Assembly (NCBI RefSeq): GCF_016811235.1
Contig: NZ_JAFBID010000028.1
Coordinates: 1 to 64,000, forward strand
Length of the DNA stretch: 64,000 nt
From: Microvirga arabica
GTDB taxonomy: Bacteria; Pseudomonadota; Alphaproteobacteria; Rhizobiales; Beijerinckiaceae
Direction of reading: 5' to 3'
The position numbers and the translations under genes were made by a program. This document shows, piece by piece, positions 1-64,000 of the stretch. The notes beneath the pieces were generated by a model, which did not search any database, was not told the DNA's origin, and was given only the letters and a program-made list of their open reading frames with translations. Position 1 is the first letter of the stretch; each line of letters begins with the position of its first letter.

Positions 1-102
1 GGTCTGGTGCTAGGCACCGATCTCAGAGGAGGAGGTTGGAAATCGTTCCAACTGAAAGATAACAGCTCAGGCTTCGAGAACGCCTTCTTCAATGTAAGCT
101 AG
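1..102 (+). CDS. C-terminal end of an unidentified protein, cut by window start
   Basis: Frame 1 is open from the first base to a TAG at 100-102 and encodes 33 residues ending in SSGFENAFFNVS. The amino-acid mix (Gly, Trp, Phe, Asn) reads like a folded protein tail and not like a frame shadow, but I do not recognise the family. Only the tail is visible, so the start and function cannot be judged. Confidence 0.3.
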   Translation, partial: GLVLGTDLRGGGWKSFQLKDNSSGFENAFFNVS

Positions 103-450
103 AGTAACTCACAAGATACAATCGTTGTTCTTCGAGCGTCTGCGGTTAGGCCGCTGTGCCCTCACCGGCGATGTGCGCCAGTGGAGGCAAGGGCAGAGGC
201 ATCCAGTCCGTCGGATCACAGAGAGTTCCGCCAACGCTTCGCCGCAGGCCGTGTTGTGTCCACGATCCCCATCGAGCGGTGTCAGGCGTTGTGCGGGATA
301 CCTCGTGACAGCGGGCTTCAGACCGTGACCCTGCTCAGCCTCTTCTTCAGCTTCTCAGGAATGCGCGGATTCCCTCAATCCATACTCTATAACTTCTCTC
401 ACGCCGGAGCATGGAAGCGACTGACGATGCACTCGGACTTTTATGGGCGC

Positions 451-618
451 TCACAGGATCGCGAGTTCTTCAGCGTCGAAGTTAATGCCGATCATGTCAA
501 CGGGTCCGTAGATCGCCGCCAGCGCAAGCAGTCGGCGGGCCTGCGGACCATCCTTGGTCTTGCGAGCAAGCGCACGCAGCTCAGACGCGTTGAAGTCAGA
601 GCGGAGGGGGATCGGCAT
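451..618 (-). pseudogene. IS630-family transposase, N-terminal remnant
   Basis: The frame starts MPIPLRSDFNASELRALA and runs through KDGPQARRLLALAAIY, which is the characteristic N-terminus of IS630-type transposases (helix-turn-helix arm). A ribosome-binding site GGGAGG precedes the ATG. Similarity stops at about base 508, where the protein switches to unrelated residues and ends at 451. Only about 37 of the expected 340 or so residues remain, and no DDE domain follows, so the element is dead. The sharp break suggests a deletion or a later insertion. Confidence 0.7.
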
Positions 619-706
619 GGTAAACCTCCCTGGTTCACCAAACTGAATCACACCTGCCACAATCCGGGAAATCACGAACGAGTCAGCTCTTCAGGGACTT
701 GGTATG

Positions 707-724
707 AGAGGCTGGTGAGCAATT
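707..724 (+). repeat. Left terminal inverted repeat of the IS5-family element
   Basis: The 18-mer AGAGGCTGGTGAGCAATT is the exact reverse complement of 1648-1665. Confidence 0.9.
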
Positions 725-815
725 TTATTGCGCAATGTAAGTCATTGATTCAGAATAGGTTTGGCTGGACTGCCGATGCGGAAGCGGGCTGTTGCGATAG
801 CTTGGAGGGTCAGCC

Positions 816-1649
816 ATGGATGCTTGTGTCTACGCCAGCGATCTCACTGATGCCGAATGGGCGCTGCTCGAGCCCCTCGTCCCCCGCAGCCATCCAGCAG
901 GACGGCGACAGACCTATCCGCTCCGGCGCATCGTCGATGCCATCTTCTATCTGCTGCGCACCGGCGCGCAGTGGCGGCTACTGCCGCACGAGTACCCGCC
1001 GCGTGGTGCCGTCTTTTACCACTATGCCCAGTGGCGCAAGGATAGCACCTGGGAGCACGTGACCCAGGTTCTGCGCGAGAGCTATCGCCGTGCGATCGGC
1101 CGGTCTCCTCAACCGAGTGCGGCGATCCTCGACAGCCAGTCGGTCAAGACCAGCGAGATGGGAGGGCCGCGCGGCTATGACGGCGGCAAGAAGGTGAAAG
1201 GCCGCAAGCGTCATCTGCTCGTCGACACGCAAGGCACGCTGCTGAAGAACAAGGTGCAGCCCGCCGACCTCCATGATCGCACCGGGGCCGAGCTCCTGTT
1301 GGAGGGTCTGCAGCATCTGTTTCCGGCCATTGAGCGAATGTGGGCCGACACTGCTTATCGCGGATTGAAGGATTGGCTGCGCCGAGCGCTGGGCTGGCAG
1401 CTGTCGATTCCGCAACACTGGTGGAGCGGCGGCGTCTGGATGCGGGCTGACGCAGAGCCGCCGACGCGCCCAAGCGGCTTTCAGGTGCTCGCGCGCAGGT
1501 GGGTTGTTGAACGAACCATCGCCTGGTTGACCACCAACCGGCGGCTGGCCAAGGACTACGAACGCCTGATCGAGACCGGCGAGATGCTGCTCTATCTCGC
1601 CATGAGCCGCATCCTGCTGCGCCGCCTCACCCGCAAGAACGAAAGATAA
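816..1649 (+). CDS. IS5-family transposase
   Basis: This 277-residue DDE transposase cuts and joins the ends of its own element. The N-terminal DUF4096-like region has LTDAEWALLEPL and GAQWRLLPHEYPP. The catalytic triad is visible as Asp106 (AAILDSQSVK), Asp178 (MWADTAYRG) and Glu232 (RRWVVERTIAWL), followed by the conserved NRRLAKDYE. Length and motifs are complete. The ATG at 816 follows GGAGGG at 806-811. It is the only gene of the element at 707-1665. The subgroup (IS427- or IS1031-like) is not settled by sight. Confidence 0.93.
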   Translation: MDACVYASDLTDAEWALLEPLVPRSHPAGRRQTYPLRRIVDAIFYLLRTGAQWRLLPHEYPPRGAVFYHYAQWRKDSTWEHVTQVLRESYRRAIGRSPQPSAAILDSQSVKTSEMGGPRGYDGGKKVKGRKRHLLVDTQGTLLKNKVQPADLHDRTGAELLLEGLQHLFPAIERMWADTAYRGLKDWLRRALGWQLSIPQHWWSGGVWMRADAEPPTRPSGFQVLARRWVVERTIAWLTTNRRLAKDYERLIETGEMLLYLAMSRILLRRLTRKNER

Positions 1650-1665
1650 TTGCTCACCAGCCTCT
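1648..1665 (-). repeat. Right terminal inverted repeat of the IS5-family element
   Basis: Exact reverse complement of 707-724, overlapping the end of the transposase stop codon. Confidence 0.9.
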
Positions 1666-2469
1666 AAGCTTGTTATTGCCGCCAACGCATCGTTACCGGA
1701 AGGCGACGACCTGCCCTTCGGGATTGAGCCTACAGGTCACGCGCGCCTGCCTGACCTGCTTCTTGCCCTTGCGGGCGTACTCTATGCGGGCAAGAACAGG
1801 AAGATCCACCAGGCCATCACGGGTTCTCGCTTGGGGCCCAGCACCCGTCACGTTCACCGCAACAGATCCAAGCCGACGCGATCTTGCCGCAAGGGAGGTT
1901 TGGCACCGCTCAACTGCCTTTGAATGTGCTTGAGTTACCTGTGGCTTGCTGCGCGATGCTGACCGTGGCGCTGTACGGAGTACACGCCGGACAGGCTGCC
2001 TGGGAGAGACGCGTTGAGAGGGGCGGTCATACCAATAGCCAAGGTCTGCCAAGCCTGACGGAACGACAGTGTATCGGGCGCTCTCCTGCCGCTGGGCTGC
2101 TTGGGCCGAGGCCGCTCTGGCGGGCGATGGCCGAGACCGACATGCCTTGCCGGTGCCATTCCAAGATCATGACTACCTCCCCAAGCTGGATCACCGCCTG
2201 TCCTCCTGACCATCAGGAGCAGCATCGGCGAAGAGAGCCTGCCGGTCTTCCCGGCAGCGGCCGAAACGCTCGGCTGCCGCGCTCACCTGGGGAAAATTCA
2301 ATCGGCAGGTCTGGGGAGTTTCACTCCGGTATCAACAGCCGTGAAGGGCATCCGTCAAGCTTTGACATTAGGCACAAGCGACTGCCACGGTCGCTATCAT
2401 CCCAAGTGGAGGCAAAGCCCCGCCGTTCGCGCAGAGGGACTTTGCCGGAGTTGTTGAGGTGACTGTTCG
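1666..2469. other. Gap with no confidently identified gene
   Basis: About 800 bases between the IS5 element and the peptidase gene. A minus-strand frame (1693-2052, 119 codons, TTG start) has a protein-like C-terminus (DGLVDLPVLARIEYARKG) but no recognisable family or convincing ribosome-binding site. A plus-strand frame at 1884-2462 has the Arg/Pro-rich look of a non-coding frame. I read the stretch as decayed mobile-element or gene debris. Confidence 0.4.
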
Positions 2470-3003
2470 CTAACGCTCAATCAGCAGGATTTCGCCGAGT
2501 TCAAGGCAGTAGCGAGTGCGGGCGGGCCGAACGGTGCACCGAGACCGCCTCATGTAGGTCCCGCCATCGGAATCCAGGAGCCAGAGGGTTTTGGGTGTGA
2601 CCTGGTACACCACACACCAGTGGTCAGTGGCCCCCGTGATCCCGACGATAGCGACGCACGCTGGCCCCAATTCCTGCTCCAAGGCTGCCCACAGGTCGGG
2701 CAGGGTGTGCTGGTCCTGCTTCAGCCGCAGGGGATGTGCTTGGAAGGTGAGATCCCGATCCCCGCAGCGTCCCTTGCCCGCAACCGCCACCAACCGCTTC
2801 AGCTGGCACCAATACAGGCCCCGGAGCAGGGATTTGTGGAGGCAGGGGCTGTCTTGCTCCAGGGCTTTGATCAGCTTCGCAAACAGCTGCTTGCACTGCT
2901 CATCCCGCAGCCGCAGGACGTACCGAAGGGCGTTCACGATGGCGTAGACGCCACACAATCCGTCGAGGTCGCCCTGCCGGTAAGCGCGCCTGCGCTTACG
3001 CAT
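2470..3003 (-). CDS. Orphan papain-like cysteine peptidase-type protein
   Basis: A 177-residue protein with no signal peptide, hence probably cytoplasmic. It shows a papain-like fold signature: Gln10 (oxyanion-hole position) before GDLDGLCGVYAIVNAL with the likely nucleophile Cys17, then His128 in ATDHWCVVY and Asp144 in LWLLDSDGGTY. Order and spacing match a Cys-His-Asp triad of C39/papain-type enzymes. A ribosome-binding site AGGAG sits 3 bases before the ATG. The N-terminal RKRRR stretch is basic. There is no ABC exporter or leader-peptide gene beside it, which argues against a bacteriocin C39 role. Substrate unknown; proteolysis, deamidation or transglutamination are all possible. The neighbours are IS elements and remnants, so it is probably horizontally acquired. 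Confidence 0.7.
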   Translation of the reverse strand: MRKRRRAYRQGDLDGLCGVYAIVNALRYVLRLRDEQCKQLFAKLIKALEQDSPCLHKSLLRGLYWCQLKRLVAVAGKGRCGDRDLTFQAHPLRLKQDQHTLPDLWAALEQELGPACVAIVGITGATDHWCVVYQVTPKTLWLLDSDGGTYMRRSRCTVRPARTRYCLELGEILLIER

Positions 3004-3378
3004 CAGCTCCTAGTCGGGGCAGGCGAGGGTGGTTGCGAAGGGGGCGACGATCCCACGTCTACAGGCTCTTGAAAGGTTGAACCTGATTGGATCCTGATGC
3101 GAGGGATACAAGGGCTCCGAAACTGGCCGGAAGTAAGAGGCGGGATCTGAACCTGTCCGGTGGAAGCAACAATCAGCGCGGGGCAACGTAGGATGGTGTT
3201 CTGAGCAGCATAAGGCATAGCAAGGGCTCCTCAAATGCAAAGGGAGCCCGGAAGGCTCCCGTGAGGGTAGGGTTGAGCGGTCAGGGAACGCCGTGACCAA
3301 TGATGTTTGAGGTAAAGCTCGGCAGCAGGTGCCCCACCGCATAGCAAAGCTGTACGGTCAAGCCTGGGAAGGTGACCA
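3004..3378. other. Gap; only a short palindrome seen
   Basis: No reading frame here has a recognisable family or ribosome-binding site. A GGGAGCC/GGCTCCC hairpin lies at about 3242-3260 without a T-run, so it is not a clear terminator. The stretch presumably holds the promoter of the peptidase gene on the minus strand. Confidence 0.4.
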
Positions 3379-3828
3379 TCAGGGCCGAAGCATTATCACC
3401 CTACTAGGAAAATAAGCTCTTGTCAAGGGTTTATGCCTTATGGTCAAGGTAAAGGCCACGTTTATGGTCAAGTTAACGGCGAAGCTGGCATCGTGACCCA
3501 GGATAATCTTTGAAGATGCCCTACCTTCAACAACCAGGCCAGGTGCTTCGGGGTGCCATCCAGAAAGCCATATCGGTCTTTCCCCTGCAGTGAACTGTGC
3601 GAAGGGTGGAGGTAAAACGTCGTGCATCCCAAAGCTTGGTTCTAGCTCCATGATGCCTGCCCCTCGATTGCCTCCAGAAGAGCTACCTTTAGCAAAGCAC
3701 CGTTGCTCCTCAACACCTCTCTTACGGTAGTGAAATGACCAGTCCAGCCGGTTGAAAAGCACAGAGGCTATGGGAGCCATTTTCGCGGCTGATGAGGCGG
3801 CTTTGGCAGGGAACAGTATGATGTCCAT
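3379..3828 (-). CDS. Hypothetical protein, 149 residues
   Basis: I recognise no family. The start is well supported: the ATG at 3828 is preceded five bases away by GGAGGAG, a near-perfect Shine-Dalgarno sequence, better than most in the island. The product has no signal peptide or membrane span. The middle is Gly/Ser-rich (KGSSSGGNRGAG) followed by a hydrophobic, aromatic region with WLSGWHPEAPGLVVEG, and the C-terminus is beta-rich (FAVNLTINVAFTLTI). It might be real or the start of a decayed gene. It lies on the same strand as the peptidase gene, 375 bases upstream of it, so co-transcription is possible but not shown. Confidence 0.45.
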   Translation of the reverse strand: MDIILFPAKAASSAAKMAPIASVLFNRLDWSFHYRKRGVEEQRCFAKGSSSGGNRGAGIMELEPSFGMHDVLPPPFAQFTAGERPIWLSGWHPEAPGLVVEGRASSKIILGHDASFAVNLTINVAFTLTIRHKPLTRAYFPSRVIMLRP

Positions 3829-3954
3829 TTGCTCCTCCAGAGATCACTGGCTGCTTTGATTACCCATGTTGCTCCTTTCTGGCGTTGTGCGGCACAAGTT
3901 ATTCTCCTCAACTGAGGATCTAAGTGACCGCGAACGACAGCGAAGGGGCACTCA

Positions 3955-4878
3955 TTGCGCAATCCACACCATGCCAGAGCCTGCCTCGTGTCCGGACTTC
4001 TGCTCCTCGCTCCTGCCGCGTTAGCACAAGCACCTTCCATCGACTTCCCAGACATCCCCCTGCCTCCCGTCATCGAGGGGCTGATTGGGTTGCCCCAAGC
4101 CTATACCTCAGGGCGTAAGGCTCATCTTGCGACAATCAGGCGTGAGGCCGAGCAGGTGGGGCTTCCTCCTGATGTTGCGGACGCGGTAGCGCAGGTCGAG
4201 AGTAGTTATAACCCTGGTTCAGTTGGAGGAGTTGGTGAGGTCGGCCTCATGCAAATCCGTCCTACAACCGCCGCCATGCTGGGCTACAGAGGCACGTTGG
4301 CTGGATTGTTTGAGCCCGAGACGAACATTCGTTATGGCGTCGCATATCTTGGTCGCGCGTGGCAGCTTGCTGACGGTAACCTGTGCCGTGCGCTCATGAA
4401 ATACAGGGCAGGACACGGTGAGGAGCGCATGACGCCGCTCTCGGTGGAGTATTGCCGACGGGTTCGGACCCACTTGGCAGCCGTTGGATCTTCCATTGGT
4501 GCAGGGGGCGATGCAGTGAGCGTTTCGCCCACGGCCTCTTCGACTTTCATCGCATCCAGCGCATCTAAAACCGCACCCAAGGCTGTTGCTGACAAGGAAG
4601 CCGAATCCGACACGGCCAGCGCGGTTCGCCAGGCAAAAAGCACTTCGGCGAAGACCATGCGGGTTCGTCCCCCACAGCGACCGATCACCGGATTCAGAAT
4701 CGCTGCCGTAAGGCGGATGAAGGTGGCTTCTGCCGAGACGCGCTCCCTCACCATCGTGCAGGCGAAGGCGAAGAGAAAGGCGAAGATTCAGCAGATGTGG
4801 GCTGCCCATGACGCACGCCTGCAGGCCATTTCCGCGAGGTTGAAGCCTGAGAGTCTTCGTATCTCTACCGGAATCTGA
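3955..4878 (+). CDS. Secreted lytic transglycosylase, SLT domain
   Basis: The 307-residue product cleaves peptidoglycan glycan strands in the periplasm. After a signal peptide (SGLLLLAPAALAQA) comes an SLT/goose-lysozyme-like domain at about residues 60-155, with catalytic Glu82 in AQVESSYNPGSVGGVGEVG, the LMQIRP motif and the NIRYGVAYL helix. The C-terminal 150 residues are Ala/Ser/Lys-rich, low in complexity and strongly basic (KAKRKAKIQQ), which may bind the wall or DNA. The start is a TTG at 3955 with AAGGGG seven bases upstream; the ATG nearby is out of frame. Such enzymes accompany type IV secretion or flagella, but no such genes are visible here. Confidence 0.8.
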   Translation: MRNPHHARACLVSGLLLLAPAALAQAPSIDFPDIPLPPVIEGLIGLPQAYTSGRKAHLATIRREAEQVGLPPDVADAVAQVESSYNPGSVGGVGEVGLMQIRPTTAAMLGYRGTLAGLFEPETNIRYGVAYLGRAWQLADGNLCRALMKYRAGHGEERMTPLSVEYCRRVRTHLAAVGSSIGAGGDAVSVSPTASSTFIASSASKTAPKAVADKEAESDTASAVRQAKSTSAKTMRVRPPQRPITGFRIAAVRRMKVASAETRSLTIVQAKAKRKAKIQQMWAAHDARLQAISARLKPESLRISTGI

Positions 4879-5217
4879 ACATTACTGGTGTCAGTAGGCG
4901 TGAGACAATTGAGGCTTGGGCGCAGCGGATGAGCAGTTCCAAGAGTCATAGACGACAAGCCAAGATACTCGCCTGCAGGATACCAAGGAGGCGCTCTAAG
5001 TTCTGGCCTCACCATCGGTTAGCCCTTGGAGCATCCGTGGAGCTTTTCCTGAGGGGACTGCGCTCAGCTGTCGCTTGCAAACGAAGCCCGGTCCTGTGCT
5101 CGTAGCTCCTCAACAGAGAGGTGGCAGGGCTGGCACGGATATGGTCTGCTTGGACCGACCGGCTTGAGAGACGAGGCGCTCGTTACATGCTCCCCGTCAG
5201 GGGAACAACCCCTCTGC
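4879..5217. other. Gap with no supported feature
   Basis: About 340 bases between the transglycosylase and the nepR pseudogene. I looked for an ecfG sigma gene downstream of nepR on the minus strand, its usual place, and found no sigma-factor motif here. Confidence 0.5.
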
Positions 5218-5460
5218 TCAGCGCGATTTATCTTCCCCGATGCTCCTGCTTGAAGTTGGCATTCGTTCCAGCAGCGCCAGCAAGCGTTCCGGGACGGGGC
5301 CTCCCATGCAGTCGTCGTACATTTTTCGCAGCCCATTGCCGAGATGTTACTGTATTAAACGGTCAAGCTTTGGGTCCTGGGGCGTCCTGCCTCCACCGCT
5401 CCCACCAGCAGCTGTCGCCAAAGCAAGGGTCCCTAGGGTGTCTGGGTTGTCCTCATGCAT
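5218..5460 (-). pseudogene. nepR: NepR-family anti-sigma factor with one nonsense codon
   Basis: NepR binds and inhibits the general-stress sigma factor EcfG until phosphorylated PhyR removes it. Reading the minus strand from an ATG at 5460 gives 80 sense-length codons in one frame. After a variable N-terminus comes DPKLDRLIQ, then a stop TAA (5347-5349), then HLGNGLRKMYDDCMGGPVPERLLALLERM, whose LR-x-MYDD and PVPERLLxLLE pattern is the NepR core. A single C-to-T change (CAA to TAA, Gln to stop) would explain it. No in-frame ATG with a ribosome-binding site rescues the core half. A partner ecfG or phyR is not visible nearby. Confidence 0.75.
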
Positions 5461-5587
5461 GACCTGGCCTCACGTCCAAATCTCGGACAGGTGAAACTAG
5501 GGGAAACCTTTGTAGATCGTCATGTACCAAAAGGGCTATTGCGCAGGAGCGTGTTCCGCATGGCGAGTGTGTAGGGGGACAATTTAT

Positions 5588-5979
5588 GTCACAACTAGGT
5601 CTGGATGCGAGACCTCCTTGGCGTGAGCGACGACCTGGAGGGCTTGGGACAAAGCGTCTGAATCGGGCCGCTTGGAGCGCCAGCTATTCTCGCCCGTCGG
5701 TTGGACATAAGCTCAATCGTCACCGATGTTGAAACCTCAGGAACAACTAATGGCTTCATGCTGGCTCGTCGCATGGCGAGGGAGCGACCGGAGGTTCGTC
5801 TGATCGTGGTGTCAGGTCGGGTGGCACCGAAGCCAAGTGATTTACCTGAGGGTGCCAGCTTCATCGCGAAACCCTTCTCTCCTCAGACGCTCCTCTTTGT
5901 CGCCAACAGGATGGTTCAGCGATTGAGCAGCCGCCTGGGTGGGGCATTTAGAACCTCAATAGATTTTTGGTCAAGGTAA
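5588..5979 (+). pseudogene. Decayed single-domain response regulator
   Basis: The clear part, from about 5660, reads PAILARRLDISSIVTDVE (phospho-acceptor Asp in IVTDV), then GFMLARRMARERPEVRLIVVSG and FIAKPF with the conserved Lys, the receiver fold of short response regulators common in Rhizobiales. Upstream in the same frame VSDDLEGLGQSV resembles receiver helix 1 but is followed by a TGA at 5659-5661, and the acidic N-terminal pocket (VEDD) is missing. The gene is therefore truncated and interrupted. It is divergent from the nepR pseudogene 128 bases away, so both may be relics of one stress-signalling locus. Confidence 0.65.
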
Positions 5980-6099
5980 TGGCCAAGCTAACGGGAATCG
6001 CGAAAATGATACTAATATGGAAGCGCACCTTGGGCCGTTACGGTAACGTTAAGCGCGTAAGTGTGCTATATGGCCTCTTTAGCGACGAGGAGATGACCC

Positions 6100-7077
6100 A
6101 TGCGGCGGCGGGATCTCGTGTTTCTGTGGACTGCGGCACTCATCCACCCGAGGGCCACCCAGGCTCAGCCGAATCGGGTTCGGCACATTGGAGTGATCGC
6201 CACTTTTGGTGCAACAGATCCAGACGGAGCAATTCTTTTAAAAGCTCTCCGAGATGGTCTCCAGGAGCACGGATTTACAGTACCCCGTAACCTGCAGATT
6301 GAAATACGACATTCTGGTGTACCCGCTCAGATTAGTGCCTTTGCTGCCGAACTTGTGCAGGCTGGGGTTGAGTTGATAGTGACCCACGGCACGCCCGCAG
6401 TTGAAGCAGTGAAGAAAGCTGCTGAAAGCCTCCCGATTGTTTTTGCAACGATTGGTGACCCCGTAGGCGCTGGCTTGGTCCAAAGCCTCAGAAAACCGGG
6501 TGGTAACATCACAGGCTTAAGCCTCTTAGCTTCGGATTTAAGTCACAAGCGATTGGAAATAGTAAAGGAAACCATGCCCCGGTTAAAGCGGGTGGCGATG
6601 TTGTCGAATCCGTCCAATGAGAGCCTCAATGTACAGCTTGCGGAAACTGTGGCGGCGGCGCGCATGTTAGGATTAGAACTGCAATCGATCCCTGTGCAAC
6701 ACGCTCGCGAATTGGAGTCCGCAGTATCCACTGCTGCAAGTGCGCACGCTGATGCGATTATCATAACGAGCGACAGCATACAGATGAACCGGCGCACTGA
6801 AATAGTTGAGCGTGCAATGTCTCATCGGATCCCCGCAATCTCAGAATATCGTGAGATTGCCTTGGCGGGTGCTCTGTTAAGTTATGGCCCAAGTCGCGAA
6901 GATTGTTGGCGTCGCGCTGCGAGCTACGTTGCTAGGATCCTTCATGGCGCAAATCCTGGTGACTTGCCGGTGGAACAGCCATCCAAGTACAACCTTGTTA
7001 TAAATCTGAAGACTGCCCGCGCTTTGGGCGTCGACGTTTCACCGCTCCTCTTTCGCGCTGATGAGGTAATTGAATGA
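6100..7077 (+). CDS. ABC transporter substrate-binding protein, TrpX-like family
   Basis: The 325-residue periplasmic binding protein belongs to the ABC_sub_bind (DUF534) family: VRHIGVIATFGATD near the N-terminus, GVELIVTHGTPAVEAVKKA, LPIVFATIGDPVGAGLVQSL with KPGGNITGLS, and the family-typical C-terminus SPLLFRADEVIE. A signal peptide precedes RATQAQ. The ATG at 6100 follows GAGGAG by seven bases. The ligand is unknown; family members bind amino acids or other small molecules. No permease or ATPase gene is adjacent, so it is an orphan component, and its GC content (about 53%) is below the core of the window. Confidence 0.85.
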   Translation: MRRRDLVFLWTAALIHPRATQAQPNRVRHIGVIATFGATDPDGAILLKALRDGLQEHGFTVPRNLQIEIRHSGVPAQISAFAAELVQAGVELIVTHGTPAVEAVKKAAESLPIVFATIGDPVGAGLVQSLRKPGGNITGLSLLASDLSHKRLEIVKETMPRLKRVAMLSNPSNESLNVQLAETVAAARMLGLELQSIPVQHARELESAVSTAASAHADAIIITSDSIQMNRRTEIVERAMSHRIPAISEYREIALAGALLSYGPSREDCWRRAASYVARILHGANPGDLPVEQPSKYNLVINLKTARALGVDVSPLLFRADEVIE

Positions 7078-7266
7078 TGGGCCGAGGACAGGTAGGCGAA
7101 GCGCCATAGCGGGGGCGGCGGACTGAGGCTCAACTCGGGTTCGGATCTAGCAGCCAAAGATTATCTCCAAATACGCTGCAAAGATACGCTACCCAGTTCC
7201 ATACTGCGCCTTATGCGAAATCGCGCAAGCCCCACGCACTTAGCGCGCTCGACTCTAACCCTTGCA

Positions 7267-8508
7267 TTAAGGCTTCCTTAAAGCTGCCTTCAAGTGAACG
7301 GGATCAACTCGGGTTACGATAACCGGCTGATGCCCATTGGAACTTGCGAAATAGAACCGTCCCTTGTCGTCCCAGGAATCGTAGCCCGTGTGGACGTGCA
7401 AGTGCTTCAAAGCCGGGTCTAACTCAGCGAGGGTGCACAGCTTTTGTGTATTCCCCGTCCCTAAATCGAACTCATACAGGGATGTAAACTCGCTTGGTTG
7501 CGGTGATGTGCTCGTGGCAGTGTAGGCCTTGGTCCCGTCAGGAGTGACCGCAAAGAGCCAAATGTAAATGCCGGTCTGACCAGTCTCAATCTGACCCAGG
7601 TAGGACCAAGACGGACCGTTATCATCGAAGTGGTAGACATGGCCTCTATCGTCTGAGAAGAAGCATTGCCTGCCTCCGGCCAGACACTGGCCGACCTCAA
7701 GGGCTCGCCCCTCCTGCAAAGGCCAGTCCGTTCGCTCGCCAAATCCAGTCTCTGGATCGTAGTAATGAATGTGCCCGTGCACTGAGGGGGTTCTTGGGTT
7801 CCTCGCCGTAAAGTACAGACGTCCGCGCGGGTCGACCCACATCACACGGCCCGTATAGACGTAAGATTGCTCATACGAGTTTGGTCTACCGAGAACTTCC
7901 GTTCGGCCACGAGCCACGTCATAGCGATAGATCTCGCCCGTTGGGACACCAGCGCCGTAGATGACGTTGCGTGCAGGGTCGGACGCCAGCGTCACAACAT
8001 TCCCATGCGCCACCGCGATGCCCCCAGGTTCGGAGGCACTCAGGTCTGTGAAGCTGTTAAGGCGGGGATCGTAAGCGTACCAGTGGAACCCCCGTCGGGT
8101 GAGATATTCGTCATTCAAGCGGGAGCGATCCATCGTTGCTACGTAGACTTTACCCCGATGCCAAAGGGGACGGGTATGGAATTTCTGTGCTGTCTCGCCT
8201 GGCATCCAGTTCTGGACCGCCTCAGAAGCAGAGCGAGCATCACCCACGAACTGAAGCGTGCCCTCTTGTGATCTGAGGCGGTATAAGGCCGAGTTCGTTA
8301 CATGGTCCATGCCGCCCACGTAAATGTCACCGTCAGGCGATGAACCGGTGGCGTGCCAACTCTGCGTGGGCTGAAGCCCGTTGGGTGTGCTGGGGAGCCT
8401 CCAATGCCAAGTGCCGTTGAGCTTGCCACTCCAACCGACTTCGGGATCGTTTGTCGGAGGCAAAGGGGATTGGCCCGAACTGGGCGAGGTGAGGCAAACC
8501 AGGACCAA
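7267..8508 (-). CDS. Secreted beta-propeller protein, 5' end next to an IS66 element
   Basis: The 413-residue product has repeated beta-sheet blades of the YIYGAGVPTGEIYRYDV and GRLYFTARNP type, typical of six- or seven-bladed propellers such as SMP-30 or NHL-like proteins. The exact family is not recognised. The predicted start is a TTG at 8508, two bases from the IS66 terminus at 8510. The N-terminus (LVLVCLTSPSSGQ) looks like the end of a signal peptide whose positively charged n-region is missing. In the same frame the sequence reads back into the IS up to its transposase stop. The gene may thus be truncated and poorly exported. It is convergent with the binding-protein gene. Confidence 0.65.
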   Translation of the reverse strand: MVLVCLTSPSSGQSPLPPTNDPEVGWSGKLNGTWHWRLPSTPNGLQPTQSWHATGSSPDGDIYVGGMDHVTNSALYRLRSQEGTLQFVGDARSASEAVQNWMPGETAQKFHTRPLWHRGKVYVATMDRSRLNDEYLTRRGFHWYAYDPRLNSFTDLSASEPGGIAVAHGNVVTLASDPARNVIYGAGVPTGEIYRYDVARGRTEVLGRPNSYEQSYVYTGRVMWVDPRGRLYFTARNPRTPSVHGHIHYYDPETGFGERTDWPLQEGRALEVGQCLAGGRQCFFSDDRGHVYHFDDNGPSWSYLGQIETGQTGIYIWLFAVTPDGTKAYTATSTSPQPSEFTSLYEFDLGTGNTQKLCTLAELDPALKHLHVHTGYDSWDDKGRFYFASSNGHQPVIVTRVDPVHLKAALRKP

Positions 8509-8509
8509 C

Positions 8510-8525
8510 GTAATTACCCAGGCCC
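8510..8525 (+). repeat. Terminal inverted repeat of the IS66-family element
   Basis: GTAATTACCCAGGCCC is identical to the inward-read other end (9861-9876); the match ends at the 17th base. Confidence 0.85.
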
Positions 8526-8541
8526 CATTTTGAGCTGAGGT

Positions 8542-9825
8542 TCAGGCGGACACGGTCTGCAGGATTGTCTTGAACGCGTTGGTTCCCAGACCGAGACGAG
8601 CCGTGTCAACGACCGTTCGAATGTCCGCTTCGCCCTCGGCCGCCCACATGGCCCGGTAGCCGTTGGTCACCTTGCGCTGAATGACGGCGGGTCTGAGCGC
8701 GCGTTCGCAGGCATTGTTGGTCGCCTCCACCATGCCGGGCCAGTGGGCGAAGGTCAGAAGCTGATCACGGGCGCGCCGGACCTTGCTCTGAAGGTCGCGG
8801 GCGAGATCACAAGAGGTCGGCGCGGCCAGGATCGCGTCGAGACTGCGCTCCAGGGCTCGGCGCTTGCGGGCCAGGGTCGAGGCGGCCAGCGTTGCGACCT
8901 CCTCCGCCAGGGCAAAGGCCCGGTGCAGCCACAGCTTGAGGCGGGAGGGCAGGACATCCTCGCTCGCCTCATCGGCATAAGCAACGTCGCGGGCCAGATG
9001 GGCCAGGCAGGTCTGATGGGCATCGGCATGGCCCTGTTGGGCGCTGTAGCGGTCGGAGCACCAGACAGCAGGCCGGTGCCCGTCCATCATCGTCCGGACC
9101 ACGACGGCACCCCGGGGCACAGAGGCATGATGGACCACCGCCTCCGAGCAGCGAAACACCCAATGGTAGGCGTTGGAGCCTTCGATCCGGACGCCGGTCT
9201 CATCAGAAGCGATGGCCTTGGCTTGGCGCAACGCCGCGATGGCCCTGTCGCGCTCGGCCGCAAAGGCGCCCTGCGCCCGGCGCAGCAGGTTCATCAGGCC
9301 ACCCTGGCTGAGCGTCAGGCCGAACAGGTCGGCGAATGCGCTTTGCAACCGCTCGTACGACAGAGCCTGGAAGGTCTTGAGATAGGTCGCCACGGCATGG
9401 ATGCGCGGCCCGAACGGTGTCCCCTTGGCCGCCTCTGGCACGGGCGCAACGACCCGCATTCCACAGGTCGGACAGCGCACCGCCAGACGCCGATGGCGCT
9501 CGATCCACGGCTTGATCGCGGGCAGTTCGATCGTGTCGTGTTCGCTCACGGTCGCGGTCGGAAGATCGGTCGCCAGCCTGGTCCGGCAGCATGGGCAGTG
9601 GTCCGGCTGATGGTCGATGAGGCGATCCACATCTGGGCTCATGGCGCGGCTGTGCCCGTCATGGCCCGGCTTGGCGCCACCCGGCTTGGCCTGATCCCGA
9701 CGCTGCTTGCGATCGGTCGAGGGCGGCTTTGAGGATGTGCGCGAGGTCTTTTGCGGCCGCTGCAGCCGCAGCACCAGCTCAATCAGCTCTTCCTTGCTCA
9801 GACGCTCAAGATCGCTGCGGCCCAT
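8542..9825 (-). CDS. IS66-family transposase (TnpC type)
   Basis: This 427-residue transposase has an N-terminal coiled-coil and basic linker (TSRTSSKPPSTDRKQRRD), a zinc-finger pair (CPCC at 77-80 and CPTC at 118-121), and a DDE catalytic core with Asp208 (AIASDETGVRIEG), Asp258 (VWCSDRYSAQQ) and Glu374 (EATNNACERALRP). The C-terminal IRTVVDTARLG box of IS66 is also present. It appears intact. The ATG at 9825 lacks a strong ribosome-binding site. Confidence 0.93.
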   Translation of the reverse strand: MGRSDLERLSKEELIELVLRLQRPQKTSRTSSKPPSTDRKQRRDQAKPGGAKPGHDGHSRAMSPDVDRLIDHQPDHCPCCRTRLATDLPTATVSEHDTIELPAIKPWIERHRRLAVRCPTCGMRVVAPVPEAAKGTPFGPRIHAVATYLKTFQALSYERLQSAFADLFGLTLSQGGLMNLLRRAQGAFAAERDRAIAALRQAKAIASDETGVRIEGSNAYHWVFRCSEAVVHHASVPRGAVVVRTMMDGHRPAVWCSDRYSAQQGHADAHQTCLAHLARDVAYADEASEDVLPSRLKLWLHRAFALAEEVATLAASTLARKRRALERSLDAILAAPTSCDLARDLQSKVRRARDQLLTFAHWPGMVEATNNACERALRPAVIQRKVTNGYRAMWAAEGEADIRTVVDTARLGLGTNAFKTILQTVSA

Positions 9826-9860
9826 ACCAGCAGGGAATCAGCGAATCCCGCTTCGCGCAA

Positions 9861-9876
9861 GGGCCTGGGTAATTAC
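9861..9876 (-). repeat. Terminal inverted repeat of the IS66-family element
   Basis: Reverse complement of 8510-8525, perfect over 16 bases. Confidence 0.85.
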
Positions 9877-10177
9877 CTTGCTCGTCATCACCTAGCCTCC
9901 GGATTGCCTAACATATGCTAGGGCTTCAGCTGTAGGCGTCCTAGATTGCGAGAGGTAGGGTTTCCACCATGATATGAGTGTGGACGCCTGTCAGGCACAT
10001 CAACAATTTGGATTGGCGCTAGGCGGACAATCCAACCTGCGGCTTACAGGTTCTATAGGTCCAAAGAGGACCAGCAGCAGCCGCTACAGCCCAGTACAAG
10101 ATGTGGGGTGAGGTGAGGGGCGAGTGTCCGCAGTAGCGGCCAAATCACTTAAATATCAATGGCTTATGGGTGAATAG
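9877..10177. other. Gap between IS66 element and tRNA-Ser
   Basis: On the minus strand GGAGG, seven bases, then ATG (9886-9888) and MTSK run straight into the IS end, as if a gene start had been severed here; it does not join in frame with the beta-propeller gene. Otherwise I see nothing in about 300 bases. I found no second copy of the tRNA 3' end in the island. Confidence 0.45.
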
Positions 10178-10267
10178 TGGCGGAGGGAGCGGGATTCGAA
10201 CCCGCGATACGGTTTCCCGTATACACACTTTCCAGGCGTGCGCCTTCAACCACTCGGCCACCCCTCC
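10178..10267 (-). tRNA. tRNA-Ser (anticodon GGA)
   Basis: On the minus strand the sequence folds as a class II tRNA. The acceptor stem starts GGAGGGG and ends CTCCCTCC plus G and an encoded CCA at 10178-10180. The T arm is GGGTTCGAATCCC, the long variable arm is TATACGGGAAACCGTAT, and the anticodon GGA lies at 10231-10233. It decodes UCC/UCU serine codons. Its 3' end faces the IS-rich region 1-10177, the orientation expected if an integrase used it as an attachment site. Confidence 0.95.
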
Positions 10268-10471
10268 AGCGTGAGCCTGCTCGGCTCAGGAACCCTTGCC
10301 CGCCATCCGGCAGGCAGGTCAGGTTCTCCGCTTCATCTGCGGAGCGCCCGTGTATCGCTAAACCGGGGCAAAAGGCAAGACCGAACTTGTGGCAAATCAT
10401 CCGGAATCGCCTTTGCCATTGCGACAAAACAGACTAGATAATCTCCCCTCTGTTTGGAGAGGTATCCTCCC

Positions 10472-10792
10472 TTGAAGTTCTTAGCGCGTAGCCTTGGCCT
10501 TCTGCTGATTGCAGCAGGATTTGTTGGGTTGGTGATCGATGGAACACGGTCCATCGTCAACAATGCTGTATCGTTCGCCTCCCTTGGCAAAGTGGCCGGG
10601 GTCATCTTCCCTGGGAGCATGGCCGGTCTGGAGGGAGGCGTGACGCAGCGCGCCTATCCTTGGCTGTGGGAGCCAATCGCCACCTACGGTCTCCAGTTAC
10701 CCGCCTCGGTCACGGGCTTCGTCATCGGCGCACTTCTGCTGTGGTTGGGACAAAAACCCTTGGAGCCCATCGGCTATCTGGCTGAGCGCTAA
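10472..10792 (+). CDS. Small membrane protein of unknown function
   Basis: The product (106 residues) has two hydrophobic spans: about residues 6-22 (LLLIAAGFVGLVIDG) and 80-98 (VTGFVIGALLLWLGQKP). Between them is a soluble loop with GTRSIVNNAVSF. I recall similar proteins in Rhizobiales without an assigned role. I chose the TTG at 10472 because GGAGAGG lies nine bases before it; the frame is open a further 18 bases to another TTG at 10454. It stands alone between the tRNA and msrA. Confidence 0.6.
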   Translation: MKFLARSLGLLLIAAGFVGLVIDGTRSIVNNAVSFASLGKVAGVIFPGSMAGLEGGVTQRAYPWLWEPIATYGLQLPASVTGFVIGALLLWLGQKPLEPIGYLAER

Positions 10793-10878
10793 ACCTCTCA
10801 CGGCAAGGTGAGGCAGGCGGCCCCTCCCATCAGAAGAGGGCGATGATTACATAAGCGGGGTCACGCGAGGGATCCCCC

Positions 10879-11538
10879 ATGTTCAGCTTCCGCAAACGCA
10901 CCGACCTGCCGCAAGCCGCCGAGGCCCTGCCGGGCCGGTCCAGCCCCATTCCAACCGCCGAGCGGCATTTCATCAATGGCCGTCCGCTGCTGCCGCCCTA
11001 TCCGGATGGCATGGAGAAGGCTGTTTTTGGTCTCGGCTGCTTCTGGGGCGCGGAGCGCAAGTTCTGGCAGATGGGCGACGGCATATGGATCACGGCTGCG
11101 GGATACGCCGCCGGCATCACGCCGAACCCGACCTACGAGGAGGTCTGTTCAGGCCTCACCGGCCACAACGAGGTGGTGCTGGTGGTGTTCGACCCGAAGG
11201 TGATCTCCTACGACGCCCTGCTGAAGACCTTCTGGGAGAACCATGATCCGACCCAGGGCATGCGCCAGGGCAATGACGTCGGCACCCAGTACCGCTCCGG
11301 GATCTATGTGTTCAACGAGGATCAGCGAAACGCCGCCGAGGCCTCCAAGGCCGCCTATGCCCAGGCGCTCGCCGCCAAGGGCTATGGCCCGGTCACGACC
11401 GAGATCTTGGAGACAGGCCCGTTCTACTTTGCCGAGGACTATCACCAGCAATACCTGGCCAAGAATCCGAACGGCTATTGCGGCCTGGGCGGCACCGGCG
11501 TGTCATGCCCCATCGGCGTGGGTGTCGCGGCCGAGTAA
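10879..11538 (+). CDS. msrA: Peptide-methionine (S)-S-oxide reductase MsrA
   Basis: MsrA reduces the S-epimer of methionine sulfoxide in oxidised proteins, drawing electrons from thioredoxin. The active-site motif [10 protein letters not shown] has Cys54; further family motifs are [44 protein letters not shown] and YHQQYL. The C-terminal Cys pair ([11 protein letters not shown]) supplies resolving cysteines. At 219 residues it is the long form with an N-terminal extension, [14 protein letters not shown] preceding the core. It is followed by a strong terminator at 11563-11606, hence probably monocistronic. Confidence 0.95.
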
Positions 11539-11562
11539 GCCGCTTTATCCTCGTCAAGACAC

Positions 11563-11606
11563 AAGAGAGCGGTTCGCTTCCGGCAGGGGCGAGCCGCTCT
11601 CTTTTT
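11563..11606 (+). terminator. Rho-independent terminator of msrA
   Basis: A 13-bp stem (11565-11577 with 11589-11601, one G:T pair) is followed by T residues at 11602-11606. It lies 25 bases after the msrA stop and also separates msrA from the convergent mepA. Confidence 0.85.
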
Positions 11607-11610
11607 CAAT

Positions 11611-12531
11611 TCAGGGCCCGTCGGGCGCCGCGAGAACGCTCCGGCACTCGTTGGGCAACTGCGCCATGGTCAGGGGCGGGCGTGGCTTGCCCGGCTTCGG
11701 GTTCAGCATCTGGGGCGTGAACCAGCCCGCAAGCTCCGTGCCGCAGCCGTCGCCGCCGGGGGGCGGGTCCTGATCCGAGCATCCTGCGCTGCCGGCTGGG
11801 CAGGCAAGGCGGATATGGAAATGATAGTTGTGGCCCCACATGGGCCGCACCTTGGTCAGCCAGCCGCGGTCCGCGCCCGCCTCGCGGCAGAGGGCTTTCT
11901 TGATGGCGGGGTTCACGAAGATCCGGGCAACGCTTCTTTCCTGCGCGGCGGCGCGAATGAGAGCGGTGTGCTGGGGTGTCCAGCGGTTCGGATCCACGTC
12001 GAGCCAGTCGTCGCGCACCACGTTGGTGGCCGACATCTCCTCGCGCTCAATCCGGCTCAGGCGGCGGTTGGGCATGGGGGTAAGCCAGATATCCGCATCG
12101 AGGCCGATCTGGTGCGAGGCGTGGCCCGTGATCATGGGCCCGCCGCGCGGCTGCGAGATATCGCCGACGAGAATCCCCGGCCATCCATTGACGGAGGGAA
12201 GCCGCGTGGCGAACCTCTTCAGGAAATCGATCAGCTGCGGATGGCCCCAATTGCGGTTGCGGGACAGGCGCATGACCTGCCAGTTCTCGCCATCCACCGG
12301 GATCGCCTCAGCGCCTGCAACGCAGCCACGGGCATAGCCGCCGATGGAGCGCGGCCGAAGATCGGCCGGCGTGGTGCGGCGGCCGAAGAGCTCTTTGGCG
12401 GCGAGCCTAGGGTCATCCGGGTTGGCCAGCGGGGCTAAGGGCTTCGGGTTCAGGGTGCCCTTGTCCTGCGCGGCGGCGGAGCCGCCGATGACGAGGGCAA
12501 GCGTGATGGCGGAGAAGCGAATCGGGTTCAT
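11611..12531 (-). CDS. mepA: Penicillin-insensitive murein endopeptidase MepA
   Basis: MepA is a periplasmic zinc LAS-type peptidase that cuts D-Ala-mDAP cross-links in peptidoglycan. A signal peptide (ALVIGGSAAAQD) is followed by the M74 family motifs: GHASHQIGLDADIW with His140 and Asp147 as metal ligands, and MWGHNYHFHIRLACP with His239 as the third. The C-terminus carries paired cysteines (CPAGSAGC and DGCG). The 306-residue length is usual for the family. It is convergent with msrA and shares its terminator region. Confidence 0.93.
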   Translation of the reverse strand: MNPIRFSAITLALVIGGSAAAQDKGTLNPKPLAPLANPDDPRLAAKELFGRRTTPADLRPRSIGGYARGCVAGAEAIPVDGENWQVMRLSRNRNWGHPQLIDFLKRFATRLPSVNGWPGILVGDISQPRGGPMITGHASHQIGLDADIWLTPMPNRRLSRIEREEMSATNVVRDDWLDVDPNRWTPQHTALIRAAAQERSVARIFVNPAIKKALCREAGADRGWLTKVRPMWGHNYHFHIRLACPAGSAGCSDQDPPPGGDGCGTELAGWFTPQMLNPKPGKPRPPLTMAQLPNECRSVLAAPDGP

Positions 12532-12638
12532 GCAGGAAGGCTAACCCGCATCCCACGACTTCGGAACGTGCCGACGGCGGCCATCTTGTCGCTCTTCAAA
12601 AGGAAGGGCCGGATGCGAGATCCGGCCCCTTTGTGCGG

Positions 12639-13799
12639 TCAGTGCCGCGGCTGCGGGCGGCCCTCGTAGGGACCGCGCTGGCTCACATGGCCGGGGCCGA
12701 GCGTGCGCTTGTCGTGACCGTTGCCGGTGCGCCGCATGGTGGGCTGGTAGCGCGGCGTCGGGCGCTTGGCCTGGCGCCGGCGCTGTCCGCCGCTTAGGGA
12801 CGGGATGAACAGCGCCGCGATGCCGGCGGCGACACCGGCCAGAACGGCCGCCGTCACGAACGGATGAAGCTGCGCCTCGAGGAGGAAGCTCGTCTTGCGC
12901 GGCTCGCCGGGCAGGGACGAGTACATGTCGCCATCCTCACGGGCCTCATAGAGATTGTCGCGCATGCCGGAGCGTTCCGGCTGATCCGTCGTTTGGGATC
13001 CGTAGCCCGTCCATTCCATCGCCTTGTCGACGAGGCGCGGCGCCACCTTGCCCATGGCGCCGATCACCCAGCCGCCGAACCCGACTGTGATCTCACGCCG
13101 CTGATGCTCGGCCGCGAACATGATCGCCTTGCCCACAAGATGCGGATCGTAGGCCGGCGGAGGAACGGCGTTGTTGTGGTCGAGGTAGTTGCGGGCATGT
13201 TCGACATAGGGCGTGTCGATGGAAGACGGCTTGATCAGGGTCACGGCGATCGGGGCGCCCTGGTTTTCCAATTCCATGCGCAGGCCGTCGGTAAAGGCCT
13301 TCACCGCATGCTTAGAGGCGGAATACTGCGTCTGCAGGATCATGGTCCGCTCGGACAGGACGCTGCCCACATTGATGATGGTGCCGCCGCGGCGGCGCAT
13401 GTGGTCGGCAGCGATCATGGAGCCGTTGACGACACCCCAATAGTTCACGTCGAAGAGCTGGCGCTGGTCCTCCATGGGGATCTCATTGAGGTTACCGTAC
13501 AGCGCAACCGCCGCGTCGTTCACCCAGGTGTCGAAGCCGCCGAAGGTGTCGATAGCCGTGCGCGCCACGCGCTCCAGATCCTCCCGCTTGCTGACATCCG
13601 CCGCCACCGCAATGGCACGGGTGCGCCCATGGCTGAGCTCATCGGCGATCTTGCGCAGAGCCTCCTCGTTGCGGGCCACAAGAACGAGGCCCCTGGCGCC
13701 GCGCTCGGCGAACAGATGCGCTGTTGCAAGTCCGATGCCGCTGGATGCGCCGGTGATGACGATGACCTGCTCCTCAACCGGCTTCTGGCGAACCGCCAT
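12639..13799 (-). CDS. SDR-family oxidoreductase with a C-terminal tail
   Basis: A 386-residue NAD(P)-dependent short-chain dehydrogenase. The cofactor loop is TGASSGIG (about residues 14-21), NDAA near 93, the catalytic Ser in INVGSVLSE and YSASK (Tyr-x-x-x-Lys). After the Rossmann domain comes a 130-residue extension with one membrane span (PFVTAAVLAGVAAGIAALFI) and a basic Arg-rich tail, so it may be membrane-tethered. I chose the ATG at 13799: an EcfG-type promoter at 13843-13867 and ribosome-binding site GAGGGAGA lie upstream, whereas the more distal start at 13844 would lie inside the promoter. Substrate unknown. Confidence 0.85.
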   Translation of the reverse strand: MAVRQKPVEEQVIVITGASSGIGLATAHLFAERGARGLVLVARNEEALRKIADELSHGRTRAIAVAADVSKREDLERVARTAIDTFGGFDTWVNDAAVALYGNLNEIPMEDQRQLFDVNYWGVVNGSMIAADHMRRRGGTIINVGSVLSERTMILQTQYSASKHAVKAFTDGLRMELENQGAPIAVTLIKPSSIDTPYVEHARNYLDHNNAVPPPAYDPHLVGKAIMFAAEHQRREITVGFGGWVIGAMGKVAPRLVDKAMEWTGYGSQTTDQPERSGMRDNLYEAREDGDMYSSLPGEPRKTSFLLEAQLHPFVTAAVLAGVAAGIAALFIPSLSGGQRRRQAKRPTPRYQPTMRRTGNGHDKRTLGPGHVSQRGPYEGRPQPRH

Positions 13800-13818
13800 G
13801 GCAATCTCCCTCATATCC

Positions 13819-13840
13819 TCAACGTTTCCGGAAACGTTGA
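13819..13840. promoter_or_regulatory. Perfect 22-bp palindrome upstream of the SDR gene
   Basis: The core AACGTTTCCGGAAACGTT is exactly self-complementary and extends two bases on each side. It lies between the -10 box and the start codon of the SDR gene, over the expected transcription start. It may be an operator or a 5'-UTR hairpin; no regulator is identified. Confidence 0.6.
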
Positions 13841-13842
13841 TC

Positions 13843-13867
13843 AACGTGAGGGCGGTGAGGGGGTTCC
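13843..13867 (-). promoter_or_regulatory. EcfG-type general-stress promoter of the SDR gene
   Basis: On the minus strand GGAACC (13862-13867) is followed, 15 bases later, by CGTT (13843-13846). Counted as GGAAC-N16-CGTT this equals the consensus of the alphaproteobacterial general-stress sigma factor EcfG. The SDR start codon is 44 bases downstream. Confidence 0.75.
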
Positions 13868-13923
13868 TACGGCAGCGCTTCGCTCAGGAGCAAAGCCTTG
13901 GAAAGCCTGGAGAAGAGCCGCAC

Positions 13924-13949
13924 GGAACCGGGTTTTCAACCCGAGCGTT
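13924..13949 (+). promoter_or_regulatory. EcfG-type general-stress promoter of the PRC-barrel gene
   Basis: GGAACC (13924-13929), 16 bases, CGTT (13946-13949), i.e. GGAAC-N17-CGTT. The PRC-barrel start codon lies 31 bases further. Together with the minus-strand promoter at 13843-13867 it forms a divergent pair. Confidence 0.8.
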
Positions 13950-13979
13950 GCCTTAGGATCTCACACACGAAGGAGCGAG

Positions 13980-14393
13980 ATGATGCAGACGACGGCACAG
14001 AGCGGTGACGTTCGCGAAACCCAGAGCCTGATCGCCAGCGACAAGGTCGAGGGAACGCCCGTCCGCCGCTCGGACGGTGAGAAGATCGGGACGATCGAGC
14101 GCGTGATGATCGAGAAGCGGTCCGGCAAGGTGGCCTATGCGGTTATGAGCTTCGGCGGCTTCATGGGTCTCGGCGAGGAGTACTACACGCTTCCCTGGGG
14201 CGTCCTGAAGTACAACACGGAGCTCGATGCTTACGAGCTGAACCTCAACGAGGATCAGCTGCGCGGTGCTCCCCGGCGCAGTGCGGAAGGGCACGATGCC
14301 TCCTACGACCGGGAATGGGAGGAGCACGTCCACCGCTACTACAATGCTACTCCTTATTGGGGTGCCAGCGACCCGATGAGCACGGGCCGGTAA
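13980..14393 (+). CDS. PRC-barrel domain protein
   Basis: A 137-residue soluble protein with a PRC-barrel beta-barrel fold at about residues 20-90: SDKVEGTPVRRSDGEKIGTI, KRSGKVAYAVMSFGGFMGLG and YYTLPWGVLKYN are its typical strands. PRC barrels often mediate protein-protein or RNA contacts; single-domain forms like this are frequent among general-stress genes of alphaproteobacteria. The ATG at 13980 is preceded by AAGGAG. The frame is open much further upstream, but that part lies antisense to the SDR gene and upstream of the EcfG promoter, so it is not coding. The C-terminus is acidic/aromatic (HRYYNATPYWG). Confidence 0.88.
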   Translation: MMQTTAQSGDVRETQSLIASDKVEGTPVRRSDGEKIGTIERVMIEKRSGKVAYAVMSFGGFMGLGEEYYTLPWGVLKYNTELDAYELNLNEDQLRGAPRRSAEGHDASYDREWEEHVHRYYNATPYWGASDPMSTGR

Positions 14394-14415
14394 TCAGTCT
14401 CCAACCCGGACAAAA

Positions 14416-14447
14416 GAAATCGCCCGGTTTTCACCGGGCGATTTTTT
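14416..14447. terminator. Bidirectional terminator
   Basis: A 10-bp stem AATCGCCCGG / CCGGGCGATT flanked by an A-run on the left and TTTTTT on the right, between the convergent PRC-barrel and histone-like genes. It should work for both. Confidence 0.85.
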
Positions 14448-14503
14448 ATGCGCACGCGCCGGACGATAGGGAAACCTATCCCGGCGCGTGCCGCATGGGC
14501 GTC

Positions 14504-15169
14504 TTAGCGCCTGGACTTCGACGGGCTCTTGCGGGAGCTCGACGAGCGGGAGCTGGACGAGCGCTTGGCGACCTTGCCCGACTTCTTCGTGGAAGAAGTG
14601 CGGCTCGAAGCAGCGGCAGCGCGCTTGGGCGCCGACTTGGAGCTGCTGCGCGACTTGGACGCCGAGCTGCGGGACGAGGACTTCACCGCACCGCGGCTGG
14701 AGCTGCGCGAAGCTGTCTTCTTGGCCGAAGAACGCGATGCGCCCGAACGAGCCGACGAGGACTTGCGGGAAGCCGACGAGCTCGACTTGGCCGAAGCCTT
14801 CTTGGCGGTCGTCTTCTTGGCAGTGGTCTTCTTAGCAGCCGTCTTCTTGGCGGTGGTCTTCTTGGCCGCCGACTTGGCGGAAGACTTTGCCGAGGTCTTC
14901 TTCGCGGTGGTCTTCTTAGCAGCCGTCTTCTTCGCCGTGGACTTCTTGGCGCCGGACTTGGCCGAGGACTTCGAGGCCGACTTCGAGGTCGACTTCGCAG
15001 CCGTCTTCTTGGCCGTCGTCTTCTTGGCGCCCGAGCTCTTCGAGCCCGACTTCTTGGTGCTGGACGAGCCGCTGCGCGAGCTGCTCTTCTTCGTGGACTT
15101 CTTGGTGCTGGTCGCACCGGTGTCACCCGTGAACAGCATCGTCAGCGGGTTCTTGGTATCTGTCGGCAT
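14504..15169 (-). CDS. Histone H1-like Lys/Ala/Ser-rich DNA-binding protein
   Basis: A 221-residue, highly basic, low-complexity protein. After a short unique N-terminus (MPTDTKNPLTMLFTGDTG) come repeats of the AKKTTAKKTAAK type (about residues 45-130), resembling the C-terminal tail of eukaryotic histone H1 and bacterial HctB/AlgP-like proteins, and then a Ser/Arg-rich tail. It should bind and compact DNA. The ATG at 15169 follows AAGGAGG by five bases, and an EcfG-type promoter lies at 15219-15243, so it is probably made in stationary phase or stress. Internal repeats make the length prone to variation. Confidence 0.85.
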   Translation of the reverse strand: MPTDTKNPLTMLFTGDTGATSTKKSTKKSSSRSGSSSTKKSGSKSSGAKKTTAKKTAAKSTSKSASKSSAKSGAKKSTAKKTAAKKTTAKKTSAKSSAKSAAKKTTAKKTAAKKTTAKKTTAKKASAKSSSSASRKSSSARSGASRSSAKKTASRSSSRGAVKSSSRSSASKSRSSSKSAPKRAAAASSRTSSTKKSGKVAKRSSSSRSSSSRKSPSKSRR

Positions 15170-15218
15170 TGCCGCCTCCTTCAAGGGCCTTCGCGTGCAA
15201 CCGTCACGCTTGCAAGGC

Positions 15219-15243
15219 AACGTCGTTATACCAAGGCGGTTCC
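15219..15243 (-). promoter_or_regulatory. EcfG-type general-stress promoter of the H1-like gene
   Basis: On the minus strand GGAACC (15238-15243), 15 bases, CGTT (15219-15222): GGAAC-N16-CGTT. It lies 50 bases before the start codon at 15169. It is the third such promoter within 1.4 kb. Confidence 0.8.
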
Positions 15244-15740
15244 GAATAACGGAAAGTGTAGACAGTAGAACGCGCACTTTTTCTGTGGATATGTTGCTCA
15301 ACGATGCTCTCTTCACTTGCCGATGCAAGACTCAATATCGGGTGCAGGATGAGTGAGTTAGAGTCGCTTGCAGAGAGGACGCGGCATGGTCAATCAACCC
15401 GGATGGCCGTCGCATACTGTCGAAAAATCCATTTATCATCAGACGCTTATATGATGCCAAAAGTTGATCTTATACACCATGCGAGTATTCGAACATCTTC
15501 AAGAACGTTCAACATCGCGGTGCAATCCTCCTCACCTGGAGAGGGAAGATCAGGGCCTTTCACGAGCCCGATGCCATGCTCCGACGCAACGCGAAAAAAT
15601 CGTCTCTTCGGCATGACGTTCGAGATGGAAGCGACGGTTTGAGTCGAGAATCATGTTCGATGACTTATCGCGCGGGGTGTTGTCTGCCGACTTGAAGGCG
15701 ATCACTCGTGCGCGCCTTGGTCGCTGGAGGTCTCGTGTCG
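15244..15740. other. Gap without a supported gene
   Basis: About 500 bases with locally lower GC (15400-15520). A plus-strand frame (15304-15642) has no family signature and no ribosome-binding site. The stretch presumably carries the promoter of the DMT transporter gene, but I see no clear boxes. Confidence 0.4.
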
Positions 15741-16673
15741 ATGAAGGCTTCACGCCACGGAAGCGGCGGGGTAAGCGGAAGGGGCATTCACATCGTCTGG
15801 TCCATCGTGCCCCAACGCAGCATCCTTGCCGTCGTCCTCTGGATGAGCGGCGCGCTCCTCTCCTTCTCGGCAACCGCGATCGCCGTGCGCGCGCTTGCGC
15901 CTGCCTTCTCGATCTTCGAGATGCTGGCGGTCCGCAACGGTGCCGGCGTCCTGATCCTGCTCGCCCTTGCACTTGTCAGGCCGGAGCTCAGACCAGGCTT
16001 GAGGCCGCGGCGCTTCGGGCTCCATCTCACGCGCAACGTCCTGCATTTCGCCGGCACGGATGGGTGGGCTTTCGGCCTTACGCTTCTGCCGTTAGCCACC
16101 GTCTTCGCGCTCGAATTCACCACGCCGGCCTGGGTGGCGCTGCTGGCGATTCCGCTGCTGAAAGAGACGATGACGCGCGGTCGTCTCGTGGCTGTGGTTC
16201 TTGGCTTCATCGGCATTCTCGTGATCCTGCGGCCAGGTCTGGAATCCTTGCAGCCGGCCAGTTTCCTGATGCTCGGCGTGGCCTTCAGCTTTGCGCTCGT
16301 GGCGATCATGACCAAGCGCCTCACGATGACCGAGAGCACCTTCTCGATCCTGTTCTTCATGAACCTGCTGCAACTGCCCATGAACCTCGCGGGCGTGAGC
16401 CGGGCCTTCTGGCTTGAAGTGCAGTCGTCCCACGCGTTGCCCCTGATCGGCATCTCACTCGGCGGCCTGCTCGCCCATTACTGCCTGACCAACGCCTACC
16501 GGCAGGGCGATGCCACGATGGTCGTGCCCCTGGACTTCATGCGCATCCCGCTGATCGCCTTCGTCGGTTGGCAGTTCTATGGCGAGCCGCTCGATCCCTT
16601 TGTCTTCCTTGGAAGCTTCTGCATCATCATTGGCCTCCTTTACTCCCTTCACCGCGAGGCACGAACCGCATGA
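15741..16673 (+). CDS. DMT superfamily (EamA) transporter
   Basis: A 310-residue inner-membrane protein with about ten predicted spans in two EamA repeats (for example LAVVLWMSGALLSFSATAIA, TTPAWVALLAIPLLKE, LVAVVLGFIGILVILRPG and FVFLGSFCIIIGLLYSLHRE). The family exports metabolites or amino acids; the substrate here is unknown. The start at 15741 (ATG) has GGAGG ten bases upstream; the frame is open to a GTG at 15708. Its stop overlaps the next gene's start by ATGA at 16670-16673, so the two are translationally coupled. Confidence 0.85.
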   Translation: MKASRHGSGGVSGRGIHIVWSIVPQRSILAVVLWMSGALLSFSATAIAVRALAPAFSIFEMLAVRNGAGVLILLALALVRPELRPGLRPRRFGLHLTRNVLHFAGTDGWAFGLTLLPLATVFALEFTTPAWVALLAIPLLKETMTRGRLVAVVLGFIGILVILRPGLESLQPASFLMLGVAFSFALVAIMTKRLTMTESTFSILFFMNLLQLPMNLAGVSRAFWLEVQSSHALPLIGISLGGLLAHYCLTNAYRQGDATMVVPLDFMRIPLIAFVGWQFYGEPLDPFVFLGSFCIIIGLLYSLHREARTA

Positions 16674-17761
16674 CCTGGTCGCCGCAGCAGGATGCCGCCC
16701 TGAAAGCCGTCGCCGATTGGCTGCGCCGCGGTGATCGTCCGGTGTTTCGCCTCTTCGGTTATGCCGGCACCGGCAAGACGACGCTCGCCAAGCACATCGC
16801 CGAGCATGTGGATGGAGAGGTGGCCTTCGGCGCCTATACGGGCAAGGCGGCGCTCGTGCTGCGCACGAAGGGCTGCGCGGATGCCTCCACGATTCATTCC
16901 ATGATCTACCGCTCGCGGGAGTCCGACGAAAACGGTCCGCAATTCGTCCTCAACCGCCAGAGCCCAGCCTCCAAGGCTGACCTCATCATCATCGACGAAT
17001 GCTCCATGGTGGACGAGGAACTGGGGCGGGATCTCCTGTCCTTCGGTCAGCCGGTGCTCGTGCTGGGCGACCCGGCGCAGCTGCCGCCGGTCAAAGGCGG
17101 CGGCTTCTTCACGGAAGGCGAGCCCGACGTGATGCTCACGGAGGTGCACCGCCAGGCCAAGGACAACCCGATCATTCATCTCTCGATGCAGGTCCGGGAA
17201 GGCGGGCGCCTCGAGCCGGGGGTCTATGGCGACAGCCGCATCATTCGCCGTCGCGAGATCGATGCCGCCGCCGTCATGGCGGCCGATCAGGTGCTGGTCG
17301 GCCTCAACAAGACGCGGCGCCTCTACAACATCCGCCTGCGCGAACTGAACGGCTACCGCGATCCCATGCCGGCCGCGGGCGAGAAGCTCGTCTGCCTGCG
17401 CAACGACAAGACCAAGGGCCTGCTCAACGGCGGCACCTGGAGCATCCAGGCCCTGCGCGGCATCCGCAACGACTTCATCCGCATGGACGTGCTGCCCGAC
17501 GACGACACCCGTCGCCGGTCCGTGGAGGTGGCCGTACACAAGGCCTTCTTCGAGGGCACGGAGGAGGAGGTGCCGTTCGTCCTGCGCAAGGAGTCGGACG
17601 AGTTCACCTATGGCTATGCCCTGACCGTGCACAAGGCCCAAGGCTCGCAATGGGACGACCTCGTGCTCTTCGACGAGTCTTACGCCTTCCGCGAACATCG
17701 CAGCCGCTGGCTCTACACGGCCCTGACCCGGGCGGCTGAGAAGATCACCGTCGTGGTCTAG
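16670..17761 (+). CDS. RecD2/Dda-like superfamily 1 ATP-dependent helicase
   Basis: A 363-residue DNA helicase. Walker A is GYAGTGKTT (about residues 29-37), Walker B LIIIDECSMVDEE, motif III GDPAQLPPV, motif V-like TYGYALTVHKAQGSQWDDL, and motif VI WLYTALTRA. The short length without an N-terminal domain resembles phage T4 Dda or the motor part of RecD2. It likely unwinds DNA 5' to 3' in repair or replication restart. It overlaps the upstream DMT transporter by four bases; the functional link between the two is unclear. Confidence 0.9.
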   Translation: MTWSPQQDAALKAVADWLRRGDRPVFRLFGYAGTGKTTLAKHIAEHVDGEVAFGAYTGKAALVLRTKGCADASTIHSMIYRSRESDENGPQFVLNRQSPASKADLIIIDECSMVDEELGRDLLSFGQPVLVLGDPAQLPPVKGGGFFTEGEPDVMLTEVHRQAKDNPIIHLSMQVREGGRLEPGVYGDSRIIRRREIDAAAVMAADQVLVGLNKTRRLYNIRLRELNGYRDPMPAAGEKLVCLRNDKTKGLLNGGTWSIQALRGIRNDFIRMDVLPDDDTRRRSVEVAVHKAFFEGTEEEVPFVLRKESDEFTYGYALTVHKAQGSQWDDLVLFDESYAFREHRSRWLYTALTRAAEKITVVV

Positions 17762-17856
17762 AAGACGGGCTCCACCCTCTCGGCGCCTTCCGGGAACCCG
17801 ATCAAGCTTGAGCGCTTATGCCTGCAGCTGAACAATAAGCAGCAGGAGTTGCCGGC

Positions 17857-18030
17857 ATGCTCAAATGGGCCCTGATCTTCCTCGTCGTATCTCTCGTGGC
17901 TGGTGCCTTGGGCTTTTCAGGCATCGCCTCCGGGGCCCGCAGCATCGCCAAGGTCCTGTTCGGCATTTTCCTGCTGATCTTCATCCTCTTCATCCTGCTG
18001 GCCTGGGGCGCGGGCGAGCTGATCTTCTAG
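17857..18030 (+). CDS. DUF1328 small membrane protein
   Basis: A 57-residue protein: [19 protein letters not shown], then [20 protein letters not shown] and [12 protein letters not shown]. This is the two-helix DUF1328 (YtjA-like) inner-membrane peptide, of unknown function and often stress-induced. The ATG at 17857 is preceded by AGGAG. GGAACC (17793-17798) followed 15 bases later by GCTT is a degenerate match to the EcfG promoter, weaker than those at 13.8-15.2 kb. Confidence 0.9.
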
Positions 18031-18180
18031 AACTGCTTCTGCTGATTATGCATGCGCCGGGTGCATGAAGTCCCTGCTTCGAAAGCTCTGCCTTCTTTCC
18101 CGAGGCTCGCTATAGGGGCTGTTCAACTTTTTACGTTTGGGCGTGCTTGAGGGAAACTTTCTGTCTCGCGTGCGCCTTGA

Positions 18181-19296
<1,116 letters not shown>

Positions 19297-19306
19297 TCAA
19301 GCATAC

Positions 19307-19337
19307 GAGAAAGGCGGGTTTAGAGCCCGCCTTTCTC
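19307..19337. terminator. Stem-loop between convergent genes
   Basis: A perfect 12-bp stem (19307-19318 with 19326-19337), loop of seven bases. T-runs are short, but its place right after the TRAP receptor stop and just before the convergent transglycosylase stop suggests a terminator for both. Confidence 0.7.
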
Positions 19338-19343
19338 CGGATG

Positions 19344-20177
19344 TCACTGGCTGGCAAAAGCCGACGTATCCTCGCCCGCGAGCTTCTTCGCGTAATAAGC
19401 GATCGTCTTCGCGTAGACCTGCGACTTGTTCCAGGCCCGGATCGCTTCGAAGTTCGGCGTGCCGGGCTCCCAGTCTGCACCCTTCACCCAGCCATGACCT
19501 TTCAGATAATTCGCCGTCGAGGCGAGCACGTCCGCAGGACTGCGCAGGAGATCGGCGCGGCCATCGCCGTCGAAATCGGTGGCGTACTTGACGTAGGACG
19601 ACGGCATGAACTGGGTCTGCCCCATCTCGCCCGCCCAGGCCCCGCGCATTTCGGCCGGAGACAAATCGCCCCTGTCGACGATCCTGAGCGCATCGAACAG
19701 GTGAGCCTTGAAGAAGTCGGAGCGACGGCAATCGTAGGCGAGCGTCGCAACCGAGCGGATCACCGGCAGGTTGCCGCGCACGGCGCCGAAATCGGTCTCC
19801 AGCCCCCAGATCGCCACCAGAACCGGACCCGGTACGCCGAAGCGCTGCTCGATGCGCTGGAGGGTGCCCGCATGCCGCTGCAGCATGTTGGCGCCGCCCT
19901 TGAGGCGGCCGGCGGAAACCATGCGGCCGGCGAATTGCTCGAAGCTCTGCTTGAACACGCCCTGACCGCGATCCTTCTTGATCACGCTCTGATCGAAGGT
20001 AACGCCGGACAGTCCCTGTCTGACAGCTTGGGGCGAGATACCCTGCGCCACGGCTTCCTGCCCAATGTCGTCGAGCCACTTCTCGAAACCGGCGGGATCC
20101 CGGCAGGTGGCAGCGGTCGCTTGGCCTGCCGCGAGCAGGGTGGCGGCGATGAGCGAGGCGCGTATGAAGGCCTGCAT
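19344..20177 (-). CDS. MltB-family lytic murein transglycosylase
   Basis: A 277-residue periplasmic enzyme that cleaves peptidoglycan glycan strands to 1,6-anhydromuropeptides. A signal peptide (LIAATLLAAGQATA) precedes the SLT_2 domain: catalytic Glu127 in AIWGLETDFG, then GNLPVIRSVATLAYDCRRSDFF and the MltB box WAGEMGQTQFMPSSY followed by DFDGDGRADLLRSPADVLASTANYLKGHGW. The length and motif order are usual. There is no C-terminal peptidoglycan-binding domain. It is divergent from the small secreted-protein gene downstream on the plus strand. Confidence 0.92.
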   Translation of the reverse strand: MQAFIRASLIAATLLAAGQATAATCRDPAGFEKWLDDIGQEAVAQGISPQAVRQGLSGVTFDQSVIKKDRGQGVFKQSFEQFAGRMVSAGRLKGGANMLQRHAGTLQRIEQRFGVPGPVLVAIWGLETDFGAVRGNLPVIRSVATLAYDCRRSDFFKAHLFDALRIVDRGDLSPAEMRGAWAGEMGQTQFMPSSYVKYATDFDGDGRADLLRSPADVLASTANYLKGHGWVKGADWEPGTPNFEAIRAWNKSQVYAKTIAYYAKKLAGEDTSAFASQ

Positions 20178-20318
20178 GAAGTCTCTCCAGGTTCATTTTC
20201 GTTCCTCAGCGAGGTAGGGCCAATCTCCTGTAACTCAAGATCACAGGCCCTTGAGGCAACCGGAGCAGTGCCGGCGCGTTGCTATGACGATGAGGGGCCG
20301 TCCCAGTGGGAGGATCGA

Positions 20319-20939
20319 GTGCGTAGCGTCAACTCCTGGCGAGCAGGGGCATTCCAAGCCGCAGCCCTGGTTCTGATCTTCGCCGCTTCCAGCACGCAGG
20401 CTGCCAACGGGCCTCTCGACCGGCCGGTGAGCAGCGAGCCTGTGCAGGTGCGCTTCGATCCTATGATTCGCCAGACTTCGGTGAAGGGTGCCGCCCCGTC
20501 CGGCCTCTGCTTCTCCTTCTTGCTGCCGGAGGAATGGCACTCGACCGCTCAGGGGCTGAAGGCTGCCCGCTCTGACGTCGAGATCGGCATTGGCCTTCGC
20601 TCCGCAGGCGAGCTTCGCGACATGCCGCAGCCCGATCTCGCGAGCCGCGACGCGGCCTTCCTGCAGAAGGATTACGAGGAGTTGCTCGGACGTCCGGCGC
20701 AATCGGTTTCCCTGTCATCGCACGGGAAGGCCGCGCGCTGGTCCGCAACCTGGATCGACGCCAACCTGCCGAGCGCCTCGCAGAGCATGACAGTCGAGAC
20801 ACTCATCGTGCCGCTCTCCGGCGAATGGGTGCTCGAACTCTCGCTCACCGGCGTTGAAAGCCAGGCGGCTCAGGATGCGCTCGCTGAGCGCCTGCTGACC
20901 CGATTGCAGGTGCAGGGCAGGGCAGCCTGCCAGGGCTGA
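20319..20939 (+). CDS. Secreted protein of unknown function
   Basis: I recognise no family. The 206-residue product begins with a signal peptide (AAALVLIFAASSTQAANG) and has a single mature domain containing GLCFSFLLPEEWHSTAQGLKAA and GLRSAGELRDMPQPDL, which may be a lipid-free periplasmic sandwich fold. I chose the GTG at 20319 because GGGAGG stands five bases before it; the frame is open much further upstream but that part is antisense to the transglycosylase gene. It precedes arsC by 88 bases on the same strand. Confidence 0.6.
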   Translation: MRSVNSWRAGAFQAAALVLIFAASSTQAANGPLDRPVSSEPVQVRFDPMIRQTSVKGAAPSGLCFSFLLPEEWHSTAQGLKAARSDVEIGIGLRSAGELRDMPQPDLASRDAAFLQKDYEELLGRPAQSVSLSSHGKAARWSATWIDANLPSASQSMTVETLIVPLSGEWVLELSLTGVESQAAQDALAERLLTRLQVQGRAACQG

Positions 20940-21027
20940 GGTCAACAGAGACCTTGAACGCTTTTCATCGGCCCGCTCGCCTGCCATGGTGATCGGCCCG
21001 AAGCCGGCGTCGCGCAAGGACTGAGCC

Positions 21028-21453
21028 ATGGACGTGATCATCTACCACAATCCCCAATGCGGCACCTCCCGCAACACGCTTGCGATGATCCGCAACGCGG
21101 GGATCGAGCCGCACATCGTCGAGTACCTCAAGAGCCCTCCCACGCGCCTGCTCCTGCGCCAGCTCATCGACCGTATGGGTGTGAGCGTCCGCGAGGTGAT
21201 CCGCGAGAAGGGGACACCGTTCCAGGAACTCGGACTCGACGATCCGTCCATCGCCGACGAACTTTTGCTCGATGCCATGATGGAGCACCCGGTCCTGATC
21301 AACCGGCCCATCGTGGTCACGCCGCTGGGCGTCAGGCTGTGCCGTCCGTCGGAAGCGGTGCTCGACATCCTGCCGCCGCAGCAGGGCGAGTTCGTCAAGG
21401 AAGACGGCGAGCCGGTGGTCGATGCCGCGGGGCGGCGCGTCGGCATCGCCTGA
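21028..21453 (+). CDS. arsC: Arsenate reductase, glutaredoxin-dependent ArsC type
   Basis: A 141-residue thioredoxin-fold enzyme that reduces arsenate to arsenite with glutathione and glutaredoxin. The catalytic cysteine is Cys11 in HNPQCGTSRNTL; the arginines that bind arsenate lie in NRPIVVTPLGVRLCRPSEAVLDIL. The length matches E. coli ArsC. There is no ArsR or arsenite pump beside it, so it may be a chromosomal housekeeping copy or a member of the related YffB/Spx-like group; the NRPIV arginine favours ArsC. Confidence 0.85.
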   Translation: MDVIIYHNPQCGTSRNTLAMIRNAGIEPHIVEYLKSPPTRLLLRQLIDRMGVSVREVIREKGTPFQELGLDDPSIADELLLDAMMEHPVLINRPIVVTPLGVRLCRPSEAVLDILPPQQGEFVKEDGEPVVDAAGRRVGIA

Positions 21454-21520
21454 CACTGCGGAACAAGCGCGCACTCCTCCGGTTCAGGAACAGGACATAC
21501 CATTTCCGGAGGAACAGCCC

Positions 21521-22300
21521 ATGGAACTTCAAGGCAAGGTCGCGCTCATCACGGGCGCAGGGTCCGGCATCGGCAAGGCGGCGGCTCTGCGCCTTGCGCG
21601 TGAAGGCGCCATGGTGGGCGCGCTCAGCCATACGGACGACGAGATCCGCAAAACCGCGCAGGAAATCGAGCAGGCCGGAGGCAAGGCCATCCCGCTCGTC
21701 GCGGACGTGGGCGATGAAGCTCAGATGAAGAAGGCTGTCGACGATCTCGTCCAGGCCTATGGACGGCTCGACATTGTCTTCGCCAACGCCGGAATCAATG
21801 GTGTCTGGGCGCCCATCGACGAACTGCAGCCCAAGGAATGGGACCGCACCATCAACACGAATCTGCGCGGAACCTATCTGACGATCCACTACGCGGTGCC
21901 GCACCTGAAGCAGGCGGGCGGCTCCATCGTCATCACCGCGTCCATCAACGGCACGCGCACCTTCACAAGCGCGGGTGCCACGGCTTACTCCGCCACCAAA
22001 GCCGCCCAGGTGGCGATGGCCCAGATGCTGGCGGTAGAACTCGCCAAGCACAAGATCCGTGTGAATGTGGTCTGCCCCGGCAAGATCGATACGGAGATCA
22101 CGGAGAACACGGACAAGCGCAACACGGAGGAGGCGGAGGTCCCGGCCGAGTTTCCTGCAGGACGGATCCCGCTCACCGGCAACGAGCCCGGCACGAGCGA
22201 AGAGGTGGCGGAACTCGTGCTCTTTCTCGCATCCGATCGCGCCCGCCATATCACCGGCACGCCGGTCTGGATCGACGGCGCGCAGTCGCTTCTTGTGTAA
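21521..22300 (+). CDS. SDR-family NAD(P)-dependent oxidoreductase
   Basis: A 259-residue classical short-chain dehydrogenase: TGAGSGIG (about residues 11-18), FANAG (92-96), the catalytic Ser in VITASING and YSATKAA (Tyr and Lys), then NVVCPGKIDTE and the C-terminal GTPVWIDGAQSLLV. The typical length and lack of extension distinguish it from the other SDR at 12639-13799. The ATG at 21521 is preceded by GGAGGAA. Substrate unknown. It is 67 bases after arsC on the same strand. Confidence 0.9.
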   Translation: MELQGKVALITGAGSGIGKAAALRLAREGAMVGALSHTDDEIRKTAQEIEQAGGKAIPLVADVGDEAQMKKAVDDLVQAYGRLDIVFANAGINGVWAPIDELQPKEWDRTINTNLRGTYLTIHYAVPHLKQAGGSIVITASINGTRTFTSAGATAYSATKAAQVAMAQMLAVELAKHKIRVNVVCPGKIDTEITENTDKRNTEEAEVPAEFPAGRIPLTGNEPGTSEEVAELVLFLASDRARHITGTPVWIDGAQSLLV

Positions 22301-22318
22301 GTCAGCGAGCTGGAGGCG

Positions 22319-23554
22319 CTAGTGCGCCTCCAGCCGCGTTCCCACGGGAACGGTGGGCTCCGGCACGAAACTCTCCTTCTCCCCCGTAGGCGGCGCGGCG
22401 CGCTGGATGCTGCGATAGGCGCCCCAGATCGCCATGAGCAGCTGGGCGGTGACGAAGACATAGACCAGCCCCAGGCGTCCGAACTCCGTCATCGCCACAC
22501 CCGCAATCACGGGCCCGACGGCCGCGCCTGCGCCGAGAAGGATCAGGAGGCCGCCGGCGGCCGCCACGAACTCGCCGGGCTTCACCATGTCGTTCACATG
22601 CGCCGTGACGATGCTGTAGGTCGGGATCACGCTGCCGCCGAAAATCGCCACATAGATGAAGAGCAGCCAAGCCGGCACGGTGAGCGGCACGGCGTGGATG
22701 AGCACGAGCAGGATCGATGCTGCCATGGCGGCCGTTCCCATGATCACATGGCGCCGGTCCATGCGGTCGGAAAGCCAGCCGAGGGGCCATGTTGTGACAA
22801 AGCCGCCGAGGGTGCCGCAGGTCATGAAGAGCGCGATCTCCGTGGTGTCCAGGCCGCGCTCCTGCGCCCAGATCGGGCCAAGCGCGAAGAACGAGCTGGT
22901 GGTGATACCGCACAGAACGGCCGCCACCACGCCGAAAGGCGATTGCCGGTAGAGCTGCATCAGGCTGATCCTCGTGTCGCTCACCGCATGGGCCGGAGCG
23001 GTCGCCCGCGACAGGGCCGTGGGCACGAGGGACAGGGTGATGAGGATCGCCACGAAGCAGAACAGCCGGAAACCCTGCGGATCGCCTGCCGGCAGGAGCA
23101 TCTGCCCGCCGATGCCGGCCACCAGACCCGTCATGCTGTAGAGGCTCAAGGTCTGTCCGCGGGTCTGCGCCGTCACGGAGGCGTTGAGCCAGCTCTCGAC
23201 CACGATGAACAATCCCGCAAAGCAGAAGCCGGTGACGGCCCGCGCGGCAACCCACACGGCCGGGCTGATCACGAGCAGATGCAGCAGCGCGGCCGAGGAA
23301 GCCACCGCGGCCAAGGCCGCGAAGGTGCGGGTGTGCCCCACCTGATGGATCACGCGGCCGGCCCAAAGGGAACCCAGGACGATGCCGACCCAGAAGGCCG
23401 CAGCTACGGTGCCGATCTCCGTGGGCGTGAACTGCTCAAGGCTCCCTCGCACGCTGAGCAGCGTGCCCTGCAGGGTGTTGCCGACCTGAATGAGGGCATA
23501 GCCGAGGAGAAGGGCGAAGAGGGTCGGCAGCACAGAGCGCATGGATGTTGGCAT
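22319..23554 (-). CDS. MFS transporter, YcaD-like
   Basis: A 411-residue major facilitator with twelve predicted spans. The loop 2-3 signature is WAGRVIHQVGHTRTFA, and the mid-protein loop gives DRMDRRHVIMG. The pattern GLFIVVESWLNASV and the SLYSMTGLVAGIGGQ stretch resemble the YcaD group of the MFS. The transported compound is unknown. The ATG is followed by a short N-terminal MPTSMRSVLPTLFALLLGYALIQ with the first span. It ends 18 bases from the convergent SDR gene. Confidence 0.85.
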   Translation of the reverse strand: MPTSMRSVLPTLFALLLGYALIQVGNTLQGTLLSVRGSLEQFTPTEIGTVAAAFWVGIVLGSLWAGRVIHQVGHTRTFAALAAVASSAALLHLLVISPAVWVAARAVTGFCFAGLFIVVESWLNASVTAQTRGQTLSLYSMTGLVAGIGGQMLLPAGDPQGFRLFCFVAILITLSLVPTALSRATAPAHAVSDTRISLMQLYRQSPFGVVAAVLCGITTSSFFALGPIWAQERGLDTTEIALFMTCGTLGGFVTTWPLGWLSDRMDRRHVIMGTAAMAASILLVLIHAVPLTVPAWLLFIYVAIFGGSVIPTYSIVTAHVNDMVKPGEFVAAAGGLLILLGAGAAVGPVIAGVAMTEFGRLGLVYVFVTAQLLMAIWGAYRSIQRAAPPTGEKESFVPEPTVPVGTRLEAH

Positions 23555-23775
23555 GAACTCTCCTGAGTTGATGAGTTCCTGTGGCTCGGACGTGCGGTTC
23601 GCACGAGCTCTGCCTCAACCTGCCGCCACGCCAAATCGCGGCGTCAACAGACACCGTGCCACCAGGATCAGACAGGAGAGGACATCAAGCCTTATGCGTG
23701 GGTTGAACTCTGGGACAGGGCTGTAGTTCCGTTACACTGCAATTGAGTTCAAGCCCGTCGGGAGGCACTGCGGCA

Positions 23776-24681
23776 TCATTCCCAGGGATCATCAACCTCG
23801 CCGGGATTCAAGCTTGTGGTCAAGACATTGATGAAAGCCTTGACCTTCGTCGGAACAAACCGCCGATGGGGGTGAAGGATGTACACTTCCAGTGACCCGA
23901 CATGATGATCCGGAAAGAGCGAGACAAGCCTGCCTTCACGCAAATCCTGACCGCAGACGAAAGTCGGAAGCCAACTGACGCCTGCTCCGGCCCGGGCGGC
24001 GAGGATCAGGGGCTCGGCTCGCGTTGAGACAAGCTTGTTCCTGATCCGGATCTTCTTCGTTTCGTTGTCTTTCTGGAAGATCCACTCGTCCGATGGAGAC
24101 GGCATGCCGTACGAAAGGCACGGATGATCGGCAAGCATCTCAGGACTCTCCGGACGACCATGCTGTTCGATGTAGCGAGGGCTTGCGACGATGTGAGCCC
24201 GTGAAAGCGCAATGCGGCGACCGACAAGGCTGGAGTCGAGAGAGGCCGAGATGCGGATGGCGACATCATATCCTTCCTCGACGATGTTCACGAAGCGGTT
24301 CGAAAAATCAAAGGTAAGATCGACTTCGGGATAAAGCCTGAGGAACTCGGCCGTCATCTGCCCAAGATAGGGGCTGAACTCGTTTGGAGCCGTGACCCTG
24401 AGGGGCCCCCGGGGGGTCGTCACGCCTGCGCTTGCTTCGCTCTCCGCCGCCTCAAAGTCGCTCAGGAGTGCAAGGCAGCGCTCGAAGTAGGCCTGCCCGA
24501 CCTCGGTTGGCCTGACCTGGCGTGTCGTGCGGTGGAGCAGCAGTGCCCCGATTCTCTTCTCAAGGTGAGCCACATGCTTCGTCACCATGGCCGGCGACAG
24601 GTCCAAGTTCCGGGCTGCCGCGGCAAAGCTTCCGAACTCCACGACGCGCACATAGGCACGCATGCTGTCCAGGGTATTCAT
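23776..24681 (-). CDS. LysR-family transcriptional regulator
   Basis: A 301-residue regulator. The N-terminal winged helix-turn-helix reads MRAYVRVVEFGSFAAAARNLDLSPAMVTKHVAHLEKRIGALLLHRTTRQ (residues 8-56), and the C-terminal effector domain has GPLRVTAPNEFSPYLG and YDVAIRIS. This arrangement is closest to the DsdC/PtxR-like subgroup that often represses a neighbour. The MFS gene lies 221 bases downstream on the same strand and may be its target; a TTGAACTC and GAGTTCAA pair (23703-23710, 23745-23752) lies in that gap. The effector is unknown. Confidence 0.9.
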   Translation of the reverse strand: MNTLDSMRAYVRVVEFGSFAAAARNLDLSPAMVTKHVAHLEKRIGALLLHRTTRQVRPTEVGQAYFERCLALLSDFEAAESEASAGVTTPRGPLRVTAPNEFSPYLGQMTAEFLRLYPEVDLTFDFSNRFVNIVEEGYDVAIRISASLDSSLVGRRIALSRAHIVASPRYIEQHGRPESPEMLADHPCLSYGMPSPSDEWIFQKDNETKKIRIRNKLVSTRAEPLILAARAGAGVSWLPTFVCGQDLREGRLVSLFPDHHVGSLEVYILHPHRRFVPTKVKAFINVLTTSLNPGEVDDPWE

Positions 24682-25303
24682 ATCTGCCCCCGATTATTTA
24701 CTGACAGTGTGGAATGAATTTACCGGGAGCACAATTCTCATTCCAGGCTTCCTAGGGTAGCTTTGGTGGTGCCGGGGCAGAAAAGCATCTTGTTCGGTAG
24801 GCTTGTGATTAAGCGGTGCTGAGAAACAATAATGAAAAGTAAGTTTGTATCAAATTCATCTCGGCGCGCTGCTGAGGGAGGACATTTGCCGAATTGGCGT
24901 GAGGTGTTGAAAGCCCTTCCTCCGTCTGAACCTGTGTGTCGACGGAAGCAAAACCACTTTATCAACTTTGTCAGATTCGTTCTGAACCAGAGAGGATCTT
25001 ATTCCAGGTTTGTTTCAGGCAAGGATAAAACACCTCTCGTTGCTTCGACTTTGTGAAACAGTGACAGGCCCGCCGGGCAAGATTTTTTCTGCTTGTTTAA
25101 CCGAGCATCCCACAACGCTTCTGTAAGCCTGCCGCCGTCAGCCGCCTTGGCTTCCATTCAGGCGCGGCGCTCACCCTTGTGGAGGAGGACCTGACCGGGG
25201 GCGCTGGTGTTGCTCTCGGTGGTGAAGGTCATCAGTGCCAGCCAGGGCTAGTAGGAGCGTGGGCGCGCCCGATCCGAGGCTCCCGCGACGGCTGCTGAAT
25301 GAG
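24682..25303. other. AT-richer gap without a supported gene
   Basis: About 620 bases of lower GC than the surroundings. A plus-strand frame (24832-25056, 74 codons) has a native-looking MKSKFV start but no ribosome-binding site and no family. A 24-codon minus-strand frame at 25158-25232 (MTFTTESNTSAPGQVLLHKG) is too short to call. I see no promoter boxes that I would stand by. It may be decayed foreign DNA. Confidence 0.35.
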
Positions 25304-25329
25304 AAAGAGGGCCCTTGAGGCCCTCTTCT
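25304..25329 (-). terminator. Terminator of lepA
   Basis: A stem with AGAGGGCC and GGCCCTCT arms, three or so bases after the lepA stop codon; the following minus-strand bases include CTTTC. The T-run is short. Confidence 0.7.
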
Positions 25330-25330
25330 T

Positions 25331-27136
25331 TTACGTATCCATCTTCAGCGCGGCGATGAAGGCTTCCTGCGGGATGTCGACCTTGCCGAATTGGCGCATC
25401 CGCTTCTTGCCTTCCTTCTGCTTGTCGAGGAGCTTGCGCTTGCGCGAGGCGTCGCCGCCGTAACACTTTGCGGTCACGTCCTTGCGCAGGGCCCGGATGG
25501 TTTCGCGGGCAATGATCTTGCCGCCGATGGCGGCCTGGACCGGGATCTGGAACATGTGCGGCGGGATCAGCTCTTTCAGCTTCTCGCACATGGCACGTCC
25601 CCGGCCTTCGGCCCGGTCCCGGTGGACCAGCATGGAGAGGGCGTCCACCGGCTCCGCATTGACCAGTACCGACATCTTCACGAGGTCGCCCTCGCGGTAG
25701 TCGGAGATGTGGTAGTCGAAGGAGGCGTAGCCTTTCGAGATCGACTTCAGGCGGTCGTAGAAGTCGAACACCACCTCGTTGAGCGGCAGGTCGTAGACCA
25801 CCATGGCGCGCTTGCCGACATAGTTCAGGTCGATCTGGATGCCGCGCCGCTCCTGGCACAGCTTGAGCACCGAGCCGAGATAATCGTCGGGCGTGAGGAT
25901 CGTGGCGCGGATCCACGGCTCCTCGATGGTCTCGATCTTCATCACGTCCGGCATGTCGGCCGGATTGTGCAGCTCGATGGTCGAGCCGTCGCGCAGTTTC
26001 AGGTGATAGACCACGCTTGGTGCGGTGGAGATCAGGTCGAGATTGAACTCGCGCTCCAGGCGCTCCTGGATGATCTCGAGGTGCAAGAGGCCGAGGAAGC
26101 CGCAGCGGAAGCCGAAGCCGAGCGCGGCCGATGTCTCCATCTCGTAGGAGAAGCTGGCGTCGTTCAGGCGCAGCTTGCCCATGGCAGCGCGCAGGTTCTC
26201 GAACTCGGCTGCATCCACCGGGAAGAGCCCGCAGAACACCACCGGTTGTACGGGCTTGAAGCCCGGCAGCGCCTCGGCGGTGGGCTTGCGCTCGTCGGTG
26301 ATAGTGTCGCCGACGCGGGTATCGGCCACTTCCTTGATCGAGGCGGTGAAGAAGCCGACCTCGCCCGGCCCGAGCACGGCCATTTCTTGCATCTTCGGCG
26401 AGAAGACGCCGACGCGGTCGAGGCTGTAGGTGGCGCCCGTGCCCATCATCCTGATGGTCGAGCCCTTTTTCATGGACCCGTCGATGATGCGCACCAGAAC
26501 CACGACGCCCAGATAGGCGTCGTACCAGGAATCGACCAGGAGCGCCTTGAGCGGCGCATCCGGGTCGCCCTTGGGCGGCGGCAGCTTCTGGACGATGGCC
26601 TCCAGCACGCCCTCGATGTTGAGGCCGGTCTTGGCCGAGATCGGCACGGCCTCCGAGGCGTCGATGCCGATCACCTCCTCGATCTGCTCCTTGATCCGGT
26701 CCGGATCGGCGGCGGGCAGGTCGATCTTGTTGAGGACCGGCACGATCTCGTGGTTGGCGTCGATGGCCTGATAGACGTTGGCCAGCGTCTGGGCTTCCAC
26801 GCCTTGGCTTGCGTCGACCACCAGCAGCGAGCCCTCGCAGGCGGCAAGCGAGCGCGAGACCTCGTAGGCGAAGTCCACGTGGCCGGGGGTGTCCATGAGG
26901 TTCAGGATATAGGTCTTGCCGTCCTGCGCCTTGTATTCCAGGCGCACGGTCTGCGCCTTGATGGTGATGCCGCGCTCGCGCTCGATATCCATGTTGTCGA
27001 GCACCTGCTCCGTCATCTCGCGGGCGGTGAGCGCCCCGGTGGTCTGGATCAGGCGGTCGGCGAGCGTGGACTTGCCGTGGTCGATATGGGCCACGATGGA
27101 GAAGTTGCGGATATTGTCGAAAGTGCGCGCGGTCAT
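25331..27136 (-). CDS. lepA: Elongation factor 4, LepA
   Basis: LepA is a ribosome-bound GTPase that back-translocates or rescues stalled ribosomes. The 601-residue protein has the G domain motifs [10 protein letters not shown] (G1), RERGITI (G2), DTPGHVDF (G3) and NKIDLP (G4), then domains II and III and the family-specific C-terminal domain ending in [19 protein letters not shown]. Length and order equal E. coli LepA. It is followed by a terminator and preceded by a 110-base gap to sulP on the same strand. Confidence 0.97.
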
Positions 27137-27246
27137 CAGTAAACTCTGGCGGGTGTGAAACCCTGTTGGCCGGGCAATAGCAGCCCGGCCCCCTCATGCC
27201 AAGGGAAGGCGGTGTCGCGTGGGCGCTTTCCGGGCTTTCCGGCGCC

Positions 27247-28725
27247 TCAGTGCCCGGCCGCGAGGCTGGCACCCTCCTTCTGGTGGGTGCCCAGCTTCTC
27301 GACCAGGGTGGCGCTCGCCTCGTTGAGGCCCACGATCTCCACCGGAATATCGTGGTGGCGGAACTTCAAGACCACCCGGTCCAGGGCGTTGATGCCGGTG
27401 ATGTCCCAGAAATGGGAGGCCGTCACGTCGATCACCACCTTTTCCAAATCCTCTTCGCGGAAATCGAAGGCGCTGTGGAAGGCCTCGGCCGTGGCAAAGA
27501 AGATCTCGCCGTTCACCCGGTAGGTCCGGACGTTGCCGTCGCGTTCCGAGGCGACGGTAAAGAACTTGGCCACTTTACGGGCAAAGAAGATGCCGCTCAG
27601 GATCACACCCACCAGCACGCCCTTGGCGAGGTCATGGGTGAAGACCACCACGGCGACGGTCGCCACCATGACGATGCTGGAGCTCTTCGGGTAAAGGCGC
27701 ATGGCCAGGATCGAACCCCACTGGAAGGTGTTGATCGACACCATGATCATCACGGCGACGAGCGCTGCCATGGGGATTTGGCGCACCCAGTCGTCGAGCA
27801 CCAGGATGAGGAAGAGCAGGAAGGCGCCGGCCCAGAGGGTCGAGAGCCGCCCGCGCCCGCCGGACGAAACGTTGATCACCGACTGGCCGATCATGGCGCA
27901 GCCCGCCATGCCGCCGAACAGGCCGGCCACGATGTTGGCAAGGCCCTGACCGCCGCATTCCCGGTTCTTGGAGCTGTCCGTATCCGTCATCTCGTCCACG
28001 ATGGCGGCCGTCATGAGGGATTCGAGCAGCCCCACCATGGCGAGCGTGAGCGAGTAGGGCAGGATGATCTGCAGGGTTTCCAGGGTGAGCGGCACGTCGG
28101 GGAGCGCGAAGACCGGCAGGTCGCTCGGCAGCTGGCCCATGTCGCCGACCGTGCGCAGGTCGAAGCCGAACCAGATCGAGACCGCCGTCAGCAGCACGAT
28201 GGTCACCAGCGCGGAGGGAACCACCTTCGTCACCAGGGGCAGAAGGTAGATGATGGCGAGGCCCACCGCGACCATGCCGTACATGAGCGGCCCCTGGCCC
28301 ACGAACTCGGGCAGCTGCGCCATGAAGATCAGGATGGCTAGGGCGTTCACGAAGCCTGTCACCACCGAGCGGGAGACGAAGCACATCAAGTCGCCGAGCC
28401 GCAGGAGGCCAGCGACGATCTGGAGCAAGCCGGTGAGCAGCGTGGCGGCGAGCAAATATTGCAGGCCGTGCTCCTTCACGAGCGTGACCATGACGAGGGC
28501 CATGGCCCCGGTGGCGGCGGAGATCATGCCGGGACGGCCCCCCGCGATGGCGGTGACGACCGCGATGCAGAAGGAGGCATAGAGGCCGACCTTCGGGTCG
28601 ACGCCGGCGATGATCGAGAAAGCAATGGCTTCGGGGATCAGGGCAAGCGCCACCACGGTGCCGGCGAGCAGATCGCGGGGCACGTTGGGAAACCACTCGG
28701 CCTTGAGGCGGGAGAGATGGGTCAT
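27247..28725 (-). CDS. SulP-family anion transporter with STAS domain
   Basis: A 492-residue inner-membrane transporter of the SulP (SLC26-like) family. The signature stretch [24 protein letters not shown] and [12 protein letters not shown] lie in the first third; at least ten spans follow. The C-terminal STAS domain carries [22 protein letters not shown]. SulP members move sulfate, bicarbonate (BicA) or dicarboxylates; the sequence alone does not tell which. The start is set at ATG 28725 ([14 protein letters not shown]), since the upstream frame has no family similarity. It may be co-transcribed with lepA, 110 bases downstream. Confidence 0.88.
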
Positions 28726-29061
28726 GTGAAAAGTCTCGTGAGCCCTGCTGGCGAGGGCATGCTGGGCCGCGGGCAAAAATCCTTGCCATAGGGCAGGGGC
28801 GGCCGTGGGCACTAAAAATGGGAAACAGGTTTGAAGGCGCGGCAAGGCGCCGACGCGCCGCGCTACGGCGGGGTCATCGTGAAGGACTTCGCAGGGAAGC
28901 TGTCGTGAACCATGCCCCTCCATAACAGCATGATCCAGCATTGCAACCGGCAGCACTGGGATCAGGACATGTGTTCGGCGCATGATGTGAGCCCGATTGG
29001 ATTAGCAATCCCGTCTTCGCGCCCTATCCTTGCAGAACGCATTCAGGCTCCCGAGGCGGCG
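28726..29061. other. Divergent upstream region of sulP and the permease gene
   Basis: About 340 bases between two divergent transporter genes. The frame of the permease is open through the last 150 bases, so its N-terminus may begin at 28912. I see no obvious operator or riboswitch. Confidence 0.4.
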
Positions 29062-30435
29062 ATGACAGGACGTTCGGCACTCTCAGATGCTCCGCAGGAT
29101 GCCGGCGCCGGCAGCCGCCCCGCGCTTCACCGGACCATCGGCCCCTTCCAGATGGCGCTTTATGGCCTCGGCAGCATGCTGGGCTCGGGCGTCTACGGAC
29201 TTATGGGTCAGGCGGCGGGCCAAGTGGGCAACGCGGTCTGGCTCGCCTTCCTGGTGGCCCTCGTGGCGGCTCTGCTGACGGCGCTCTCCTACGCCTCGCT
29301 CGGTTCGCGCTATCCGCGGGCAGGAGGAGCGGCCTACATCTCGGAGCGGGCCTACCGTTCGCCGCTCATCGGCTTCGTGGTGGGCCTGGCGGTGGCCTGT
29401 TCGTCGCTCACCTCGGTTGCCACCCAGTCGCGCGTCTTCGCGGCCAATCTCGCGACGCTCACCGGAGGCGGCGAGGCCATCGTCACGTGGCTGGCGCTCG
29501 GGTTCCTGCTGCTTCTGACCGGGCTGGTGCTGCGCGGCATTCGGGAATCCATGTGGGTCAATGTGCTGTGCACCTGCATCGAGGCGGCCGGCCTTCTGCT
29601 CGTGGTGGCGGTGGGCATCAGCTACTGGGGCAGCGTCGACCTGTTCGAGACGCCGCCGGCCGGAGAAGCGGCCAGCGACGTGATGATGCTGCTCGTGCTT
29701 CAGGGATCGGTGCTCACCTTCTTCGCCTTCATCGGCTTCGAGGATACGCTCAACGTGGCCGAGGAATGCCGCGATCCGCAGCGCACCATCCCCGTCGGAT
29801 TGATCGCCGCCATGGCGATGGCCGCCGTGATCTACGTGGCCGTGGCAATCACGGCCGTGTCCGTGCTGCCGTGGCGCGAGCTTGCAGCGGCGCCAGGGCC
29901 CCTGACGGCCGTGATGGAGCGGGCAGCGCCCTGGCTGCCGCCCATCGTTTATACGGCCATCACGCTCTTTGCCGTGGCCAACACCGCTCTGGTCAACTAC
30001 GTGACGGCCTCGCGCCTGGCCTACGGCATGTCGCATCAGGGCCTGCTGCCGGGCTGGCTCGGCCGGGTCCATGCCACCCGGCGCACGCCGCATCTGGCGA
30101 TCGTCGCGCTGTTCGTCGTCGTGACCCCGCTCGCCCTCATCGGCACCATCGGCCAGCTCGCGGCCGCCACCGTGCTGCTTCTGCTCCTCGTCTTCGCCCT
30201 CATGAACGGAGCCCTGGTGCTGCTGAAGAACCGGCCCGGGGAGCCGCACGGACGATTCGAAATTCCGCTTGTCCTGCCAATTCTCGGAAGCCTCGTCTGC
30301 GCCGGTCTCGTGATCGTGCGCGTCACCACAGGCGACTGGCGCGCGCCGGCTCTCGCGGGCGGAATGCTGGCGGGAATTCTCCTGCTCTATGCGTTGTTCC
30401 GGCCCAAGGCGGACCGCCTGAGCGCGAACGCCTGA
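29062..30435 (+). CDS. APC-family amino acid permease
   Basis: A 457-residue, roughly twelve-span permease. The family features are the first-span unwound motif GLGSMLGSGVYGLMG, RYPRAGGAAYISERAY in span 3 and FIGFEDTLNVAEECRDPQRTIPVGLI in span 6. It probably imports an amino acid or amine with protons or sodium. The ATG at 29062 (MTGRSALS) was chosen over 28912 because the additional 50 residues are polar and unrelated to the family; its ribosome-binding site is weak. Confidence 0.85.
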   Translation: MTGRSALSDAPQDAGAGSRPALHRTIGPFQMALYGLGSMLGSGVYGLMGQAAGQVGNAVWLAFLVALVAALLTALSYASLGSRYPRAGGAAYISERAYRSPLIGFVVGLAVACSSLTSVATQSRVFAANLATLTGGGEAIVTWLALGFLLLLTGLVLRGIRESMWVNVLCTCIEAAGLLLVVAVGISYWGSVDLFETPPAGEAASDVMMLLVLQGSVLTFFAFIGFEDTLNVAEECRDPQRTIPVGLIAAMAMAAVIYVAVAITAVSVLPWRELAAAPGPLTAVMERAAPWLPPIVYTAITLFAVANTALVNYVTASRLAYGMSHQGLLPGWLGRVHATRRTPHLAIVALFVVVTPLALIGTIGQLAAATVLLLLLVFALMNGALVLLKNRPGEPHGRFEIPLVLPILGSLVCAGLVIVRVTTGDWRAPALAGGMLAGILLLYALFRPKADRLSANA

Positions 30436-30580
30436 TCCCTTTTGGGGGTGAGGATCGTCCGAAGGGCCACTCCAGAAGAGTTTTAGGCGCACGACGCTCA
30501 AGTGCGTAGGATCACCGCGGCATAAGACGAACAGGCGTATCGATCGGCAATGCGTTCATCCTGCAAGAAGGACGACGTGC

Positions 30581-31696
30581 ATGGCCAAGGTGATTGTCAC
30601 CGCGCAGCGGTTGAGATCCGGTCGGAGCCATCGCTTGGTGGCCATGAGGGCGACGCTGGTCTTGACCTTCGGCGTGCTCACGCACGTGCCGGCAATCCCG
30701 CAGCCCGCAATGATGACCCCGCCATCGACGCTGCGGGAGACCGGCCTCTATGCCAATTTCGGCACCCTGGATGTCGATCCCGCGCATCTCGCCTTTGCGC
30801 CCCAATATCCTTTGTGGAGCGACGGCGCCGCCAAGCGCCGATGGATCTCGCTGCCGCCGGGCACGGCCATCGACGGGTCAAATCCGGAGGCGTGGATCTT
30901 CCCGGTCGGCACACGCTTCTGGAAGGAGTTCTCCTTCAACGGCCAGCGGGTCGAGACGCGCTATCTTGAGCGCAAACCCGATGGCCAATGGCTCTACGCC
31001 GCCTATGCCTGGAGCGCCGATGGCCGCGAGACGCAACTGGTCTCAGCCCGCGGCAAGCGCGGCGCCTATCCGCTCGCAGGCGGGCGCTCGCATACGATTC
31101 CGGGCGTCGCCGACTGCAAGGCATGCCACCAAGGCGGCCCGTCCGAAGTGTTGGGTTTCGGCACCCTGCAGCTGTCGCCGGAGCGGGATCCCGGTGCACC
31201 GCATGCGGAGCTTCAGCCCGAGCCGCATGTGGACCTCAGATATCTTGTCGACAGAGGCCTGCTTGTCGGCCTGCCCAAGGCCCTGCTTGAGGCGCCGCCT
31301 CGGACCGTGGCGGCAACGGCAACGGAGCGAGCGGCGCTCGGCTACATGCATGGCAATTGCGGCCATTGCCACAACGAGCGGGGTTCGCTGCAGAACATCG
31401 GGCTCTTCCTGCGCCACAGCGTCACGAATGCAGGCGAGCCGGCCATCGCGAGCACCATCGGGCAGCCCGTGAAGAAGCAGGCTCCCGGGCAATCGCCGGA
31501 CGCGGTGCTGCGGGTCGAGCCGGGTCATCCGGACCGCAGCGGCGTCATGCAGCGGATCTCCTCCCGCTCCCCGGCCTTGCAGATGCCGCCGCTCGGAACC
31601 GAGCTGATCGACGATGAGGCCGTGCGTCTGCTCAATCGCTGGATCGCCGAGAGAGGTGCTTCCATTCAGCAAGCCTCTGCAAACGAAGGGAGATGA
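30581..31696 (+). CDS. Diheme c-type cytochrome, SO2930-like
   Basis: A 371-residue exported protein with two heme c sites: CKACH (in GVADCKACHQ) and CGHCH (in GNCGHCHNERG). The N-terminal half is a beta-rich domain with LAFAPQYPLWSDGAAKRRW and FPVGTRFWKEFSF that matches the SO2930 family of diheme proteins. The role is unknown electron transfer in the periplasm. A hydrophobic stretch at residues 22-40 (ATLVLTFGVLTHVPAIPQPA) may be the signal; the true start could be the ATG at 30644. Its stop overlaps the start of the following cytochrome gene by ATGA, so both form one operon. Confidence 0.8.
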   Translation: MAKVIVTAQRLRSGRSHRLVAMRATLVLTFGVLTHVPAIPQPAMMTPPSTLRETGLYANFGTLDVDPAHLAFAPQYPLWSDGAAKRRWISLPPGTAIDGSNPEAWIFPVGTRFWKEFSFNGQRVETRYLERKPDGQWLYAAYAWSADGRETQLVSARGKRGAYPLAGGRSHTIPGVADCKACHQGGPSEVLGFGTLQLSPERDPGAPHAELQPEPHVDLRYLVDRGLLVGLPKALLEAPPRTVAATATERAALGYMHGNCGHCHNERGSLQNIGLFLRHSVTNAGEPAIASTIGQPVKKQAPGQSPDAVLRVEPGHPDRSGVMQRISSRSPALQMPPLGTELIDDEAVRLLNRWIAERGASIQQASANEGR

Positions 31697-32241
31697 CCAT
31701 GCACCGCGCCTTACCGTTGATGGTGACGATTGCCTTGCTGGTGCCCAGTGCCGTGCCTGCACAGGACAGCGCCGGCGCGCAGGTGAAGCGCGGCGAATAC
31801 CTGGTCTCCATTGCAGGCTGTCACGATTGCCACACGCCTTGGACCTCGGGCTCCGCCGGTCCGGAGCCCGACATGAAGCGGGCCTTGTCCGGCCACCCGC
31901 AGGATCTGACGATTTCCGCGCCGGCCACTCTCTCCCAGCCCTGGAGCGGAGCCATGAATCCAACCTCGACAGCTTGGTCAGGCTCCTGGGGGGTAAGCTT
32001 CTCCGCCAACCTCACATCCGATCCGGAAACCGGCGTGCTGCGGGATTTCACCGAGCAGCAGTTCATCCAGACCATCCGCACGGGTCGGCACCAGGGGCAG
32101 GGCAGGCCGATCCTGCCGCCGATGCCGTGGCCGGCTTATGCAAATATGACAGACGATGATCTGAAAGCGGTCTTTGCCTATCTGCGCCAAGTTCCTCCCG
32201 TGAAGAACATGGTGCCCGATCCGCTGCCGCCGAAGCAGTGA
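31693..32241 (+). CDS. Monoheme c-type cytochrome
   Basis: A 182-residue periplasmic cytochrome: signal peptide (MVTIALLVPSAVPAQ), heme site CHDCH in VSIAGCHDCHTPWT, and a distal axial-ligand candidate in PILPPMPWPAYANMTDDDL, as in the cytochrome c subunits of alcohol or aldehyde dehydrogenases. It is coupled by a four-base ATGA overlap to the diheme gene, so the two probably pass electrons to each other. No dehydrogenase subunit is next to them. Confidence 0.85.
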   Translation: MTMHRALPLMVTIALLVPSAVPAQDSAGAQVKRGEYLVSIAGCHDCHTPWTSGSAGPEPDMKRALSGHPQDLTISAPATLSQPWSGAMNPTSTAWSGSWGVSFSANLTSDPETGVLRDFTEQQFIQTIRTGRHQGQGRPILPPMPWPAYANMTDDDLKAVFAYLRQVPPVKNMVPDPLPPKQ

Positions 32242-32256
32242 CAGCCAGGCGAGGCT

Positions 32257-33321
32257 CTACCGCCCCTTTTCCAGGATGCGCGAGATCACTTTGGCGGTGT
32301 AGTCCACCATCGGCACGATGCGGGCGTAGTTCAGCCGCGTCGGGCCGATGACGCCCAGAACGCCGACGATCTTCTGGCTGCCGTCCCGGAACGGGGCCGC
32401 GATCATCGATGAGCCGGAGAGGGAGAACAGCTTGTTCTCCGAGCCGATGAAGATGCGCACCCCTTCGCCGCCCTCGGCGCGGCTCAGCAGGTCGATCACG
32501 TCGGTCTGCGTCTCAAGGTCCGAGAAGAGTAGGCGGATGCGCTCCAGGTCTTCCGCCGCCTTCAGGTCGTCCAGCAGATTGGCCTGGCCGCGCACGATGA
32601 GCTGGCGGGATTCGGCAGGCCCCACCGTGGTGGCGAGCCCCGCCTCCACCAGCCGGGCGGTGAGTGCGTCGAGTTCCCGCTCCATGTCGCCGCGGCGGGC
32701 CTGGATCTCGCTCTTGAGATCGCCCAGCGTCTTGCCCTGGATGCGGGCATTGAGAAAATTGCCGGCCTCCACGAGAGCCCCTGCGGGCAGGCCCGCGGGC
32801 AGGTCGAGAAGGCGGTTTTCCACCGAGCCGTCCTCGGAGACCAGCACCACCAGGGCACGGGCCGGATCGAGGCGCACGAACTCGATGTGCTTGAGGCGCG
32901 CATTCGACTTGGAGGTCACCACCACGCCGGCGCCGCGCGAGACACCGGAGAGCAGCGCCGAGGCCTCGGCGAGCGCGGTTTCCATGGTGTGGCCCGAGGC
33001 GGCCGCCCGCATCTGCGCCTCGATGCGCGCCCGCTCGTCGGAGGTGACGTCGCCGATCTCCATCATGGCATCGACGAAGAAGCGCAGGCCCGTTTCCGTC
33101 GGCAGGCGTCCGGCGCTGGTATGAGGGGCGAAGATCAGGCCCGCCGCCTCCAGGTCCGCCATCACGTTGCGGATCGAAGCCGGCGAGAGGGGCATCGACA
33201 GGATGCGCGACAGGTGGCGCGAGCCCACGGGCTCGCCCGTGATGAGATAGCTCTCGACGATCTGGCGGAAGATCTCGCGGGAACGGTCGTTCAGCTCCGC
33301 GATGGCGCGAGGATCATTCAT
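32257..33321 (-). CDS. hrcA: Heat-inducible transcription repressor HrcA
   Basis: HrcA represses groESL by binding the CIRCE inverted repeat and needs GroEL for activity. The 354-residue protein has the winged-helix N-terminus ([48 protein letters not shown]), [17 protein letters not shown], and the C-terminal region [29 protein letters not shown] take the ATG at 33321 as start ([10 protein letters not shown]); the ribosome-binding site is weak. No CIRCE element (TTAGCACTC / GAGTGCTAA) is in this window; its targets must lie elsewhere. rph follows on the opposite strand, a conserved arrangement. Confidence 0.95.
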
Positions 33322-33354
33322 GAGGGCAGAATAACCGGGCACGTGCATCGGAGG

Positions 33355-33939
33355 TCATGGAGCGTCAATGGATCGTCCTGTGGCATCGTCATTATGTGAC
33401 GGTGCTTGAGCGTGAAGGCAAGTGCGCTCGAATCCGTTCACCGTCTTAAGGGCCGTGTCGGAGGGCTGCAGGTCGGATCCGGTGATGATGCTGATCGTGC
33501 CGTCGGTCTCCAGCACGACCGCTCCCACATCCTCAAGCCGCGCATGCCCGTCGGAGCGCACGGCCGCCAGAACCTCCTCCCGGGAGAGGCGCTGGGACCG
33601 GAGCGCGCTCTCCAGGAACCGGCCGCGGTGGACGAGCAGGGTGGGCTCGGACTTGATGAGCTCCTGGAACCCTTCGGAGCGGACCGACAGCCAGGAAATC
33701 GAATATTGCAGGCCGATCAGGAGCGCGAGGGCCAGGACCCCCTCGGCCAGGGCAATGGAATTGTTGAGCAGGATGGTGGCCAGGGTGGAGCCGAGCGCCA
33801 CCGTGACCACGAAGTCGAAGGCGTTGAGCTTGGCAAGCGTCCGCTTGCCCGAGATCCGCAGCAGGATGATGAGGGTGATATAGGCGAGTGTGCCGACGAC
33901 AAGAACGCGCCACAGTCCGGACCAGCCCTGAAAGAACAT
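33355..33939 (-). CDS. DUF421 (YetF-like) membrane protein
   Basis: A 194-residue protein with three N-terminal spans (VLVVGTLAYITLIILLRISG, FDFVVTVALGSTLATILL, VLALALLIGLQYSISWLSV) and a cytoplasmic YetF domain with EPTLLVHRGRFLESALRSQRLSREEVLAAVR. The function is unknown. Homologues in Bacillus are spore or cell-envelope proteins. It is transcribed toward hrcA, 33 bases away, and likely co-transcribed. Confidence 0.85.
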   Translation of the reverse strand: MFFQGWSGLWRVLVVGTLAYITLIILLRISGKRTLAKLNAFDFVVTVALGSTLATILLNNSIALAEGVLALALLIGLQYSISWLSVRSEGFQELIKSEPTLLVHRGRFLESALRSQRLSREEVLAAVRSDGHARLEDVGAVVLETDGTISIITGSDLQPSDTALKTVNGFERTCLHAQAPSHNDDATGRSIDAP

Positions 33940-34053
33940 GTCGGCTTCCTCCCGGGTCGCTAATGCCGGGGGAGCGCGATGGTTCGGGCCCCGCCTGCCT
34001 TGCCGTTGCGGCTCCAGGCCTCTATGAGCATGAAAACCTTAGGAGACAACGAC

Positions 34054-34767
34054 ATGCGCCCGTCCAACCGTGCCCCCGACGAACTGCGGCCCGTCACCCT
34101 GGAGCGCGGGGTCGCGCGCTATGCGGAAGGCTCCTGCCTCGTCTCCTTCGGCAACACGAAGGTGATCTGCACCGCCTCGCTGGAGGAGAAGGGCCCGCCG
34201 TGGCTGCGCGGCACAGGCAAGGGCTGGGTGACGGCGGAATACTCCATGCTGCCCCGCGCCACCCATGAGCGCACCCGACGCGAGGTCAATTCCGGCAAGC
34301 CCTCGGGACGCACCCAGGAGATCCAGCGCCTCATCGGCCGCTCCTTGCGCGCCGTGGTCAACCTACCGGCCATGGGCGAGCGGCAGATCGTGGTCGATTG
34401 CGACGTGATCCAGGCCGACGGCGGCACCCGCACCGCCTCCATCACCGGCGCCTGGGTGGCCCTGCACGATTGCTTCGCCTGGATGCAGAGCCGCTCCATC
34501 ATCTCGATCAATCCCCTACGCGAGCCCGTCGCCGCCATCTCCTGCGGCATCTACAAGGGCACTCCGGTGCTCGATCTCGACTACGCCGAGGACTCGGCCG
34601 CCGAGACGGATTCCAATTTCGTGATCACGGGCTCCGGCGGCATCGTCGAGGTCCAGGGCACGGCCGAGGGCAAGCCCTTCTCCGAGGAGGAGTTCCTGAA
34701 CCTGCTCCACCTCGCCAAGGCTGGCGTGGCGCAGCTCGTGGACCTGCAGAAGAAGGCCGTGGCATGA
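34054..34767 (+). CDS. rph: Ribonuclease PH
   Basis: RNase PH trims the 3' ends of tRNA precursors by phosphorolysis. The 237-residue product begins [27 protein letters not shown] and has [40 protein letters not shown] and [14 protein letters not shown]-type motifs, all typical. The ATG at 34054 has AGGAGA seven bases upstream. It overlaps rdgB by four bases (ATGA), the standard operon pairing. Confidence 0.97.
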
Positions 34768-35405
34768 GTCTGCATCGCGCTCTCACCGGCAAGGTCGTCA
34801 TCGCCACCCACAACGCGGGCAAGCTGCGCGAGATGCAGGAGCTGCTCGCGCCCTTCGGGATCGAGGCCGTCTCTGCGGGCGAGCTCGGCCTGCCCGTGCC
34901 CGACGAGACGGGCCATATGTTCGCCGAGAACGCCGCGATCAAGGCCCATGCGGCCGCCAAGGCCACGGGCCTGCCGGCGCTCTCCGACGATTCGGGACTC
35001 TGCGTGGACGCGCTCGACGGCGCGCCCGGCCTGTTCACGGCCGATTGGGCCGGGCCGAACAAGGATTTTTATGCCGCCATGGAGCGGGTGATGCGCGAGC
35101 TGAAGAAGCGCGACGCGACGGACCGGCGCGCGCATTTCGTTTCGGCGCTGGTCATCGCCTGGCCTGACGGGCACGAGGAGCTGTTCGAGGGTCGCATCTT
35201 CGGCCAGGTGGTCTGGCCACCGCGCGGGACTAAGGGTTTCGGCTACGACCCCATGTTCCAGCCGGACGGCTTCACCGAGACCTTCGGCGAAATCTCCTCG
35301 GACGAGAAGCACGGCATCGACTGGTCGAAACCGCAGCCCTCGGGGCTCTCCCACCGCGCGCGCGCTTTCGTAAAGCTGGCGGCCGGGTGCTTGGACAGGG
35401 CTTGA
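34764..35405 (+). CDS. rdgB: dITP/XTP pyrophosphatase RdgB
   Basis: RdgB hydrolyses dITP and XTP to keep deaminated purines out of DNA. The 213-residue protein has the Ham1 motif [15 protein letters not shown], the [13 protein letters not shown] and [18 protein letters not shown] stretch, and [11 protein letters not shown]. It is translationally coupled to rph. A REP-like repeat follows directly after the stop. Confidence 0.97.
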
Positions 35406-35412
35406 GATAACC

Positions 35413-35554
35413 CACTGTCATTCCGGGGCCGCGTAGCGGAGCCCGGAATCCATAACCGCTAGCGGTGCAGGAAAAGGCACAACGCTGCTCATCCTCTCTT
35501 GAGCCGTCGTGTTTATGGATTCCGGGCTCGCCTGCGGCGCCCGGGAATGACAAT
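35413..35554. repeat. REP-like palindromic unit after rdgB
   Basis: Two divergent units in inverse orientation: CACTGTCATTCCGGGG to GGAATCCATAA (35413-35453) and TTATGGATTCCGGGC to GGGAATGACA (about 35512-35551). The same motifs recur at 38311-38355 and 54440-54482, always right after a gene. Confidence 0.75.
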
Positions 35555-35572
35555 GAAGGGCATGGTAATCGC

Positions 35573-35602
35573 AAAAGAAAAGAGCGCCCCGAGGGGCGCT
35601 CT
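35573..35602 (-). terminator. Terminator of the DUF2852 gene
   Basis: On the minus strand a stem AGAGCGCCCC / GGGGCGCTCT is followed by TTTTCTTTT. It lies about 20 bases after the stop at 35622. Confidence 0.85.
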
Positions 35603-35621
35603 CGCTGCTGAGTAAGCTGAT

Positions 35622-36098
35622 TTAGACGTTGGTCGGGCCGTTGCCGCGGCGCTTGGCCATGTAGGCGTCGAACTCCTCGCGGTCCTTGGCCCGCTTCAGC
35701 TCCTCGACGAAGTTGCGGAAGTCACAGGCCTCCTCGTCGAGCTTGCGGCGCTCTTCCTCGAGGCGCTCCAGCTCGCTGCGGCGGTACTCGTCGAAAGCCG
35801 CGTTGCCGGTGCTGGCAAAGCCGCCGAAGCCGGCAGCGCCGCGGGACGAGAAGAGGTCATCCTTGGCGCGGCCGAACGTGTCGTTCAGGAAGGCCTTGGC
35901 TTGGTCGTATTTCGGATATCCCATCATTTTCCACACCAGATAGGCCAGCGCGAGCGGCCAGACGAAGATGAAGCCCAGAATGATGCCGGCGATCTCCAGA
36001 CCGCGGCCGGGCTTGCGCCCGCAGCGACGGTTGGTCCGGTTTTCCCACGGCCCCGCGTGCGGGCCCGCGTTCCAGGCGGCGGAGGCAGAATCTGACAT
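35622..36098 (-). CDS. DUF2852 membrane protein
   Basis: A 158-residue protein with one N-terminal span (LEIAGIILGFIFVWPLALAYLVWKM) and a charged, coiled-coil C-terminus (EYRRSELERLEEERRKLDEEA). DUF2852 is confined to alphaproteobacteria and has no known role. Upstream is a 25-base palindrome at 36111-36135, 13 bases before the start codon, so expression may be repressed. The gene downstream of it on the same strand direction, TetR at 36190-36846, is upstream in transcription and could be its regulator. Confidence 0.85.
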   Translation of the reverse strand: MSDSASAAWNAGPHAGPWENRTNRRCGRKPGRGLEIAGIILGFIFVWPLALAYLVWKMMGYPKYDQAKAFLNDTFGRAKDDLFSSRGAAGFGGFASTGNAAFDEYRRSELERLEEERRKLDEEACDFRNFVEELKRAKDREEFDAYMAKRRGNGPTNV

Positions 36099-36110
36099 CG
36101 ATAGGGTCCT

Positions 36111-36135
36111 ATGTTAATGCTAACAACATTAACAT
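36111..36135. promoter_or_regulatory. Inverted repeat upstream of the DUF2852 gene
   Basis: Arms ATGTTAATG (36111-36119) and CATTAACAT (36127-36135) with a 7-base spacer, a typical operator size for TetR-type dimers. It lies between the TetR gene and the DUF2852 start. Confidence 0.6.
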
Positions 36136-36189
36136 GCGGATCGATCTGGGCGGTTTCAAGGGATCAAACTCTAAAAATCGACAGGGAGC

Positions 36190-36846
36190 TTAGGCTTTGC
36201 CCTTGAGAGCGCCGTGGACGAGGGCAAGCACGCCGGCCCGCAGGAGTTCGTACTTGTCCGGCAGTCCAGGTCCCTTCGGCAGCTGACCCGCCGCGTCGAG
36301 GGTCGCGATGCCATGGGACAGCGCCCAGACCTCGATGGCGATGAACCGGGCATCGACCGTCTGGAAGCCTTCCGGAAAAGTATCGGCGAGCGCCTTGACC
36401 AGGAAGTCGAACGCATTGCCGGCGGGCTTGCCCCCGCTTTCCACAGCCTTGGCCCAGAAGGGCCCGCAGGAGGCCTCGCCCTCGGCAGCCTTCGCCGAGA
36501 ACATGGCCGTGTAGAAGCCGGGCTCCTGCTCGGCGAAGGCAAGATAGGCCTCTCCCATGCGTGTGAAGCGCTCGAGCGCCGTACCGTCGCTCTGCAGGGC
36601 ACGGCCGAGGCGCTTGGCGAGTTCGTCGTAGCCGCGGAACGCCACCTCGGCCACTAGGGCATCCCGGCCCCGGAAATGGCGGTAGAGCGCCGCCGGCGTC
36701 ACGCCCACGAGCTTGGCCGCATCGGCGAGCGTGAACCCACCGATTCCCCGCTCGGCAATGAAGCGCTGCGCCGCCTCGATCAGCGCCTCCTTCAAATTGC
36801 CGTGGTGATAGCCCTGCCGGTCGAACGGACCGCGCCAATGCCGCAT
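36190..36846 (-). CDS. TetR/AcrR-family transcriptional regulator
   Basis: A 218-residue repressor. The helix-turn-helix is at residues 17-60: HGNLKEALIEAAQRFIAERG, GGFTLADAAKLVGVTPAALYRHF. A TetR_C_33-like ligand domain follows (FTRMGEAYLAFAEQEPGFYTAMFS). The gene is upstream of the DUF2852 gene on the same strand, with an operator-like palindrome between them. The effector is unknown. Confidence 0.9.
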   Translation of the reverse strand: MRHWRGPFDRQGYHHGNLKEALIEAAQRFIAERGIGGFTLADAAKLVGVTPAALYRHFRGRDALVAEVAFRGYDELAKRLGRALQSDGTALERFTRMGEAYLAFAEQEPGFYTAMFSAKAAEGEASCGPFWAKAVESGGKPAGNAFDFLVKALADTFPEGFQTVDARFIAIEVWALSHGIATLDAAGQLPKGPGLPDKYELLRAGVLALVHGALKGKA

Positions 36847-37142
36847 GATGGGTTCCTTAACTCTCTGCCGGCCATCTTAGGCTCCCCATACGGCGGACGC
36901 CAGAATGGAACGGCTCATAGAGTGAACATCATTGTGAGTGAAGAGGTTCAGAAATCTTTCACCCGCTACGTGTCATCCTCAGGCCAAGCCGCAGGCGAGG
37001 GAAGGGGATCCACTCACACTCAGCGCCGCTATGGCTTCCCTTCCCCTCCACTGACGCTCCGGGCGCGAATGTCATCAGTGCGTAGGACACACGCGACACC
37101 GGCACCCGTGACGTTCGGCCTCCGACCTGCCATATACGCCCC

Positions 37143-38303
37143 ATGATCGATCATCCGACGCGCGATGTGGGCTTTGGCGTTTATGTCCATTGGCCCTTCT
37201 GCGCCTCCAAATGCCCCTATTGCGACTTCAACAGCCATGTCCGCCACCAGCCGGTGGATCAGGAGCGGTTTCTGGCGGCCTTCCGGCGCGAGATCGCCCA
37301 CACGGCGGCGCGCATTCCGGGCAGGACGGTCACGAGCGTGTTCTTCGGCGGCGGCACGCCCTCCCTCATGAAGCCGCAGACCGTGGGCGCGATCCTCGAT
37401 GCTATCGGTGGCGCCTGGGGGATTGATCCGAAAGCGGAAGTAACGCTCGAGGCTAACCCCACCAGCGTGGAGGCGGAGCGCTTTCGCGGCTATCGGAGTG
37501 CTGGCATCAACCGGGTCTCGCTCGGCGTTCAGGCTTTGAACGATCCCGATCTCAAGCGCCTCGGGCGCATGCATTCCGTCGACGAGGCCTTGGGCGCGGT
37601 GAAGATCGCCGCTTCCATCTTCGAGCGCTATTCCTTCGACCTGATCTATGCCCGGCCTGGGCATACGCCAGAGGCCTGGGCCGCGGAGCTGGAGCAGGCG
37701 ATTTCCCATGCGGTGGAGCACCTGTCGCTCTACCAGCTCACCATCGAGCCGGGCACCTGGTTCCAGCGTCTCTACGATGCGGGAAAAATCACCGTGCCGG
37801 ACGAGGAGACCGGCCGCGCGCTCTACGACATTACGCAGGAAACGTGCGAGAAGCACGGCCTTCCCAGTTACGAGATCTCGAACCATGCGCGGCCCGGGGC
37901 GGAATCGCAGCACAACCTGCTCTATTGGCGCTACGGCGAATATGCCGGCATCGGCCCCGGCGCCCACGGGCGCCTGGTGACAGGCAATGCGCGTCTTGCC
38001 ACATCCACCGAGAAACACCCGGAGACCTGGCTGGAGTTGGTGGAGCGCGAGGGGCATGGCGTCATTGATGAGGAGGTGCTGACCTCCGAGGCCGAGGGCG
38101 ACGAATTCCTGCTCATGGGGCTTCGGCTCAAGGAGGGCGTCGACCCGCGCCGCTTCGAGGCCTTCACCGGCAAGACACTCAATCAGCGCGGCTTGCGGAT
38201 CCTCGCGGAGGAGGGCCTGATCCGCCACGACGGCTCACGCCTTGCCGTGACGCCGAAGGGCTTTCCGGTGCTCAACGCGGTGATTGCGGAGCTGGCGGCT
38301 TAG
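37143..38303 (+). CDS. hemW: Radical SAM heme chaperone HemW
   Basis: HemW is the heme-insertion chaperone formerly annotated as an oxygen-independent coproporphyrinogen oxidase. The cluster motif is FCASKCPYCDFNSH (Cys20, Cys24, Cys27). VFFGGGTPSL, RVSLGVQALNDPDL and the HemN_C domain with LLYWRYGEYAGIGPGAHGR follow. The 386-residue length and the missing N-terminal extension indicate HemW rather than HemN. The ATG at 37143 immediately precedes ATCGATCATCC. It usually follows rdgB in Rhizobiales; here DUF2852 and TetR genes on the opposite strand separate them. Confidence 0.95.
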   Translation: MIDHPTRDVGFGVYVHWPFCASKCPYCDFNSHVRHQPVDQERFLAAFRREIAHTAARIPGRTVTSVFFGGGTPSLMKPQTVGAILDAIGGAWGIDPKAEVTLEANPTSVEAERFRGYRSAGINRVSLGVQALNDPDLKRLGRMHSVDEALGAVKIAASIFERYSFDLIYARPGHTPEAWAAELEQAISHAVEHLSLYQLTIEPGTWFQRLYDAGKITVPDEETGRALYDITQETCEKHGLPSYEISNHARPGAESQHNLLYWRYGEYAGIGPGAHGRLVTGNARLATSTEKHPETWLELVEREGHGVIDEEVLTSEAEGDEFLLMGLRLKEGVDPRRFEAFTGKTLNQRGLRILAEEGLIRHDGSRLAVTPKGFPVLNAVIAELAA

Positions 38304-38309
38304 AACGCG

Positions 38310-38482
38310 CCACTGTCATTCCGGGGCGGCGCAGCCGAGCCCGGAATCCATAAACGTTCACGGTGCAGACTGGAACGGCCTCGTGGTTATGGATCCCCGC
38401 CTGCGCGGGGATGACAGGGTTGAGGTTCTGGCGATCTATCCTGCATGCGATCCCGGACCGCCTGCAGCGTCCGGGATGACGC
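38310..38482. repeat. REP-like palindrome cluster after hemW
   Basis: A unit CACTGTCATTCCGGGG to CCCGGAATCCATAA (38311-38354), nearly the same as at 35413, followed by two short palindromes: GGATCCCCGC / GCGGGGATGAC (about 38391-38416) and ATCCCGGACC / GTCCGGGATGAC (about 38450-38480). Confidence 0.75.
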
Positions 38483-38487
38483 TGTGG

Positions 38488-39432
38488 TTATCTCTTCAGC
38501 TTCGACTCGATCACGTCCCACACCGTCACGGCGAGATCCGGTCCGCCGAGGCGCTTGATGGCGCGGATGCCGGTGGGCGCCGTCACGTTGATCTCGGTGA
38601 GGTTGCCGTCGATCACGTCGATGCCCACGAGGATCAGGCCCATGCGCTTCAGGTCGGGGCCGATGGTCTCGCAGATCTCGCGCTCGCGGGGCGTGAGGTC
38701 CGTGGGTTTTGCCGCTCCGCCGCGCACCATGTTGGAGCGGATGTCGTTGGCCGCCGGCACCCGGTTGATGGCGCCCGCCGCCTCGCCGTCGATGAGGATG
38801 ATGCGCTTGTCGCCTTCCGTGATCTTGGGCAGGAAGCGCTGGATCACCCAGGGCTCGCGGAACAGGTTGGCGAAGAGGTCATAGAGCGATCCGAAATTCG
38901 GGTCCTCCCGGCCGACCTTGAACACGCTCGCGCCGCCATGGCCGTAGAGCGGCTTCATCACCACGTCGCCATGCTCGCGCCGGAACTCTTCGATCTCTTG
39001 CTTGTCGCGGGAGATCAGGGTCGGGGGCATCAGGTGCGGGAAATGGGTGACGAAGATCTTTTCCGGCGCGTTGCGCACATGGGTCGGATCGTTGACCACG
39101 AGAGTCTTCGGGTGGATGCGCTCCAGGAAGTGGGTGGCGGTGATGTAGGCCAGATCGAAGGGCGGGTCCTGGCGCATGAGCACGGCGTCGACGGTGGAGA
39201 GATCGACCCGCTCCGGGGTTCCAAGCGTGAAGTGATCGCCCTCCTGGTCGCGCACCTCGACAGGCTCGGCCATGGCGATCACCGCGCCGTCCCGCAGGGA
39301 CAGGCGGTCGGGCGTATAGTGCAGGACCCGGTGCCCCCGCCGCTGGGCCTCCAGCAGCAGCGCGAAGCCGGTATCGCCCGCGATCTTGAGGCTGCGGATA
39401 TGGTCCATCTGGAACGCGACGGTGAGGGTCAT
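38488..39432 (-). CDS. gshB: Glutathione synthetase
   Basis: GshB ligates glycine to gamma-glutamylcysteine with ATP. The 314-residue ATP-grasp enzyme has the N-terminal [66 protein letters not shown] (ATP loop) and the C-terminal catalytic [12 protein letters not shown]. The length agrees with the bacterial family. A 150-base gap with no feature separates it from the divergent lipid kinase gene. Confidence 0.97.
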
Positions 39433-39594
39433 GAGTCGGGCCTCCTGGGAAGCAGGGTTATTGGGCCTAAAATGTGGGATGGCAACTGCTCATCCCGCCG
39501 GGTTTGAACGAAAGCCGGGGATGCGGGTTATTCAACGGCCCCGCTTGAGGGCTGCCCCTTGCAGATCCCCTCAAGCTTTTCCATGTGAGAGTAT

Positions 39595-40473
39595 ATGCCC
39601 CGCCGCGCCCTTCTGATCGTCAATGCCAAGAGCCGCAGCGGTGCCGCCCAGCGTGACATCGCCGTCGAGCGCTTGAAAGACCATGGAATCGAGCCGGTTC
39701 ACGTAGATTGCGGCCGCCGGGAGGATCTGTCGCCTCTCATCGTCAAGCACGCGAAAGATGTGGATTGCGCCGTGGTCGGCGGGGGAGACGGAACGCTCAA
39801 CGCGGCGGCCTTCGGGGTCATCGAGGCCGGTCTGCCGCTCGGCATCCTGCCGCTGGGCACGGCCAACGATCTCGCCCGCACCCTCGATGTGCCCTTCGAT
39901 CTCGATGGGGCCGCCCAGGTGATCGCCGACGGCCACACCCGCAAGATCGATCTCGGCCTCGTCAACGGCGAGCCCTTCTTCAACGTGGCGAGCATCGGGC
40001 TCTCGGCGGAACTGGCCCAGAAGCTGACGCGGGACATCAAGCGCCGCTGGGGCCGTCTCGGCTACGCCATGGTAGCCCTGAACGTTCTGATGCACGCCAA
40101 GCCCTTCCGGGCGACGATCTACAGCGAGAACGAGGCGGCGCGCGTGCGCACGCTCCAGGTCGCCGTGGGCAATGGCCGCTTCTATGGCGGCGGCAACGCG
40201 GTCGAGCAGGATGCCGCCATCGACGACCACCACCTCGATCTCTACAGCCTCGAACTGAGACAGGCCTGGAAGCTCGCCCTGATGGCGCGCTCGTTCCGCC
40301 AGGGCCGGCAAGGCGCCTGGAGCGAGGTGCGGGCAGTGCGCGCCAAGGAGTTCGACATTCGCACCCGCAAGCCCAGGCCCGTCAATGCGGATGGCGAGAT
40401 CGTCACCCAGACGCCGGCGCATTTCTCGATCCGGCCTTCGGCCGTGACGGTGTTTGCGCCGAAGAAGGCCTAG
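39595..40473 (+). CDS. YegS-like lipid kinase, diacylglycerol kinase catalytic domain
   Basis: A 292-residue soluble kinase of the DAGK_cat family. The nucleotide loop is VVGGGDGTLNAAA, then LPLGTANDLARTL and the second domain with GNGRFYGGGNAVEQDAAIDD. The substrate is probably a phospholipid such as phosphatidylglycerol or diacylglycerol. The ATG at 39595 lacks a strong ribosome-binding site. Confidence 0.88.
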   Translation: MPRRALLIVNAKSRSGAAQRDIAVERLKDHGIEPVHVDCGRREDLSPLIVKHAKDVDCAVVGGGDGTLNAAAFGVIEAGLPLGILPLGTANDLARTLDVPFDLDGAAQVIADGHTRKIDLGLVNGEPFFNVASIGLSAELAQKLTRDIKRRWGRLGYAMVALNVLMHAKPFRATIYSENEAARVRTLQVAVGNGRFYGGGNAVEQDAAIDDHHLDLYSLELRQAWKLALMARSFRQGRQGAWSEVRAVRAKEFDIRTRKPRPVNADGEIVTQTPAHFSIRPSAVTVFAPKKA

Positions 40474-40523
40474 GGTTGAGGATGTGCCAGTCACAAGGGA
40501 ATGACAAACTTCATCGACTAGGC

Positions 40524-40964
40524 TTAGTTGGTAAACGAACAGGCTAGTCCATTCCCTTGTAAAACTGCATTTTCGATGAAACGCTTCAGGTCCGAATAAT
40601 AGATTCTCAGGCAGCGAGAAACGTCATCGAGGAACTCAGCTTCAATCCAAGTCGCCTCCCGGAGAAGCTCCTCCGGCGTCTTTTCGGAGAGGATTTTGGC
40701 GATTTCCGCCGTTGTCGGAACCGTGATGAAGCCCATGAAGCAACCCGTTCCATCCCACGCTGCGAAGCCTCCCGGATGGCCGAACTCGCCGTTTGTTAGG
40801 TAGCGCAACGCATCTGAACGGCGCTCGAAAACCCAGTCGACTTGGGACTGATCCAGATCGATGCTGTCGAACATGACCTCATCCTCGACATCTTCCCATG
40901 TCGGATTTGCGGTGCGAGTAAGCCAACCATCGTCCATAGCAAACAGGGTGTAATTAGCGGTCAC
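40524..40964 (-). CDS. Hypothetical protein, low-GC gene
   Basis: I recognise no family. The 146-residue acidic protein has no signal or membrane span. WLTRTANPTWEDVEDEVMFDSIDLD at the start and the C-terminal LDDVSRCLRIYYSDLKRFIENA helices give it the look of a small SMI1/KNR4- or immunity-type protein, but I cannot prove that. It is clearly poorer in GC (below 50%) than its neighbours yraN and the lipid kinase, which suggests recent acquisition. The GTG start at 40964 is preceded by AGGA seven bases upstream. No toxin gene is beside it. Confidence 0.55.
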   Translation of the reverse strand: MTANYTLFAMDDGWLTRTANPTWEDVEDEVMFDSIDLDQSQVDWVFERRSDALRYLTNGEFGHPGGFAAWDGTGCFMGFITVPTTAEIAKILSEKTPEELLREATWIEAEFLDDVSRCLRIYYSDLKRFIENAVLQGNGLACSFTN

Positions 40965-40990
40965 GCTGGCATCCTGATATCAAATCAGTA

Positions 40991-41368
40991 TTATATTACA
41001 TCGAGTTCGAATGCCGAGACAATGTGCTTTGGCCATCGCTTGCGCGCGATGAACACCGCATCCGCACGCCAAGTCTTGTCGGCGGCCCAATCGTTGCGCG
41101 AGAGCCATGCCCGCACCGCGCGCGAAAAGCGCTGGCGCTTGCGCGCTGTGATGGCCGAGAGCGCGTCGTCCATGAGCCCGCGCGCCTTCACCTCGACGAA
41201 CGCGATGGTGTCGCCGCGCATGACGATCAGGTCGATCTCTCCACCTGATGCCGCATAGCGGCGGGCGAGGGGGCGATAGCCTTTCGAGATCAGGAACAGC
41301 AGCGCGATCCATTCCGCGCGGTGGCCGCGGAGAAAGGTCGCTTCGCGGCGGTCGAGGGCGCTCTTCAT
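40991..41368 (-). CDS. YraN family protein (UPF0102)
   Basis: A 125-residue protein of the nuclease-like fold: [43 protein letters not shown] contain the PD-(D/E)xK-type residues Glu, Asp, Glu-x-Lys, and [15 protein letters not shown] follows. The function is unproven, though a Holliday-junction-resolvase-like role is proposed for the family. It overlaps the rsmI stop by four bases (ATGA), the usual operon. Confidence 0.88.
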
Positions 41369-42303
41369 TCGCCCTTCTTGGCAAGCACCAAGGCGCGGGC
41401 ATAGACCTCGCGCTTGGGCAGATCGAGTTCATCCGCCACGATGGCTGCCGCGTCCTTGATCGAGTGGTTCTTCAGCGCCGCTTCGAGCTTGCCGTCGAGT
41501 GCCGCATCGGCTTCCGCCGCATGCATGGCCTTGGTGGCTTCGCCGATCAGCACCACGATCTCGCCCTTGGGCGGGCCTTCTTCGGCAAATTGCCGGGCGA
41601 GCTCGGGGAGCGTTCCGCGCCGGATCGTCTCGAACATTTTGGTGAGTTCGCGCGCCACCACGGCCTGACGCTCGCCCAGCACCTCGGCGGCGTCCGCCAG
41701 CATCTCGGGCAGGCGGTGCGGGCCTTCGAAGAGCATGAGCGTGCCGGGAATGGTGCCGATTTCGGCAAGCCTCGTGCGGCGCGCGCCGCTCTTCGATGGC
41801 AGGAAGCCCTCGAAGAAGAAGCGGTCCGTCGGCAGGCCAGACGCCACGAGCGCGGTGAGAACGGCGGACGGACCGGGGATCGGCGTGACCGGAAGCCCTT
41901 CCTCGATGGCCGCCTGCACGAGCTTGTAGCCAGGATCCGACACCAGCGGCGTTCCGGCATCGGACACCAAGGCCAGAGCCTGCCCCTCGCGGATACGGTG
42001 GACCATGCGTTCGCGCACGGCCTCGTTGGAATGCTCGTGATAGGCCACCAGCGGCGTGGTGATGCCGTAATGGGCCAGAAGCGTCTTCGTCACCCGCGTG
42101 TCCTCCGCCAGCACCGCGTCCGCGGCCGCCAGCACGCTGAGCGCACGAAAGGACACATCCTGCAGGTTGCCGATGGGGGTGGCGACCACAAAGAGGCCTG
42201 GCGAGAGGGGCTTGGCTTCGGCGGCAAGGCCGAAGGCGGTGAAGGTGGCGATCCGCTCATTGGGTTCGCGCCGCTTGGTTCGATTATCGATTCTCTGAGT
42301 CAT
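41365..42303 (-). CDS. rsmI: 16S rRNA (cytidine-1402-2'-O)-methyltransferase RsmI
   Basis: RsmI methylates C1402 of 16S rRNA in the decoding centre. The 312-residue TP-methylase has the signatures [49 protein letters not shown] and [28 protein letters not shown]. The start is taken as the ATG at 42303 ([10 protein letters not shown]). The frame is open to 42381 without family similarity. It is coupled to yraN downstream and divergent from the LpoA-like lipoprotein gene, the conserved order in proteobacteria. Confidence 0.96.
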
Positions 42304-42443
42304 GAGATCGGCACTCTCGCATGAAGCGGCGCCCTCGCGAAAGCAGGCGCGTAGGGCTTTCGCACGGCTTGTGAGAAACAATGTTTACTTTTCTGTGCCA
42401 CGCTTAGCCTCAAGAACAGAAGCTGTTTCCAAAGGGGGTGGAG

Positions 42444-43712
42444 ATGGCACACGTGTCGTTTGGTTGGGCCCGGGGCCTTCCGGGTCGTGCGGCCTGGGCT
42501 TTTGTCCTGGCTGCGTCGCTGGGCCTGTCAGGGTGTATGGGCTCGGAGAGCCGTGTGTCGTCGCGCAAGGTCAGCCGGCCTCAGGCTGTTCCGGTCGAGC
42601 CGTCCTATGCGGCCGGTGTTGCCTCACCTGGCGCTCCGCTCCAGACCGGCGGATCCACCACCATCGGCACCGGCCCCGTCAAGGTCGCCCTGATCCTGCC
42701 CATGAGCGCCCCCGGCCAGGGAGGCGGTGTAGCGCAGAGCATGCGCAATGCCGCCGATATGGCGGTGAGCGAATTCCAAGGCCAGGATATCACGCTTCTC
42801 GTGAAGGACGACAACGGCACGCCTGAAGGCGCACGGGCCGCCGCGCAGCAGGCGCTCGCGGAAGGGGCCGAGCTCATCGTCGGCCCGGTTTTTTCCGGCT
42901 CCGTCCAGGCGGCCGCTCAGGTGGCGCGCGAGCGGGGCAAACCCGTCATCGGCTTCTCGTCGGATGCGAGCGTCGCCACCCGTGGCGTCTACCTTCTAAG
43001 CTTCCTCGTGCAGGAGGAGGTCGACCGCATCGTGGCCTTTGCGGCAGCGCAGGGCCGCCGCTCGATTGCGGCCCTGATCCCGGAAACGCAATATGGCCGC
43101 GTCGCCGAAGCGCGGCTGCAGCAGGCTGCCGCCCGGCAGGGACTGCGCATCGCCGCGCTCGAATATTATCCAGCCGGTCAGCCGCAGGTGGGCGTGCAGC
43201 GCCTGTCCCGCGTGATCGGCGGAGCCGCCCCGCAGGCCGATGCCCTGTTCATTCCCGACAACGGCGACGGTCTCCCGGCGGTCGCTCAGGCACTGCAGAT
43301 GGCGGGGTTCGATCCCGCACGGGTGAAACCGCTCGGCACCGGCGTGTGGAACGAGCCGCGCATCTTCGCCCTGCCGGCCCTGCAGGGCGGCTGGTTCGCA
43401 GCACCCGACAACCGCGGCTTCGAGGCCTTTGCCGAACGCTACCGCGCACGCTTCAACACCGACCCGATCCGCCTTGCGACCCTCTCCTACGACGCCGTGA
43501 CCTTGGCGGCGGCGCTTGCGCGCATGCAGGGCGTCCAGGGTTTCAGCGATGCGGTGCTCACCAATCCGGCAGGCTTTGCGGGCGCAGATGGCGTCTTCCG
43601 CTTCAACCCTGACGGCACCAACGCCCGCGCCCTCACGGTGCAGGAGATCCGCAACGGCACTGCCGTTGCAATCAGCGGCGCGCCGCGGACTCTGGTCGCT
43701 TCGGGAACCTAA
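42444..43712 (+). CDS. LpoA-like penicillin-binding protein activator, lipoprotein
   Basis: A 422-residue outer-membrane lipoprotein: the lipobox is LGLSGC at about residues 28-33, with Cys33 as the lipid anchor. The C-terminal 340 residues form a Peripla_BP_6 fold (VKVALILPMSAPGQGGG, AELIVGPVFSGSVQAAAQVAR and YDAVTLAAALARM). The position divergent from rsmI-yraN equals that of LpoA in E. coli. It probably stimulates the synthase PBP1A. The ATG at 42444 follows GGGGGTGGAG. Confidence 0.88.
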   Translation: MAHVSFGWARGLPGRAAWAFVLAASLGLSGCMGSESRVSSRKVSRPQAVPVEPSYAAGVASPGAPLQTGGSTTIGTGPVKVALILPMSAPGQGGGVAQSMRNAADMAVSEFQGQDITLLVKDDNGTPEGARAAAQQALAEGAELIVGPVFSGSVQAAAQVARERGKPVIGFSSDASVATRGVYLLSFLVQEEVDRIVAFAAAQGRRSIAALIPETQYGRVAEARLQQAAARQGLRIAALEYYPAGQPQVGVQRLSRVIGGAAPQADALFIPDNGDGLPAVAQALQMAGFDPARVKPLGTGVWNEPRIFALPALQGGWFAAPDNRGFEAFAERYRARFNTDPIRLATLSYDAVTLAAALARMQGVQGFSDAVLTNPAGFAGADGVFRFNPDGTNARALTVQEIRNGTAVAISGAPRTLVASGT

Positions 43713-43784
43713 CGCTCCCTCGGGGTGTCATTCCGGTAGGAACTGGCCCGCTGCGCTGCTGGGCCAGGGAGGACCGCTCGCGAG

Positions 43785-45074
43785 ATGGCCCATTGGAAGC
43801 TTCTCCTCAGGCGCTTGGTTCGCCAGATCTGGTTCAGGATCACGCTGTTCTGCCTGGGCGGCTTTGCGGCAGCCTTCGCGGCACTGCTGCTGCAGCCCTA
43901 TATTCCCGAGGATATCGCCATCAGCGTCGGGGCCGATTCCGTCGGTAACATTCTCGGCATCCTGGCCGCCAGCATGCTGACGGTGACGACCTTTTCCCTG
44001 ACCACGATGGTTTCCGCGTTCGCGTCGGCCAGCTCGAACCTGACACCGCGGGCCACGCAGCTCCTCATGGAGGATACGACGGCGCAGAATGCTCTCGCCA
44101 CCTTCCTGGGTGCCTTCCTCTACAGCATTGTCGGCATCGTCGCCCTCTCGACGGGAACCTATGGCTCCACCGGACGCTTGGTCCTGCTCGCCGTTACCAT
44201 CCTGGTGATCATCTTCATCGTGGTGACGCTGCTGCGCTGGATCAGCCGGCTGACCAAGCTCGGCACCGTGCGCGAGACCATCGAGCAGCTCGAAGAGGCC
44301 ACGTCCTCGGCCCTCAGTCGATGGTGCAGGCATCCGCATCTTCGCGCCGCGCCTCGCCTGGACTGGATCCGCATGGCGCGCGCCGTCTATCCCGCCGAGA
44401 TCGGTTACGTTCAGAACATCGACGTGGAGAAGCTGGCCTCCATCGTCGAGGGCAGGGACGTGCTGATCGACGTGGATGTTCTGCCCGGCGCCTTCGTCGA
44501 GCCGACGCGCCCTGTCGCCTATGTGGACGAGGAGATGTCGGACGAGGACATCGACCGGGTGCGCCGTGCCTTTCTCATCGGCGGGCGACGCACGTACGAG
44601 CAGGATCCTCGCTTTGGTCTCATCGCCCTGGGCGAGGTGGCCTCGCGGGCGTTGTCGCCGGCCATCAACGATCCAGGGACCGCCATCGACGTGATCAATG
44701 CCGGCGTTCGCATCTTGGCCCTCTACGGCGGCCGGAGTGCCGAGGAGGAGGACATCGCCTTTCCCAAGGTGCGGATGCCGGCCCTGTCCACCGCCGACAT
44801 GATGGAGGATTTCTTCGTGCCCATCGCGCGGGACGGTGCCGGTCTGGTCGAGGTGGGGATCAAGCTGCAGAAAGCCCTCCAGTCCCTGTCGAGACTGTCG
44901 CCCGAGGTGTTCGGCAGGCTGGCCGAAGAGTACTCAGACGATGCCCTGAGGCGAGCCGCGAAAAGCCTCGACGAGGACCGTGATCTCGAACGTGTCCGCC
45001 GCCACGCTCCGACGCATCCGCCGGAGCAGATCGCCCCCAAGAGCGTGGCGTATCCCGGCTCGCAGGCCCGATAG
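43785..45074 (+). CDS. DUF2254 membrane protein
   Basis: A 429-residue protein with four N-terminal spans (IWFRITLFCLGGFAAAFAALLLQ, SVGNILGILAASMLTVTTFSLTTMVS, LATFLGAFLYSIVGIVALSTG, LVLLAVTILVIIFIVVTLL) and a large soluble C-terminal half containing IGYVQNIDVEKLASIVEGRD and ALGEVASRALSPAINDPGTAIDV. This is the DUF2254 family, of unknown function, perhaps a channel. It ends one base before the convergent OsmC gene. Confidence 0.88.
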   Translation: MAHWKLLLRRLVRQIWFRITLFCLGGFAAAFAALLLQPYIPEDIAISVGADSVGNILGILAASMLTVTTFSLTTMVSAFASASSNLTPRATQLLMEDTTAQNALATFLGAFLYSIVGIVALSTGTYGSTGRLVLLAVTILVIIFIVVTLLRWISRLTKLGTVRETIEQLEEATSSALSRWCRHPHLRAAPRLDWIRMARAVYPAEIGYVQNIDVEKLASIVEGRDVLIDVDVLPGAFVEPTRPVAYVDEEMSDEDIDRVRRAFLIGGRRTYEQDPRFGLIALGEVASRALSPAINDPGTAIDVINAGVRILALYGGRSAEEEDIAFPKVRMPALSTADMMEDFFVPIARDGAGLVEVGIKLQKALQSLSRLSPEVFGRLAEEYSDDALRRAAKSLDEDRDLERVRRHAPTHPPEQIAPKSVAYPGSQAR

Positions 45075-45075
45075 A

Positions 45076-45585
45076 TCAGCGGCGCGTCAGCGTCGCGTTC
45101 AGCTCGGGCTTGTTGTTGAGGGTCTGGAAGACGACGCAGTAGCGCTCGGTGAGCTTGAGCAGCTGGTCGATCTTCTCCTGCGGCGCATCCGTGTCGACCT
45201 CGAAGGAAAGGCGGATGTTCTTGAAGCCCACGGGTGCGCCCTTATCGACGCCGAGGGTGCCCCGGAAATCCAGATCGCCTTCCGCCTTCACGGCGCCGTG
45301 GCGCAGGTCGATTTCGAGCGCAGTGGCCACAGCCTTCAGCGTTACGCCCGCGCAGGCCACGAGCGCTTCGAGCAGCATGTCGCCGGAGCACAGCTCCGCC
45401 CCGGAACCGCCGGTGGCCGGGTGCAGGCCGGCAACCGCAAGCGCGCGGCCGGTCTCGACCTTGCAGGCGATGTGCTGGTCGTCGAGCGTGCCTTGCGCCT
45501 TCAGGGTGATGACGGCGGCGTTCGGGTCGCTGCGGTACTGATCCTTCAGCGGCGCCTGGAGGGCGCGAAGGGCGGTGGCGTCCAT
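45076..45585 (-). CDS. OsmC-family protein
   Basis: A 169-residue OsmC/Ohr fold: Cys66 in GGSGAELCSGDMLLEALVACAG with a second Cys78 twelve residues later, FKNIRLSFEVDTDAP and QLLKLTERYCVVFQTL. Canonical Ohr proteins have two conserved cysteines for peroxide reduction; the near placing of Cys66 and Cys78 fits the YhfA/OsmC-like branch better than Ohr. It may detoxify organic hydroperoxides. It is 19 bases downstream of the sulfonate ATPase gene on the same strand, so it may be in that operon. Confidence 0.85.
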   Translation of the reverse strand: MDATALRALQAPLKDQYRSDPNAAVITLKAQGTLDDQHIACKVETGRALAVAGLHPATGGSGAELCSGDMLLEALVACAGVTLKAVATALEIDLRHGAVKAEGDLDFRGTLGVDKGAPVGFKNIRLSFEVDTDAPQEKIDQLLKLTERYCVVFQTLNNKPELNATLTRR

Positions 45586-45604
45586 GATGGTGTCCTTGGA
45601 TATG

Positions 45605-46396
45605 TTACCACCACAGCGCGGCGGCCTGTCGGTCGCGTTCGCGCTGGGGCTGCTGTTGCGGAGCTTTGAGGGAATGGTCGAGAGCCGTCAAGACGCGGCG
45701 CACGGAGGTCTCGAAGGGAAGCCCCGTCCTGTCGCGCGGACGCGCGAGCGTGAGCGGCAACTCGTCGAAGATGCGTCCCGGTTTCGGCTGCATGACCACG
45801 GCGCGGTCGGCCAGCGTCACCGCCTCCTGCACGTCGTGCGTGACGAGCACCACGGTCGGGCGGGTTTCCTCCCACAGACCGAGCAGGTGCTCGTGCAGAC
45901 TCGCACGGGTGAAGGCATCGAGCGCCGAGAACGGCTCGTCGAGGAGGAGCACCTTGGGGTTGGTGACAAACGCGCGGGCAATCGACACACGCTGCTGCTG
46001 GCCGCCTGACAAATCGCGCGGCCAGCGGTCGGCATGCTCGACGAGGCCGATCTTTTCAAGCGCATGCGTCACGCGCGCCTTCTTCTCGGCGGTGCTCAAT
46101 CCGTCGAGCCCGAATGCGATGTTATCGAACACCGACAGCCACGGCAGCAGGCGCGGCTCCTGGAACACGATGCCCACCGCTGGATGAGGCCCGGAGAGCA
46201 CTTCGCCATCAAGCCGGATCCGACCGGCGCTTTCCCGATCGAGGCCCGCGATGAGGCGAAGGAGCGTGGTCTTTCCGCAGCCCGATCCGCCGATCAGCGC
46301 AACGATCTCGCCTTCATGTACGGTGAGATTGATATCCGAGAGCGCACGTGTGCCGTCGGCATAGGTTTTGGAGAGGTGCTCGAAGCTCAACATCAC
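45605..46396 (-). CDS. ssuB: ABC transporter ATP-binding protein, SsuB/TauB type
   Basis: A 263-residue ATPase: Walker A GGSGCGKTT (about residues 36-44), Q-loop VFQEPRLLPWLSV, ABC signature LSGGQQQRVSIARA, Walker B VLLLDEPFSALD and the switch His in VLVTHDVQEAV. Sequence and neighbours fit the nitrate/sulfonate/taurine group. It powers the permease encoded just upstream, with which it overlaps by ATGA. Confidence 0.92.
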   Translation of the reverse strand: MMLSFEHLSKTYADGTRALSDINLTVHEGEIVALIGGSGCGKTTLLRLIAGLDRESAGRIRLDGEVLSGPHPAVGIVFQEPRLLPWLSVFDNIAFGLDGLSTAEKKARVTHALEKIGLVEHADRWPRDLSGGQQQRVSIARAFVTNPKVLLLDEPFSALDAFTRASLHEHLLGLWEETRPTVVLVTHDVQEAVTLADRAVVMQPKPGRIFDELPLTLARPRDRTGLPFETSVRRVLTALDHSLKAPQQQPQRERDRQAAALWW

Positions 46397-47271
46397 AATC
46401 TCTCCCGCACGGTGTCCTGCCAGCGCACGAGCGGCTTGGTGGCGACAAGGAGCAGGCTGTCGGCGAGCTTTCCGAGGATCGCGAAGGCGATGATGGCCGC
46501 AAGAATCTGGTCGGGTTTGCCCATCTGCTGGCCGTCGACCAGCAGATAGCCGAGGCCCTCCGATGCGCCCATGAACTCGGCCGCGACCACGAACATGAAG
46601 CCGAGTCCGAGGCCTGAGCGCAGCGCAATTACGGCTTCCGGCAGAACCGCCGGCAGCAGGATGCGCCGCGCGAGCTGGATGCGCGAGAGGCGGAACACGT
46701 GGCCCACTTCCACAAGCTTGCGGTCAACGGAGAGGATCGCGCCCGCGATGCCGAGATAGACCGGGAAGAACACGCCGACCGCGATCAGCGCCACCTTCGA
46801 CGCCTCGAAGATGCCGAGCCACAGAATGAACAGCGGCACCCAGGCGATGGAGGGAATGGCGCGCAGGGCCTGCAGGGTCGGGTCGAGCAATTGCCGAAGG
46901 GTCTGGCTGGAGCCCGAGAGTGCACCGAGCACGATGCCCGACAACGCACCGATGATGAAACCCACGAGAACGCGCCAGAGCGTCATCCAGGCATGGGTCC
47001 ACAGCTCGCCGGTTTGCGCCAGCCCCCAAAGCATCGCGATGATGCGGCTCGGCGGCGGCACAAGGCGGCCTTCTGCGAAGCCAAAGGTGACGGCGGCCTC
47101 CCAGAGGAGCGCAATGGCGACAGGCAGGAAAAAGCCGAGAAGGATGCGCCAGTCGAAGACGCGTCGCTTCTCGGTGGAGGTTGGGGCCGCGAGAGCGGCG
47201 GCACCCTCATGGGAGGACCAGGCTTGGCTTGTGGCTGGGCCTGTCACGGCGCTCTCCCGTGATGAAATCAT
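46393..47271 (-). CDS. ssuC: ABC transporter permease, SsuC type
   Basis: A 292-residue inner-membrane permease with six spans. The EAA-type loop that contacts the ATPase is EVGHVFRLSRIQLARRILLPAVLPEAVIALRSGLGLGFMFVVAAEFMG. The N-terminus is a 40-residue soluble Ala-rich segment. It sits between SsuA and SsuB, overlapping them by one (TGATG) and four bases. Confidence 0.92.
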   Translation of the reverse strand: MISSRESAVTGPATSQAWSSHEGAAALAAPTSTEKRRVFDWRILLGFFLPVAIALLWEAAVTFGFAEGRLVPPPSRIIAMLWGLAQTGELWTHAWMTLWRVLVGFIIGALSGIVLGALSGSSQTLRQLLDPTLQALRAIPSIAWVPLFILWLGIFEASKVALIAVGVFFPVYLGIAGAILSVDRKLVEVGHVFRLSRIQLARRILLPAVLPEAVIALRSGLGLGFMFVVAAEFMGASEGLGYLLVDGQQMGKPDQILAAIIAFAILGKLADSLLLVATKPLVRWQDTVRERL

Positions 47272-48242
47272 CAGCGCGACGCAGTGGCGAAGCGGCGGTC
47301 GATCAGCGAGTCGACGGCGGCGCGCACATTGGTTTCAGGGGTGATGACACCGGCCTGCTGCAGGGCGAGGCCTGCGGCCAGGATGGTGTCGACCTGAGGC
47401 TGACCGATGGAGGAGTGCGTGAGCTCCGTGCGCTCGAGCTGGCGCTCGATCACCGGGTCAGGCAGCTTGGTATAGGCGATCAGGGACTTCTTCAGCTCGT
47501 CCTTATTGGCAAGCGCATATTTGCGCGCTTCCTCATAGGCCTTGAGCACGCGCTCCACGAGGGCTGGGTTCTCCTTGGCGAAGGCTTCCGAGACGTTGAG
47601 CACGCCCCAGGTGTTGGCGCCGGCGTTGCGGTAGAACAGCTGCGCGCCGGTTTCCACTTCAGCGGCGGCCATCAGCGGGTCGAGGCCGGCCCAGGCATCC
47701 ACGTCGCCGCGCTCGAGCGCCGTGCGGCCATCCGGATGCTGGAGCAGGACGAGCTTCACGTCCTTCTCGGTGAGCTTGGCCTCCTGCAGGGCGCGCACCA
47801 GGAAGATGTGCGGATCGGTGCCGCGGGTCACGGCCACGCGCTTGCCCTTCAGGTCCTCGACCTTGCTGATGCCCGTATCCTTGCGGGTCACCAGCGCCGT
47901 CCATTCAGGGCGGGAATAGACATAGATCGACTTGATCGGGTTGCCGTTGATCTTGCCGATCAGGGCTGCGGCGCCGGCCGTGGAGCCGAAATCGATCGAG
48001 CCAGCGTTCAGGAATTCAAGCGCCTTGTTGGAGCCGAGCGACTGCACCCAGCGCACCTTGATGCCATCCTTCTCCAGTTCCTTCTCAAGGAAGCCTTTGT
48101 CTTTCAGAACAAGGCTCACCGGGTTGTAGGTGGCGAAGTCGATCTTGATTTCCTTGGGCTGCGCAATGGCGCCGTTGGCAAGCAATGTCAGGCTGGTGGC
48201 GACAGAGGCGGCGAGGAGGAGGCGGCGGGTCAGGCTCATCAT
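47271..48242 (-). CDS. ssuA: Aliphatic sulfonate-type substrate-binding protein
   Basis: A 323-residue periplasmic protein: signal peptide SLTRRLLLAASVATSLTLLANGAIA, then the SsuA-like pattern IDFATYNPVSLVLKDKGFLEKELEKDGIKVRWVQSLGSNKALEFLNAGSIDFGSTAGAAAL and KGKRVAVTRGTDPHIFL. The order SsuA-SsuC-SsuB on one strand, with translational overlaps, is the classical aliphatic sulfonate uptake operon; the desulfonating monooxygenase SsuD is not nearby. The first of two adjacent ATGs (48242 and 48239) is taken as start. A strong promoter lies at 48350-48378. Confidence 0.9.
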   Translation of the reverse strand: MMSLTRRLLLAASVATSLTLLANGAIAQPKEIKIDFATYNPVSLVLKDKGFLEKELEKDGIKVRWVQSLGSNKALEFLNAGSIDFGSTAGAAALIGKINGNPIKSIYVYSRPEWTALVTRKDTGISKVEDLKGKRVAVTRGTDPHIFLVRALQEAKLTEKDVKLVLLQHPDGRTALERGDVDAWAGLDPLMAAAEVETGAQLFYRNAGANTWGVLNVSEAFAKENPALVERVLKAYEEARKYALANKDELKKSLIAYTKLPDPVIERQLERTELTHSSIGQPQVDTILAAGLALQQAGVITPETNVRAAVDSLIDRRFATASR

Positions 48243-48349
48243 ATTGGTCCCATGTTTGGCGCATGGGAGCATCGTAAGAGGCGCCCGGCGCTTTAGCTGC
48301 ACTTGTTTCGCGCCCGCAATCTGCATGCTTCAAATCGGCGCGTGTCCTT

Positions 48350-48378
48350 TTTATAGGACCGAACGTTTGTTATGTCAA
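48350..48378 (-). promoter_or_regulatory. Near-consensus housekeeping promoter of ssuACB
   Basis: On the minus strand TTGACA (48373-48378), 17 bases, TATAAA (48350-48355): a perfect -35 and a near-perfect -10 box. The expected start is at about 48343, giving a 100-base leader. Such strength with a palindrome over the -35 suggests repression in sulfate-rich conditions. Confidence 0.75.
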
Positions 48379-48380
48379 AC
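48365..48380. promoter_or_regulatory. Short inverted repeat overlapping the ssuA -35 box
   Basis: GTTTG-N6-CAAAC covers the -35 region on the minus strand; candidate operator. A nearby hairpin CTTATCCG-N6-CGGATAAG is at 48402-48423. Confidence 0.4.
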
Positions 48381-48503
48381 GAGATTTCTTATAAAGAACA
48401 TCTTATCCGCTTTTCCGGATAAGGCCAGTCAAACCTTGGTCAGCCCTTGGGCAGAGGTCGTTTCTGGTGGTAAGCCAAACGACACCTCGTATACGGTTGT
48501 TCC

Positions 48504-51254
48504 ATGCCATCCCTGAAGCCTCAGACCATTCTGCAAAGCCTTGGCAGCCAGACGATCCAGGATGCCGCGGGCTTACGTGCCGGGCTTGTTCCCCTGCTCA
48601 AAACTTTCCTCGATGAGGGGAGGGCAGAGGCCGAGGCGAAGCTTCTGGAGAACCAGGACGGGCTCGCCTGCGCCCGGTATCTCTGCGAGCGCATGGATGC
48701 GCTGGTGCGCATCGTCCACGATGCGGTCGTCCTGCATCTCTACCCCAGTGCCAATCCGTCCGCCGGAGAACGCGTTGCCGTGGCGGCGACCGGCGGCTAC
48801 GGGCGCGGCACCCTGGCGCCGGGCTCCGACGTCGATCTCCTGTTCCTCCTGCCCTACAAGCAGACGGCGTGGAGCGAGAGCGTGGTCGAGGCCATGCTCT
48901 ATGTGCTGTGGGACCTGAAGCTGAAGGTCGGGCACGCGACCCGCTCCGTGGAGGAGTGCCTGCGCGAGGCGCACGCGGATATGACGATCCGCACGTCGCT
49001 TCTCGAGACGCGCTTCCTGTTCGGTGACCGGGAGCTCTTCGACGATCTGACCAAGCGCTTCGACAAGGAAATCATCGCGACCTCGGCTCCGGCCTTCGTC
49101 GATGCCAAGCTGAAGGAACGCGATGCGCGCGTCGCCAAGGCCGGCGCCTCGCGCTACCTCGTCGAGCCCAACGTGAAGGACGGCAAGGGGGGATTGCGCG
49201 ATCTCAACACGCTCTTCTGGATCGCAAAGTATGTCTACCGGGTGAAGGAACCCGAAGAACTCGTGACCGCGGGCCTGTTCACGAAGGACGAGTTCAACCT
49301 GTTCGCCCGCTGCGAGGAGTTTCTGTGGCGCGTGCGCTGCCACATACATTTCGCCACCGGCCGTGCCGAGGAGCGCCTGACCTTCGACCTCCAGCGCACC
49401 ATTGCCGAGCGCATCGGCTATGCGCCCCGGGGCGGCTTGTCGGCGGTCGAGCGGTTCATGAAGGCCTATTTCCTGATCGCCAAGGATGTGGGCGATCTCA
49501 CCGCCATCGTCTGCGCCGAGCTCGAAGCGCGCCAGACCAAGCCGCGCCCCATGCTCGACCGGGTGCTCGGCCGCTTCCGCCGCCGGCGCGGCGGCGCGCT
49601 GGTGGGGGACGATTTCGCCATCGACAACAACCGCCTCAATGTCGCCTGCGAGGAGGCCTTCGAGCGCGATCCCGTCAACCTGATCCGCCTGTTCTGGCTT
49701 GCCGACCGGCACAATCTCGCGATCCACCCCGATGCGAAGCGCCTGGCCACGCGCTCGCTCAAGCTCATCGGCCCGAGCCTGCGCAACGACCCTGAAGCCA
49801 ATCGGCTGTTTCTCGAGATCATCACGTCCAAGCATGCCCCGGAGGTGGTGCTGCGTCAGATGAACGAGGCCGGCGTGCTCGGCCGCCTCGTGCCGGATTT
49901 CGGCCGCATCGTCGCGATGATGCAGTTCAACATGTACCATCACTATACGGTGGACGAGCATCTCGTCCGCTCCGTCGGCGTGCTCACCGAGATCGAGGCG
50001 GGGCATCTCGGGGGCGAGCATCCGCTGGCGAACCGGATCTTCCCCACCATCCAGAACCGGCGGGCGCTTTATGTGGCGGTGTTTCTGCACGACATCGCCA
50101 AGGGCAGGCCGGAGGATCATTCGACTGCCGGGGCCGCGATCGCCCGCAAGCTCGGGCCGCGCTTCGGCCTCACCGACGCGGAAACCGACACGGTCGCCTG
50201 GCTCATCGAGCATCACCTGCTCATGTCGAACACGGCGCAGAGCCGCGACCTGTCCGATCCCGCCACCATCAAGAGCTTCGCCGAGGTGGTGCAGACCATG
50301 GAGCGCCTCAAGCTCCTGCTCGTGCTCACCATCGCCGACATCAAGGCTGTGGGCCCAGGCACCTGGACGGGCTGGAAGGGCCAGCTCCTGCGCAACCTCT
50401 ATCACGAGACGGAGGTGATCCTCGGCGGCGGGGTTGCGGATCTCGCCCGCTCCGAGCGCGTGCGCCTCGCCCAGGAGCAGTTGCGGGCCGAGCTGCCCGA
50501 CTGGTCGGACGAAGAGTTCGAAGCATACGCGGCCCGCCATACGCCGGGCTACTGGATGAAGACGGACGAGACCAGGCGGGCGAAGCAGGCGCGTCTCCTG
50601 AGGGAAGCCGAAAAGGGCGGGCGAACCGTCACCACCGCCTACGAGACGGACCAGTTCCGGGCGGTGACCGAACTCACCATCCTGTCACTGGACCATCCGC
50701 GCCTGCTCGCCATTATCACGGGAGCCTGCGCGGCGTCCGGCGGCAACATCGTCGATGCGCAGATCTTCACCACCACGGACGGCCTTGCGCTCGACACCAT
50801 CGTGCTCTCCCGCGCCTTCGACCGGGATGAGGACGAGCTGCGCCGGGCCGAGCGGGTCGCCAAGGCCATCGAGCGGGCCCTGAAGGGCGAGGTGAGGATC
50901 GCCGATCTCGTGGACGGCAAGCGTCCGTCCAAGCCTGCTTCGCGGGCCTTCCACGTGCCCCCGGAGGTGACCATCGACAATTCCCTGTCGAACCGCCAGA
51001 CGGTGATCGAGGTCTCCGGCCTCGACCGGCCGGGCCTGCTCTACGACCTCACAACGGCTTTAGGCAAGCTCAACCTCAACATCGCCTCGGCCCATATCGT
51101 GACCTTCGGCGAGAAGGCCGTGGACGTGTTCTACGTGACGGATCTGACCGGCACGAAGATCACCCATGCGGGCCGCCAGGCCACGATCCGCCGGGCCCTG
51201 CTGGACGTGTTCAAGGCAGAGGAAACCGCCGCCCTCCAGCGGCGCAGCGCTTGA
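48504..51254 (+). CDS. glnD: Bifunctional uridylyltransferase/uridylyl-removing enzyme GlnD
   Basis: GlnD senses glutamine and uridylylates or deuridylylates PII, controlling nitrogen assimilation. The 916-residue protein has the nucleotidyltransferase motif AATGGYGRGTLAPGSDVDLLF (Gly97 to Asp111), the HD domain with HYTVDEHLVRSVGVL and FLHDIAKGRPEDHS, and two C-terminal ACT domains (ELTILSLDHPRLLAIITGAC and IEVSGLDRPGLLYDLTTALG). The length is usual for alphaproteobacteria. It is 261 bases from the divergent ssu operon and is followed by grpE after 66 bases. Confidence 0.97.
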   Translation: MPSLKPQTILQSLGSQTIQDAAGLRAGLVPLLKTFLDEGRAEAEAKLLENQDGLACARYLCERMDALVRIVHDAVVLHLYPSANPSAGERVAVAATGGYGRGTLAPGSDVDLLFLLPYKQTAWSESVVEAMLYVLWDLKLKVGHATRSVEECLREAHADMTIRTSLLETRFLFGDRELFDDLTKRFDKEIIATSAPAFVDAKLKERDARVAKAGASRYLVEPNVKDGKGGLRDLNTLFWIAKYVYRVKEPEELVTAGLFTKDEFNLFARCEEFLWRVRCHIHFATGRAEERLTFDLQRTIAERIGYAPRGGLSAVERFMKAYFLIAKDVGDLTAIVCAELEARQTKPRPMLDRVLGRFRRRRGGALVGDDFAIDNNRLNVACEEAFERDPVNLIRLFWLADRHNLAIHPDAKRLATRSLKLIGPSLRNDPEANRLFLEIITSKHAPEVVLRQMNEAGVLGRLVPDFGRIVAMMQFNMYHHYTVDEHLVRSVGVLTEIEAGHLGGEHPLANRIFPTIQNRRALYVAVFLHDIAKGRPEDHSTAGAAIARKLGPRFGLTDAETDTVAWLIEHHLLMSNTAQSRDLSDPATIKSFAEVVQTMERLKLLLVLTIADIKAVGPGTWTGWKGQLLRNLYHETEVILGGGVADLARSERVRLAQEQLRAELPDWSDEEFEAYAARHTPGYWMKTDETRRAKQARLLREAEKGGRTVTTAYETDQFRAVTELTILSLDHPRLLAIITGACAASGGNIVDAQIFTTTDGLALDTIVLSRAFDRDEDELRRAERVAKAIERALKGEVRIADLVDGKRPSKPASRAFHVPPEVTIDNSLSNRQTVIEVSGLDRPGLLYDLTTALGKLNLNIASAHIVTFGEKAVDVFYVTDLTGTKITHAGRQATIRRALLDVFKAEETAALQRRSA

Positions 51255-51320
51255 TTTGTGGCTTAAGGGACCTGATATGTGCCCCGAACCCTTCTTTCTC
51301 CCACCTTCAGTTGATCGACC

Positions 51321-51941
51321 ATGAATCCGAACGACACGGAAAACCAGAACGCGGCCCCGCAGGCCGAGCCCGTCAACGACGCTGCCCAAGAGGCTGCTTC
51401 CGCGCCCGAGGCCGACCCGATCGCCGTTCTCGAGGCCGAGAAGACGGATCTCAAGGACAAGCTCCTGCGCCTGATGGCCGACATGGAGAACCTGCGCCGC
51501 CGCACCGAGCGCGAGATCGCCGACGCCCGCACCTATGCGGTGGCGAACTTCGCCCGCGACATGCTCAACGTGGCCGACAATATCCGCCGCGCCATCGAGA
51601 GCGTGCCTGAGGAGGCGAGCAGGACCGCCGAAGGCGCCTTCAAGGGCCTCATCGACGGCATCGACCTCACCGAGCGCGACCTGTTGAAGAATCTGGAGCG
51701 CCACGGGGTGAAGCGGCTCGACCCGCAGGGGCAGAAGTTCGACCCGAACCTGCACCAGGCCATGTTCGAGATCCCCAACGCGGAGGTGCCGAACGGCACG
51801 GTCCTGCAGGTGGTCCAGTCCGGCTACGTTATCGGCGAGCGCGTCCTGCGCCCCGCGCTGGTCGGCGTCTCCAAGGGCGGCCCGAAGGCCGCCGCCAACG
51901 GGGCCGGCAGCGAGACGGCGGACAACTCGTCGGCGTCTTAA
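51321..51941 (+). CDS. grpE: Nucleotide exchange factor GrpE
   Basis: GrpE releases ADP from DnaK in the Hsp70 cycle. The 206-residue protein has an acidic, unstructured N-terminus, a long helix ([40 protein letters not shown]) and the beta domain with [58 protein letters not shown]. The ATG at 51321 follows a poor ribosome-binding site. It stands apart from dnaK and dnaJ, which are 9 kb away. Confidence 0.97.
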
Positions 51942-51965
51942 CGAAGCCGATACCCCGAGTCGCGT

Positions 51966-52085
51966 GGGTGTCCCCTCCCTCCTTGTGGGGGAGGGCTAGG
52001 GAAGGGGGAGTTGGCGCCATGCTGATTTCAGCCCTGTGCTGTACCCCCCTCTCCAACTCTCCTCCACAAGGGGGGAGAGGGCTGG
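51966..52085. repeat. Palindromic repeat after grpE
   Basis: Inverted arms CCCCTCCCTCCTTGTGGGGGAGG (given here by position 51971-51993) and TCTCCTCCACAAGGGGGGAGA-like (52057-52080) flank a 60-base loop. It resembles the dispersed Rhizobiales type of intergenic palindrome. Confidence 0.6.
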
Positions 52086-52182
52086 CTGTGCCGCTTCTGA
52101 GCCAATAGCCATTGCCTGAAACGGACCTGCATGATCAATACGAGAGCGTCTTAAGGCTCCAGCGGGCAAGGTCAGGCTCCAG

Positions 52183-52818
52183 GTGACTTTCCTCCAATCC
52201 ATCCCCTTTGAGACCATCGGCGTCGCCGTCTTCGCGCTCTCCGGGGCGCTGATGGCGGCCCGCAAGGGCATGGACCCGTTCGGCTTTGCGTTGCTGGCGA
52301 CCCTCACGGGCGTCGGCGGCGGGACCGTGCGGGACCTGCTCATCGGCATCCGACCGGTCTTCTGGGTGGGTGATCCGGGCGATGTGCTCGTCTGCCTGAT
52401 CGTGGCTGAGCTGGTCTTCGCCCTCGGCCCCAAGCGCGTCATCTGGATCGAGGGCGGGCGGCAGGGCCGTCTGCTGCTGTGGGCGGATGCCCTGGGCTTG
52501 GCACTCTTTGCAGTCTCGGGCACGGCCAAGGCGCTCGGCGCCGGCGTGCCGGCCCTGTCGGCGGTGGCGCTCGGCACCGTCACGGCCACGTTCGGCGGCA
52601 TCATCCGGGACATCTTCGCCGGAACGACGCCCCTGGTGCTGCGCAAGGAGATCTATGTCACGGCAGCGGCCCTGGGTGCTGCCGTCATGGTGGCCCTGCA
52701 GGCCTTCGGCCTCGATCCGTTCCTCAGCGCGGCGCTGGGCTTTGTTGCGGCCTTCGGCTTAAGGGCGCTCGCCCTCCTGCACGGCTGGTCCCTGCCGGCC
52801 TTTCCGGCCAGGGACTAG
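52183..52818 (+). CDS. TRIC-family cation channel protein (UPF0126)
   Basis: A 211-residue protein with seven predicted spans. Two homologous halves have TGVGGGTVRDLLIGIRPVFWV and ATFGGIIRDIFAGTTPLVLR, each with the conserved Arg-Asp. This is the prokaryotic trimeric intracellular cation channel family (YadS-like). The start is a GTG at 52183; the ribosome-binding site is weak. The stop codon overlaps that of the convergent secreted-protein gene by four bases. Confidence 0.88.
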   Translation: MTFLQSIPFETIGVAVFALSGALMAARKGMDPFGFALLATLTGVGGGTVRDLLIGIRPVFWVGDPGDVLVCLIVAELVFALGPKRVIWIEGGRQGRLLLWADALGLALFAVSGTAKALGAGVPALSAVALGTVTATFGGIIRDIFAGTTPLVLRKEIYVTAAALGAAVMVALQAFGLDPFLSAALGFVAAFGLRALALLHGWSLPAFPARD

Positions 52819-53756
52819 TAGGCGTTCATCTCCACGCCGTCGATCACTGCCCGGAAGCGCCGCAGGTTTTCGTCCCGCTGCTCCACCCGGGTCAGGCCTA
52901 CCATGCGCACGTAGCGATTGGGCTCAAAGCGGATGGTCTGCATCACGATGATGGGCTGGCCCGATTCCGCCTCCACGGCCTTGGCGACGATCTCGTGCCA
53001 GTCCTGGCCCCTGAAGCGGAAGGCTTCCGAGCGCTCGATCCTGACATCCTTGAGGATCTGGTTGGCGTTGAGGGCCGCGCGGGCGAACTGGTTGCGCTGC
53101 TCGTCGGCGGACGGCGCAGGACTGAGCGAGGCGGCCATGATGAGGATCGGCTGCTCCACGGCCTTGATCGTGTCCTTGGGGCCGTCCGTGAACAGGACCG
53201 AGTTGCCGGAGACCGACCGCACGGGCCTGAAGCCCGCAAGGTCGCCCAGCCGGAAGGGCAGGGCGGAGACCTGCTCCTCGATGGAGATCGGTCCGCGCAG
53301 GGCGACGCTCTTCAGAGCCTCCCGGATCTGGGCCTCGCTGTAGCCGTCGCTGCCGCCGCGCACCTGCGCGATAATGAGGCCGGCCATGTCCTGGCCCTTG
53401 ACCGCCATGACCCATTTGCGCCCCTGCACCGGGCCTTCCATGGTGCCGCCGATCAGCACCCCGGCCTTGTCGCCGAGCTTCAGATTCTCGCGGAAAGTTT
53501 CGTTCAGGCCCTGGCGCTTCAGGGCATCCTTAGTGAAGCCCTTGACCAGCTGCTCATAGGCCTGCGCGGGCATCTCCACGAGGTTGATGGCCGCGGCCTT
53601 CTCCTCGTTCTCGAAGCCGCTGAAGCGCCGCGACACCGTCATGTCCTGCGGCGGCACGATGCCGATCCGCGAGGCGGGCGGAAACACGGGCTCGGCCGCG
53701 AGGGCGGCCTGTAGCGACAGGATGAAACCCAAGGCAGCGGCTGCAAAAGCTTTCAT
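52815..53756 (-). CDS. Secreted protein of unknown function
   Basis: A 313-residue exported protein: signal peptide AAAALGFILSLQAALAAEP. The mature part has repeated beta-strand segments (GIVPPQDMTVSRRFSGFENEEKAAAINLVEMP, FRFRGQDWHEIVAKAVEAES and MQTIRFEPNRYVRMVGL). I recognise no named family. Similar proteins occur in Rhizobiales as conserved hypothetical secreted proteins. It is convergent with the TRIC gene and read in the same direction as alkB. Confidence 0.65.
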   Translation of the reverse strand: MKAFAAAALGFILSLQAALAAEPVFPPASRIGIVPPQDMTVSRRFSGFENEEKAAAINLVEMPAQAYEQLVKGFTKDALKRQGLNETFRENLKLGDKAGVLIGGTMEGPVQGRKWVMAVKGQDMAGLIIAQVRGGSDGYSEAQIREALKSVALRGPISIEEQVSALPFRLGDLAGFRPVRSVSGNSVLFTDGPKDTIKAVEQPILIMAASLSPAPSADEQRNQFARAALNANQILKDVRIERSEAFRFRGQDWHEIVAKAVEAESGQPIIVMQTIRFEPNRYVRMVGLTRVEQRDENLRRFRAVIDGVEMNAY

Positions 53757-53801
53757 GGGTATGCCCCTCCAGGAAACGTGCAGGTCGTGGTGTAGCAGAG
53801 G

Positions 53802-54431
53802 CTAGAGCGCCTTTTCCACCTTGCGCAAGGTGAGATTGAGCCGCCCGCCCTGCGGCAGCAGGTCCGAGCTGCCGGCGTTGAGCCGGTCGATGCCATGATA
53901 GATCAGCCGCGCCGGCCCGCCGAACACGATCGCGTCACCGGAGCGGAGCCTGATCGATTTTGTCGGGTCCCTGCGCTCAAGGCCGCCATAGCGGAACAGC
54001 GCCGTGTCGCCGAGCGACAGGGAGACGACGGGCGCGTCGAACTCTTCCTCGTCCTTGTCCTGGTGCATGCCCATGCGGGCTGTGGGTTCGTAGAAGTTGA
54101 TCAGGCAGGCATCGGGCGGGTGCGGGTAGCCGCTCAACTCCTTCCAAGCCCGCAGCACCTGTTCCGGCAGGGCGGGCCACGGCTCGCCCGTCTCGGGATG
54201 CGTCGGCTGATAGCGATAGCCCTGCACATCCGACACCCAGCCCAGCCGCCCGCAATTGGCCATGCGCACGGAAAACGCTTTTCCGGTGCGCGGCATGCGC
54301 GGGGTGAAAAGAGGCGCGGTCTTCGTGATCTTGCGCAGAGACTGGAGCAACTGCTCCTGCGCCGGGCGGTCGAGATAGTCAGGGTGGTAGACGAGGCCGG
54401 GCGCGAGGGTGATGGCAGGCATGGCTTTCAT
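53802..54431 (-). CDS. alkB: Alpha-ketoglutarate-dependent dioxygenase AlkB
   Basis: AlkB directly repairs 1-methyladenine and 3-methylcytosine by oxidative demethylation. The 209-residue Fe(II)/2-oxoglutarate enzyme has NFYEPTARMGMHQDKDE with ligands His123 and Asp125, IYHGIDRL with His179, and RLNLTLRKV with the arginine that binds the cosubstrate. It also has SLGDTALFRYGG. The length is normal. A REP-like repeat lies between it and gpmA. Confidence 0.93.
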   Translation of the reverse strand: MKAMPAITLAPGLVYHPDYLDRPAQEQLLQSLRKITKTAPLFTPRMPRTGKAFSVRMANCGRLGWVSDVQGYRYQPTHPETGEPWPALPEQVLRAWKELSGYPHPPDACLINFYEPTARMGMHQDKDEEEFDAPVVSLSLGDTALFRYGGLERRDPTKSIRLRSGDAIVFGGPARLIYHGIDRLNAGSSDLLPQGGRLNLTLRKVEKAL

Positions 54432-54439
54432 CGCACTCC

Positions 54440-54482
54440 ACTATCATTCCGGGGCGACCGGGGGTCGAGCCCGGAATGACAG
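54440..54482. repeat. REP-like palindrome between gpmA and alkB
   Basis: CACTATCATTCCGGGG...AGCCCGGAATGACAGTG is a palindrome of the same kind as at 35413 and 38311, filling the gap between two genes. Confidence 0.7.
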
Positions 54483-54493
54483 TGGCAAATCCC

Positions 54494-55114
54494 TTACCCC
54501 TCCAGCACCTTCTTGTCGGCCACCGTCGTGTCCTCGTTGAGCTTGTAAACCAGCGGAATGCCGGTCGCGAGCTCGAGGCCGGGGATCGTCTCGGAGGTCA
54601 GGCCGTCGAGCACCATCACGAGGGCGCGCAGCGAGTTGCCGTGGGCGGCCACCAGTACGCGCTCGCCGCGCATGACGCGGGGCAGGATCTCGCGGATGTA
54701 GTAGGGCAGCACGCGGGCCACCGTGTCCTTCAGGCTCTCGCCACCGGGGGGCGGCACATCGTAGGAGCGGCGCCAGAGATGCACCTGCTCCTCGCCCCAG
54801 CGGGCGCGGGCGTCATCCTTGTTGAGGCCGGCGAGATCGCCGTAGTCGCGCTCGTTCAGGGCCATATTGGCAATGGTCTTGAGGTCGGGCTGGCCGATCT
54901 CTTCCAGGATCAGCTTGCAGGTGCGCTGCGCCCGTCCGAGATCGGACGTGAAGGCGACGTCGAACTGGACGCCCATCTCCTTGAGTCTCTGACCGGCGGT
55001 GCGCGCTTCCTGCACGCCGAGATCGGTCAGGCCCGGATCCTTCCAGCCGGTGAACAGGTTCTTGAGGTTCCATTCGCTCTGGCCGTGGCGGGCAAGCACA
55101 AGAAGGCGATCCAT
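54494..55114 (-). CDS. gpmA: 2,3-bisphosphoglycerate-dependent phosphoglycerate mutase
   Basis: GpmA interconverts 3- and 2-phosphoglycerate in glycolysis. The 206-residue protein has the phospho-His10 motif [33 protein letters not shown] (proton-donor Glu) and the second His in [12 protein letters not shown]. It is shorter than the 250-residue E. coli enzyme, as usual in alphaproteobacteria. The ATG at 55114 has no strong ribosome-binding site. Confidence 0.95.
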
Positions 55115-55152
55115 ATCGTCGTGTCTCCAGAAAATATCGTGTGGCGTGTTCT

Positions 55153-55264
55153 AGCGCATCGTGCGGAAAAGTGGATCCGGTTTTCCGGACTGTACGATGC
55201 GCAAGTTATGGATTGAGCATCGGCTGGATCCCAAAAGTGCAAGTCCACTTTTGGGTCCGATGCT
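55153..55264. repeat. Rhizobiales-type intergenic palindrome between dapB and gpmA
   Basis: Two palindromes: GCGCATCG...CGATGCGC around a GGAAAAGTGGATCCGGTTTTCC core (55154-55202) and GAGCATCGG...CCGATGCTC around AAAAGTGCAAGTCCACTTTT (55217-55263). The motifs AAAAGTGGATCC and GGTTTTCC are widespread in Rhizobiales intergenic repeats. Confidence 0.75.
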
Positions 55265-56080
55265 CTAAAGCCGATCAAGGCCAAGGACATGGTCCATGGT
55301 GTAATAGCCGGGCTTCTTGTCGAAGCCCCAGAGGGCGGCCCTCACGGCGCCTTGGGCGAAAAGGCCCCGGTCCTCGGCCCGGTGCGACAGCTCCAGGCGC
55401 TCGCCGGCACCGGCGAAGATCACGGAATGCTCGCCGATCACGGTGCCGCCACGCAGGGTCGCGAAGCCGATATCGCCGGGATTGCGCGCGCCGGTATGCC
55501 CGTCGCGGCTGCGTACGGAGCGCTCTTTGAGCGAAATCTTCCGTCCCTCCGCTGCCGCTTCTCCAAGGAGCAGCGCCGTGCCCGAAGGCGCGTCCACCTT
55601 CATGCGGTGGTGCATTTCCAGCACCTCGATGTCGAAGTCCTCGCCCAGGGTCGCCGCCACCTTGCGCACGAGGCCCGCGAGCAGATTGACGCCGAGCGAC
55701 ATGTTGCCGGACTGGATGATGCGCGCATGGCGCGCGGCCGCCTCCAGCTTGGCGAAGTCGGCTTCTGCCAAGCCGGTGGTGCCGATCACATGGACGATGC
55801 GCGCCTGGGCCGCGAGCGCTGCGAAGGCAACGGTTCCGGCAGGCGCCGTGAAGTCCAGCACGCCGTCGGCCTGGGCGAACACGGGCAGGGGATCGTCTGT
55901 GACGGTCACGCCGAGCGGGCCTGTTCCGGCGAGAAGCCCGGCATCCTGTCCGAGAACCGGCGAACCCTGCCGTTCGATGGCGCCGACCAGCACGCAGCCT
56001 TCCGCCTCAGCTACGGCCTTGATGAGCATGCGCCCCATGCGTCCGGCGGCGCCCACCACGACAAGTCGCATCTCGCTCAT
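55265..56080 (-). CDS. dapB: 4-hydroxy-tetrahydrodipicolinate reductase
   Basis: DapB is the NAD(P)H-dependent reductase of the lysine/meso-diaminopimelate pathway. The 271-residue protein has the cofactor loop [19 protein letters not shown], the [21 protein letters not shown] motif and the C-terminal [13 protein letters not shown]. Start: the ATG at 56080 has AGGAG six bases before it, whereas the ATG at 56086 touches that site. It is read toward gpmA and separated from it by a REP-like repeat. Confidence 0.96.
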
Positions 56081-56185
56081 GGCCATCTCCTGTTCTGTCG
56101 GGCTCGGATATAGCGGCTTGGAAGGCGAGTGAGAAGCGGTGCCAACCTTTCCCTCTCCCCTTTGCGGGAGAGGGAAAGGGAGTCC

Positions 56186-56488
56186 TCACCCCGGCTGCGG
56201 CCCCTCGTAGCCTTCGATGATGATGATGTCAGCGACCGCATGACCGTCGCGCTCGGCCTTCGCGGCTTGGTATTCCGGCGAGTCCCAGCATTCCAGCGCC
56301 GCCTCGTAGCTCGGAAACTCGATCACCACGTTGCGGGCGCGGGCCTCTCCCTCGCCGATCCGATACGCGCCGCCGCGCACCAGGAAGCGGGCACCGTATT
56401 TGGCGAACGGCACCGCATTGGCCTTCACGTAGTTCTGGTAGGCGTCGGGGTTCGTGACGTCGACACGGCCGATCCAATAGCCCTTCAT
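56186..56488 (-). CDS. DUF1330 protein, copy 1
   Basis: A 100-residue ferredoxin-like alpha-beta barrel (DUF1330): MKGYWIGRVDVTNPDAYQNYVKANAVPFAKYGARFLVRGG and RARNVVIEFPSYEAALECWDSPEYQAAKAERD. The function is unknown. It is preceded by a paralogue four bases away, so the pair arose by tandem duplication. Confidence 0.85.
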   Translation of the reverse strand: MKGYWIGRVDVTNPDAYQNYVKANAVPFAKYGARFLVRGGAYRIGEGEARARNVVIEFPSYEAALECWDSPEYQAAKAERDGHAVADIIIIEGYEGPQPG

Positions 56489-56491
56489 GGT

Positions 56492-56779
56492 TCAAGCTCC
56501 TTCCACAAGCACGAATTCGGCCACGCAGGCGCCCTCGCGCTTGGCCTTCGCGGCCTGATATTCGGGAGAATTGTAATAGGTCCTGGCCTGCTCGACCGAG
56601 TCGAACTCGATCACCACGTTGCGGGGACGTGCCTCGCCTTCGAGCGCTTCATAGGCGCCGCCGCGCACCAGCGGCCGGCCGCCATATTGCCTGATCGCCT
56701 CGGTGGCGCCCTTGGCGTATTCCGCGTAGGCCTCGGGGTTCGTGACGGTCACGCGGGCAATGACATAGCCTTTGGGCAT
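56492..56779 (-). CDS. DUF1330 protein, copy 2
   Basis: A 95-residue paralogue of the next gene, with MPKGYVIARVTVTNPEAYAEYAKGATEAIRQYGGRPLVRGGAYEALEGEARPRNVVIEF. The start ATG at 56779 has AGGAG upstream; the frame is open to 56839 but the added residues are Pro/His-rich. About half of the positions equal those of copy 1, so divergence is old. Confidence 0.85.
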   Translation of the reverse strand: MPKGYVIARVTVTNPEAYAEYAKGATEAIRQYGGRPLVRGGAYEALEGEARPRNVVIEFDSVEQARTYYNSPEYQAAKAKREGACVAEFVLVEGA

Positions 56780-56847
56780 CGGGCGCTCCTTTGGAGGATT
56801 CGGGTATGGCAGCGAATGCCAATGCGGCTGTAGCGTCAACCCTCATT

Positions 56848-56942
56848 TCCCCGTCATCACCGGCCTTGTGCCGGTGATCCCGATCCGATAGGCGCAGCGC
56901 TTCACACGATCGGGATGGCCGGCACAAGGCCGGCCATGACAA
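56848..56942. repeat. Dispersed palindromic repeat upstream of DUF1330 copy 2
   Basis: CACCGGCCTTGTGCCGGTGATCCCGATCC (56859-56887 by position) and its inverted partner GATCGGGATGGCCGGCACAAGGCCGGCC (about 56909-56936) form a large inverted repeat with inner palindromes. Confidence 0.65.
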
Positions 56943-56991
56943 ATGAGGAATGTCCCATCCATTCCCTTCTCATGATTGTGCTCTGAGGAGA

Positions 56992-57786
56992 TCAATCCGC
57001 CAGAAGAGCGGGCAGATCCACCAACAGGCTGTCGCGGGCACGGAAGCTCGCCACGGAGTTTTCCTTGCGCTCGTCGCGGATCAGGCGTGCGAAGAGGATC
57101 TTGCGTTCGCCCTTCTGCGCCCATCCGACGAACCAGCCGAACTGGCGGTCGCGGTTTGGGCTGCCGTCCCGCGACGGTTGAAAGCCCGAGCCCGTCTTGG
57201 CATAGGCCGTCCAGCCGTCGGGCAGCGGGAAGGTGGGCATGACCGCAAGCGTCATGTCGTGAGCCTTCGCGGAGACAGGCAGCTCGCGCTTGAGGAGCTT
57301 TGTCAGAAAAGCGATCTGCTCGACGGGCGAGATCTGAAGCGAGGAGCTCAGCCACGCATGGGTGAGGCCGTTGGCCTTGCCCTTGTCGCCGCTCACGTCG
57401 CGATTGCCATAACCGAACGCATCGACATAACGCCGGAAGCGCTCCATGCCCATCTCGCGGGTCAGCACCTGCGAATACCAGACCACGGAGTCGCGCAGCC
57501 ACGGGCGCGGGGTGATGGTCTTCCGCCATGCCTCGTTCCAGGCCTTGTATTCGGGCCTGTAGGGCCAAGCGGGCTCGTCCTCGTCCTTGAGGATGCCGGC
57601 GTCGTAGCCCATCACGCTCAACGGAACCTTGAACGTGGAGGCCGGGCTGTTGCGGCGCTCGCAATCGCCCTCGCGCTTCAGCACGCGGCCGGTGTCAAAC
57701 GCGGTGACGAGGGTGCAGGTGTCGGCCCGGGCTGTGCCGGCGAGCGCAAGGAGGCAGGAGCACGCAAGGAGCAGGCGAGCCAGCAT
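56992..57786 (-). CDS. Class D (OXA-type) beta-lactamase
   Basis: A serine beta-lactamase that hydrolyses beta-lactams in the periplasm. The 264-residue protein has a signal peptide (LLLACSCLLALAGTARA) and the class D motifs in order: Ser50-Thr-Phe-Lys53, SVV at 100-102, YGN at 126-128 and KTG at 197-199, then FGWFVGW. These are the hallmarks of the class. It is a single chromosomal gene with no integron or IS beside it, so it is probably an intrinsic environmental enzyme. The spectrum cannot be read from the sequence. It precedes pyrF by ten bases on the same strand. Confidence 0.9.
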   Translation of the reverse strand: MLARLLLACSCLLALAGTARADTCTLVTAFDTGRVLKREGDCERRNSPASTFKVPLSVMGYDAGILKDEDEPAWPYRPEYKAWNEAWRKTITPRPWLRDSVVWYSQVLTREMGMERFRRYVDAFGYGNRDVSGDKGKANGLTHAWLSSSLQISPVEQIAFLTKLLKRELPVSAKAHDMTLAVMPTFPLPDGWTAYAKTGSGFQPSRDGSPNRDRQFGWFVGWAQKGERKILFARLIRDERKENSVASFRARDSLLVDLPALLAD

Positions 57787-57796
57787 CGGGTGTCTC

Positions 57797-58531
57797 TCAG
57801 GCGCCGGCGATGTCGCGCAAGATGGCTTCCGCCGCGGCCCGCGGATCGGCGGCCTTCACGATGGGGCGGGCGACCACGAGGTGGTTGGCCCCGAGCCGGA
57901 TCCCTTCCGCCGGTGTGACGATGCGCTTCTGATCGCCGGCCTCCGAGCCCGCGGGGCGGATGCCGGGGGTGACGATCAGGCAGTTGCGGCCAACGATGCC
58001 GCGCACGGCTTGTGCTTCCGTGGCCGCGCAGACGATGCCGTCGACGCCGAGATCGCGCGCCTGCTCGGCGCGGCGCGCCACGAGTTCCGCCGCCGGGACG
58101 GGTGCATAGCCCGCCTCCACGAGATCGTTGTCGTCGTAGGACGTCAGCACGGTGACGGCGAGGATTTTCAGGCCCGTTCCGGCCTTTCCGGCCACCGCGG
58201 CGCGCATGGTCTGCGGATAGGCATGGACGGTGAGGAACGTGGCGCCGAGGCGCGCCACCGAGCGCACGCCTTCCTCCACCGTGTTGCCGATGTCGTGAAG
58301 CTTGAGATCGAGAAAGACCTTCTTGCCCTGGCCGATCAGCTCGCGGGCGAATTCGAAACCGCCTGCGTACGCCAGCTGATAGCCGATCTTGTAAAAGGTG
58401 CCGGCATCGCCGATGCGCTCGACGAGCGCGCGCGCCTCCTCGACGGACGGAACATCGAGGCCGATGATGAGCCTGTCGCGAATGTCTCCTGCGGGGACGG
58501 AATTCGTCGGAAGAGACATCGCGGCACTCAT
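57797..58531 (-). CDS. pyrF: Orotidine 5'-phosphate decarboxylase
   Basis: PyrF makes UMP from OMP in pyrimidine synthesis. The 244-residue protein has [49 protein letters not shown] (catalytic Asp-Lys-Asp array), TVLTSYDD and VTPGIRPAG. Its ATG overlaps the pmtA stop by ATGA. The true start may be the second Met (MSLPTNS) at 58519. Confidence 0.96.
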
Positions 58532-59151
58532 GGGTTAGTGACCTTGTTGTAGACCCAGACGCGGGCCGGGGGCAGGTTGCGCCAGATCCGGTTGGAGGCA
58601 CGGGCGCTGTAGCTGTCCGAGCGCGCCGGGATCGGCGGCACCACCGCATAGGTGAACTGGATGAACGGCGCGCCAGGATGCATCATCGCCTGCGCGGTCT
58701 CGAGCAGCTCCAGGCGCTGATCCATGGGCTTGGTGAAGAGCGGCAGGCTCGACACGGTGGCGGCCCCGGGCTCCTTAAGGATGCCCGAGAGCGTCTCCTT
58801 CAGATCGTACGCATCGCCCTGGATGATCGTCGCCTTGGGAAAGCGGCGCTTCAAGAGCTGGCAGAATTCGGGGTTGTACTCGATGAGGACCAGCCGGTCC
58901 TGGGCCACGCCGCGCCGGATCAGGGCATCGGTCACCGGGCCGGTGCCGGGGCCGAGCTCGATCACCGGGCCTGGAATGCGCGGGTCCACATAGGCCGCCA
59001 TGGTCCTGGCCAGGATCTTGCCGGACGGGGTGACCGCACCGACGGTGAGCGGCCGTTCGAGCCAGGACCGCAGGAAGCGCGCCTCATCCTGGAAGCGATC
59101 TTTCTTGAGAGGGATTTTCCGGGCCGTTGGCCGTTGGAACGACTGAACCAC
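58528..59151 (-). CDS. Phospholipid N-methyltransferase, PmtA-like
   Basis: A 207-residue SAM-dependent enzyme: SAM motif [19 protein letters not shown], and a C-terminus with [16 protein letters not shown], as in the Rhodobacter/Rhizobium PmtA that converts phosphatidylethanolamine to phosphatidylcholine. The N-terminus is basic ([16 protein letters not shown]). The homology to RsmA/KsgA-type methylases is also visible, but the C-terminal FTY and length favour PmtA. It overlaps pyrF by four bases and is 66 bases downstream of dnaJ. Confidence 0.8.
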
Positions 59152-59217
59152 TAAGCTGACCCCTCGATCTTGCAGATCACGTTCGCTCTTTAGAATCCAA
59201 TGAAAACGACCGTCAAG

Positions 59218-60369
59218 TTAAGTTGATCCGCCCAGTCCGTCGAGAAACTCGCGGAAACGCGAGAAAAATCCCGAGCTTTCCGGGTGGTTTTCCTTGGAGC
59301 ACTCCTGGTCGAACTCCATCAGGAGCTCGCGCTGGCGCTTGGTGAGCTTCTGCGGGGTTTCCACAACAACCTGGATGTAGAGGTCGCCCACATCGCGCGA
59401 GCGCAACACCGGCATGCCCTTACCCTTCAGGCGGAACTGCTTGCCGGTCTGGGTGCCCTCGGGCACCTTCACGAGCGCCTCGGAGCCACCCAGCGTCGGC
59501 ACATTGAACTCGCCGCCGATGGCGGCCGTCACCATGGAGATCGGCACGCGGCAGAACAGGTCCGCCCCGTCGCGCTGGAAGAACGGGTGCGGCTTGATCG
59601 ACAGGAAGATGTAGAGATCGCCCGCAGGCCCGCCGCGTAGGCCGGCTTCGCCCTCGCCCGCAAGGCGGATGCGCGTGCCGTCCTCGACGCCCGCCGGGAT
59701 GTTGACCGAGAGCGTGCGCTCGCGGGTGACGCGTCCGGCGCCGCCGCAGGAGGCGCAGGGGTCGTCGATGACCTCGCCGCGCCCGTGGCAGTTGGGGCAG
59801 GTGCGCTCGATGGAGAAGAACCCTTGCGTCGCCCGCACCCGACCGGCGCCGCCGCAGGTCGGGCAGGCCTTGGGCTTGGAGCCCGGCTTCGCCCCGGAGC
59901 CCGTGCAGGCCTCGCAGGTGACGGAGGTCGGAATCCTGAGCTCCGCGTTCTTGCCGTGGAAGGCCTCATCGAGGGTGATCTCGAGATTGTAGCGCATGTC
60001 GGCGCCGCGCTCGCGCCCGCCGGCCCCGCGGCCGCGACCCCGCGCGCCGCTGGCATCGCCGAAGAAGTTCTCGAAGATATCCGACATGAAGTCGGAGAAA
60101 TCGCCGTTGAAGCCCGGCCCGCCGGCGCCGCCGCCATTGGCGAAGGCCGCATGGCCGTAGCGGTCGTAGGCCGCGCGCTTCTGGCCGTCGGAGAGGGTCT
60201 GGTAGGCCTCGTTGATTTCCTTGAACTTGACCTCGGCCTCGTGATTGCCCGGATTCTTGTCCGGGTGATACTGCATCGCGAGCTTGCGGAAGGCGGATTT
60301 CATTTCCGCCTCGGTCGCGGTCTTCGCGACGCCGAGAACCTCGTAGTAATCGCGCTTGGACATACTCAT
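59218..60369 (-). CDS. dnaJ: Chaperone DnaJ
   Basis: DnaJ delivers substrates to DnaK and stimulates its ATPase. The 383-residue type I J protein has the J domain with YHPDKNPGN (HPD motif), a Gly/Phe-rich linker ([19 protein letters not shown]), four CxxCxGxG zinc-finger repeats ([32 protein letters not shown]) and the C-terminal substrate domains. The ATG at 60369 overlaps by four bases the stop of a small secreted-protein gene upstream, so its translation may depend on that gene. Confidence 0.97.
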
Positions 60370-60857
60370 CTCATCAGCGGCATTTTTTCAGGAAGCAGCC
60401 GAGGAGTCGGCTTGTAATTGATCTCTTCTTCACACGCACTCATTTTGGGCCGGTAAAGAGCTTGACCTTCATCATAGGTCTTGGCCAAAATCTCTTCAGA
60501 AGGTCTCATAGTATTGGAAAACCGGTCAGAAGGATCTTTCGTGACCGGATGCACTGCAAAGGCAATAGCAGTAGCTATTCCTTTCAACCCATTGAGCGCC
60601 TCAAGACAGGTGTTGGACGAACTGGAATTCTCGTTGAGCCGCTGGTAGGTGAAGAGCAAGTCGTTAGCAAGCGCGGCTCGTGAATAGTCCTTCTTCTCGG
60701 TCGCTAGTTTTAGATTCTGCTCAACGAGGAGCATGCTCTTGTGAAGATATTGCATGCTCCGGCGTGTTTTTGGATCCATCTCGGCCCAAGCAGGCGTTAC
60801 CACCACCCCAGCGCAGAGCATGCCAGCCAAAATCTGCCTGTGAGGACGATTGGACAT
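60366..60857 (-). CDS. Small secreted protein between dnaK and dnaJ
   Basis: A 163-residue protein with a signal peptide ([18 protein letters not shown]) and a mature part of mostly helical type, with [31 protein letters not shown] and two cysteines (NTCLEALN and SACEEEINY). I recognise no family. The gene is notably lower in GC (about 50%) than dnaK and dnaJ. It lies between them, overlaps the dnaJ start by ATGA (60366-60369), and begins after the dnaK terminator at 60917-60949. It looks like an insertion into the dnaKJ locus. Confidence 0.65.
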
Positions 60858-60916
60858 GTCAGGCGCTCCTGAGAGCGGTCGGTAGATCGATCATTGGTGT
60901 TTCAAGCTCATTTCAC

Positions 60917-60949
60917 GAAAACGGCACCCGGTCATGAAACCGGGTGCCG
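60917..60949 (-). terminator. Terminator of dnaK
   Basis: Stem CGGCACCCGGT / ACCGGGTGCCG (60922-60932 with 60939-60949) and TTTTCG on the minus strand, 24 bases after the dnaK stop. It may end dnaK transcription before the secreted-protein gene and dnaJ. Confidence 0.8.
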
Positions 60950-60973
60950 AATTCTCTAAAGAGCGCTCGTCAT

Positions 60974-62893
<1,920 letters not shown>

Positions 62894-63015
62894 GGCGGGA
62901 TCCCTCACTTTCAAGCAGACCGCCGAGCCCTCAAAGCAGCTCGGCCCATGGCTTACATGTTGCTGACAAATTGCCGGGACCGCCTCAAACCGAGCCGTGC
63001 CCCGTGCTGGCGCTG

Positions 63016-63044
63016 ATATAAGAAGGGGTTTTCAGAGCTGCAAG
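63016..63044 (-). promoter_or_regulatory. Heat-shock (RpoH-type) promoter of dnaK
   Basis: On the minus strand CTTG (63041-63044), 18 bases, CTTATAT (63016-63022), close to the alphaproteobacterial RpoH consensus CTTG-N17-CYTATNT with one extra base. The leader to the start codon at 62893 would be about 115 bases. Confidence 0.6.
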
Positions 63045-63136
63045 ACGAAGGTGGGCGCTAGTTTGCGCCAATTCGCCGGAGCCGGACCCTGTTGCATTCC
63101 TGCAATATGGGCTGGCGGCCTCGGGGCAATTTCGTT

Positions 63137-63388
63137 TCAGGCAGAGGAATTTTCAGGCGTGATTTCAACGATCAGGCTGAGCGCTGCCCTTAAGACCACC
63201 TGCCCGGCCTCGTCTCGGACGCTGACGATGAAGGTTTTCTGATCGCCGGCGGGAAGGGCATCCCGGGCCAGGTCGGGAAGGGCCTTCTGAGCTTCGGCCT
63301 TGGCCGTGTCGAGGTTCTGCAGCTCAAGTCCCTCACTGTCGGGGACAAACAGGTTGCCATCGTATGTATCGAAAAAATAGCGCGGCAA
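63137..63388 (-). CDS. DUF6894 family protein
   Basis: An 83-residue protein: LPRYFFDTYDGNLFVPDSEGLELQNLDTAKAEAQKALPDLARDALP and VSVRDEAGQVVLRAALSL match the DUF6894 family, common in Methylobacteriaceae and Bradyrhizobium and of unknown function. The start is taken as TTG at 63388 in front of PRYFF, since the residues before it are not conserved; AGGGAAC lies just upstream. Confidence 0.75.
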   Translation of the reverse strand: MPRYFFDTYDGNLFVPDSEGLELQNLDTAKAEAQKALPDLARDALPAGDQKTFIVSVRDEAGQVVLRAALSLIVEITPENSSA

Positions 63389-63607
63389 CGACGTTCCCTC
63401 ATGGCCTAATGTCTGACAACTCAAGGAAAGGGCGATTGGTTCGGATTTCTGGCGGAAGCCGAGGAAAAGTCTGGAATTTTAAGCCTCTGAACGGTTCCTG
63501 AACGGTGGCTGGCCAAGCAGGCTGCTCCGGCTTACCATGCTGACGCATGGCCGGTATGGCTGTGGCTGGTTGCGGGACGCTGGACCCGTGAGAAGAGGAG
63601 CCCGACG

Positions 63608-64000
63608 ATGCTGGCCCATTCCCCGAACGGCCTGATGATCCGCAAGCTGGAGAGCATCTTCCCGCTGTCGGACGAGGAGAGGCAGGTTCTGTCCGAACTT
63701 CCGATCCAGGTCACGGCCTTCAGGCCCGACCAGGACATCGTGCGCGTCGGCGACCACCCTTTCCAGTGCTGCTTAGTGCTGCAGGGCTTCACCTGCGTCT
63801 ACAAGCTCACGGCCGAGGGGAAGCGGCAGATCGTGGCCTTCCATGTGCCCGGCGACATCCCCGACCTGCAGAGCCTGCACCTGAAGGTCATGGACAACAG
63901 TGTCGCCACGGTGAGCCCCTGTACGCTGGGCTTCATCCCGCATGAGACCCTGCACGAAATCTGCAACCGCTATCCCCGGATCACCGCCGCCTTCTGGCGC
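63608..64000 (+). CDS. Crp/Fnr-family transcriptional regulator, cut by window end
   Basis: The first 131 codons are visible and open to the last base. The cyclic-nucleotide-binding-like domain has DEERQVLSELPIQVTAFRPDQDIVRVGDHP, LVLQGFTCVYKLTAEGKRQIVAFHVPGDIPDLQSLHLKVMDNSVATVSPCTLGFIPHETLHEI. The HTH would lie beyond the window. The GAGGAG and seven-base spacer before ATG 63608 support the start. No iron-sulfur cysteine set typical of Fnr is seen so far. Confidence 0.85.
   Translation, partial: MLAHSPNGLMIRKLESIFPLSDEERQVLSELPIQVTAFRPDQDIVRVGDHPFQCCLVLQGFTCVYKLTAEGKRQIVAFHVPGDIPDLQSLHLKVMDNSVATVSPCTLGFIPHETLHEICNRYPRITAAFWR

Follow-up and report, generated by a model that had tools for sequence, protein, structure and literature searches.

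A NepR-like gene interrupted by a single stop codon

The window analyzed here is a stretch of 64,000 nucleotides from Microvirga arabica (contig NZ_JAFBID010000028.1). Its minus strand carries a short NepR-like frame with the following features.

5218..5460, minus strand: probable nepR-like orphan pseudogene; its 80 codons form one frame, broken by an internal TAA and closed by a final stop, and the match to Pfam NepR (PF18557) runs across the internal stop
5347..5349, minus strand: TAA in frame where the NepR core begins, 5' of the conserved LGNGLRKMY, placed by alignments with 3t0y_B and other NepR copies
5221..5346, minus strand: the 42 residues of NepR core 3' of the stop, matching PF18557 on their own
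5320..5322, minus strand: first in-frame ATG 3' of the stop; starting again here, translation would yield 34 residues, without most of the first conserved segment

The translation reads as 37 sense codons, the TAA, 42 sense codons and the final stop, in agreement with the initial annotation, which had described one minus-strand frame of 80 codons with a single TAA at 5347-5349. When the genome was searched with PF18557 (curated cut-off of 25.7 bits), the region 5263-5352 on the minus strand scored 35.4 bits (E = 8.2e-8) with one TAA inside. The 42 residues after the stop, taken alone, scored 35.2 bits (E = 9.3e-9), so that the comparison with the NepR family proposed in the initial annotation gave a match over the cut-off both across the stop and after it. 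The 37 residues before the stop, taken alone, matched no Pfam family. A tblastn search with the housekeeping NepR as query gave an alignment over 5376-5236 that spans the stop, with 45% identity over 47 residues (E = 6e-8). Given these family scores and this alignment, the resemblance to NepR, seen both before and after the TAA, is far beyond chance; the idea of a chance frame at 5218-5460 was discarded on the strength of the family scores. The NCBIfam model NF051865 (anti-sigma T factor equivalog; cut-off of 100 bits) gave 20.6 bits for the window copy, and it does not discriminate here, since the housekeeping NepR of the same genome also scored only 30.2 bits.

The frame over the NepR core is interrupted, the TAA falling by its coordinates at position 2 of the 35-position Pfam model, and the assembly sequence of a recognizable gene thus contains a disabling codon. 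This confirms that the feature, in the assembly, is a NepR-family gene cut by a single nonsense codon. Like other members of the family (PF18557; PDB 3t0y), it has the core LR..Y ... P.PERLL, with a score over the cut-off; unlike them, its core is broken at the start and it is unlinked to phyR and ecfG. The residue replaced by the stop had been proposed to be a glutamine (CAA). This residue was not confirmed. The Caulobacter NepR (3t0y) has Q in this column; in the best NepR copies of 16 genomes it was K in 14, G in 1 and S in 1, a tally restricted to rows reading as best-scoring NepR copies, with wrong-strand frames of minus-strand loci excluded. Further copies had one K and one N.

The NepR core forms a pair of helices and binds EcfG or PhyR through them. 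If translated, the interrupted gene would yield a peptide of 37 residues devoid of this core and hence inert. The conserved segment LGNGLRKMY...PVPERLL, which aligns with the NepR of PDB 3t0y (E = 0.0057), lies 3' of the stop, and the part of it that follows the in-frame ATG at 5322-5320 (PVPERLLALLERM) is well conserved. A shorter protein restarted at this ATG, with part of the NepR function kept, is nevertheless very unlikely: it would lack the conserved LGNGLRK of the first segment, and there is no ATG, GTG or TTG in frame between the stop and this codon. The interval 4850-5750 had no sigma-70-like promoter either, a weak argument given that the search used a consensus pattern only and that shuffled sequences had a mean of 0.4 matches.

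Decay of the immediate surroundings

Two further remnants lie upstream of the nepR-like gene.

5594..5681, minus strand: end of an IS481-family element, 88 bp, with the last 27 codons of the transposase; identified by matches in relatives, a repeat of ~1.1 kb and tblastn (5679-5599)
5686..5979, plus strand: partial receiver domain of a response regulator, with roughly its first 43 positions missing; it abuts the IS remnant

Between the start codon of the nepR-like gene and the outer edge of the IS481 remnant are ~133 bp. The 88-bp piece is the end of a repeat of ~1.1 kb that occurs in relatives, and the full-length transposase of this repeat (locus L018) belongs to the IS481 family (235.9 bits, cut-off of 224). 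The receiver fragment covers only positions 44-107 of the 111 of PF00072, with a score of 18.4 bits against a cut-off of 30.2. A homologous stretch elsewhere in the genome matches it at 5686-5895, from residue 43 of that stretch on (tblastn), and relatives give further evidence for the fragment. The DNA of 4900-6050 had matches in 24 of the 48 Microvirga genomes (this one included), to the IS end apart from two exceptions, which were weak matches to the response-regulator part (G028:C58 and contig C165 of the present genome); at most nine candidates were scored per genome in this search, which may miss weak matches. On a larger scale, the decayed patch is flanked by transposase genes of the IS4/5 and IS66 kinds, at 816-1649 (plus strand) and 8542-9825 (minus strand).

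NepR, PhyR and EcfG in the rest of the genome

The assembly (G000) is a draft of 6.67 Mb in 246 contigs, with a completeness of 100 and a contamination of 3.06. At E ≤ 1e-3 it has 11 matches to NepR, of which 10 exceed the Pfam cut-off. The window copy alone carries a stop; the nine others over the cut-off are all free of stops. On contig C22, phyR, nepR and ecfG are adjacent and intact. PhyR gave 27 matches, of which the one at C22 is full-length and the others cover the receiver part, while 6 of the 20 EcfG matches are long, free of stops and at least 58% identical. The search for intact nepR, phyR and ecfG elsewhere in the genome, called for in the initial annotation, was thus successful. 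Two other EcfG-like genes may be broken: one is split over two frames (G000:C99:69855-70381), and one is short and flagged with a TAA (G000:C203:3916-4104).

A twelfth, weaker NepR-like stretch (E = 0.05) is located on contig C47 (G000:C47:1113-1193, L103); it lies above the limit of E = 1e-3 and is thus not counted among the 11. It appears degraded, with no start ahead of the core and with divergence after it. Like the window copy, it has a GGSG-x-GR-xP-x-DPKL-x-R stretch and the core; it is, however, only 34% identical to the window copy (48% over 27 residues among the matches listed) and weakly similar in its DNA, and we rejected it as a second remnant of that gene.

The window copy does not have the housekeeping-type arrangement beside phyR and ecfG. 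With the housekeeping proteins as queries, tblastn (E = 0.05) found neither PhyR nor EcfG in the whole window, and the NepR query matched only this stretch; no EcfG match lay within 2 kb of the window copy at E = 1e-4. The gene is without a partner even though the contig runs on, whereas the contigs of the C196 and C234 copies end just 3' of the gene, where a partner would not be visible. An EcfG gene within 2 kb was present at 3 of the 12 NepR-like loci (C22, C3 and C165), and the same three alone had a match to the EcfG-type promoter GGAAC-N-CGTT within 500 bp 5' of the core. The window copy had none over this distance.

The initial annotation had pointed to three EcfG-type promoters 8-10 kb away. 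They are indeed found, at 13843-13867 (minus strand), 13924-13949 (plus strand) and 15219-15243 (minus strand), any link with the nepR-like gene being hypothetical. The whole window has four such matches, which is not unusual (mean of 1.6 in shuffled sequences, with 10 of 100 shuffles reaching four). The three lie within 1.4 kb of each other and near genes for a short-chain dehydrogenase, a PRC-barrel protein and a Lys/Ala-rich HC2-like protein, the latter assignment being under the Pfam cut-off.

We compared the G+C content at the three codon positions. It was 0.67, 0.51 and 0.60 in a 165-base segment of the window copy, and ranged from 0.36 to 0.46 (position 2) and from 0.63 to 0.80 (position 3) in the nine copies that pass the cut-off and have no stop. 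The window copy is therefore above the range at position 2 and just under it at position 3. The stop-free copy on C13, under the Pfam cut-off, had 0.41 and 0.53 at these positions, and the C47 remnant 0.60 and 0.63. The composition of the window copy would agree with relaxed constraint, a signal weakened by the small number of bases and by the still lower value of the C13 copy at position 3.

Expected effect of the loss

Methylobacterium belongs to the Methylobacteriaceae (NCBI family), as does Microvirga. A study of Methylobacterium extorquens AM1 (PMC4814048) describes three NepR homologs beside NepR, of which two bound PhyR and none bound EcfG in a two-hybrid assay, with the caution by the authors that interactions were possibly missed. 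In the same study, overexpression of nepR or of one of the three homologs made the cells more sensitive to methylglyoxal, and the authors suggested that a NepR homolog competes with NepR for PhyR (PMC4814048). The window copy resembles these homologs in being additional to a housekeeping NepR, and the two genera are related. It differs from them in being broken, whereas they were expressed and tested as genes, and in its upstream region, which had no EcfG-type promoter match in 500 bp, whereas putative promoters of this type are given for two of the three homologs (PMC4814048).

The initial annotation had suggested that the loss of a NepR copy could raise EcfG activity, unless other copies existed. 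The proviso applies, given the nine other stop-free matches over the cut-off, and the suggestion finds no support, since these copies and an intact phyR-nepR-ecfG locus remain. A measurable rise in EcfG activity following the loss of the window copy would agree with the overexpression phenotype of M. extorquens, in that some extra copies can dampen the response, and with Sinorhizobium meliloti, where both NepR proteins are reported to bind EcfG (PMC4814048). Yet it is extremely unlikely: the housekeeping copy is among those that remain, no ecfG was found in the window and the M. extorquens homologs bound no EcfG in the two-hybrid assay. Since the second NepR of S. meliloti is reported to bind EcfG (PMC4814048), an orphan copy need not be without influence on EcfG. 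Had the working gene behaved as the M. extorquens homologs do, its loss would relieve at most a small negative input. The loss is probably buffered by the other NepR copies and of little effect, since nine over the cut-off remain.

NepR copies in Microvirga and its family

Microvirga is a soil- and nodule-associated genus. NepR was found in each of the 48 Microvirga genomes covered by the genus search (this one included), with 2 to 17 matches each and a total of 323 (four lists of 11, from this genome, 95, 115 and 102). The number of copies rises with genome size in these 48 genomes (Spearman coefficient of 0.85, on rounded sizes). For a rough comparison we drew 159 genomes of the family by even sampling at a minimum completeness of 95, a draw with few large Microvirga genomes: the 149 genomes of other genera had 0 to 7 matches and the 10 Microvirga genomes 2 to 11, with NepR absent in 16 of the 159. 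One genome of the draw (G119) first looked like a relative whose sole NepR copy is broken, and was discarded because the flagged TAA is the natural end of the gene. In open-license PMC literature, no paper named both NepR and Microvirga; judged by titles and abstract openings among the matches listed, searches for the Microvirga general stress response and for nepR pseudogenes with the general stress response returned nothing on the present subject or on NepR decay, respectively.

A stop inside the matched core was present in 3 of the 323 Microvirga matches, a count that ignores frameshifted copies and copies too decayed to score. Such stops are thus uncommon among the NepR copies of the genus that are still recognizable. 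Besides the window copy, they concern two loci.

G014:C65:96522-96614 (L123): NepR copy with a TAG in the core
G047:C187:29214-29303 (L122): NepR copy with a TAA in the core

In both copies the stop is internal and, by eye, they resemble the C246 copy and the C196 and C234 copies of the present genome, respectively.

The scarcity of such stops bears on whether the TAA is an error of sequencing or consensus, the gene being an intact orphan NepR. This is unlikely but is the main doubt, and the draft state of the assembly, the otherwise open frame of 80 codons and a core over the Pfam cut-off speak for it along with the 3 in 323. Against it stand the visibly decayed surroundings, with the IS481 remnant and the truncated response regulator, the unusual G+C at codon positions, on 165 bases, and the lack of an EcfG-type promoter in 500 bp, which has to be read knowing that such a promoter occurs at only 3 of the 12 NepR-like loci.

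An intact allele in relatives, which the initial annotation proposed to look for, was not found, the closest sequence having at most 59% identity among the matches listed. The 42-residue piece had, besides itself, nothing above 56% identity among the matches listed in Microvirga genomes. Genome contigs scanned with the stop as X gave 590 pattern stretches, none of them a relative. A scan with a three-row alignment found eight loci, six of them in Microvirga; the best E-value was that of M. subterranea (44% identity), and the most identical was M. zambiensis (59% over 27 residues). A plasmid search returned three records, each with 51.6% identity over 31 residues. The scans with the X pattern, plasmids and three-row alignment may omit records of this or very near genomes. 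None of these searches turned up an ortholog near enough to allow a test of relaxed selection. There is also a NepR match on a plasmid record of Microvirga ossetica (NZ_CP016618.1, 376589-376681), which has a nodule source.

Origin and significance of the interrupted copy

We consider that the window gene is a decayed orphan paralog of NepR in a NepR-rich Microvirga genome, with a probability of roughly 0.83; most likely, it is an ordinary dead spare copy, the main regulator being intact. This reading is based on the NepR homology on both sides of a TAA placed at the start of the core, on the lack of ecfG and phyR in the window and of an EcfG-type promoter in the upstream 500 bp, and on the adjoining IS481 remnant and truncated response regulator, while the housekeeping phyR, nepR and ecfG are intact elsewhere. 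It is also favored by the confinement of EcfG gene and promoter to three of the 12 NepR-like loci (C22, C3 and C165), by the deviating G+C at codon positions and by the nonsense codons in the core of two further NepR genes in Microvirga. Several points count against it: a frame open save for one stop, with a well-kept core, means that the decay would have to be recent, and the rarity of core stops means that such a loss is not common among recognizable copies. The possible consensus error, the few bases behind the G+C signal, the lack of a close ortholog in the searches and the EcfG-binding second NepR of S. meliloti weigh on the same side.

The decayed orphan may have arisen in three steps. 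An IS481 element would first have inserted upstream of the nepR-like gene. A deletion that began in the element and reached into the gene for the response regulator would then have disturbed the upstream region, after which the nepR-like gene would have drifted and gained the TAA. Insertion followed by such a deletion would be the simplest history of the remnants.

As one probably dead gene among about ten NepR copies, the window copy alone matters little. Tentatively, and with the odds somewhat against it, it could be one dying member of a fast-turning pool of NepR copies in Microvirga, gained on mobile or accessory DNA, lost by nonsense and IS damage, and tuning the one PhyR of each cell by competition. 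With the large NepR sets of Microvirga, one could study across a genus how an anti-sigma factor is gained and lost and how its copy number varies, and their range of 2 to 17 matches per genome is a more interesting side observation than the broken copy.
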